DNA from: Owenia fusiformis
Lineage: Eukaryota; Annelida; Polychaeta; Sabellida; Oweniidae
Reading direction: 5' to 3'
NCBI GenBank assembly: GCA_903813345.2
Contig: CAIIXF020000009.1
Coordinates: 19,739,759-19,803,758, forward strand
Length of the DNA: 64,000 bases
The notes beneath the pieces are model-generated. The model had not been told where the DNA came from. It did not search any database and saw only the letters and a list, made by a program, of their open reading frames with translations. Of the stretch, positions 1-64,000 are shown one piece after another. Made by a program: the position numbers and the translations under genes. Positions within the stretch are counted from its first letter, which is position 1, and every line of letters begins with the position of its first letter.

Positions 1-924
1 AAATGATTATGTTGGAGGAGTTTGCAATCATTAGTTTTAAGCTGTGATTTGCAAAAAATAAAAGAACAAGATATAGTTGAATTCTATTGTTGATGAAAAT
101 TATGAAGTTACGTCATTTTTTGTAAATATATCAGAATCAATAGCATTCCATTGTAAGTTTAAGGCAGAGTAAATCTGGAAGAGCTGAATTACAAGCCTCT
201 CATACTTTATCTCTAAAATCTAAAATTGGCATGCTTTATAATTTTAGTATGACTACACTTGTATTATATTTGCATAATTTGTCAAACTTAAATTATCCTT
301 CACATTCTTTTTAATGGGGACAATCTAGCTGACAATCTACCTAACATTCATCTGCACGCCACCTAAATATCTTTGTTGTTTCCCTTACAAATGTTGACTG
401 TATATTTTGAAAAGTGAAGCTCCTCATGTTATAATGTTGAACCCTGGGGCTGGACAACCAATCTTAACTCAATTTAATTTGGAGAGGGGGGGGGAATGGT
501 AAAACAATTGATTAAATATACTTACTCTTTTTCCACAACTATCAACTTGTAAGGACAGATGTAAATTCCAATTGATATAAAATGTTCCCTTACTGAAAAT
601 ATCATAGAAGTTTGCAGTCAGTAGTTCCTTCAGTATATATTTTATGAAAAGGAAAAAAACATATGGCGTAGTGTTGAATTATATTTTTGTAAAATGACCA
701 ATATAAAACCATTCATTTTTTTTGTTTTGTAACTTTATCAGAATTATTTATCATTCCATTAAAAGGGTTGACTCTTAATGGCAGGGAAATATAGAGGTAG
801 GTGCGGAATGTCACTTTTATTTGCTAATTTTTCCAGCCCCATGTCATTTGAATGGTAGCTTTTTAAGTTTCGCTTATTCCTATAAAGACTAAATCTGAAA
901 AATCTGTTATATATATAATTATAT

Positions 925-1180
925 TATAATAATAATAATAATAATATAATAATATCAGATAATATTGATAATTATCAAAACTATTGCTAACAGTTATAAT
1001 TTTAGTTACATCAAAACTATCACTTTTATTGATACCTATTTCTAGCAATTGTTTCATAGAAAAGGGCTCGTGTGAAATAAGCAATATCTGATAATTTATA
1101 AAAACAATTGATAATTATCAAATCTATTGCTAATTTTGGTAATTTAACTTTTATCAAAACCATCACTTTTATTTATTATA
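925..1180. repeat. AT-rich microsatellite and tandem duplication
   Basis: An AATAAT microsatellite is followed by two diverged copies of one block, starting near 945 and near 1083. Both copies contain GATAATTATCAAA, CTATTGCTAA and ATCACTTTTAT in the same order, at a period of about 150 bases. This is probably a local duplication. Confidence 0.6.
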
Positions 1181-1668
1181 TATTTTTTCGTGTCAAGTGT
1201 GGTTTGCTTCATAATTCGACTAGTGATCCAAATTATCACACTGAAACTTGGATACATGCTGAACTTTAACTTAATATCAATCTGCCATGTCAACTTTAAA
1301 ATTTTCAGGGATGAGTTTAAGCATTCTGGGTAAATGATAAGGCGATCATTTTGAATCTTCCATCCTTGGAAGATTCCAATCTTGTGTGCAAAGAATTATC
1401 TACACGTTTACAGAAGAACCATTTGAAAGATCGAATTCAACTTTTCAGATGTGATTCTTTGTATGAAAATCTCAAACTGATTAGTTTTTGGGCATTCTGG
1501 CTGATGTTGCCATTTTGATTTTTTTACCTAAAATCTTGTATTTTCAACTGATTAAAGAATTGGGCATTGGGGATAAAAACTCAAGGACCACCCATCGGTA
1601 TGGACATATTGTACACGTTTGTGTTCTTGTTAATAAGTTAGAATGGAAGAAACAACTGGATTAATATA

Positions 1669-2090
1669 CAGAGTGGGAAATAAGCATTTTTTGTTCCTGG
1701 ACAAATTTGTCCAGTTACTTTGAAACAGACCAGGCAAATTTTTTTGACTGGTCAAAATTTTGACCAGACAGTTTGAAAACACACTGGACAATTTTTTGTA
1801 CTTGGTCAATGTATTAAAAATAAAAAATATACAGTAGAAAGAAACAGAGGGCGGGGGGTATAACATGATTGAAATTGTTAACCTTTGAATTTTATTATTT
1901 TTCATTTGTCAACAACTTATTCCTCAGAATATTTCATATTCTTTCATTTGATGTGTAAAACAAAATTCATGGTCTCATGTCTCAGTAAAATCTATCTGGA
2001 CAATGTTGACCACACAGTTTGAAACAGTCTGGACAAATTTCTTTTCAGACTTGACATTTGTCTGTTGTCCGGTGCTTATTTCCCACACTG
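1669..2090. mobile_element. Short non-autonomous TIR element (about 420 bp)
   Basis: The ends are inverted copies: CAGAGTGGGAAATAAGCA at the left and TGCTTATTTCCCACACTG at the right. Sub-terminal segments rich in CTGGACAAATTTGTCCAG-type palindromes are shared by both arms. The element is flanked by ATATA on both sides, consistent with a 5-base target duplication. No coding capacity is visible. The superfamily is not assigned. Confidence 0.65.
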
Positions 2091-3013
2091 ATATAAATAC
2101 CTGCCATCTGGAGATCAGTAGCATATTAATGAGAGAACAAATATATATTATATGAAACAATATTCCATTCCTTGTGATTGATTTGCTTACGGGTAACACA
2201 ATCTCTCCATAGCCTGATAGCCAGAAGGGAATGTGATGGGTCGCATCCCCTCCATAACCAATAAAAATAGAACCATTAGATAATGGAAGAAAAGAGCTTT
2301 AAAATGCTTTTTTAAGCTTCTAGCTCAAAACAGATCTTATTTCTTTGTTTTGCCTTGCTTATGTCACGATTATCCACCCACTTGACTGAAACCCAAAATT
2401 TGGCAATCGTACCCCCCTGACTGAAAGCTGACTACGCCCCTGTTCTCCAATCTACACTAAAATGCCTTCCTCTTGCATGTAACAAAGCTATATTTTAGAA
2501 AAACACCGTCTACTCATCCCGCTACTCATGTTATGTGTGTCTGTGCTTGACCCTTTGTGGTCAAACCTTCTAAATTCCATCTTTTTAATTTGAAAGGAAT
2601 TTAAAAATCCACATATTTTTTATTGTGCTTGGGAAAAGGACTTGATAAATGGAGGGCTTCGTGACATCCCTATCGAACTTCATTTGCTGGGATAATGATA
2701 TTGATAAGTTAAATTCAAATTTAGATATGTATTGCTTGAGGCCATCTTTTAGTCAAAATACTTACAGAAAACCTAAAGTGTGGCCCCATAATGGAGTATA
2801 GAGGGTTAAGTCCACTTTTTAGTAATTTTGTGAAGCAATGTCTAAAAGATGGCCCAGAGTCCAGTCCATCTTTTCTTGGGGCCAGTCCACTGATTAGAAC
2901 ATGCCAAATTTGCAGCGGTACAAACTTTACTTAAGGTATAAGCCTAGCCAGTCGCCGCAATCAAAATATTACCTTACCTCAGAAATGACTCATGGTCATA
3001 CTTAAATAGTTGC

Positions 3014-3022
3014 TATATAAAA
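3014..3022 (+). promoter_or_regulatory. Candidate TATA box of the temptin-monooxygenase gene
   Basis: TATATAAAA lies about 40 bases before the first ATG at 3063. Initiation 25-30 bases downstream would leave a 5' UTR of only about 20 bases. The ATG context (A at -3, G at +4) is strong. This is inferred from position and sequence only. Confidence 0.45.
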
Positions 3023-3062
3023 TAAACAAGGTCGAAAAGAGGCCAGAGCCTGGTTTCAAACA

Positions 3063-6000
3063 ATGGAGTTTAATTTGAGGATGGCGTTGTTTTGTGTTAT
3101 TGCAACACTCTTAATTGCACCCTTGGAAGGATTTCGCTATTTCCAAAATAAGATTCCCAATGGAAACAATATTCCCCACCCATGTAAACCTAACTACGTA
3201 TGGCAGGGAGTGGGCCATAGGAATTCGGCTGGTGGAGGAGAAAGAAACCCATTTGGATTGGCATTTGACGAAAATGGAAAGGTAGTTAAATCTAGATCAT
3301 CCAACAATATCAAATAATTAAAGCATTTTTGTTCATTTGTAAATTAATTAAGTTTGCAATTCAGCTTGCCATTATGTACTCAATCTCTTTTCGTTTTTAA
3401 CGAATAAAATAGTCGCGCTGGAACTAATAATTAGGCCATAATTTCTCATTATGATGTATTTTTGCATCTAGCTTGAAATTTAGTGGTCTGGGATAAGTCA
3501 TTGGGACTTTCAGTGATTTCTTTTTAGCTTTCGCGACTTTTCAGTTTCGTGACTTTTTAAATACAAATACCGAGACCAGGGAATGCCATAGTAAAATATA
3601 TTAAAAAGGCATATTTTATAATGTTATGTCAATCATCCATATTTTTATACTTTTTCATGTGATCAATACACCAGGTCATATAAAAAAAACTAAAAGTATT
3701 CCTGGGCCTCAGTATTAAAGCACATACAGAATTGATTATACTTGTCTATAGACATAGTGATAGATATACTAGTAATTATATTAGTCTACATGTAGTTCAT
3801 TATTTAACGACTTGTAGTTTTGTAGATGTTGTTTTGTATCTTTATTTCCCATAGACCTCTATACGTAAAAAACTGGATACAGTTATTTAACATTTTTAAA
3901 AACTTTTGCTCCTGTAGAAGTTTTGACTTAACGACTTGTATATACTGCATGCTTCGTGCACTTCATCTCAGTTCATTTGTTGTACTGCCATAATATATCA
4001 GATGCTGGCACAGTTTTGCCGGAAGTTTGCAAGAAGTAACTTTTGGCAATGCAGTATGTTAGAGTAACCTAGTAGGTGTAAGAAAATATAAGGTGATGGC
4101 CTTTAAAGTGGTAAAAACAATTTTCACGGCCGAATTGGACTTCAATTCCTACGATTTCAGGGGGTACTATAAGACTATTTCATAACATAAAGGATGTAGT
4201 TGCTATTGTTCTGCTTTCTACAGCACACATTACTAGTCCAAAGATGAATAATATCCTAAAGTTATAGGCTGATATCTGTATTAGTCTCAGAAATATTGCA
4301 ATTAATAGGAAAAAAATACGCAATTTTAGTCATTTTTAAGTCTCACGTATCTTATATTTGTAGCTTCCAGCAAAAGATGGCAGCTTAAATAGCTCAAAAT
4401 TGTTTTCTAAAAACTAATTCAAGCTTTGTTTGATATTGTAATACAATTATAATAATGATAATGTACTATTTATGATTTTTAATATGACTTTATAGTACCC
4501 TACCCCTGGAAAGTGGGCGTGGTCAATGTTATCATTTTGCAGCATACAATTAAAAACTTGTATTGATAGAAAGCAAAGCAATGCATATAAAACATCTTCA
4601 CTTGTTACTTGACAATGTAATTCATTCATTACTAAAATATAGGACTCTACATATTTTATATATACAATTTCAATTTTGTACAATGTATCATAATGAAATC
4701 TAATAGGCTGTTTCAATTTACAAACTTTTTCTCGGATCACCCTTACCTTTTGACAAAATGATCTACTATATGACCAATAGCCACAAAAAATAGCAGAACT
4801 GATCAACGTTTAACCCCCCCCCTACCCCTATGTTTGTTTTGTATGGGGTCCGCCACAATGCAACAAGTCCATTTTCAGTGCTTACTATCACATGGAATAT
4901 AAGTCACAATGTTTCCACAATATCTGGGCAATGAGATAGTGCCATTAAGAATATGTATGCCCAGATTCAAGATCATGGTGTAAATGCTTGCCGATCTATC
5001 GGCTTTCAAAAATGAGGAAAGCTGTCTTGAGTGCCGTTTCAACTAATTTTGAATTAAAACTGCTACTTATGAATTTTTTTCTCAACAACTGTGATTTGGT
5101 TAGAGTCCAAACGCAGGATATCAAGACATAGTGCTACCAAATTCTGGTATTGAAAATTTCAGAGCTCTAGATCAAGTATTCATATCTGCATGGACTCTTA
5201 AAAAGACACAAAATGCAGTCAGATATCGCGAAAAAATGTGACAAAATGCACTATTCAGAACAATTTATCTCTTAAATTTTACTTTTATTTACCATAATTT
5301 CTGATTCTGCCTCTAGTTAGTAATACCAATAATACATATGAGTAGACTTAAGGTTATAGTAAGTGTAGTTACAGATTTATTAGCATCTAAAAATGGGAGA
5401 AGCAGTGTAGCAAGTGCAATTTTCACCTATAATTCATAATATTAAACTGCAGCTTTCAGGAATTTCTTCTCTAAAACAAGAATTCCATGAGACCCCAAAA
5501 GACAGGATTCCATATCACTGTACCACCAAATATATATGAGAGTAGTTTCAGGAGGTTATATCAAATAATCATTGAACCATTGACACCTAAAAATATGCAA
5601 AATACAGTCAGAAATGGTGAAATTGTGATTGTGAAAAAATGTATGTATTCTTAACAATTTTTTAACTAAACTGTATTTTATTTAGAACTGAAACTTGAAG
5701 TGCTTACTAGGAGTTACATCTAGTTATTATTTATTAAGTGACTTCAGCATCCGGATTGATATAATTATAGGATATCCTATGATTTTGAGGAATATCATTT
5801 TTATCTACGAGGTGATATTAATATCTACACGAGAGAGCAAAGCGAACGAGTGCATATATCAATATCACCGAGTAGATTAAAATGATATTCTGAAAAAATC
5901 ATAGGATGTTCTTATTATCCTACACTTACAAGGAGTGTACTGAATGTATAATATCATTGTAAAATGAATTTCATGCCAAATAGAGTCCATTTGGCGGGAA

Positions 6001-9000
6001 ATCCATTTCAAGTCCATTTGGCGGAGTATATCGTCACAATATCCTCCGCATATTGGGTTTTCCGGAGTTTATCATCACCATATCCTCCGCCCGGAGTATA
6101 TCGTTACGATATCCTCCGGATATACATTTTGCCAATAAATATCAAATTTATTTTTTCATGTTATTATTCATTTAGTACACGAAGTGTAGGATAATATAGG
6201 AATATCCTATGGTTTTGAAAAAACATCATTTATATCCATGAGTGGATATTGATATTTTCATGAGTGAGCGCAGCGAGTGAGTGAAGATATTTGTATCCAT
6301 GAGTGGATATAATTGATATTTATGAAAAAAAAATTATTTATCCCATGGGAAATCATCATCAGCGAAAAAATGTGGAAAATATAATTCGAGAAAAAATTTG
6401 AAAAAATAATTGAAAAAAAATTGTGAAAAAATGTTGAAATTTTTTAAAAATATTTTTGAAAATAATTAAAAACTGTAAAAAGAAATTTTTTTTTGAAAAA
6501 ATTCTAAACCATGGAATATCACTTTTCAAACCACCGAATATCACTTTTTAAGACATGATATTCGATAGTTTAAAAGTGATATTCGATGGTTTGTGAATTT
6601 TTTGCTAAAATATTTATAACTTGATCCACATATCAAATATATCTTCATGTGATATTCGATCTATATCCTTGCAACCATGGGATAATCACTGATATGCTTA
6701 AGACCAAAAAACCTATAAAGAATGTTATTATTGAATACTGAGAATACATTGTTTTTACATTACGGAGCTTTATTTCTACCTGAAAGTATTTTGGAACATA
6801 TCTCTTGCTTAAATATTTCATGCAATGTTACTTTCAAAAACTTTCTTAGAACAATTAGTCCATCCTATACTTTCACATGTTATTCTCCATTTCGTTTTTA
6901 AAAATTTTGGGAGCTTTAAACTCTAGAAGAGCTTAATTACCAATTATACCATGCACCCTCTTTGCCCTCCGTCGCATTTTTCTTAGAATGGCCAGGCATA
7001 TTTCAAATTGAAGAGTAAAGTCAGTTAACGTGATATATAGCTGTATTTAACAACGTATCTTTCACTTGATACTGTGATGTCAAGCTTAAGCATTCAAACA
7101 GTGTATTTTGTCCCAAGATACAATAAAGTACTGACTTCATTCATTTATCAATTCAGATGCCTTGGAATTAAAGTAAACACTTGGTATATATTACCAATAT
7201 TATTTTACCTATTATTGGTGGTACAATGACCAGGTTTCCTTTAATGTCTTTGGTCTTACTGTGCAGTTTGTAAAAAGAAAATTCAGAAAGTTGCAGTCTT
7301 AGATGAAAAACTGGTGAAAATCATACTTGCTACAGCTTTTCCCATTTTCAGAAGCCAATAGATCTGTACTTCCACTTACTATGACGTTAAGTCTTCTCAT
7401 ATGTATTATTGGTGGTACTAACTGGAGGCAGAATCAGAAATTATGTCAAATAAAAGTAACATTTAAGAGATAAATTGTTCTGAATAGTGCATCTTTCATA
7501 TTTTTCACGATATCTGACAGGTTTTTTGTCCTTTTGTCTCTTTTTAAAAGTACATGCAGAAGTGAATATTTGATCTAGAGCTCTGAAACTTCCAATATCA
7601 GAACTTGGTAGCATTATGTCTTGGTATCTTATGATTGGGGTCTAAAAAAGTCACAGATGTTGAGAAAAATATTCATTAAGCAGCAGTTTCAGTTCAAAGT
7701 TAGTTAAAACTGCACTCACGACAGCTTTCTCTATTTTTGAACGCCGATAGATCGGTAAGTATTAGTATTAGGACCTTGAAACTGCTCATATTATGTAGTC
7801 TTTGTGGTACTTTCTCATAGCAAAGGTAATTTGGAAACACTGTGACTTACATTTCATGCGTTAGTGAACACTGAAAATGAACCAGCCTATTAGATTTCAT
7901 CATGATACATTGTACAAAATTGAAAACGTATATATAAAATATGTAGAGTCCTATATTTTAGTAATGAATGAATTACAATGTCAAGTAACAAGTGAAAATG
8001 TTAAAAATGCATTGATTTGCTTTCTATCAATATAAGTTTTTAATTGTATGCTGCAAAATGATAACATTGACCACGCCCACTTTCCAGGGGTAGGGTACTA
8101 TAAAGTCCTATTAAAAATCATAAATAGTACATTATCATTATTATAATTGTATTACAATATCAAACAAAGCTTGAATTAGTTTTTAGAAAACAATTTTGAG
8201 CTATTTAAGCTGCCATCTTTTGCTGGAAGCTACAAATATAGGATACGTGAGACTTAAAAATGACTAAAATTGCAATTTTTTCCTATTAATTGCAATATTT
8301 CTGAGACTAATACAGATATCGGCCTATAACTTTAGGATATTATTCATCTTTGGACTAGTAATGTGTGCTGTAGAATACAGAACAATAGCAACTATATCCT
8401 TTATGTTATGAAATAGTCTTACAGTACCCCCTGAAATCGCAGGAATTGAAGTCCAATTCGGCCGTGAAAATTGTTTTTACCACTTTAAAGGCCATCACCT
8501 TATATTTTCTTACACCTACTAGGTTACTCTAACATACTGCATTGCCAAAAGTTACTTCTTGCAAACTTCCGGCAAAACTGTGCCAGCATCTGATACATAA
8601 GCTTGAACGAAAATATCACAAGCAGCGTTTAAAAGTTCAATATACAGGGTTTTATCGAGCTAAACTAAATACCTATGGTCAGATGTTAATGTACTTTTAC
8701 ATTTTGGCAAAGTTTCCATATAGATTTGAAATATCATTCTCGTTTTTCATGAGCTTTTAAGAGATTTGCACTTTTAATCTCTAACAACTCATTTTCTTTC
8801 GTTTTTAAAACACATTTGAATTTGATTTGATGCAATGCGAAGATTCTTTAACAGCAATCAATTACTTTACTCTTATTAATTATGTGACCTTTATCTTTTA
8901 TCACATTGTTATAATCTGTATGTATATAAATTGTATGGAACAAAAAACAACAACTTAAACCTTGTTTTTGTCATCCCAGAATTTGCCATTTGAGTTTCAG

Positions 9001-12000
9001 ACACATTCAACCAATACTTTTTCATAAATCATTAAATTAATTTACCATCGCGAGATTAAAACACGGACGGCTATTGCAGTCTGGCCTAAGCAAAACGAAG
9101 TATGACAAGGGTGACATCTATTATGCCAGCCTTATTCAGCTATTTAGAAACTATACTATTGATATAATGCTTAATGACGAATTTATTTTCATTATTGTTG
9201 TATTACTAAGTCTTACACATTATAAATTCACTTCTATTGGTCTGCACTTTGTAGTCTAGTAATATCTGGCACCTTCAAATTACAAGTTGGGCAAATGCCA
9301 TCACTGATTTCGCAGCGCTTTCTATCGGTTCCTAAGTTAAAACCTACCATTCTTGCCATGAATTCAGACGGGATGAGAAAAATCTTATTCATTTTTCTCT
9401 TTAAGCTCATTTGATATTTGTATGCAAGTGCAATACCAATCAGGATATTTAGATGAAATAATATACACAGGCTGGTATCAAAAGATCTGTCCGCTGTGAC
9501 GGATGCTATTTTTCATAAAAACACTTCATTATTTTTACCTCATATGTTTCGTTATATCATTTGCAAATTACTTTCTTCATGCAATTGATAGTATTTGCGG
9601 GTAACCCTCACTTCTGTTTGAAGTCCAATAACTCTAGGAGTAAAAGCTATTAAAAACGGCGCAAGAGTATCAAACTCTAATTTGTACAATTTCTTGTTTA
9701 ACTTTTTAATGTCATGATATAGTGACATGATAACAATAACATATGTTTTTATCATAACTCTGAATGCATTAATGATATATTGATGTATTGGGTCTTTTTG
9801 ATTTTTCTATAAAAAATGCTTACACTTTTGTCCGCTGTGACGGACCGGAGCAGTTTCATAGTTCACATTTGCAGCTGCAATTATTATATAAAAGAATTAA
9901 AAAGACCGAATACATCAACATCTCATTAATACCTTCAAAGTTATGCTGGAAACATGTTAATATTATCGTGTCACTATATCGTGCCATTAAAAAGTTAAAC
10001 AAGAAATGGTATATTTTGGAGTATGATACTCCGGAGCCATTTTCCATAGCTTTTCCTCCCAGCGTTATTGTATTGGACTTCAAACAGAAGTGAAAGCAAA
10101 TGATCAATCCATTGCATGGAGTAAGTAATTTTCTTTGGTATAACGATAAGTATGAGTTAAAAATAAATTGTGTGGTATTCTTAGTGTTTTCATGCTCTGT
10201 CACAGCGGACAAATTTTCCGATACCAGGATGTAATATAATAACATGAAAAAGCAATCCTTATTTCTAATAGGACGGCAAAATTATTTTCATTTGTTTATC
10301 GATAATTCGAGACCCTGGCAGTCTGTCAGAAGTTACTCAATGACTGTACTACTGAAGGGTTTGCCGTTAGTACGTATACATTGCCGGTGTAAAAGGGTAG
10401 GAGGTCCTATCAAATTATGGTCCTACTTTCCATTGATTTATATGGTGACCTAAATACAACTCTTTTCCTTATTATCGTATCCACAATCAGGGCCAGTAAG
10501 GGCCTTTAAGAAAGGGGACCATAATCCCCAGGGGACCATAATTTCTTTTACACCGGGTATATACTAAGCGATGCTAGTTTCTTTGGTCTTGTGTTTAGGT
10601 ATGGACTCCCGAGCTATGTAATGCTGACTCCGACAACGACGGAAGGACCAATGGCCAGGAGCTCGGCGATCCAAACTGTGTGTGGAATGAGACCCAGATT
10701 CCTGAAGAAACATCCGGTCTTACACATCCAGGTAAACTTACGTTAAAACGCTCTAATCACAAAATGCTCGTATTGATCATCTTTTATAGTATTAAGTTCC
10801 CGGCTCCCATTTCCAATTCACACATGCGCTTGGTACACGACTATGAGTTCACTAATGTTCCCAATCCAACGTGGATGGTGCGTATAGATTCACACAAGGG
10901 CTTCATACAAGACTAGCTATATATCTAGTTGTTGTTCCTATCAGTGTATGTGATGTTTGTTAAGGTTGAAGGCCCGGGGGTTGAAGGGGGCAAAAATGGC
11001 TATATGGGCTTAATACAAGACTACAGGGTTGATTACAGTGTACGAATGAACTATTCTATTATTTAAACATGTTACATACAGGGTGACACAAAGAATGACA
11101 CCCACCTTACGTTGCATAACTTGTCTGTTCATTAACATACTTTGGCATATTTCAAGAAGACATAATATGCGGAAGCACCTAGAGAAAGAAGTGGTATCGA
11201 TATGGTGAACCTTTTGAACACGCGTTTTTCTTATACCAGTCATAAAAAAATTCTGAAAATTTTACACATCGTCAATTTAATGGTCATATTTTGGATGGTG
11301 ACATCATAATTTGAAGTTCATATATATAATTTTCTCCATATTGTTCTAGAAAACACATCAGACACTTCTTTTATTCCTGGTATCATATGTTCGGAATGAA
11401 ATGAAACATCTATCCAAACCTCATTGGAACAAAACGACATAAACAGGCCTCTCAATATTGTAATTGTACAAAGGAAAGTTTGGTTGATTTTAAAAATATC
11501 TTGTTAATGAAATAAAAGGTTTATCTTAATTTTTTTTATCTATTTCGGGTTTTTTTGTTTTTGCGTACTTTGTTAAATCAACCAAATTTTCCTTTGTATA
11601 ACTATAATATTGAGAGGTCTAAGAAAATGTTGTATATGCTATTTTGTTCCAACAAGGTTCGGAAATACAGTTTATTTCATTCTCAAGAGTTGATAGAAAG
11701 GAACAAAAAAACGACTGCACTAAAAAACAAAAAATGTTATACTTGTACAAGTTATACCTGGTATAAAATATATATGAATATTTTTGGCATTAAATTGTCG
11801 CCAATCAGTCAACATTACATAAAGGGCCGTGATTTTACAGAATATTCCCAATGATTGGTGAGAAAAACATTGTTGAATTCAGTTCGCCATATCGATACAT
11901 ATCCTTTCAGATATGAAGCTCTGGTGGGTCAAGTTTTATGAGCGTTACAATATATGCCCACTTTGGAGACCGTTTCATCAGCCGAAGATCTGAGAATGAG

Positions 12001-15000
12001 CGGGCACCCCATTCCCCTTATATTGACCCTCAAGATTTTGACTTCTGGGGGTACTTCAAGGGCCATGTGTATGAGACAAATCCCCAAATCAATTAGCTTA
12101 CTTAAAGAGAGAAATTACAAGGAGGGTCAGGGCTCAGGAGGAATACTTAAGGGCGATCAACAACGTTGCCAGTAGAATTCAAAATTGCCTGCAAAGGAAT
12201 AGACGTCATATGGAACTTATTGTAACGCTCATAAAATTTGACCTACTTAAGCTACATAAAAATACAATTTTTCTATTGACGAGTGAGGGGATCATATTAA
12301 AAGAATCTGCTGACATGATAAAGTATCTAATGATGGGTAGAGACAGGATTCTTATATCAAAGTAACATTTTATATGTCATTTGAAGAATGTAATCCTATT
12401 TTCTTTACTTTATTGCCTATATTTACTGTTATTGAAAATTGTATATTGGATGTACGTTTGGCCCTAAAAGGGCATCAGTACTAATAAAATCCTATTATTA
12501 TATCTAAAATTTCTAAAATGTATATTTATAAGCGTGCCAAAGGACAAGTCTTTATGCAACATAAGGTGGGTGTCATTTTTGTATCAATCTGTATAACACT
12601 ATCCGTATGTATACACATATGAAGATCTCTGGGTCACGGCGTCAGATCTCATTGGGTCAAATGAATATAGATATTACCATGTTTTGTAGGAATCTGTGAG
12701 CCTTGGAATTCTCCAGCGTGTCTGGCACAGAACCAATGGGAGTTTTGTAATAGCCAGGAATTCTCGTGTCCGCCTATGGACGCCACAGGTAAGCAACATT
12801 ATTCAGTTTATATACAGGGTGTTTCATGCACCTCCCCCATAAAGTCAAACATGTAGTATTACCAGCATTATGTATCATTTTGTTCCTTATGGACAGTATA
12901 CGATTGCAAAGTTTCAGAATCAAGTCGTGTCTCTGAAAAAAAGAAAAAATGAATCGAAGTTTGTGGGTACGGGGTCATTTAGAGGGCAATTTGTCTCATC
13001 GACTCATACCCATTGTTCGTGATAGAGGTCATACCAGGTAAGGGTCTATGGCCTCCCTATAAGCCACTGTATGAATTCTATCTATATATCTGTGTGCATA
13101 ACTGTCACACACGTGTGGACTTAACTCTGCCATGATAAAAATTGCTAGAAATCTGCAATATTAAAAAAAAGAATTTTCCCTTTAAATTGCCCTTGAAATG
13201 ACCAGAAATTCCCCTCAAAATGAACCGTGGCCACATACTTTTGTACGTTGTATCTTTTTAGGGACACCCCTGGATTCTGAAACTTTGCAATCGTATGTCC
13301 ATGAGGAACAAAATGATATATAACTTGATATGATAACGGCAATATACTACTAGGTATACGACGTCATAATAACGATACCACGTTTTGTGAAAGTATGGAA
13401 TCAATATTTGGACAAAAGTTCAAAAGTGTGAAACTCTCAAATGTGTAATATCTAACGACTTTTTTTATTTTAAATAGCTGATGTAAGAAATGTCACCGTT
13501 CGCTTCCCACCAACCCCTGTCCCTAGTGAGGAAACCAGTTATATATGCCTCACTGTGCCCTTACCTGACGATGGAGACTACCACCTGATCGCGCAGACGC
13601 CTATCATTAATAACACTAACGTCATGCACCACATGCTACTCTACGGGTGTAGAGACGGTACTATAATTTAGAATTGATTTTATACACAGCATGTAATCAC
13701 AACGTATGAATTAATTCAGGTCTTAGAGAATTCATTTAGGCCCCCAAACTTGTTTTTTTTTATCAAGGAAGTGTTGACAAATTGTTATTACCTCAAACCT
13801 TTTAGTGACCGCCCAGCGGTGTTCAGATAGCCTTACTTCAAGACCCTGGACTATCTACTCAAACACGGCTCTTGTCCCGAGTCCAGGGTCTTGATCCAAG
13901 ACTAGTGAAGAAAATGAAACATAGTTCTGTTTGCAGAGGAGCTAGTTGAGGGTGACGGAGATGTGCGAACACGCTTTCAGACACCAAAGTCGTGTAAGAT
14001 GGGCGTGGGTTGCAATAACATCCTCGCTAAATGGGCACTCGGTGCTTCGGGAGAATGTAGCTCGGAGAAGGCAGCGTTTAGGATAGGGACCAAGGGATAC
14101 AAAACGGCCATTCTCCAGGTACGGATCGGTAGAAAGGATAATTGTCTCTGACTTTGAGCCATTGCACTATAGGCCTTTACATTGCTATGAGTAAAACCAT
14201 TTCCAACAACAATGTAATTAAAGAGTAGCTAGAGACCAAAGAAATATTCAAATCATTATTCTTTGATCATGTAACAACGTACTTAAAACGAGATGACCTA
14301 CTAGACTGCAAACGTAATTGCCAGACTTCGACCCTACAAGGGACGATATATGTTACGCTGAATATGGCATATATTCATGGCAGCGTGGTATTTGGCGGTA
14401 TATGGCATAGTCCGCAGGTGAGTATGGCATGTTCCGCAGTGAATACGCGATACATTGATTTCAGTGAATACCCGCTACTCACCTGTTGAACATGTCATAC
14501 TCATCGCAGGGGAGTATGCCATACACCGCATGTGAAAACGTGATACAAAAAGCCGGGAATCATTAAACGCCTGTCTATTGACTACTATCAGCCATACCAC
14601 AGTATTCTGCATATTTTGTCGGATATCGTTACGAAAGCAAATTTTTAAAAGTAAATGATCCCTTAGTTATTTCTACCACCTCATAAAATGAAGTAATGAA
14701 AACCAAGCTGCAACATTGATTTCGGATGTGACTGGGCAGCATAGTATGTAACAACAAAAATATCTCAAAGCAGAGGTACATTGCGTGATGAGGAAAGTGT
14801 TATAATGAGTGATAATTATCTGATATTATTGATAGCAGTATAAAAACTGATGATCAACCCCTAATTTTGGATAGACATGATGATTCAATCAGTAATGACA
14901 CGGACACAATTGCTAATGGTGAACCTCCAGATTTATTGGACTTCGATTTTGATGTCTGATGTTGATGATAAACAAGTATCTTCTAATAATACTTGTATAG

Positions 15001-18000
15001 AAACAATTCTCACATTTGGAGAACAAATATAGGGCAGTGAAATGGATTGAAAGTATAAAACCTATAACACTTGAAAAGAAATCTGGAATCATTGATAACC
15101 TCTATCATCACATACAGCCTAAGAAATTCCTCTTTGATAAAGAAGAAAAAGAAAAAAACAGCAATAAGTGATAAATGTATCAAGCATTCAAATGTTCAGA
15201 AATGTAATTGCTTCCCAATTTGACTGTAATTTTCAGGTTCAAATACCTACATACATTTTATTCAGGCTCTATTCGAGCTCTCGAGCCATGAAATGATTCA
15301 TCGTGATTAACAGCAGAAAGCTGAACAGGATAAAGGGAAGAAAGTAACAGGAATTAGAATTAGAAAGATGTCATGAAAATAATTATTGAAAGGAACTTTA
15401 CTATTTCCCTATCAGAGCATTAGCTAGTTAGTTAAATATTTATTATAGTCTCACGCTGTAAAATATATCACATACAATGAATACAATTTAAACATAACAT
15501 GTTTTGCACTAAAATGAGTAATGATGAAACAAAAAGAGTCTTCCCTTAAATCGATACCACCCACAAGATCCTCTGCTCTGTGGCTTCAATCAGAAAAAAA
15601 TACAAAAAAAGATTTAAAAGATTTTGTAATGTCTAAGTTAGACCCTGTTTGCAACATACTGATACAGAAAACTGTGATTTGGCTGTATGCTTGCAATTTT
15701 GATTTCGATGCACTGTTTAATGCTTTCGATGAGAACTAAAAACTGAACCAATCAGGTCCTTAACATAGTGGGATGCATTTCCCACATATCACCTGGTTAC
15801 TTTAGTTTGTAAGCACGCAAACTGCACGCAAACTCCCGTGATGGTAGCACGTTTAAACTAAATGTATTTTGGGAACTATTTCAGGTTCATTGGAACAACC
15901 CAGAGTTTCGACAAGATTATGTTGACAGCTCCGGAATGACGTTGTACTACACACCCAACTTACGCGAATTTGACGCTGGTTATCTTATGACTGGTCAACA
16001 GTACATTACGATCCCAGGTGGTCAGCCCAGCTATATTACATCAGCTGTGGCAGAATCCTATTGTACCCAACAATACCTTCAGAGCCCTATTTATCTCACA
16101 GAGAGTTTACTTCATATGCATTATCTTGGTAAGAAAGTTAAGTAGGAATTATGTAAAAGTCTTTGAAGTACGTTTTGTGAAAAAGGGTCGGATAAATTAG
16201 ATGGGAATTAAGTCGATTTGCAAGAACAAAAAGCAACATTAGAAAATAAAATAGGTACATTAAATTTGAATAAATCTAGAGGTATTATATTCAAATATGA
16301 AAACGAGTGCCCAGTCAATGTACATGTGCATGTTTATTTGATAATCTAGAAATAATAGAGACCTTAAGATATACGGACGACCTGTACGTGCACCTGTAAT
16401 TACACGTACACGTACAGGTGTTTTTAAATGTTCCTTTTGTGCGCCTAAAACAAGTCCTTAGTCACTCGTCGACGTGTACGTGTACGAAACAAGGAATTAG
16501 TGGGTATCTGGTGATGAAAGTATGATATTTTAAATCGGCCTACACACATATCCATAGTGATTCTGTATGGGGGAAGTGTAATTTGCTTAAGGCATACAGA
16601 TATACCAATGGGTGTTAGGGTGTTTGGGTAAGGTAGAGATTTTTTTTTATTTATTTCCAATTTGCTATGTAGATATTTATCTCTTGATAGTTGTCTCTTG
16701 ATAATTTGAGGAGATTTGTTTGTGTGTTAATCTGCTTGATTGCTTGTTTGTTTTATGTAGTGGTTCTTACTATAAAGCACGGTGGTCTGTCTGCCTGCCA
16801 ACATGTCGTTCAGCCTGTTAGCCTGTCGTTCTGACTGCCAGCCTATCGGTCTGCCAGCATGTCCGTCTGTCACCCTGTCGGTCTGCCAGCCTGCTGGCAT
16901 ATCGGTCTGTCGTTCTGTCTGCCAGGCTGTCGTTCTGTCTGCCAGCCTGCCAACATTCCGGTCTGTCAGCCTGCCAGCATGTCGTTCTGTCTGCCAGTAT
17001 ATCAGCCTGCCGGTCTGCCAACATGTCGGCCTGTAAAATTGCCGGTCTGCCAGCCTACCGGCATTCCGGTCTGTCAGACTCCCAGCCTGTCGTTCTGTCT
17101 GCCAGCCTGTCGGACTGCCAGCCTGTCGGTCTGCCAACCTGCCGGTCTGTCATGATCAGACCGTCTGTCTGTCTGTCCGTCTGTCTGTCCGTCCGTCCGT
17201 CCGTTCGTCCGTCTGTCTGTCCGCCCGCCTGTCTGTCTACAGTAGTTCGGCCTACTTTTTTTCGTTCATGAAGTATTATCTTTCTAAATCCTAAGTTTTG
17301 GGCTCAAACAATTTTGAAAAATTTGGATTCTTTTGTTATATTTGAATTTTTTTTGTTTTATTTGAATTTTTCAAAAAGAATTCAAACAATAATTTGAAAG
17401 AGATTAAAAGAAAAAAATGCGACAAAAAATTTGAACAAAAAAATAATTTTGATTAAAAAGTGATATTCGATGGTTTGGGACATTTTTGCTAAAATATGAT
17501 ATCTTAATCCACGTGATATTCGATCTATATCCTTGCAACCATGGGATAATATAGGAATATCTTATGGTTTTGTAAAAATATCATTTACACTCCCCTCCAT
17601 AAGTTTGGCAACCTTTTTTCTCCATTGAACTACGTGTTAAAGCCTCTTTACGTTTGAATTTTTATTTACTTAACCGGCGATGAAATAACTTATAATATTG
17701 ATGAAAACGTAACTTGACTTTATTTCCAATACCTCCAAATTTTCTCAATTTTTTTTCCTCAATTACAATAGGTCGAAAATTGATGATAAATTTGATGAAT
17801 TTTTGAAAATCGTCATTCCCATGTAATCCAATGGGAAATGGAGGGTTCGGGGCAAATCAGAAATCAGGATATCTTTTCAGTAAAAGATTCAGCAAAAAAA
17901 TTTTATATAGCAAATTGAATTGTCTAACTTTTTTGAACACTAAGTGTTTAGTTTATTTGATGAATATTAAAGTTACAGCGCTTCAAAGTCATTTTTGAAA

Positions 18001-21000
18001 AGAATTTTTCGCCTCCTGTGTTATTTCAATGGGAGAGGTTTTTTGAAAAACAATTTTGACTTTAAAGCCCTATAATTTTGTTGAACCTGAAGAAACATAT
18101 TAATTTTTTGCTAAATAAAGTTAGCAAATTCGCTTACCTGCCTAACTCGTATTTTTTGCAAGGACTCGGATGGATGGATATTCTGTCATATGACTTGCGG
18201 CAAACCTACCATTTCCCATAGGTTAACATGGGATTGTCGATTGTCGAGAAAATTTGGAGGTATTGGAATTAAAGTAAAATTACGTTTCCATCAATAGTAG
18301 GTTAAGTAAATAAAAATTCAAAGGTAAAGAGGCTTTAACACGTAGTTCAATGGGGGAAAAAGGTTGCCAAACTTATGGAGGGGAGTGTATATCCATGAGT
18401 GGATATATGATATCTTCATGAGCGCAATTGATGAGTGACGATATTGATATCAATGAATGGATATAAATGATATTCTTTTAAAACCATTGGATTGTCCGTT
18501 TATTCCAGAGAAATCATTACCCATTAATGTCCATGAGTGGATATATGATATCTTCACAAGTATATCTTGCAAAAGCGAAACTGTCAAAATGGTACAGCAG
18601 ACGGTAGCATTTCTTTTGACCAAAATGTTGATGGCTTTTTCGAAGATAATGAGAATGAGAACACTTTAAAAAACAAATCTGCACTATTGGTGTCCTAAAA
18701 ACCGCACTCGTGAAATCTTACTTGTCATGAGATAAATCAGTTATGTGATGCTCGGTTTTTAATATGGGGTATATCCCTCGGGAAATATGATATCTTACCT
18801 CGGACCGTCCGGGCCCTCGGTAAGATATCTATATTCCCCTTAGCAAGATAGGATATATCCCAAATACAGAACCTCCCATAACCCTCATTTATCCCATGGT
18901 TGCAAGGATATAGATCGAATATCACCTGAAGATATATTTGATATGTGGATCAAGATATCATATTTTAGCAAAAAACAACCATCGAATATCACTTTTGAAA
19001 CCATCGAATCTCACTTTTTCATATTAGAAATCTTGAAACCATCGAGTATCACTTTTCATATTAAAAGAACAGTATGGCTTTCACATAAGTGATACAATAA
19101 TGGCAATACGAATTGCCATTATTTCATACTTGAAATTATCTGCAACTTTACCCATAGGATTCGTTATTTATTGAACCATAGCACATACACAGCTATTCGA
19201 CAGATATTTTACTTTTAAATTAATAACATAAATAAACAGCACATTGCTTTTTTAGTCGTTCAAAACTCACATTCCAACCAACCTGTAAAGTGCCAAATTC
19301 ACGTCTTGCCGCTCGTGTAAAATGAATGAGACCGTGAAATAAATAGTACATACCCTGTAGTTATGTAATACTGATCTCACTCACAATCTTTCGCGTACAG
19401 GTTCACAACAAGACGACAAAAACGCCCGGCGCTATTGAATTTACACGTCAACGGGATTATAAAACAAGTCAGACGTGTCGAATGGAGCATAAAATTACAT
19501 GATTTGTTGCGCGCGCATCATGTTTCACGTACAGGTACAGGTACAGGTTACTATTTGGTGCAATCTTAAGGTCTCTACTATTTTTGTAAGTCAGTCTACA
19601 CACAATGATCTAAACATGTTTCGATTACAGGGAAGTCTGCCTCATTGGACCACTATCGAGATGGTAGCAGAGTAGGGTCCCTGGGTCGTGATGATGTCTA
19701 TAGCTACGACAGTCCTGTCACACATAAGTGAGTATTTGCACACATAGCTAGGCAAGGTGTGTCCAAATCAACCAAGACACACTATCTCACTGCATTCCGT
19801 TATATAACCAATAACGCATTTATTGTATTGTTGTCAAGGTGAGGATGTTGAAATTGATGCTTTGCCAACTTGACCCTTGCAATAAGTTTCATTGAAAATA
19901 TTTTGTAAAATATTTTGCGATGTGTGAAAAGATGATAATTCACCGTTCATTTTGACGCCATACGAGATGAAATCTAAACTATTTTAAAACCAGGAATATT
20001 TTTGAAGGATGAGCTGTGAGAGTCGGAGTAATTGATTGCACTTTGAAGCTTCGATTTAAGCAGAAATAACATACTAACTGTTTTCTGAAACTTCATTGAA
20101 ATATCTCTATTTGAATGATTTAAGGTTTGGGACGCCAATTGAGTTTCAACCAGGAGATGAAATTCGCTTGAAATGTGAGTTCGATTCGACATCGAAGAAT
20201 ACAACAACTTATTATGGCGATGCAACATCTGATGAAATGTGTTATAGTTTTGTGGTGTATTACCCTGAAGTGAAAAACATGAACAGCATCATTCAATTCA
20301 AGAATGCGAGCCTGTGTAAAGGTGTCTTCAGCAAAACATGTCCTGACATCCAAGATTATATGGAAGGCGATGGTCTGAAAAATTTGTGGTGGGAAGTGGT
20401 AAACAATTGTGATACAGACATCGGGGGTAGGTGTCTCCCCGAATGTGAAAAAATGGTTAGACGCATGAAATCCACTGATGGTTGCATGTCGGACAGTAAT
20501 GTCGTTGAACTCATGAAAACCTTTCTAGAGAGTGTTGCTAATATTGATAGTATTTGGAGAGGCTTTGAGTCGTGCGATGACGTGATTGCTCTAAATGAAT
20601 CTGTATTGTGTAACGACTTAGCTACATATATGAACCAAACACTAAAGGGAGTTGCTGAACAAATTGTCGATAGTTGTGATGTCATGGGAAACAACTGCCA
20701 ACCAGAATGTAAAGAAATGATTCAAGAGATAAGACGAACCGATGCTTGCTTGGGCAATCAAATAATGGCTACCTTGATGAAAACTTACACTGCCCAAGTT
20801 CCTGATATTCACTTTTTCTGGCAGGCCTTTGAATCATGTGACGAAGAGTTAGCGCCAGTGAGAGGGAAAGAATGTAACTTGGAAGCGTATATGGAACAAA
20901 ATATCGAAAGCTTTGCAGCAGAAGTTTCACGCAAGTGTGATATGGAAGTCGGAGGTACATGTAAACCCGAATGCAAAGTAATGGTCAAGAAGGCGAGAGA

Positions 21001-21244
21001 AACTGATGAATGTTTGGGAAATCCAAAACATGTTGAAACGATGAAGTTTTACACGCTGCCATACGAGGGCATGGATTATGTCTGGCGAGGTTTCGAATCG
21101 TGCGATGACGAGCTCGAGTTAGCCAACCAAATACCTCCGGACGACGATGAAGATGATGATATGACAGGATCTGCCTCTGGTATTTCCCTCGTCTTTACCG
21201 CACAGCTTCTTGCTGGATTTCTCACCATATTTTTCTTGAACTAA
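3063..21244 (+). CDS. Secreted temptin-domain copper monooxygenase (DBH/PHM-like) with three C-terminal six-Cys repeats
   Basis: Eight exons join in phase to 757 aa: 3063-3281, 10599-10731, 12690-12788, 13478-13657, 13937-14118, 15885-16128, 19631-19727 and 20125-21244. Residues 1-23 are a signal peptide. Residues 24-105 match temptin (IPNGNNIPHPC, GVGH, NPFGLAF, then a calcium-loop-like DSDNDGRTNGQELGDPNC). Residues about 150-440 are the two-lobed type II, ascorbate-dependent copper monooxygenase core, the fold of dopamine beta-hydroxylase and PHM. CuA ligands are H201, H202 (MHHML) and H273 (VHW). CuB ligands are H348, H350 (HMH) and M423 (DEMC). All six are present, so it should be catalytically competent; the substrate is unknown. 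Residues 457-713 hold three six-Cys modules, followed by an acidic linker and a hydrophobic tail (737-755) suggesting GPI anchoring. Introns are all GT-AG. Intron 1 is 7.3 kb and repeat-filled. Confidence 0.9.
5763..6197. mobile_element. Hairpin-rich element, copy 1 of the GGAGTATATCG-palindrome family
   Basis: This copy is the reverse complement of 58421-58876. Shared parts are a hairpin built on ATAGGATATCCTATGATTTT, a GC-rich loop (AGAGAGCAAAGCGAACGAG), the TTTCATGCCAAATAGAGTC block, short palindromes of type CGGAGTATATCGTCACAATAT, and an end reading GTGTAGGATAAT. It does not code. Presence of the same parts in the same order 52 kb away shows a dispersed family. Confidence 0.75.
6198..6690. 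repeat. Palindromic AT-rich repeat containing TATCCATGAGTGGATA
   Basis: This repeat has TATCCATGAGTGGATAT palindromes around a GAGCGCAGCGAGTGAG loop. It is followed by several copies of GTGATATTCGATGGTTT in both orientations and ends near ATCCTTGCAACCATGGGATAA. The same modules recur at 17440-17587 with 18388-19035. This copy preserves the uninterrupted site TCATTTATATCCATGAG, useful for dating the insertion described at 17588-18387. Confidence 0.7.
8705..9175 (+). repeat. Degraded copy of the internal part of the 25390-26382 element
   Basis: Several blocks match in order: CTCGTTTTTC-TGAG followed by TTTTAAGAGA and TTGCA at 8740-8770 versus 25488-25515; TAAATCAT-AAATTAA near 9025 versus 25811; and TATTTAGAAACTAT near 9145 versus 25927. 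The ends seen at 25390 and 26382 are missing, so this is a fragment, abutting the right end of the large inverted repeat. Confidence 0.45.
9472..10228. mobile_element. Foldback element with TGTCCGCTGTGAC ends
   Basis: The termini CTGGTATC and GATACCAG enclose inverted TGTCCGCTGTGAC sequences at 9489 and 10199-10211. A third direct copy lies near 9830. Inner arms around 9560-9740 and 9945-10110 are inverted copies sharing CTTCTGTTTGAAGTCCAATA and TTGTTTAACTTTTTAATG. No coding capacity is convincing. It is probably a non-autonomous DNA transposon in intron 1. Confidence 0.65.
11075..12600. mobile_element. Composite inverted-repeat element carrying transposase remains
   Basis: The outer inverted arms share ATGACACCCACCTTA-GTTGCATAA at about 11095 and 12555. 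A second inverted pair lies at about 11390-11500 and 11560-11690 (AACCAAA-TTTCCTTTGTA). A third pair, TATGAGCGTTACAATA at 11938 and its complement at 12218, brackets the transposase fragment listed separately. The element lies in intron 2. Confidence 0.6.
11953..12240 (+). pseudogene. Decayed C-terminal fragment of a Tc1/mariner-superfamily transposase
   Basis: One frame reads AHFGDRFISRR, then APHSPYIDPQDFDFWGYFK and HVYETNPQI. This is the P-x-SPDL-x-P-x-DFF-x-WG-x-LK signature that precedes the last catalytic residue region in IS630/Tc1/mariner DDE transposases. After a frameshift near 12092 the sequence continues with REITRRVRAQEE, RAINNV and CLQRNRRHMELIV, which matches the typical C-terminus. 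There is no N-terminal DNA-binding domain and no upstream DDE half, so it is inactive. Confidence 0.7.
12817..13370. mobile_element. Degraded inverted-repeat element in intron 3
   Basis: The left end reads TACAGGGTGTTTC. Inverted arms at about 12850-13000 and 13180-13370 share CATTTTGTTCCT-ATGGAC and ACGATTGCAAAGTTTCAGAAT. The right TIR is not intact. It resembles the CAGGGTGTCCC element at 30940-31537 in its left end. Confidence 0.55.
13838..13897. repeat. Short perfect hairpin
   Basis: TCAAGACCCTGGACT and AGTCCAGGGTCTTGA are inverted, separated by about 28 bases, in intron 4. The role is unknown. It may be a solo TIR pair. Confidence 0.5.
14330..14560. repeat. Cluster of GAGTATGGCAT repeats and hairpins
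   Basis: Variants of GAGTATGGCAT and CAGTGAATACGC recur in both orientations across about 200 bases of intron 5. One example is GGTGAGTATGGCATGTTC against GAACATGTCATACTCATC. No gene is visible. Confidence 0.5.
16780..17235. repeat. CTGTCKGTCTGCCAGC minisatellite
   Basis: About 450 bases consist of variants of GGTCTGCCAGCCTGTC and end in a CCGTCTGT run. Several long open frames here on both strands are products of the repeat, with a Cys/Leu/Pro-rich or Thr/Asp/Arg-rich peptide echoing its period. They are not genes. Confidence 0.9.
17440..19035. repeat. Second copy of the TATCCATGAGTGGATA palindromic repeat, interrupted
   Basis: Arms near 17450-17550 and 18890-19035 are inverted (GTGATATTCGATCTATATCC, CTTGCAACCATGGGATAA). 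The central TATCCATGAGTGGATAT module is split at 17587/18388 by an 800 bp insertion. A GC-rich hairpin (18757-18875, CTCGGACCGTCCGGGCCCTCGG loop region) sits in the right half. Confidence 0.7.
17588..18387. mobile_element. 800 bp TA-flanked element with about 170 bp TIRs
   Basis: The ends are CACTCCCCTCCATAAGTTTG and its complement. Inverted similarity continues for roughly 170 bases (AACTACGTGTTAAAGCCTCT and TTTGGAGGTATTGGAA on opposing strands). TA flanks both ends. The related repeat at 6198-6690 supplies the empty site TCATTTATATCCATGAG, in which a single TA replaces the element. The TA duplication places it with Tc1/mariner-type elements. The interior has no open frame, so it is non-autonomous. 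Confidence 0.85.
20339..21109 (+). other. Three tandem six-cysteine modules in the monooxygenase C-terminus
   Basis: The modules are at 20339-20581, 20609-20845 and 20873-21109, all within exon 8. Each has six cysteines with spacing C-x(20-22)-C-x(6-7)-C-x3-C-x12-C-x29-C. Shared landmarks are an early YM, a PEC motif, a central MK and a closing W-x2-FESCD(D/E). The last three spacings are identical in all copies, which implies a common disulfide fold and tandem duplication. I do not recognise the domain. It resembles neither EGF, WAP nor ShK spacing. Confidence 0.85.
21172..21241 (+). other. C-terminal hydrophobic tail, probable GPI-attachment signal
   Basis: After an acidic DDDEDDD linker, the protein ends with small residues (TGSASG), about 19 hydrophobic residues and only two residues after them. 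This is the classical layout of a GPI signal: small omega-site residues, a short spacer and a hydrophobic end without a cytosolic tail. A short transmembrane anchor is the alternative. Confidence 0.6.
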
Positions 21245-21809
21245 TTTCTTGACTTTTTTCGTGAGTTACATGTATCTAAAATGTAAAGGACTTCCTTCAC
21301 ATAAGGTTGACAATACTAAATCTACATGTAGACTATGACATCATAGGTTGTTATAGCTATCTAATGACAGGCGTACAGGTGCTCTGAAGGTAGCGATGCA
21401 TTTGCAAGCTCCGAATAGCTCCCAAGACAATATAATATAAAAAAAACACAGATTCGACGCTATTTTCAGTGTTTCACCAAATTGGATTTCTGAATATTTT
21501 CATGAAATCAACAAAAATTTAACATAGGGCTCGCAAAGTTAACAATTATATTCAGAAAACTCAATTTTGATGTAAAATTAAATTTTTGAGGTCAAAATCT
21601 GAAAATGGTTTAGTTTTTTTTGTATTATGTGGTATAACAAATTATTATCACTGTAGTATTTGCAACCACATAAATGTCACTTGAGACATTTTTCATTGGA
21701 ATGCTGTTTGTCAAAGGATAACGGAAAATACGATCACATACAGCAATAGAATGGCACACTCTGAGCCAATTTTCAAAAACTAAATTTACTAAAGATCTAT
21801 GTTATGCTC

Positions 21810-21815
21810 AATAAA
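21810..21815 (+). terminator. Candidate polyadenylation signal
   Basis: AATAAA lies about 565 bases after the stop codon of the temptin-monooxygenase gene. It is the first plus-strand canonical hexamer I found downstream. A nearby LINE remnant begins at 21954, so ownership is uncertain. Confidence 0.35.
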
Positions 21816-21953
21816 GCAATATTTGTTTATAATTGCATAAGAAGACCTGGGAATTTTCCAAACAATTGTTTACCAATCTCTTTAAGGCAGATGCATGACA
21901 GAAAAATTGGTAGGAAATAAATATAATTCAGAAATAGCTAATTGAAATCAATT

Positions 21954-22945
21954 ATGCGCCAAGCCCAGACACTCTGGCATAATCTTCCGGCTGCCATTAG
22001 GAAACTTAATTTTTCATGCAAACTTAGGAATGATTATAAAAAGTATATAATTGCCCAATATACAGATGAGTAATATTTTGTTTGTGTGTATTACTAGAGC
22101 TACTTTTGATTGTCTTTTAGTATTCAAGATTTAATTTTGATATCTTTTAATCATTGTATTGACTCAACTGTGAACATGTTGCCATGTTGGAAGTCAGTTT
22201 TAGCTAGATGTTTTTGATTGTATCAAGCAAAACTTAAGTTTATTGTTATGCCCTCTTTTGAATGTGTACTAGTTATAGTTAGTCTTAGTTAGTGTTCATC
22301 ATTGGATCAGCTGATTTATATACCTACTATTCAAACAATACATAGAGGTTCTTATATGAGTACCTGTGCAAGATCGTCCATTCTTGATGAGCTTTGATAA
22401 TTCTTCTTTATCGAGTCGAAGACGAGATAAAGAAACATTATCAAAGCGAGTCAAAAATGGACGATATTGCACAGGTACGAGTACAAGAAAGTTTTTCTCA
22501 TCTGACTCTGTATTATGCCATATTTTCACCATTTTATCATAAAACTGAGTGAAAAATAGCTTCAAATTAATTGAACTTCATCTTTCAATTGTTATGACGT
22601 CATAACAATATTGAAGAAAATACATAGATACACGTGGCAACAAAGCTCCATTGTTATGACGTCACAGCTTAGTTTTGTATAATTAGCATGGATACTCATA
22701 GCAACGGTGTGTCCGTTGCCATGTTGTTGATGTTTATAGACCAGTGATGTCACAAGTAAATCTCATCTTGCACGTGTGACTTTTTAGGATGAAAGATGGC
22801 AATATCTTGCATGGGGTAAAGATGGCTGTATCTTTGTTAGTCATATGAGAAATTCTTTATACTGTATACACCCACAAGGGTGTAATGTAAAACCTTGTAA
22901 ATAATACTATATATAAGAAAATAAAGCTGAATTGAATTGAAAAAA
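21954..22945 (+). mobile_element. LINE 3' remnant (end of ORF2 plus tail)
   Basis: At 21954-22073 a frame reads QTLWHNLPAAIRKLNFSC followed by YKKYIIAQY. This fits the conserved LW-x-LP-x-IR...F-K-x-YL ending of non-LTR retrotransposon ORF2 proteins. The downstream segment ends near 22945 with AATAAAGCTGAATTGAATTG, a short-repeat tail typical of LINE 3' ends. A hairpin repeat (22358-22485) lies within it. It is heavily truncated. Confidence 0.6.
22358..22485. repeat. Hairpin repeat around AAGACGAGATAAAG
   Basis: AGTACCTGTGCAA-ATCGTCCATT and its complement (AATGGACGATATTGCACAGG) flank a TTATCGAGTCGAAGACGAGAT loop region. It is one of several dispersed hairpins in this window with AT-rich arms and a CG-containing loop. 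Confidence 0.6.
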
Positions 22946-23320
22946 ATATATAAAAACAATTCATAGAATGTTTGAGATACAATTTTAAAAATTTCACATT
23001 TTGTAACTTAAGTATATTTCTCTGTAAGTTTCATCGCATAATAGGATCATTTGGCAATGTGACAGATGATTTAAAATGGAATTTCGGGGGTACCTGGGGC
23101 AGAAAACAGGATAAAAGTGCAACATATGTCGTAAAAATTAAGGATTTTGGCAGCACATCATAAGTTGTATTTTTTTTTCTGCTCCTCTGTCAGAATATGT
23201 GGGACGAATCTATAGGGGCTACCTTTGACATCCAAAGGTCTTTCTTCATCACTCTGTGAGCAGTACTCTTACTAATATCAATGTCTAGTCTAAATAACTG
23301 GTCCCATTATATCTTATAGT

Positions 23321-23326
23321 TTTATT
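23321..23326 (-). terminator. Candidate polyadenylation signal of GRB2
   Basis: On the minus strand AATAAA starts only a few bases after the TGA stop at 23330-23332. It would give a very short 3' UTR. I did not identify a better-placed hexamer by eye. Confidence 0.3.
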
Positions 23327-23329
23327 AAA

Positions 23330-28839
<5,510 letters not shown>

Positions 28840-30939
28840 TTTGATTAGACAGGTTTCTTCACCCAGTCGAATCACTCAAAAATAACGTTCTTTTTGACAG
28901 GTTATGAACTGATACTGCTAAGTATGAAAGAAAATAAAACCACTTATCGAAAATCAGCTGCAATAATCCCGATAATAATCTAGCTTATTAAAGATGTATT
29001 CAATAACATCGACATATGTTCAAGTGTTAAAAGTTGTTGATTGCAATTGATCCAAAAAGTTTTTATGTGTCGTTCACCTCTTAAAGTTTTGAGGCAAAAC
29101 GTTACACTTATAAAGGGTATACACGAGGGGTAAAGTTAAAGTTTTTGCTATTCAGCAGGAACAATATCAGAAAACGTGAAAAAGGTTTTGATTTACCTTT
29201 GTCTTTTAAAAAGAATCTTGCTTGAATATGGTGTTTTAAAAGATTCGATACTGTCGCTTTTTTAAATATGACCTTGTACAAGTTTTTATTAATCTTTATC
29301 CATGAAGTCATTGGCTAAGCATGAAGTTTTATCCTATTTATTACTAAAATCATTCAAGCACTATTTTTCTCATGAAAAATTGGTAAACAATTTTTTTTCA
29401 GTGAGTAACAGGTCTGTCGCAACTTTCATTAAAAAATGCCATCCCTACATTACACGTCAATTTAGCAATGATCAATACATAACTGTCTTATCTAAAATAA
29501 TAACCCATCAGCGTTCTTTTTTACAAACATTGCAAACATTTGATAACACAAAAGCATTGACACCACTGCCCAATAAGCCTTTGTATTTCTATTTTCATAC
29601 GTATGGATAAGAAGAAACATACGTTATTGTGTTGTAGCTCAATTTTAGTAAGTGTGTATCAATCGTGAATGCACGCATATGATTCCCTTGTTGTTATTTA
29701 TATTAATGATAAAACAGAGTCATGACATTTTAAACGATAATTAAGAATATACTATAAATGTTCTCAAAAGAAACATACGATGTAGAAACATTCGTTACAG
29801 AGTTATATGAAAATAGCAGTTTGAACATTTCAAGTACCTTTTTGCTTAGCTGTAAAATGTAACTAAAAACGGGGCGCACTTCAAGCGATCTGTCGAAATT
29901 TCGTTTCTTATCCAAAATAGGTAGGGTCCACTTCAATTTTACTTTATCTTAACATTAATGTTAATGAATGCATTCAAACGTTGTCAGAATATTTATTAAT
30001 CCTAAACTTAGAATAGAAAACAACGATTATATATGATATCTGATGATTCGGTTATTTTTATCAGGTAGGAAACATACGATACAATATGTAACATATGTTT
30101 CAGAAATTCTCTGTATGATGAATGGACTGTTTCGAACACTTAGAAGGATCGCAAGGAATAAAAATTGTTGAGATAGAACAAAAAAGAAAACTGGAAGCAT
30201 ATGCAGTGTAATGTATTCAGTTGATAATTATGTTGCTACCATTTATTTGAACGTAGGGCGTACATAAAGCTTCTGTAAGTAGATAACAAAGAACATCACT
30301 GTTTTTTTATTTAATTTTTTTATTTCAGAGAAGAAAAAACATGTTGTTTATGATAAAAAATGTCGGGGGAATTCTGCCTACAACTCATGAAATAAGGAAA
30401 AGCGTAACGTCGAGGTTCCGATATTTTGTTACCGAAATGGATCCTAGTTTGATGAGTACAGTACCAGTGACAATAAAGTTGAAATTTAATGCATGCTGCA
30501 AAAGAAGAATATGTTGCATTTGCCAACTACAGGTGGTATTCTCGGCATTCAACATGATAATATTGTGTTAGGTGGACGAACCTGTCCTGTCCGGCAAGTT
30601 TGCAAGGATGTATGATATAGACAAGTATAATTTGGAAAATATCGAACAAGTCTTTACATGTAAATGAAACATACATAACAAAGATATTTTGTAAGCTATA
30701 GTTAGGTGATGAATGCAACTTTGAGAATCTGTTTGGCTTTCTACCAATCCAAATAGACATTTGTAAGACATTTTATAGACTCGTCTGACGCTAAGACTCT
30801 TTTGATCGTATTTACAAGAATGATATAAGATCTGCAAACAAATCCTCTCATGAAAATGAAACATACATAAAATTATGTTTGAACAGAAAGCTTCGTTTGA
30901 CTTTCCTAAACAATGTTAACATGTACGAGATGTTATATA

Positions 30940-31537
30940 CAGGGTGTCCCGAAAGTATGCCCCCCTAGGCATACATATTCCAGTGTCCTCATAGTATGTG
31001 TCATATATCATTTTAAAGCTTATCCAAAGTTACATTGATTTGCCAAGTATCATGGTTTAACTCCCAAATGGGAAAAAGTTACAGTAATTTTAAAAGTTAG
31101 TGTTTTGTCAAAATAAAGTTCAATTTTACACCACATTACTAGTCAATGTGTCCCCCCCCCTTGGCCATGTTAACAGCAGCAATTATTTTCAGATATGACC
31201 TCAGAAGCCCTTCAAATAGTGGTGTGGACTTTTATAACCCTCTTAAAACCTGTTAAAGGACTTTAGAAGAGTTTCCTTAGAGTTTCTACCCTTACCGTTC
31301 TCTTTTTCCAACTCACTATCCAACCGACCCGAAAATAATTGCTGCTATTAAGATGGCCCGGGAGGACACATTGACTAGTGTTTTGATGTAAAATTGAACT
31401 TAACTTTGACCAAACACTAAATTTTGAAATGCCTGTAAATTTTTCACATTTGAGAGTTGAACCATGACACTTGGCGAATCAATGTAACTTTGGATAAGCT
31501 TTAAAATGATATATGACACATACTTTGGGACACCCTG
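30940..31537. mobile_element. TA-flanked foldback element with CAGGGTGTCCC ends
   Basis: CAGGGTGTCCCGAAAGTATG at the left and CATACTTTGGGACACCCTG at the right are inverted, each bordered by TA. The arms stay similar for about 200 bases (AAAGCTTATCCAAAGTTACA, GACTAGTGTTTTGATG-type blocks). The interior lacks coding sequence. TIR and TA duplication indicate a Tc1/mariner-type non-autonomous element of 598 bases. Confidence 0.85.
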
Positions 31538-31768
31538 TATATGATGATAAGAGCTATTTGATCACGTTTCAAAATATGTAACATATGTTATCTAGAATTT
31601 TTGTTTAATTCGGAGGGGAATGTATATTTTTGTTGATGCAAGCATATTTTGTGGAAGAAAAATGTCTTCATTATTTACCAGACGGGTAAAGTTTATGCAA
31701 TATGAGTCTAAAATGTTAAGTCAAGGCGCAGTTGATCGTTTAACTTTTATTTCTAAAACCGTGTATAC

Positions 31769-31860
31769 GAAGGTTGTCCCAGAAGTAATGCACTATATGC
31801 TGTAACTTTATTTAATATTCTTCAATTCAGCTGAAATTTAGTGTATATATCAATTGAAGA
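31769..31860. repeat. Repeat terminus GAAGGTTGTCCCAGAAGTAATGC
   Basis: This segment appears as the reverse complement at 47305-47398, with shared GGTTGTCCCAGAAGT, AATATT-TTCAATTC-GCTGAAATTT and TATAACAATTGAAG blocks. It looks like one end of a DNA transposon. I did not find the partner terminus nearby. Confidence 0.5.
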
Positions 31861-32189
31861 TCTATCTGTCATATCCCGAAGTTTCAGCATCAAACATTAA
31901 TATTAAGTCTTACTATGGTTGCTTTAACATGGGGGTAGGGGTGGGCGGGCCAGGTTCCAATTTTTCGAATTATAAAAAGATCCAAAGTGTTATTTTATTA
32001 ATATTTCTTTTTTTAAAATATTAAAATGTTTGGGAAATTGTTAAATTTGTTCAGCATGAAATAGAATGAACTGTATTTTATTTTAAAGAATATCCAACTG
32101 TAACAAAGAAGAGTGCATAATTTTTCTATTGTTTTTAAAGAATACACACTTCGCGTTCAAAAACCAATGTGGCTCAAAAGACGATTGAC

Positions 32190-32400
32190 TGTCACAGGGA
32201 GTGCACTAAAGCTGAACTTATTATATCCTATTCACTTTTCAATATGTAATTTCAAAAGTAAACAAAAAAGAAATCAAACTTTAAACTGTACATGCCCTGT
32301 TACATGCAGTGCACTGAAGCTGAACTTATTACACCCACTCATTTCTCAATATCCTTACTTCTGTACTTCATAGTCAATACAAAAGAAATCAACATTTTCT
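32190..32400. repeat. Short tandem duplication
   Basis: Two copies of a block containing AGTGCACT(A/G)AAGCTGAACTTATTA lie at a period of about 115 bases. Each is followed by a Lys-rich AAAAGAAATCAA segment. No function is apparent. Confidence 0.5.
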
Positions 32401-33980
32401 GAAATTGGAGCATGGACCATTTATAAGAGTGCCCAATGTGTGGTTTAAGTTAGAATAATAGCCCTTGCCTAGTGGACTCGGCCATTATTCCTCCTAAAAC
32501 CCCAAACTCGTACAGAAACATACATTAAATCATTAAATGTTCCATGCAGGCAAGAAAAGTGACACCACCCGCCAGCCTTGGAACAGTGTTTTTGTTCCTA
32601 ATTAGGTAAAACAAACAAACGAGCCTTCTGGTTGCCATGCGCTTTTATAAATGCCGCCAAAACTGACCGCCAAACACCTTTGTCACGTTTGCCGTAACCC
32701 TGCAAGTCTATTACATCGTGCACGATTAAAGGCCCACTTTGGGAATTTTCAACATTTTTGGGCAAAATCAAGACATACATTTAAATTTCATACTATGTCC
32801 AATGTATTGTTAAGAACCTTATCTTTCATATGACATCAACTACAGCTCAAATGAACCACATCAAAGCTTAAATTAAATTATCAAAAAGATGGCAACTTTT
32901 TTTGTATTACATGATACATTCATTTTTATAGAAGTGTCGCCATATTTTAAATCAATAGAAATTTAAAACATGCACTTTGTTTAACATGTGCATGCATGTC
33001 AAATGATCTCTGAACTTAAAATGCTTTTTTCTGTGTGAGTTAGTCCAATATCAAAGCAAATCAAACTTTGTGTCATATTGGAGCAAGTGTGTGAGTAACA
33101 TGTTTCAATGATTTTTTATTGATCAGTATGTAATTTTCAAAGATTTATACAATAAAAAATGTTGATATTTGACATATTCATTTTTATTGATTTATATAAA
33201 TATGTACATATATATTAAATTGCAAAGGTTTTTACAGTATTACAGAAGGAATGTACAGTGTTGTAATTCTGTGAAAATATTGGTCCCTTATTAATAATCC
33301 AAATTAAGCACCACAGGAATATGCATGTCATTAGGAGGTGAACTGAAATCCATTTTGACAGAAACACCTACCAACCATTGTAATCGAAACACACTTTTTA
33401 TTCAAAAATGAATCATTACTTGTATCACCATTACAATTTGAAAAAGCGTTCTTGACAAGCAAAATTCAACCTTGAAAAAGTGTCCATATGTAATGATAGG
33501 ACATATCTTTCAGTTTTGAACTTTTCATTCAAGCCAGAGCAGTTTCTAGGCTATTTCCTTTTCAGTAAACAAAACCAGTACACATGTAGATGGTGCAAGC
33601 TCATTATAATTAGGCCAAATTAGACAATTAGACAGAAAATTTAGCCTAATTAGACATATATCGGCCTTATTAGATACACTGTATTTAGACAGATAGCTGG
33701 GCCTAATTCGAAAATTTGATACTTGCCAAAAATCTACTGACATATAGACTGGAAATTAAGTTCCAATGCCCTTGGTTAACAGCATAGGCAAAGGTCGATA
33801 GAAATAATTTTTAAATAAAGATGGCATGGTAATCGATCTGTTAAAAAAGATAATACTGGATTCATCCTCATCCTGTATCTCCATGACATACTAACCCATT
33901 TCTGTTTCTTCATGTTCCATTGTTATTATATTCAGATTGCAAACATCCAGATATAAATTCTTGATTCTCATCAGGTGCAT

Positions 33981-36900
33981 TTATTTGTCACTATTTTCAA
34001 AAGATACGTGTGGAATAGTTTTCTCTTTTTGTTTTTCATTGTTTCTTTTCTTAATGTAATCTTCTAATTGTTCAGTCCTTTTTCTGTCAATTATTTCCAT
34101 TTCTCGAATTTTCTGGAATACAGAGAAAAAAGTTTCAATTTATGTTTTGAATATGCAAAGGATACTGTTATACAGTATAATATTTGTTTATGATTTATCA
34201 ACACATTAGGGTTAAAGATGATTCATATGTACTTGTACATTTCATTCATTTCATTTATTTATTTTCAAGCATCTTGTGAAAAGTATTGTATAGAAGATAG
34301 TAAGGACGTTAACTGATAATAATACATCAACTATACTACTATTTCAGAACTAGAACCGAGAAATACTTTTACTAAAATTACTATAACAGTACAATGTACA
34401 TCAATAATAATGTTTGAAGAAAGTGGTTTGTAAATGCTATAAACAAAGCCGATAAAAGTGTTTATGCTTATTGTAAGTGTTAACACAAAATTCATTCTAT
34501 GAATAAAATTTGATGAAATTTCTGTCATTTCGTTAACTTGCCTGTGATACTTCTGTATCTATAATTTGTCTGAATTTATCTCCTTGTCCGAGCTTCTCCA
34601 TATCCTTCATGAACTGCTTTCTCTCATTTATCTCACCCTGTACTGTAAACAAAATAATAATGGACGATGAAACAATGAAAAATACACTCACATGTCTTTA
34701 TAGGTATATTCACCCTTCTTATAAATTTAAAGGATTAATTCATATATGATGTTCTTCTAATAGCATGAAAGTTACTTGTTTACAAATTAAAGGGTGGACT
34801 AATCTTTTTGGATAATTTCTTTTGTAGTTGGTCTTTCTCAGAATTTAATAAGGCATGTTCTGGGGAAAAAATGTGCCTCTACCTCCTCTTAGAAGAAAGT
34901 TAGAGCTATTTAAAGATATCATTTGCCCGTATATTTAAACCATGTTTTCTTGTCAAATGCAGCATGTGACTGTAGTTGTGTTTTGAACAATTTTGAATTT
35001 ATTAATGACCCAAACTTTCCAATGATACATTAAATACATCCTAGTAAGAGAGTGGGATAAATCTGCCTCCCAACCAACAGTGTAATTCCAATAGACAATG
35101 AAGAATATACCACAAATAAACAGGATATATAAAGGTTATGTACTTGGAGGTTTTGGATATAGGGTATATGCTGAGGGATATATTTCTATCTCCCTGAGGG
35201 ACCGAAGGAAGAAAGGGGAGATATGAATATTTCCAGAGGGGTACATTGTGTACCCTATATTCCAAAACCGACCATACTGGTGTATCTCATACTTGAGTGG
35301 GTTTGGGGTTCTACCTTTTTCAAATGACAAGATAGGCCTATACTATTAACTGTAAAAGCACAATTTATATTTAACATTTTCGTAATATTCCTTTAGTTCA
35401 ATACAATGAAATTGTAACATTTTTAAACAATCTTAAACTTTTAAAATTTAAAATTTCTAAACTTTTGAAAAATTTCTGGGAGTGGGATGGATATATTCTA
35501 TCTTTCCACATTTGGCCTGGAGCGGGACATATTCAATATATTTCCGGCGATATCTACCCTACACCCACTCAAGTATGAGATACATAGAAATAGCTGTTAA
35601 TCTGATACATACATTCATCAAATCTATCCACATAAGGTTCATCCTCTGGTAACATCTTAGCTCTAGCTTTTCTTATAGAGGCTGATGTGGGAGCAGGCAA
35701 ATCTTCTCCATATGCCATCATATTTTGTAGCCTCTCCTTATCTTTATCTGCACTGCGATCTAAATCATAATAAAAACAAATTCAGTTATAGCTAGGCATG
35801 TATCAAAATTTTTGGGAAGATCAAAATACACTCTAATACCATTGATTGGTATTCAGTAATGCACACTGGCTTCTTTCAATAACAGCCACCAATGCATGTT
35901 ATGTTCTGTAGCTCTATTAAAAACATATTGATTGTGAAGACAGGGGGTGTATTTCAGATAGTTTAAGTTAAATATAGTTTATTTATGTGTCACAAGCAAT
36001 AATATAAAAATACATTTAAAACATTTTTTTTAAAAACATTGTTTCTAGCCGATGCTGGTTTATGAGACACCAAGTTAATACATGTGTGGCCTGGATAATA
36101 TTAAAATTCCCATGTGAAAATTACTTTACTAATGCACAATAAGACACATTTATTTCAGATCACATTTGAATTTTTTAAATTTAGAAATCATCTTCAATCT
36201 TCAATCAATTTATATTTTTGAATGTATGAAACACAACATGAATGATGCAAGATGCTATACATGTAATAGGATTCAAGTGAAGAAATTGACTACACAAATT
36301 TAAATGGCAAAATTCTCGAAGCCATAACTGGGTAAAATGTACAACATTAACAAAACCTCTATAAACCATACGAATCTTACTTGGCCCAGGTTGTGGTCTG
36401 AACTTTTGCCTCTTATAAGCACCAGATGCTTCAATATCTTCTTTCTTGCGCATGTTGCCTTTGTAGTTCCTAAACATAATCATTTATCAATTTACTTTCA
36501 GTAATATAGGTATGTGTGCTGGATGAATATAGCAAATATGACATTGATTCTAACTCTTAAGACATGTAAGCCTTCACTCAAAATAATGTCTGAAGTGGTA
36601 CATTCTGAGAAAATCAACAGCAAAAGTATTTGCCTGAACTTCAAAAAATCTGTTTTGGTTATGGCAGGCGTACATGTATATCATGTATACCATGTTAGGA
36701 TATATAATGGGCTGATTTCAAAATGTCTGGAACTATCATCGATTTTTACACACAGCCTCATGGGTGAAGAAAGATGGCTCTATCAAATACATATGTAGTT
36801 CAAAGCCAAGGTTCACTCACATGTATGGGAGTAGTTCTAGAAGGTAGGTAAGACAACTTACTTTGGGTTTAATACTTTGGGAGGTGGCGGGGGACCAACT

Positions 36901-39855
36901 GTTTCTAGCATCCCAGGTTCAGCACTGGTTGTTGGAAGAACTCTGGGGGGTAACGTCTCACCCTCTGAACATTAAAAATAATCATGTACGGTAAAACCTA
37001 TCTAAGTGGAACACCATTGGTACCTCTATAAAGTGGTAAGGGTTCCACTTCTAAAGGCTCATTTAATATGAAGTCAGTTGATCTTGGAACTGAAGTGTTC
37101 AACCAATGGAGGTGTTCCACTTTAAAGGTTTCACTGTATACTTAACAAATACAAATATATGTACACATTTTACATATAGATGATATTAATATTTTAATCA
37201 ATTATTAATAAAAGAATTGAACTGCTGAATATTGGAGACCCATTGACACCTTTCCTAGACAAAATAATGCAATTTCTCACTTGTGACAAATTGTTTCCAT
37301 TTCAATACAATTACCTTTCTCAAAAATACCTTTGAATGATATTTAAAATGAGTACTTGTTGCAAGTGAACTACTTTCTAGAGTGCACAGAAAACTCTGTG
37401 TTGTGATTCCTAGTCTGTTGGCTCGTGACTTCAGAAAGTTGAAACAATCAAACACAATTTTTAGTTTTAAAGATATTATGATTATTAGCTAATTAGACTC
37501 TTTAAATGTCAGAGGTAAATTTATTAAAAGTAAACATACTCTGCATGGTCTGTGACAGTTGCCTTTGTTGGAAAGCTGTTAGTTTGGATTCCTTCATCAT
37601 TTCTGAAAGCACATATACAGACATAATACAACAACGCTGAAAATGGATTAATTTGTTCAAAGAATTATCTACAGTAAAGGACATGTATATCCATCCACCC
37701 CATACAGACAGATTGCCTAAAATTACATTTAGTATGATGTGAAAAACGACATTTACCAGGAAAGTACAAACATTTTATCACCCATGATGCAAATTAATGT
37801 TTTACTGCTTGATAAATGATGAATGACAGTCACATTAAGTTCTATAAGTATGTATTACATACCCAGTGGAGCATTTGTATTGAAGTCAATGGAGCTGAAG
37901 GTCGGCTATATATTCCTGTATAGCCGCCAAACCTTTTACCATGACAATCTTATGACGTCATCGGGACGTCATGTTTCATTTCTTCCTAATTTCACTCGCA
38001 CACAGACACGTGGCGTCATTGATATAACGTAGCCATGATATAAAAGTATGTAATACAACAGTTACCCGTATGTCCGTATCATTGAATATATGCCTTCGGT
38101 CTGTCGTAATATAACCCTCGCAAGCTCGGGCTATATTGGTGACAGACCTTAGGCATATATTCAATGATAGGGACATAACTGCTAAGAGAATAGCATGTCA
38201 ACTTGATATTTCAAGGTAACTCGTTCGATAAAGGATGACAGTAATTGAAATGATGATGTAAAGATAAAATGCCAACGAAATATTTGTAGATTTCTTTGAA
38301 AAACTAAGAAATACTGTATATATCTGATATTGAATTTTTCAAAACAGAAAAAGACCTGTAGGTCCGATTCTCCCTGGTAGCATTAACATTGGTCTCGTAT
38401 AAGTCATACAATTAGTATTTGAAACTCAACTATTATTCAAACTTATGATCGGACATAGGTATGATGTGTAGTTTTTAATAATATTAATAAAGTACAGTCT
38501 CTTACACTGCTTCAAAAGTGAAGCAGTTGAACCTGAATAATAAGAAATCTATAGACCATTGTGCCATAATATAGAGAAAAATATATTCATATTGCACACA
38601 AATGACATTTGTATATTTCAGATTATTTAGTGTTTAGTGCAATAAGCCTGTGCCCTCCTGTAATTTGAGGTCTGTCCGCCATTTACTCACTTCGAGAGCC
38701 ATGTTAGATTTTGAAACTTATGGCTCTCAAACGGAGAAGTGAACAGCTGATCAATAGTGACCTTTGAAATCGAATTGAGTCGATCCGCGGCTTACTTTTG
38801 GTCTCTAACTGTGTCTTACATCAGTATCATCAATCCGTGTAAGTATTGGAGCGCTGGAGTACTTCTTTTTCGATCAAGACTTGTAAATTGTTCATCGAGT
38901 GAAAGTTTTTTAGACCTATTTCCAATATGGCGGTTTGCTAGGTGCGAGATACGCAGCGAACGAAATGAATTTTGAGAATTAGTTAGGTTCGGACATTAGC
39001 CCATGGTTCGGACAACCTCCGGAGATTTATGAAAATGTCCGAGCAGAAACCGCCATATTGGAATTTGGCAGTAAAACGATTCACTCGACTAACAATTACA
39101 AGTCTTGATCGAAAAAGAAGTACTCCAGCGCTCCAATACTTACACGGATTGATGATACTGATGTAAGACACAGTTAGAGACCGAAAGTAAGCCGCGGATC
39201 GACTTAATTCGATTTCAAAGGTCACGATCATTGAGCTGTCCAAATGCTCCGTGGGAAAGCTATTATATCAAAATCCAAATAGCTTTCGCAGGAAGTAATC
39301 CGCCATGTTATTTTTTGAGAATTAACATGGTAGAGAAGCATCAAAATATAAAAGGTTACAGACTTTATGAGCCAATTTACAAGCAATCCAACATGTACAA
39401 ATGTCATTCGTGTGCAATATGAATATATGTTTCTATATATTATTGCACAATATTATTTAGATTTCTTATCAGGTTCACTGCTTGCCTTTGAAGCAGTGTA
39501 ACAGACTGTAACGAGAAGTTCGAAGAAGTTTCCGTGACATATTCTGTCACTCAAAAAGTCGTGACTTCAGTGCATGACAAATACGTAAATTGCGGGACAG
39601 TTAGAGTTAGACGGCCTGTGTGTGACACGGCTCATAACGATTTTAATAGATTTTTTCTAAAATTGTTCAGAAATTTCTCCTTGCTACTGACTTTTGAGCT
39701 CGAAAGTCGATGTAAATATCTTATTTCTTGCAATAAATAATTCTTTAACACAATAACTTACGTTTCATCAGTTCTTGTGTCTGTTGGCTGTATTGGGGCT
39801 GCTGTGAACTCCAAAATCCACCCTGAGCTACTGCCTGTCGACTTCGGTCCGCCAT
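33981..39855 (-). CDS. C22orf23: C22orf23 / UPF0193 (EVG1) family protein
   Basis: Seven exons give 242 aa: 39762-39855, 37540-37602, 36862-36964, 36381-36469, 35613-35759, 34542-34642 and 33981-34112. The product is a mostly helical, charged protein of unknown biochemical function. Diagnostic matches to the vertebrate family are MMKESKLTAFQQRQLSQTMQ (residues 33-52), a Pro-rich middle (VGPPPPPKVL), SGAYKRQKFRPQPGP, YVDRFDELQGEINERKQFM, MEKLGQGDKFRQII and EVSQKIREMEIIDRKRTEQL. Human is 217 aa. The C-terminal third is predicted coiled-coil by composition. The intron after exon 6 starts with GC (GCAAGT), a minor GC-AG intron; the others are GT-AG. The start ATG sits in ATTTTGATG-free context with purine at -3. 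Intron 1 contains a foldback of about 1 kb. Confidence 0.87.
35140..35585. repeat. Nested hairpin repeats in C22orf23 intron 5
   Basis: TGTATCTCATACTTGAGTGG (near 35280) and its complement near 35563-35583 form an outer pair. A second hairpin, TTTTGGATATAGGGTA against TACCCTATATTCCAAAA, spans 35150-35270. The latter resembles the hairpin at 18757-18875 (TATGGGGTATATCCCTCGGG). Confidence 0.6.
36989..37136. mobile_element. 148 bp TA-flanked pogo/Tigger-like MITE
   Basis: The element starts CGGTAAAACCTATCTAAGTG and ends GTTCCACTTTAAAGGTTTCACTG, with TA on both sides. The CAGT-AAACCT-TCTAA-T-GAACACC type of end is the one typical of pogo/Tigger elements. Related copies are at 55290-55467, 57181-58245 and 59882-60040. 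It lies in C22orf23 intron 2. Confidence 0.75.
38068..38176. repeat. Hairpin repeat with CCTCGCAAGCTCGGG loop
   Basis: TATGTCCGTATCATTGAATA and TATTCAATGATAGGGACATA are the inverted ends. Arms of about 45 bases include GGTCTGTC/GACAGACC. It lies in C22orf23 intron 1. Confidence 0.65.
38502..39515. repeat. 1 kb near-perfect foldback in C22orf23 intron 1
   Basis: The two halves are reverse complements with little loop. Outer ends are TACACTGCTTCAAAAGTGAAG and CTTGCCTTTGAAGCAGTGTA. Inner arms (38742-38945 and 39046-39237) are so alike that open frames on opposite strands translate to nearly the same peptide (IELSRSAAYF-SLTVSYISII, with one W/R difference). The central gap is about 100 bases. 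No transposase is seen. Confidence 0.85.
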
Positions 39856-40442
39856 TTTGATGCTTCACTTAGGAAACGTGACGTCACATCCGCAGGTTCT
39901 CCATGACACACCCAATGCTTGCATATTCCATTTCATTTATATATCACAATTTGGAAGTATTGGGTCTCGTTTCCGTGTAGCATTCAAATATAAATTACCA
40001 TTAAAGCTATTCTACGATATTATAGAGCTTATTTATACCCTAAAATTTAATAAAATCTTCAAATACCTTCTAAAACTTTATTTGACGCGTCATGATTGTT
40101 TTTATTTGAAGAGTCATGTGATTTTTTATCAAATATAGAAATTTTTACTTTATATGTTATAATATCACAATGAGAAACATCTACATAACTTATTTTATGT
40201 CAAGCGACAATTGATCCTCGCGGGGTGATCATAAAGGTTTGTTTGGGTTTAATTTGTTCCTTTCTTACAGCTAAAGTTTCCTCTTCTTTATTTTTTATTT
40301 CACATGTTCAACTGTTGATGATCTAGCCTATATTGTCTTTAGCTTTTAGACTATTCTGTTTCACTTTCAGATTTCAACAAGTAAACCCAGTCTGCCAGTC
40401 CGACCTTATTAATTTATTAATATGACATGCTGTCTCTTAGTT

Positions 40443-41273
40443 ACTACTTTTTTTCAAGGCCTGACTGCGACGCTAACATGCTAAATATAAGAGTTAGCTG
40501 ACGTTTTGGAGTCTGACTTACCTTCTAAAGGTTAGAACCCGAATCTTAATGAAACCATATCACCTTTGTTGCGTCGATGATGATGCATAAACATAGCATT
40601 TGATAGAAATTAGCGTAAATGCTTTTCCGACTTTTTCATTTTTCATCAATGTTGACTTCCGGGAAGGCATTGTAGTTATCACGAAATAACGCATTGACCC
40701 TTGAACTTTACTTTGTTGACGTGTCAACTAAGCATGTCTGGTGTGAAAATTAAAAGAATATTAAGCAATGTTCTACATCCGCCAAGCTAAGTGAAGTAGT
40801 CAATATTTAAAATTACCAATTTCAAGTGAAGTACGCAACGAACGAAACTGCGTGATCTACACTCCCACTATTGGTCTGAATGAAATGCTACGTAGAAATA
40901 TGAGCCGTCTGCTGTATTAGTCGATTAATAGAGTAAGACCTGTTGGTGATGCTTTATAATTTAGACCAAAACATTGAAGAACAAACGAACCTGTAAATCG
41001 TGAAAACAACGAACAAATATTCGGTTTTCACATATGTTCGGTAATTTTTCGTATTGAAACTTCCGGAACTTACAAGGAAATCATTCATTTTCTCGATCAA
41101 TGATTTACCTCTTGGATGTTTTGGCAAATGCTCCATGGTTGACGGAACAAAGGTGATATGGTTTCATTAAGATTCGGGTTCTAACCTTTAGAAGGTAAGT
41201 CAGACTCCCAAACGTCAGCTAACTCTTATATTTAGCATGTTAGCGACGCAGTCAGGCCTTGAAAAAAGTAGTA
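40443..41273. mobile_element. Foldback element with about 125 bp TIRs
   Basis: The left arm starts ACTACTTTTTTTCAAGGCCT and continues GCTAACATGCTAAATATAAG, GTCTGACTTACCTTCTAAAG and AATGAAACCATATCACCTTTG. All of this is repeated as an almost exact inverted copy at 41148-41273. The two arms differ at very few bases, so the insertion looks recent. The interior has no recognised coding sequence. Confidence 0.8.
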
Positions 41274-41552
41274 GTGTTGTTGTGAAATCGTAAATGTACA
41301 CTTCGGCAATTTTTATACTCCTTGTTACATGTTAAAAAGGCAAGAACTTAACTTCGACATATGAGTGTTACCTGATGAATGGGACCCTCACGTGCCTTCC
41401 AAATGGTAGTAAACTCCAATGTAACTACATCAGCTTATCTTTCCGTCCGATCAACAATAAGTACAGTTATACAAGAAATGTAAATGATCTGTAAAAATTC
41501 CCAAAAATGTTCCAACTGGCTTGTCATTTCTGGAAGTTATGATACGTTATAT

Positions 41553-41672
41553 TACCGAACATGTGTGAAAATGGAATATTTGTTCATTTATTTTACGAGA
41601 GCTAAATAAAATGCGAACATCCGAGCATAGAACAAACATTCCATTTTCACACATGTTCGGTATGCAGCAATG
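41553..41672. repeat. Hairpin with ACCGAACATGTGTGAAAATGG arms
   Basis: ACCGAACATGTGTGAAAATG and CATTTTCACACATGTTCGGT are inverted. The motif also occurs once near 41020-41040 (TTTTCACATATGTTCGGTAA), inside the neighbouring foldback. Confidence 0.6.
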
Positions 41673-41879
41673 CAGCTCGGTGCACCGATGTAGTACTGAT
41701 CGTTGCACAGATCGATGCATCGTTCGATGCACCGAGGTGAGATGTCACCAGTTTTCTGTACTGTAGGTATTCACTTATCGTGTCCTACGACCCCCACTAC
41801 GTTTGTGGTCATACGCGCAAATCATTGGTCAGTCAATCATTGTTTATTATTTTTGCAAAGTTGGAGAAAATACTACGAA

Positions 41880-42255
41880 TTGCATACTTAAATGACCTAC
41901 CTCTCTACATCCATGAGTATTGAAGAATCCTTTTTACGTAGTTGAACCGCCAATTGTATGGGTTTATCGACAGAACGAAGAGATTTTTCTTTTTGAATCG
42001 GAAATATTAAGCACTTTCTAAGGTGGCGGAAGCTCGTCGGAGGGGGATTCCCCTTATGACTGGTGCATGCCGGGACTGGATATACTACTAAATGGAGGAA
42101 TTTGACGGTTGAAAAAAGTTAATATTACACACAACCTATTGTTATCATACTGCCAATAAACCCATACAATTGGCGATTCAACTACATAAAAAGGATTCTG
42201 AAATACTAATGAATGTATCGAGGTAGGTCATTTATGTATGCAATGTATCTAAAGT
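41880..42255. mobile_element. Inverted-repeat element immediately upstream of FLCN
   Basis: Arms of about 100 bases share CCAATTGTATGGGTTTAT, AAGGATTCT/AGAATCCTT and ACCTACCTC/GAGGTAGGT in opposing orientation. The centre is GC-richer (CCCCTTATGACTGGTGCATG). It lies about 230 bases before the FLCN ATG, so it may include promoter or 5' UTR sequence. Confidence 0.6.
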
Positions 42256-42485
42256 GGTCGTAGGATTCGATAACGTACATGACGTATGCACCAGATTTAA
42301 TTTTTTAAAACATCAATGTTTTGTTTCAGATACATTTTTTAAGAGAAGTCAGTTTATGTAGGTTGGATTGAGTTAAACTTGTTGAACTAGTCTACTCAAG
42401 CCTGTTTTAACTAGAACACAATTTTACAGGTATGATTTTGCAGCAGGAACAGTGAATCCAAATATTTGCTCAAGGTCATCAAAAT

Positions 42486-45400
42486 ATGAATGCGATTATT
42501 TCACTCTGCCATTTCTGTGAGAAACATGGGCCAAGTGTTCTATTCTGCACTCAAGCATTCCATTCACATGATCCTCACAATGACAAAGAGGACGTGTCAT
42601 CTAAAGAAGGACAGTCATACTACTCAAGGTGTCGCAGGCTGAAGTCACCATTCCAGGGTACAGGTGATCAAACACCAACTGGAGATCTCACACCTGGAAC
42701 TCCAACAAGCTTGCCTGCTAGATTCAAGTCATCAGACCTATGCGAAGTATGTGATGGTTCTGGTTGCTAAGATTTTGTTTATAGTGCCTGTGATTTGGTA
42801 ATATGAAAACATAATCAGACTTCAGTATTTTGAAATAGATGTAAGTTATAAGTTCATCAAAGACATGTAAAATTACGAGAAATATGATTCAATGAACCGA
42901 AATTGTTGGCTCTCATGGCCATTTTGTTTCAAGAGCAATGTGTCTTAATGGTTGATATGAAGTGTACTTAAAGTAAATTTGCATTGTATATGGACTTGTA
43001 TTTTGAATTCATTACAAACACTTGAATGCATTGCATTTACTACATTGAAATTACTTTTGTGTTTTAGGCATGTAGGTCATTGTTGCCTGGCCAACCTGGG
43101 TTTATAAGCAATGATCACGAGGCTAAGGTCAGCTATGTAAGCAGTCAGCACCCAGACCATCCTGAAGTGTTCTCTCTTGTTAGACAGGCCTGTGTGCGTA
43201 GTCTCAGTTGTGAGGTAGGGTTTCTGTATATTGCAAGAAATGTTCATACTAGGGGTTGGGATAGGGGGAGATGTAAGGCCTCTTTCCCTTACTTCTTAAC
43301 AAGTTTAGCTGCATTTTTCTGAAACTGGACACCTTCTTCAACATTTTCTGATTTCATTGATCTTCAGGTTTGTCCCGGCAGAGAAGGTCCAATATTCTTT
43401 GGGGATGATCAACGTGGCCATGTGCTGAGTCACACCTTCTTCATCAAAGACAGCCAGGCTAGAGGCTTCCAGCGCTGGTACAGCATACTAGTCGTAATGA
43501 TGGACAAAGTTTATCTACTGAACTCATGGCCTTTCCTTGTTAAACATGTACGGACTGTCATAGATGAACTACAGGCCAAAGCTGCCAAAGTGTATGACAC
43601 AGAACAAGCAAAGTGTCCACAAAGGGCTCATAGGTTGAACAACTTAAGTCTTAATGCAACCCCATTGAGCTTTAGACTGCAGAGGGGAGCTAACAAGGCA
43701 GCAAGGTCCCTCATAGAACTAATAAATGACAAAGAGGTGTTCAAATCTCTCCATTTGTCATTTACATGGATACTGAAGGCTGGAGGGAACAGAATGACTG
43801 AGCGGCTCCTTGAGGGACCCCCTACGGAGGATTCTATTATTGACCTAGAAAGTCAAGAAGGTATTTAATTTATGTACATGTATAATCACTGTTAAATTGT
43901 AGCATTAAATATTCACCTTGAAATAGGGTGTTTTGCATTCACACCCCGATTGACCATTAACCTTACCCAGTCAAATATCCCTCTAGATTAGAGTATGTCT
44001 CTTTATCATCAATTAAATTTGATTGCTCCATTTGTATGAAATATTATTAATATCAATGCATTATAAATGATTTTACCAAAACAAAATATATAGGGGCAAT
44101 TTTTGTCTACCTAAAATGTAATTCAACACATTTTACATCGACTTTCTCCAACTATAAAATAATTTGATAATTATTGATTTTGAATTGAACATCATTTCCA
44201 TTAAAAAATGGATGTTTGTGTTACAAATCTAACAAAACTTATTATGCCAACCCTGTCCACCAAACTAGATTAATTTAACATTTTAGGGCAGATATCTATA
44301 TTTTGACATACATGTATTCTTTACTAATTTTAGAAACTGAAGAAGGTTTCACCCTGGTTGTTACAAAGAAAGTCTCCACAGAATCAGTGCCCCCTATTGA
44401 AGAACTCCAGTCTCTAGAAATTAGTCTTCCTACATCAGAGCCATCTTTTGAAGACAACAAACATGAACCACAAATTACAAATCTCAGACATTTAGCAAAG
44501 GTAAAAACTTGTTCATCGCTTTGAGTGTGATTCTAATTGATATATAATCAGCATTTGAGTTCTATCATGGCATATTCATTTTCTGCTCACATGTTAGTAG
44601 AAAAAAAAGAAATTCTATGATGAGTGATATGTTTTATATCCACGAATGGATTTGATATTAGCACATTCAAGCATAGCCAGAGAGTGCATGCAAATATAAT
44701 TTTTCATGAGTGCACGAGTGGATAAAAATCATATCATGGACAAAGCAAAATCATGTAGGATGTACACCTTTTATTCTATGGTTTTAAAGGGAAAACTTCT
44801 GTTTTTAGTGAATGGGCTATTGTTACTGTATGTCTCATTTTTAGTCAAGTAGTGGTTTAAAGGCTGTATTCAATGGTTTTGTGAAAATTTGCCAAAGTAT
44901 TATATTTCCAGTTGTTACAAAATACTTTTTTTATTTGACATGATACCCTGAGATGCCGTAATATTATATTTTTCTAGGAAGCAGGGTGAATATCATCTTT
45001 ATCTAATGTCCTGGAAATACAGAAAAATATGTGTCCAATTCTGCTTCTGCTCCTCCAGAATTAACTCAAATGTAACAGAAACTACTTGAACCTTAGATGT
45101 GTGGGATGCATAAATACTGTTACGATTTAATAGAGCTACATGTATAGGATGTGACAAACTGTATCTTAAACCTGCCAGTACATGATCATTAAATGAATCC
45201 TAAAATGATAATTTCAATATTTATATCTTTAAGTCTTGTAATTTAATCATATATTATTTATAAATGCAAGCAAAACTATGAGACTGACATGTCAGGTGTA
45301 AGGCCTTTATCTTTTCCCCATGGCATACTTTAACTTCAATTCCAATTGTATTTAATAAAAGATGGCAACACAAGTAAATAAATCAAATTAATATTTCCTA

Positions 45401-48400
45401 GAGAAGGGTTTGGTACCCTGTAATTATAAACATGAGAACATCAAAATGAGCGTTACATGCTTCCGTTTTTTAATAATATTTTCAAGAGTACCAGATAAAT
45501 ATAAACATCTGAGTGGTTATCTAGAAAAATTAATTTAAATATGAATCAAGCATAAAAAAATGTTCTGTCTCATTTAAAAGTAAACAAAACTCCCATTATT
45601 TTGGTGAAATCTATTTTGTATCATATAATCAACATGCATGCATATCATCATGTTTACATGTTTTGAATTACTTCCTTAAATTATATATGAGAAGTACAAA
45701 ATAATTTTTTAATCAGAAGGTGTGTTGTATTGTATTGTATCTTTTATTCCTCCACAAGGGAGAGCAAACATATAAAATTTCATCATTTTAATATACAAAA
45801 ATTATAACTACAAAGGAACATATTTACAAAAAACAGTGCTTGAGTTCATTGCCAATATCATGATTATGGACATGTGATTTCTCATAGTGCAATTCTATGT
45901 AAATACAAGGATCAGGATTTGATTACTTTAAAGTAACTGTCTAAATGATAGAGAGATGTAGCACACTCGATGATGAATTGATCGTAAATATCATCATTTA
46001 TGAAAATATCTACTCTACTACCGAGTATAGTCTGTTCAAAAATATCTTCAGAAGCTGATAACAGCTTAACGCTATCATTGACTGGCAAAATATCAACTAA
46101 ATGTTCAAGAAAATCATTTCTTTCGTTTAACATGTATGAGCACCCATGGACTTCTAATAATTATTTGAAGTCCATGGAGCACCCAAGGAAGTGTGCAACT
46201 ATATCTTTGCATAGGATATTGCATTTTTTGCATTGAAAGAATTTATAGTTTGGAATAGTTGAAAGGTAAACAAGGTTAGCCAGATGCCACAAGTGTGTAG
46301 GATTTCGTTTGCCTATTATCCATGCAAAACTTGGTTCAATTTGAATTTGAATGTTGCTGAACATTACAAGATTACTATTTGCATTTATTCTTGCTAACCA
46401 CATTTGCTCTTCTTGCGAATACATGTATACCTGGTATTTTACCATTTTTTTAAATAGTACTTTATGAATGGTTTTCCCTGTTTTAACAAAACTGTCTACA
46501 TAATCACTGATAAGGTTCAACATCATAATTTCATGAATAAATCCTGATTGTGAACTCACACCCTTTAATAAAAATGAAGACAGCCTAAATAAAAACACTC
46601 GCCTTGTCATTACATTAGATGTTCTGCATAAGCGATCGAAAAATAACAGTTTTGCATTATTGATGTAACATGATATAGGTAACAACCCAAGAGTATAAAG
46701 AACAACATCCGAAGACACGTTGTGTTCATAGCCTTGGATTATTTTTGCTATTTCACGATATGCAACATCTAGAGAGTATATATTTTCACACGATAAGTTG
46801 TTCCACAGTTCGCAACCAAACAAGCTGTCGGCAAGATAATTGACATTATTATTTTGACTGCTACCATTGGATTTAGTCCTCCTTTTGGATGCCAATAGGT
46901 TTAACTGAATAAAAGCTACCATTCAATTTATTTTTTGCTTGGTGAACTGATTCATCATTCTTAAGTTGAGCGTGGAGTATGTTGCCAGCATAAGTGTGCG
47001 ATCTTGTTTCTGGGACAGTATCGTTCTGAATTTCCCATTTACGCATGCCCATTTTATTTTCAAATTGTTTTTTTGTTTCGTTAAAGATAATAATCTTACT
47101 TTTACTGTTAATTCCAGCATGATAAGACATACGCCACTTAGAGCTATACTCTGACACTACGTTTAGTAATTCTTGTAACTCATTTGGTGTTGTCGCAATT
47201 ACAGTGGTGTCATCAGCGACAAGTAGCATAGGGATGCGCATGTCGCCCATTAGAGCTCCAAGATTTGTATTTAAAAAATCCAAAGGCAATGCTGATATGA
47301 TCAAACTTCAATTGTTATATACACAAAATTTCAGCCGAATTGAAAAATATTAAAGAAAGTTAGAGCATATATTGCATGACTTCTGGGACAACCCTTGTAT
47401 ATGAATAATGGGAAGTTGCGTACCCTTCTCTTTCTTGAAAGGCCCATGTTTTATGATTACCATTCTCCCACTTAGTATGTATACTGTGTACTGCCAATCT
47501 ATTCATCCATTATAAGCTGTAACATGATTTTATACACTGTAATTACACCCAATGTACGTAATCTAAAGCTTGATCATATGCTTGCAGTTATTGCAATGTG
47601 TGGATAAGTCACGAGTTAGTTGTGACCTTAATATTACAACGTAATCAGACGTGTCACTTATTTTGAGCATTGCAAGATTGATTAGTTGATATCCGACCAT
47701 CTAGGCAAATTACAGGGTATTATTGTTCACTGCCTTGCAATTACCAGAAGCTTTACTTTCTGACATATCTGAGCAATATGAGAGGCAATTGGAGTCAATA
47801 ATATACTCATATTGCTAGATTTATTGGCGTCATTTTAATTAGTGCTGAAATTTTATACATGTTTTCTTTGATTGCTTTGCGTAGTTTAGTCTATATTCTT
47901 GTTTTACCTTTTTTTGGATGGGGAGAGGAAATGAAATCAGAATCAAAATTGACACCACACTGACAGTTTTTTTTCTTTCTACTTAGGGAATATTACTTCT
48001 TAATCACTTATTGCAAGGTTTTTCAGATTGTCTATAGCTAGCAGAACAGAAAAAGTGCATCAATCAAGATTATACTTCCATACCTATATAAATATATGCT
48101 TGCTATTTTAAGGTACTTGGTGGTGCTAGGATGCATGTATTGGCTTACCATGTTGTCATAGGCAACCAGGTTATTGTTAGGGGGAAGAATAAAATTTTGG
48201 TGAAGTCCATCATCACAGCATTAAAAGTAAGTGAGAGAGGATGAATTAATTTAGTTTGATTGATTGATTTTAAACATTTTTTCTCTCTTTCCTGAAAGGA
48301 TCCGCGTAGAAAAGGTCATGGATCCGATTGTAGCACAGGGCACAGATTAAAAACTTGATATTTTTACCAACCAAAATGCTTGCAGATCCTGAGCAGGAAT

Positions 48401-49820
48401 AAGTGATGAGCCACCTGTCACAAGTAATATTCTGTATGGACTGGCACTAACATCTGATCATTGGTGTGACAGATTACTTATTTGATGTTTTTGAACATAC
48501 AGAATATATGTATAATAGAAAACAGTACTTGGCGGTTGGCATCTGGCCTCTGTAAATAATTAATATAACTTGAGAACTTTAACAAATACTGTAGATTGAC
48601 TTCAAATTTTCTCAAAATCATCTACAAGTTCTCAAAAGTTCAAATCTGACATTAAATTTGAGATTCGGAGAACAAATTAGATTTGACCTTCACAAGATCA
48701 ATAAATGTCAAAAAGGAATTTTCAACTTGCTTCAAATAGACCAATTTTTTAAATGATCTACAAGTTCTCAGAAATTCATATCTGATTTTTAAATTTAAGA
48801 CTTGACTTTCAATGACCTTCTCAAGATAAAAAGGTCAAAAGGTCTTTTTTCAACTTGCCTCAAATTGACCAATTTTAAAATCATCTACAAGTTCTCAGAA
48901 GTTCCAATCTGATTTATGATTGAACTTGTTATTGTGAGCAACTACATGTAGGTTGTGACATTTTGTCATGTTAATACCATTTTGGGGACTTTGTATTGGA
49001 TCTGAACTGGCTTCCTACAAATTTCAGAAGCGATTGATTTGGTCATTGTTTGGGGTATAATATAAAAATTCAAATACAAACTTTAAACATGAAATATAAG
49101 GAATGAAATTGATTAATTTGATTTTTCTTTTTCCTGCAGACATTGGTGCCTCGAGGCTGCTGTAGGACTGAGCCATATTCAGACACTTATTTGGAATCCT
49201 GGAAATGTAATTTCCTAGGACTATCCCCTGATATTAATATTCCTAATCACATCAAGAACACAGAACAATATGTCATGTTGGACATACTAGAACATAGTCA
49301 AGATAAAGACAGTGATTTAAGAATGCTACCAGGATATGACTTCAACCTCACTGCATCATCTGTTTTACCTGAGAAAGGTTAGTTTTCCTGATATCATATA
49401 TTAAGTTACTTGAATGTAATATTTTTTTGTTTAGTTATGAGTGCAATTTGAATTGAAAAAGTAGCCATTAATCTTCATCACAGTGGCTCAGATTATTCAA
49501 AGGACTCACTAATGATGATTTATCATGGATGAACCATTTTTATGTCAATATCAGGAAATAGGGATTTATATCATTATAGCGACATGGCCGTAAATCAACA
49601 CAAGTGGTCAGCATTTTTGATTTTCACACATTTATATAATTGCATTCCGTGTAAAAGATAATAGTACATCTCCTGGGCTCTGAATTAAATCTCACCGCCC
49701 TTATTCTTTAATTTTAGTTCCAACAGTTCTTACAAAGATGGAGCTAGCGTTGAGTAATGAGAACTTCACTGATAGTGTTGTGGATGAATGTTTGACATGT
49801 CTGAAAGAGGAATGGATGAA
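42486..49820 (+). CDS. FLCN: Folliculin (FLCN), C-terminal exon(s) not found in window
   Basis: Seven coding exons give the first 507 residues: 42486-42746, 43068-43214, 43368-43860, 44334-44500, 48113-48226, 49140-49377 and 49718-49820, all GT-AG and in phase. FLCN is the lysosomal GTPase-activating partner of FNIP that acts on RagC/D in amino-acid signalling to mTORC1 and TFEB/TFE3. The N-terminal longin half has [49 protein letters not shown] and [15 protein letters not shown]168 aligns with the catalytic arginine finger (human R164). The DENN half includes [25 protein letters not shown]-equivalent [11 protein letters not shown] and [10 protein letters not shown]. The last visible donor (AAGTAAGT, phase 2) implies at least one more exon of about 65 codons. 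None is recognisable before the opposing esterase at 50703 or elsewhere here, so the model is 3'-incomplete. Confidence 0.92.
44620..44760. repeat. Degraded copy of the dispersed ATATC-hairpin family
   Basis: TGATATGTTTTATATCCACGAATGGAT and ATGAGTGCACGAGTGGATAAAAATCATATCA form an imperfect inverted pair around an AGAGAGTGCATGC loop. This resembles 5763-5900 and 58720-58860. It lies in FLCN intron 4. Confidence 0.5.
45725..47304 (-). mobile_element. 5'-truncated LINE in FLCN intron 4
   Basis: On the minus strand the element starts with [18 protein letters not shown], the reverse-transcriptase catalytic box with YADD changed to VADD. It continues through [17 protein letters not shown] and, after one frameshift near 46880, through [18 protein letters not shown]-terminal domain follows with Cys residues ([21 protein letters not shown]). 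One in-frame stop (TAA, about 46161) interrupts the last part. The 3' end is AATAAAAGATACAATACAATACAAC, a pentameric tail. Few lesions suggest a fairly young, dead copy. The 5' part of ORF2 is absent. Confidence 0.85.
47305..47398. repeat. Inverted copy of the 31769-31860 repeat terminus
   Basis: This directly abuts the 5' truncation point of the LINE. On the minus strand it reads AAGGTTGTCCCAGAAGTCATGC. The LINE may have landed in an older DNA transposon end. Confidence 0.5.
48530..48990. repeat. Element with central TACAAGTTCTCA tandem units, copy 1
   Basis: About three units of roughly 115 bases contain ATCTACAAGTTCTCA-AAGTTC, TGACCTTCTCAAG and TCAACTTGC-TCAAATTGACCA. A 5' piece (GGCGGTTGGCATCTGGC) and a 3' piece (TGTGACATTTTGTCATGTTAAT) flank them and are shared with the copies at 50500-50690 and 63190-63870. 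It lies in FLCN intron 5. Confidence 0.75.
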
Positions 49821-50499
49821 GTAAGTGAATACTTTTCCACAAAATGTTATACTTGAACGTTTTAAAAGCTGTTTTATATATTTTAAATTATGGGAGAGAT
49901 TGTGTTCAGCTTTGTGTTTGGTTTGATTTATTTAACTCGGGTTGATTGTTTCTGTCAGACTCATTTGAACCTCCCTTACTCAAACAGTTATTTATATAAG
50001 GGTGGTAAGCAAAGAGGGAAGATGAGTAACAAGACCAATCCAAAGTTATCACTGTATTTTATTCCTAAATTGTTAACAAACAGATGGCAGGCTTTTCTAC
50101 ATTTGCTGTCATTGGCATATACAAAATGATTTGATCCCCGCAGTCATGTCACAGTTCCAGCATGCTCATTGGTCTTGGGTTAGCTAATCAGAGTTTTATT
50201 TTATCATTCATATTATTGATATTAAGAATGACTGTCTAAGTCAAAACCATCTTCACTTAATTAAGTAAGAAACCGTGACTCTACATAGAAGTATGCATTG
50301 CAGACATGCGTTTTATGAGCTGCAGACAAATATGAAGGTTAATGAATAGAAACACTAATTAGCAATCGATTTTGAAAATTGTAGCTCTTCTCTGCTGAGA
50401 TTTTAAGTTTTTAACAAAGCAATTTAATTAGCTTATCTGAAATGTGTAACTCAACCATGTTACCAGTGGTAATTGTATTATTTTTGTCACCACCAAAAA

Positions 50500-50690
50500 G
50501 TGGGGACATCCGGGTCTCCATTTTTTATTTATGATGTTGGTTGACATCCAGCAGTTCAATTTTTTTTCGAAATCATCTACAAGTTCTCAAAAGTTCAAAC
50601 CTGACTTAAGATTGAACTCATAATATTGTGAACAAATAGGTGGTGACATTTTGTCATGTTAATGCCTTGTTTTATTTTGTGCTTTTCAAG
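50500..50690. repeat. Element with central TACAAGTTCTCA unit, copy 2
   Basis: A single central unit (AAATCATCTACAAGTTCTCA) is followed by the shared 3' piece GTGACATTTTGTCATGTTAATGCC. The minus-strand AATAAA at 50671-50676 that best serves the esterase lies at its edge. Confidence 0.7.
50671..50676 (-). terminator. Candidate polyadenylation signal of the esterase
   Basis: AATAAA on the minus strand lies 27 bases past the TAG stop. It sits at the end of a dispersed repeat, so the esterase transcript may end in transposon-derived sequence. Confidence 0.45.
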
Positions 50691-50702
50691 TTCTTTAATT
50701 TC

Positions 50703-57107
<6,405 letters not shown>

Positions 57108-57180
57108 TCCTCTGTGAATTTTAGCACTGTTGCACCTCAAAAAGCAATGTTTCTTCCTACTGTGCTTTATAAGCAAACTA

Positions 57181-58245
57181 CAGTAAAACCTGTCTAATCC
57201 GAACACCCATGGGACCAGCCAAAAGCGTTCAAATTGGCAAGTGTTCAAATTTCAAGGATTTTGTTGGTCGGGGGGGGGGGGGGGATTTTCATTGTTCAGT
57301 ACACTATATTGAACACTTAATACTAAGTCAGAAAACAATACACTTTGTTGATGTGTTCATTCTACAATATGCCTATATAGCCTATATGTTATGTTTTATT
57401 CACATTCTGAACAATTTCATTATTTTAGTAAAAATAACTCTTATATTTTGGCAAAAACTTTGTAATACACTGTAGAAGTATATGATAGTCTCGTACGAAA
57501 TCTTATGCTAATCAAGTGACTTATCTTATATTAAGTTTGAGGTTTTCTCTTTCTCGCGATACATTCTTGTCTGCAAATGTGTCTGTGTTGTCTTTGTGAT
57601 TATAAAACATTTACTGATTGGATCTTAGCTATCATAACAGACCCATGGGATATAAAACAGTTAGGACATGTTCATAATCCAAATCAAAAACATTCAGTTC
57701 ATTTACAATAAGGATAAACCAATTATCTCCCAGATTCTCACCTTTCTCTTAATCCAAATCAAAAACATCCAGGTAATTTCTAATAATGATAAATCATTCT
57801 TGATTCACACCTTTCTCTTAATCCGAACATAAAACATTCAGTTCTTTTCTTATGGGATAAACCAATTAACTCCTGTATTCACACCTTTCCAAAACATCCT
57901 GTTGTTTTCCACAAATTAGGGATGTCTCTGAGACTAAATAAGTTAATTAGGACAATATTGGTGCTTTGATTACATTGTATATGTAAAGATAAATAACAAC
58001 TATAACATTGACTCAGTATGTAGCTATTGTTGAAATGTCCAGACATTTGATTTCTGATAAAAATGTTCAGATTAGACAGGTCAGTTTTTCAAACCTGGTT
58101 GTTCACTGTTCAGATTAGGAGGTGTTCAGATTTCAAGGTTTTTTTAACATGGGAGTCAATGGAAGGAAAAAATGGGACCGAAAAAAAGTGTTCAAATTGG
58201 AAGGTGTTCGGATTAGCCAGGTGTTCAGATATACAGGTTCTACTG
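57181..58245. mobile_element. 1,065 bp TA-flanked pogo/Tigger-like element
   Basis: The left end is CAGTAAAACCTGTCTAATCC and the right end is GTGTTCAGATATACAGGTTCTACTG; TA is present at both borders. Sub-terminal GTTCAAATT-GGCAAGTGTTC and GTGTTCAGATTTCAAGG blocks are inverted. The middle has about three diverged 90 bp units (TCTTAATCCAAATCAAAAACAT, ATAAACCAATTA). A poly-G run lies near 57271-57284. No DDE transposase frame is seen, so it is non-autonomous. Confidence 0.85.
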
Positions 58246-58420
58246 TACTTCACTGTTAAGGATATGTGTATGTTTAGATTGGAACATTTAAACCTTGAAC
58301 CCATAAACAGAATTCTGCAAATATAAAGTGTTGATTGAAGTAGTGCATTTAGCTGTAATAGGACTTAAAGTGCATATCTTACAGTAATCTTTTGAAGTTA
58401 CGGGACTGATTATATGTGTT

Positions 58421-58876
58421 TATCCTACACTTAGTGTACTAAATGTATAATAACATTAAAAAATAAATTTGACATTTATGGGCAAAATGAATATCCGGAG
58501 GATATCGTCACGATATACTCCGGGCGGAGGATATCGTGACGATATACTCCGGGCGGAGGATATCGTGACGATATACTCCGGAAAACCCAATATGCGGAGG
58601 ATATTGTGACGATATACTCCGCTTGTTAATTTCCCGCCAAATTGACTCTATTTGGCATGAAATTCATTTTGCAATGATATTATACATTTAGTACACTCCT
58701 TGTAAGTGTAGGATAATAAGAACATCCTATGATTTTTTTCAGAATATCATTTTAATCTACTCGGTGATATTGATATATGCACTCGTTCGCTTCGCTCTCT
58801 CGTGCAGATATCAATATCACCTCGTAGATAAAAATGATATTCCTCAAAATCATAGGATATCCTATAATTATCAGTG
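58421..58876. mobile_element. Hairpin-rich element, copy 2, with four 27 bp palindromes
   Basis: This is the reverse-complement copy of 5763-6197. Near-palindromes of type CGGAGGATATCGTGACGATA followed by TACTCCG lie at 58496-58522, 58525-58551, 58554-58580 and 58595-58621. They are followed by TTTGGCATGAAATTCATTTT, TAAGTGTAGGATAAT and a hairpin with CGTTCGCTTCGCTCTCTCG in its loop. Confidence 0.8.
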
Positions 58877-59881
58877 TTTTTACAAATCTGTTTCAAAGGA
58901 ACCTACAGATGGCTGAGATTGAAAAGAAAATGGTAATTTGTTAGTACCATGCAATTGATACTGAATATTGAATAGATTTTTTATAAAGTTTGTTTTGATT
59001 TTACCTGGGATTGTGCCACAGTTGCCTCGTGAAGCAAATATATTTGAAATGTGTAAGTGTTATAAATATAGCTGAGCAAATGATCCTTCCTTAATTAAAA
59101 AAATAAACAAGGTGATTTCTCCAAGGTTATAATATTTGAAGGAATTCCTAGCATTAGCAATGACTAAATAGTGCAGTCTGATTACTTTTTGAGACAAGAC
59201 CAATATGACCTTGACAAATTCCCTACCTATTTTTTTTATTTAACAATGAACAAAAATATGCATGCCATATTTCAGCAGATATTGGGCAAATAACTAAACA
59301 TATTTTTTTAATTTATTCTAAAATTGGAAATGTGATCCGTCATGTCTGTAGCATAAATGATTCACTTTATTTCCAATTTGATACACAGCCTTATGGGATG
59401 TATAAGTTATTTGTTGCTTTCATTATTTTAGTGCATTTGTGTTCAGTATTTTGGGGCAATTGTTTAATGGCAGTAAATTCAAAATGGCTACACCAGCTTC
59501 AAGATTTCCCTGCTGCTTAGTAACCGTGTTAATTGCTCATCAAAACAACACTAATCAAAATAAAGATAGCTGAAAAGAATGCTTTTTTTAATCTGCATGG
59601 CCTCTTCATTAAAACATGTTTTGTTCGGTGGGATTTGCTACTCTGGGGAGTTGCTGTTTTCTAGCCAGACAAAGTATTATGAGTACTCAAATTTCTTTTG
59701 ATGATGATGTTTTTCTACAGTTTCAACTTCAAAATTAATATTCTCAAATAGTGTGTGCCATTAAGTAATTAGTTAATGGAAGGGGATACATTTACAAATT
59801 ATTTCCTGTTATAAAGTTATCCTGGGCTGCAGGCCGTCATGATTTTGAAACTTAAGATGTATAAGTGAATATATGTAACCG

Positions 59882-60040
59882 GTAAAACCTGTCTAATCTG
59901 AATGCCCTCGGGACTGGGCAAAAGCGTTGGCAGGTGTTCATATTTCGAGGTTTTTGTTGGTGGGGGGTTCAATGTACATTCCACTACTGTACACCTAATG
60001 CTAAGTCAGAAAACAAAACATGCACTATGTCTTGATAAAA
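59882..60040. mobile_element. Truncated copy of the 57181-58245 element
   Basis: CGGTAAAACCTGTCTAATCTG begins the copy. GGGACTGGGCAAAAGCGTT, GTTTTTGTTGGTGGGG and AATGCTAAGTCAGAAAACAA follow in the same order as at 57181-57340. The right half is missing. Confidence 0.7.
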
Positions 60041-60755
60041 GAGACATTGATTTTTTTGAATAAATGGTAAATAGCTTTGCTGAATTGAAAGTTGTTATAG
60101 TTGTTATAGGATATCAGGATTCATACTACATTAGGAATATGTACAATGTTATTTAAAGGCCCCTTATAAAGTTTTAACCAATTAATAGTTTATATTATAG
60201 AATTACTTTATCTTTTACTTCTCTGATTAGAGGAAGAGGAAAAGGAAATCAGTGAATATTTGAAAACTTTAAAAAGTCACATTCTTCAAAACATGTCCCA
60301 AATAATTTTTATCAAGTCATGAAACGTAATATTCAAATGATTAAACAGTATACTTGCACAGGGCCTATAAATTGCTTCAGTAGTGTATCAACACACTAAG
60401 CAAACTCAGCTTGCAGAAAACCTTGGTATGGATGATATGAGGTTTTATGCCTACTGACATTGCTATAAGATGAACTTCACAACTACATAGTTTTTTTTGT
60501 TTCCTTATTATTTGGTGTCAACTCTTGATCCCTTAATTTGGACTATGAATATATACGAAAACCATACATTGTTTTCGTTTTGTTTAGTTTTTAGTTAAGG
60601 GTCTTTACATTTATATAAACACAAAATTATGATAAATTTCTTGAGATTCCAAAGAGAAAATCAAATTGTTTGCATCATTCAAGAAAATTTATCTATGATT
60701 CCTTCCAACTCATTGCCTTTGAAACCAATCCAAATGAGTATAAATGTCTTAATAT

Positions 60756-62924
60756 TTATGCTGGAGTCCATTGATAGCAACCACCATGTGACATCTCATT
60801 GAATGATCTCTTAACACTTGTATGATCACAGTTTTGACACCCAAGGCCATCCTTTTCTCTCTGTTGACAGCAGACCCATCTCCCTGCCATGATTGTGCCT
60901 CCCATATAGTAAGCACTGTGTTTCTTACAACCCTGTGGTTCTGAGTCAGTGAACTTCATTCCACATCTAGTACATGTCTTTCCCCCAGAGCTTGCTGTTC
61001 CTGTATTCATCTCACTAAGAGCCATCTTTGCTCGTTGGAGGAGATCTTTTTTCATTTGGACCTCTTCTGTTGTCCCCTCATCCTGTTGGTACTTGAGGTA
61101 GGCCTTGATGAGACGTCTAATCGTCTCTGTCACACGGTTGATTCGAGGGATCCCATCATCTTTTATACCAAATTGTGATGTTGATGAGAGTTCATACACT
61201 GGTGATCTTGATACCACCTCTTCTAGCCATGGAGGAAGAGTAAGACCTGGCTCAACGATACAGAAAACAATTGGCTTCCTACAGGCAATTGCATACTTTA
61301 TCTCAATGTTGCAATTAGCAGACTTAAGGTACTTACTAGTCAAGAATGACATAATACATGTTGAAGATTCAACAGCGTTGGACATAGAATCATATATATT
61401 ACCGAGCATACCTCCCCAGATATCAAGCCATGTCTTCATTCCTCTCATGCTAAAGTCCATATAGAGATCACGCACAAAGGTCTGGATGTCCCATTGATAA
61501 GACAGCATAACATCAAATCTCTGCTTTATAGGTACACCCCTTGGATCAAAAAGTGGTTCTGGTGGGTTAAAAGTCATACGTGTTATTTCATGATGTATGT
61601 ATGCCATACCTAGCTCACTTTTATCTCCATCCATATACTTTCTAAGATTCTCAACAGGTGGTTCTTCATTCCTCTCAATTTTATAGTCCTTTGGTGGCCA
61701 TTGTCCATTCTGTTCAAGCTTGGCCTTAATTGGTGCTATTTCCGCATCAATAGCTTTATGCTGGGCTGCCTCTCGCTGCTCCTCTGTTGCCTGTGGGTTC
61801 AACAATGCAGCAACAGCAGAGACAAAATCATTCATAGGTGTGCTGTCATACTGTTTCTTATAAGCAGTTGCAGAATCATAAAGCCTGTGGTAAAGTTTCC
61901 CAGCAATGCCCAACTCTAGCCAACCACCAGGACGGTACCCTTTCTTGTAGTTGATTGGCACAATTTCCTTCTTCAAAGCCCTGGCGCATTCATATTCTTC
62001 CTGACGAATTGCTGAATTTTCATATTCTGGTGACATGACTGCAATGAAGACTTGACAGTTGCAAACCTTTTCTATATTGGAATTATTTGGTTGGAGGACA
62101 TTTGGAGAGAACTTATGAAGATCTGATCCAGTTATGAGACTAACACAGTCACTAGAATCTGGCATATAAGCAATTACTACTCCCTGTGCTGCTCCCTGTT
62201 TGAAGCCAGTAGGTGCTGATTCAGCGATGTCTACTGTTATGTCCTTTCCACTTGATTCTGATGCATTGATAGCCTCTACAAGCAGATCACTGTCTGTGTC
62301 ATCAAACTTGGCAGTGCTCTTAAATGGTATAGTAAGTTTACCAACTGACATTATAGCTGCAAGGGGCCCTGTTGGCTTATAGTTTGGTTGCACTAAGATG
62401 GCAAATACATCTTTCCACTTCCCCTGAGCAAAGTTGATCAGTTCATGCAGAGGTTGTGCACGTTGGTATTTCACAGATGCTAGGACGACAATACCCAGGG
62501 AACATTGTACAGCTTGCTCTCGCATACGTAGACTGCTTGGCTCAGCTTCAGTCATTTTAAACACTTTGATTCCTCTTGTTGTAAGCTTGTCATTGATGAT
62601 AGCAGCTAAAGTTGAATAACTGCTGTGGTAGCTCAAAACTATACTTCTTACATTTGTAGATTTGGAACTAGGTGCTTTTGATGGAGGATTACCAGCATTG
62701 ACTTTCTCAGCTTCATTGGCAGTTTCATTGTGCTGTATTGGAGCTGTTCTTACATTTGTAGATTTTGAACTAGGTGCTCTTGATGGAGGATCACCAGCAT
62801 TGTCTTTCTCAGCTTCATTGGCGGTTTCATTGTGCCTTATTGGAGCAGTTTTGACATGTTGTGTTGGCTCTTGTTGCTTCTGCACTTTCTGTGAGCTGCT
62901 TTTCTTTGAAGAGCCAGACCCCAT
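60756..62924 (-). CDS. Triple-TIR protein with N-myristoylation motif and CHORD-like zinc tail
   Basis: A single coding exon encodes 722 aa. The first in-frame ATG (62924) follows a clear acceptor (TTTGTTTCCAG at 62930-62940), so there is a 5' non-coding exon upstream. MGSGSSKKSSSQK fits N-myristoylation plus a basic patch, implying membrane attachment. Residues 26-93 are a 34-aa tandem duplication (TAPI-HNETANEAEK). TIR-like domain 1 is about 93-205 (SIVLSYHS; FAILVQP). Domain 2 is about 248-350 (VVIAYMPDSSD; FIAVMSPEYENS; E310). Domain 3 is about 467-580 (RFDVMLSYQWD; FLTSKYLKSANCNIE). E541 in domain 3 aligns with the catalytic glutamate of SARM1-type NADases. Residues 651-701 have C-x2-C, C-x2-H, W-x-CC, GC and H in CHORD-like order. 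The protein probably acts in innate immune signalling or NAD cleavage. Domains 1 and 2 are divergent and may be regulatory. Confidence 0.88.
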   Translation of the reverse strand: MGSGSSKKSSSQKVQKQQEPTQHVKTAPIRHNETANEAEKDNAGDPPSRAPSSKSTNVRTAPIQHNETANEAEKVNAGNPPSKAPSSKSTNVRSIVLSYHSSYSTLAAIINDKLTTRGIKVFKMTEAEPSSLRMREQAVQCSLGIVVLASVKYQRAQPLHELINFAQGKWKDVFAILVQPNYKPTGPLAAIMSVGKLTIPFKSTAKFDDTDSDLLVEAINASESSGKDITVDIAESAPTGFKQGAAQGVVIAYMPDSSDCVSLITGSDLHKFSPNVLQPNNSNIEKVCNCQVFIAVMSPEYENSAIRQEEYECARALKKEIVPINYKKGYRPGGWLELGIAGKLYHRLYDSATAYKKQYDSTPMNDFVSAVAALLNPQATEEQREAAQHKAIDAEIAPIKAKLEQNGQWPPKDYKIERNEEPPVENLRKYMDGDKSELGMAYIHHEITRMTFNPPEPLFDPRGVPIKQRFDVMLSYQWDIQTFVRDLYMDFSMRGMKTWLDIWGGMLGNIYDSMSNAVESSTCIMSFLTSKYLKSANCNIEIKYAIACRKPIVFCIVEPGLTLPPWLEEVVSRSPVYELSSTSQFGIKDDGIPRINRVTETIRRLIKAYLKYQQDEGTTEEVQMKKDLLQRAKMALSEMNTGTASSGGKTCTRCGMKFTDSEPQGCKKHSAYYMGGTIMAGRWVCCQQREKDGLGCQNCDHTSVKRSFNEMSHGGCYQWTPA

Positions 62925-62928
62925 TTTA

Positions 62929-62940
62929 TCTGGAAACAAA
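62929..62940 (-). other. Splice acceptor of a 5' UTR intron of the TIR gene
   Basis: On the minus strand TTTGTTTCCAG precedes ATAAAATGG. The open frame extends a little upstream but has no ATG there, which supports a start at 62924 and an upstream non-coding exon that I cannot locate. Confidence 0.55.
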
Positions 62941-63189
62941 AATAAATCATCAAAAATCAATCATTAATTTTTGTAAAGATTAAAGCATTTAAGAGAATCA
63001 GAGTCCTATTGTGTGTGTGTATGTTGCCTTGTGTGACATATGTATTGTTAACTCCATGTATTCTAAAATATCTGAATAGTGGAGAAGTATCATACAGGTA
63101 CTTACGAGTGATATACTTTTATACAGTAAAATGTTACTATATTTACTGAACAGAATTTTGTTTCTCATTCAATTTTTATGTCACCACTT

Positions 63190-63870
63190 ATGGTCTCTGT
63201 TTTATTGTGACGGCGGTTGGTGATCAGCGGAGGATGGGTGGCGGTTGGTGTCTGTAACAAATTCTTAAAACTTCCAATAACAAATACTGTTTAGACTGAC
63301 TTCAGTTTTTTTTCAAAATCATTTACAAGTTTTCAAAAGTTCAATTCTTACTTCATATTTAAGATTTGACCTTCAGTGACTTTTTCAAGGTCAAAAAGTC
63401 AAAATGGTATTTTTTCTACTTGCTTCAAATTGACCAAATTTTGTTTTCAAAATTATCTACAAGTTATCAGAAGTTCAAATCTGACTTTAGATTTGAGATT
63501 TTACCTTCATTGACCTTCTCAAGCTCATGTTTTCAAAAGTTCAAACCCGACTATAGATTTGACCTTTAATGATATTCTCAAGGTCAAAAAAATAATTTGA
63601 CTTTCAATGAACTTCTCAAGGTCAAAAAAGCCTTTTTCAACTTACTGCAAATTGACCATTTTTTCAAAATCATCTACAATTGTTCTCAGAAGTTCCTCCA
63701 ATGACCTTCTCAGAGTCAAAAAAGGTATTTTTTCAACTTGCTTCACCATTTTTTCAAAATCATCCACACGTTCTCAAAAATTTAAATCTGAACTAGATTG
63801 AACTAATAATATTGTGAGCAACTAGATGATATTTTGTCATGTTAATGCCTTGTGTTTATCATATAGCACA
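63190..63870. repeat. Element with central TACAAGTTCTCA tandem units, copy 3
   Basis: The 5' piece has GTGACGGCGGTTGGTGATCA. About five diverged central units follow with ATCTACAAGTT-TCAGAAGTTC, TGACCTTCTCAAGGTCA and TTTTTCAACTTGCTTCAAAT. The 3' piece has ATTGTGAGCAACTAG and ATTTTGTCATGTTAATGCC. Unit number varies from one to five between the three copies in this window. Confidence 0.75.
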
Positions 63871-64000
63871 AATACATTTATTTAGAAAATGCTATTTGCA
63901 TCATTCAGATAGCATATGCATGGCTATTCTAATTGTAGAAGGAATACATTAACATTAATCAATAACATTATGACCTCTGATTATGTTGAGTTATTAAAAA

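What the first reader, a model, noticed from the sequence alone, without database searches (positions are those of the whole stretch)
60756..62924. Three TIR-like domains plus CHORD-like zinc module behind a myristoylation signal
TIR domains usually occur singly with receptor or SAM/ARM partners. Three in one chain, with a membrane-tethering MGSGSSKK start and a C-terminal C-x2-C...C-x2-H...W-x-CC...GC...H motif like that of CHORD proteins, is unusual. CHORD proteins (RAR1, CHORDC1) are known co-chaperones of plant NLR immune receptors, so a TIR-CHORD link in one animal protein would be notable. Only domain 3 looks like a canonical TIR with the NADase glutamate (E541).
Basis: partly seen in the sequence, partly recalled or inferred. 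Interest (0 to 1): 0.75.

Follow-up and report, generated by a model that had tools for sequence, protein, structure and literature searches.

The report
Triple-TIR protein with BTK-type zinc tail
A single animal gene encodes three TIR (immune-signalling) domains behind a likely fatty-acid membrane anchor and ends in a zinc-finger-like module closest to that of BTK kinases; it is a new variant of a TIR plus BTK-finger design already reported in sea anemones, and its function is untested.

Summary
A 722-codon ORF on the minus strand (62924..60756) carries three TIR domains: a profile made only from two ARM-TIR proteins elsewhere in the same genome scores the segments at 35, 36 and 59 bits, while the best of 5000 shuffles of each reached 9.3. 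Segment 2 matches only in its C-terminal half. The start fits an N-myristoylation signal and lies 5 bases after a splice-acceptor-like site. The CHORD reading is partly right: by sequence the tail is nearer a BTK-type finger (23.4 bits, 0 of 5000 shuffles) than CHORD (5.7 bits, 29 of 5000), yet its ligand order follows the two-zinc CHORD layout without one His. A 2018 title, seen only as a citation, says the two finger types are related. [quoted passage not shown] This copy has three TIRs and a myristoylation-type start, and is the only strong match in its genome. Most likely it is a membrane-tethered TIR scaffold; NADase activity of TIR3 (E541) is possible. Structure prediction failed without homologues.

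The parts
60756..62924 (-). Whole ORF, 722 aa, ATG to stop, no intron inside
   Evidence: only strong match in the host genome
62925..62946 (-). Splice-acceptor-like site (tttatttttgtttccag|ataaa) ending 5 bases before the ATG; ATG context has A at -3 and G at +4
   Evidence: sequence; a 5' UTR intron is inferred, no RNA data
62874..62924 (-). N-terminal MGSGSSKKSSSQKVQKQ: N-myristoylation consensus (Gly1, Ser5) followed by lysines
   Evidence: sequence; consensus as quoted in PMC5492501 (passages)
62645..62862 (-). Linker with 2.1 copies of a 102-bp (34-codon) tandem repeat
62274..62651 (-). TIR1 (aa 92-217), aligned over most of the profile; Leu162 at the Glu column
   Evidence: weak with the wider profile
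61872..62183 (-). TIR2 (about aa 248-351): clear match only in the second half (aa 286-346), first half shortened; E310 at the Glu column
61179..61514 (-). TIR3 (aa 471-582), the most canonical; E541 at the Glu column
60777..60974 (-). C-terminal Cys/His module (aa 651-716), ligand order C-C-C-H-CC-C-H as in CHORD minus one His
60822..60890 (-). BTK motif match (aa 679-701) inside the module
   Evidence: only PDB sequence match at E<=10 is ITK 2e6i, E=0.018

Best explanation
The gene encodes a signalling scaffold of animal innate immunity. Step 1 (inferred from a consensus): N-myristoylation of the Gly after Met, with nearby lysines, tethers the protein to a membrane, as for the TLR adaptor TRAM. 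Step 2 (domains shown, role inferred): three TIR domains in one chain, two degenerate and one near-canonical, nucleate TIR-TIR assembly, with TIR1 and TIR2 as built-in partners or brakes for TIR3. Step 3 (inferred): the BTK/CHORD-type zinc module at the C-terminus recruits or regulates partners. It fits the 'TIR_2 upstream of BTK motif' class first reported in sea anemones (Novel Gene 2).
For: Three TIR domains. BTK motif. Myristoylation consensus at a start codon just after an acceptor-like site. Same architecture class in print, with dN/dS 0.11 in anemones (PMC5094078, passages). Precedents: TRAM needs its N-terminal Gly for membrane location and signalling (PMC5492501, passages); tandem TIRs in mollusc Toll-2 go with stronger output (PMC4929906, abstract) and those of cotton GhRVD1 self-associate (PMC10170703, passages). 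Neighbouring ORFs look like ordinary animal genes.
Against: No expression, localisation or interaction data. No orthologue sequence could be fetched, so conservation of the N-terminus and of the three-TIR layout is untested. AlphaFold models were unusable (mean pLDDT 33.4 and 42.8). BTK is just under Pfam's gathering score in the protein scans (21.6 and 22.1 against 24). TIR1 is weak with a wider profile. E541 and E310 are kept, as an NAD-cleaving enzyme would also show.
Confidence: 0.5

Rival explanations
1. It is a TIR enzyme: TIR3 hydrolyses NAD+ (or makes an NAD-derived signal) when the chain clusters at the membrane, and TIR1, TIR2 and the zinc tail hold it off, as the ARM part is recalled to do in SARM1.
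For: E541 sits at the column of the Glu of the host's ARM-TIR proteins and E310 of TIR2 does too. TIR3 scores 58.6 bits with the ARM-TIR profile and 45.3 with the wider, TLR-rich one; bits of different profiles compare only roughly.
Against: Only the Glu was checked; that its column is the catalytic Glu of SARM1 is recalled, not tested. No usable structure model. Chains with several TIRs need not be enzymes.
Confidence: 0.27
2. It is a TIR-CHORD protein that links HSP90/SGT1-type chaperones to immune receptors in an animal, as RAR1 does in plants.
For: Ligand order C-x2-C-x11-C-x2-H-x15-CC-x9-C-x4-H against C-x4-C-x13-C-x2-H-x14-CC-x15-C-x4-H in human CHORD-I, 8 of its 9 Cys/His positions in order. 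Two C3H motifs, six Cys and two His, are said to make a CHORD (PMC12129344, passage), and that number is present here.
Against: CHORD profile 4.6 bits (63 of 5000 shuffles, 168 of 5000 with Cys/His kept, one row mistyped) and 5.7 bits (29 of 5000), while human and plant CHORDs match each other at E=2.1e-20. No Pfam CHORD hit. CC-to-C spacing is that of ITK. The host has its own CHORD gene region.
Confidence: 0.08
3. It is a decaying or unexpressed gene.
For: No intron in the ORF; TIR2 has a shortened first half; tandem repeat in the linker.
Against: 722 codons without a stop and an intact Cys/His set, a good start context with an acceptor-like site, and no other strong copy found.
Confidence: 0.07

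Closest known systems
Novel Gene 2 (NG2) of sea anemones, van der Burg et al. 2016, PMC5094078 (passages)
   Same: TIR_2 domain(s) upstream of a BTK motif; function untested
   Different: [quoted passage not shown] a myristoylation start is not mentioned in the passages seen; sequences could not be compared
ARM-TIR proteins of the same genome (L003, L004)
   Same: TIR domains 31% and 25% identical to TIR3; L003 is the best other match of the full protein
   Different: One TIR_2 stretch each, Arm repeat over Pfam's cut-off, no BTK or CHORD
BTK motif of TEC-type kinases (ITK 2e6i) and two other host places
   Same: W-x-CC-x9-C core
   Different: His 15 instead of 10 residues before CC; extra C-x2-C and C-x2-H before and C-x4-H after
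CHORD domain (CHORDC1 2yrt, RAR1 2xcm)
   Same: Order of Cys/His ligands except one His
   Different: Profile score within reach of shuffles; shorter CC-to-C loop
TRAM (facts from PMC5492501, passages)
   Same: Myristoylated N-terminus on a TIR protein
   Different: No zinc module or extra TIRs (recalled); not claimed as an orthologue
Mollusc Toll-2 with tandem TIRs (PMC4929906, abstract); Dictyostelium TirE with two diverged TIRs (PMC13142454, passage)
   Same: More than one TIR in one chain
   Different: A Toll receptor, or a protein with RCC1 repeats; no zinc tail mentioned in what I saw

Membership tests
TIR domain superfamily (three segments) | Significant profile match to known TIR domains | tested here: met
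   ARM-TIR profile: 35.2, 36.2, 58.6 bits, 0 of 5000 shuffles each. Segments 1 and 2 alone stay below Pfam's gathering score; segment 1 is weak with a wider profile (34 of 2000).
TIR domain superfamily (three segments) | TIR fold | tested here: inconclusive
   AlphaFold without homologues, mean pLDDT 33.4
BTK motif (PF00779) | Profile match over the gathering score | tested here: inconclusive
   21.6 and 22.1 bits against 24 in protein scans; 24.1 bits, over, in the genome scan
BTK motif (PF00779) | His, CC and C zinc ligands at BTK spacing | tested here: inconclusive
   CC-x9-C as in ITK; His 15 residues before CC instead of 10
CHORD (PF04968) | Profile match | tested here: not met
   Not listed at E<=10; own CHORD profile 5.7 bits, 29 of 5000 shuffles
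CHORD (PF04968) | Two C3H zinc motifs in CHORD order | tested here: inconclusive
   Six Cys and two His in the order of human CHORD-I, its middle His absent; which His binds zinc was not determined
NG2 architecture (TIR_2 + BTK motif) | TIR_2 domain(s) upstream of a BTK motif | tested here: met
   against the description read; BTK just under the gathering score in protein scans
NG2 architecture (TIR_2 + BTK motif) | Orthology to the anemone proteins | not testable with these tools
   No other animal genome was searchable
N-myristoylated proteins | Gly after Met, Ser/Thr at position 5 | tested here: met
   GSGSSKK read, consensus; the modification itself needs the bench
TIR NADases (SARM1-like) | Catalytic Glu | tested here: inconclusive
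   E541 and E310 at one aligned column, Leu162 in TIR1; aligned to ARM-TIR proteins, not to SARM1
TIR NADases (SARM1-like) | NAD+ hydrolysis | not testable with these tools
   needs a bench assay

The most novel reading that the evidence does not exclude
The tail is an intermediate between the one-zinc BTK finger and the two-zinc CHORD, and it gates a membrane-anchored three-TIR enzyme: an old animal TIR-zinc immune switch, shared with anemones, in which a CHORD/BTK-type module controls TIR NADase activity.
Probability: 0.12. Interest if true: 0.7.

Novelty: new variant of a known kind. Interest (0 to 1): 0.42.

Why it matters
If orthologous to the anemone genes, it would show that the TIR plus BTK-finger design is an old, overlooked animal immune protein and not only an actiniarian one, and it gives a gene with one strong copy in which to test what degenerate TIRs and a zinc module do to a TIR signal. 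TIR clades outside the model organisms are described as common and uncharacterised (PMC13142454, section 5 read); which clade this one belongs to was not tested.

Tried and rejected
AlphaFold on the full protein and on the tail alone gave mean pLDDT 33.4 and 42.8, so I ran no fold search. Homologues for a deeper alignment were not found: alignment A1 was too diverse to search with; the full protein in viral contigs gave 10 pattern matches, none a relative; the two ARM-TIR domains gave 87 matches in genome contigs and 71 in viral contigs, none a relative.

I considered that the 142 TIR_2 matches of the host genome (a lower bound) might be paralogues of this gene. From 16 regions fetched I scanned 18 ORFs with Pfam: none lists BTK or CHORD at E<=0.01 and none shows more than one TIR_2 stretch. 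Two are ARM-TIR, nine carry LRRs with TIR or, in L018, LRRs in one ORF and TIR in the next; six ORFs show only TIR (five loci). The other matches were not read. In my notes and script labels L003 and L004 are called ARM-TIR-SAM; the SAM part is my reading and Pfam did not list it, so the report says ARM-TIR.

A result that could mislead: when TIR2 itself was added to the profile, the linker control rose to 7.4 bits with 0 of 5000 shuffles; the two stretches share 24 residues. A combined CHORD+BTK profile gave 8.3 bits, 9 of 5000 shuffles and 32 of 5000 with Cys/His kept. My CHORD and BTK profiles have three to seven rows, several partial. A first CHORD profile held one row typed wrongly, two residues missing at an exon junction; I repeated the test with the exon pieces as separate rows. 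The sigma-70 scan means nothing for an animal gene. Bacterial contamination was considered and rejected: of five neighbouring ORFs scanned (chosen from 50 listed), four match folliculin, SH2-SH3, carboxylesterase and copper monooxygenase families over cut-off and one a reverse transcriptase below cut-off. Host identity: 498 Mb, with eleven contigs of 35-62 Mb seen, resembles Owenia fusiformis (505.8 Mb, 12 scaffolds; passages); this was not tested. Papers looked at in passages without use: PMC11797021, PMC7075850.

Full report
What is there. The finding's coordinates enclose one open reading frame on the minus strand, 62924 down to 60756, 722 amino acids, no internal stop. The bases before the ATG read, in sense, tttatttttgtttccag|ataaaATGG: a good 3' splice site, then an ATG in good context five bases on. 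I infer a 5' UTR intron and the start MGSGSSKK. There are no RNA data, and an upstream coding exon is not excluded because the frame stays open through those five bases.

Three TIR domains. Pfam finds TIR_2 in three stretches at E<=1 (86.8 bits for the protein). Taken alone the segments give E=1e-3, 5.3e-4 and 5.3e-15; the first two are below the curated cut-off. I therefore built a profile from the TIR domains of two other proteins of the host genome (L003, L004), which Pfam reads as Arm repeat plus TIR_2 and which are 53% identical to each other over the domain. It scores the segments at 35.2, 36.2 and 58.6 bits; in 5000 shuffles of each none reached the real score and the best was 9.3. The linker gave no score and the tail 0.3 bits (489 of 5000 shuffles as good). 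Against this, a wider profile of 17 host TIR rows supported segments 2 and 3 (0 of 2000 each) but segment 1 only weakly (34 of 2000). Segments 1 and 3 align over most of the ARM-TIR profile, segment 2 only over its second half. The Glu of the ARM-TIR domains aligns with E541 in TIR3 and with E310 in TIR2; TIR1 has Leu162 there. That this column is the catalytic Glu of SARM1 is recalled.

The N-terminus. Gly directly after Met and Ser at position 5, then two lysines, fit the N-myristoylation consensus quoted in PMC5492501 (passages). The same review reports that TRAM, a TIR adaptor, needs its N-terminal Gly for membrane location and signalling. The linker after it holds 2.1 copies of a 34-codon repeat.

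The tail. Pfam's best match is the BTK motif, 21.6 to 22.1 bits against a cut-off of 24, or 24.1 bits in the genome scan. zf-C2H2_3 is a weaker match to the first half, 19.6 bits against 27. CHORD is not listed even at E<=10. The only PDB sequence match at E<=10 is ITK, 2e6i, E=0.018. A small BTK profile gives 23.4 bits, 0 of 5000 full shuffles and 0 of 5000 shuffles that keep Cys and His in place. A small CHORD profile gives 4.6 bits (63 and 168 of 5000; one row mistyped), a combined one 8.3 bits (9 and 32 of 5000; all), and the corrected CHORD profile 5.7 bits (29 of 5000 full shuffles). As a yardstick, human and plant CHORDs match each other at E=2.1e-20. The ligand order is nevertheless CHORD-like: C-x2-C-x11-C-x2-H-x15-CC-x9-C-x4-H against C-x4-C-x13-C-x2-H-x14-CC-x15-C-x4-H, leaving out the middle His of CHORD and Cys699 of the window protein. 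PMC12129344 (passages) says a CHORD has two C3H motifs, that is six Cys and two His, which are present here; which His binds zinc I could not determine. [quoted passage not shown] that paper is not held. So the CHORD impression has a real basis, but by sequence the module is nearer to BTK.

Copy number and surroundings. In the host genome the full protein matches itself and, at E=3.3e-11, 3.1e-4 and 3.5e-4, three other TIR places. The tail matches itself and one place at E=9.1. The host has at least 142 TIR_2 matches, three CHORD exon matches within 10 kb of one contig, and two other BTK motifs over the cut-off. Of 18 ORFs scanned from 16 TIR regions none lists BTK or CHORD or a second TIR_2 stretch. 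Four of five neighbouring ORFs scanned match ordinary animal-type families. The host resembles Owenia fusiformis in size; this is a guess.

What is known. [quoted passage not shown] My searches for TIR with BTK or CHORD showed no other paper that I recognise as this design, but only part of each listing was displayed: 20 of 91, 20 of 78, 20 of 107 and 15 of 97 papers. A search for tandem or multiple TIR domains (25 of 55 shown) listed mollusc Toll-2 (PMC4929906, abstract) and the TIR atlas (PMC13142454, section 5 and passages); a dual-TIR cotton protein (PMC10170703, passages) came up. I saw no three-TIR BTK protein with a myristoylation start in those rows.

How it probably works. I favour a membrane-tethered TIR scaffold: myristoyl anchor (consensus shown, modification inferred), three TIR domains as a built-in assembly platform (domains shown, role inferred), zinc module for partner binding (inferred). 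NAD cleavage by TIR3 is the main rival; a chaperone link of the RAR1 type is the least supported of the functional readings. AlphaFold could not decide.

Verdict. A new variant of a known kind, of moderate interest.

Noticed in passing
window 62645-62862: 102-bp tandem repeat (2.1 copies, 90% matches) in the N-terminal linker, likely a recent duplication.
   Followed up: partly
G000:C3:27661430-27661792 (L003) and G000:C7:1714509-1714874 (L004): Single-frame Arm plus TIR_2 proteins with a C-terminal stretch that I read as SAM-like, which Pfam did not list; TIR before SAM would differ from SARM1 (order recalled).
   Followed up: partly
G000, whole genome: At least 142 TIR_2 matches, many in open frames of 700-900 aa; the long ones scanned carry LRRs, which suggests many intronless Toll-like receptors.
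   Followed up: partly
L005, L006, L007, L008, L009: Proteins of 430-500 aa with an N-terminal TIR domain followed by hydrophobic, membrane-like stretches (my reading).
   Followed up: no
window 46164-47307: Reverse-transcriptase-like fragment (RVT_1 E=0.0019, below cut-off), probably a transposon remnant.
   Followed up: no
window 20078-21241: Long open frame with the end of a copper monooxygenase C-terminal domain, then three Cys-rich repeats and a hydrophobic end (my reading).
   Followed up: no
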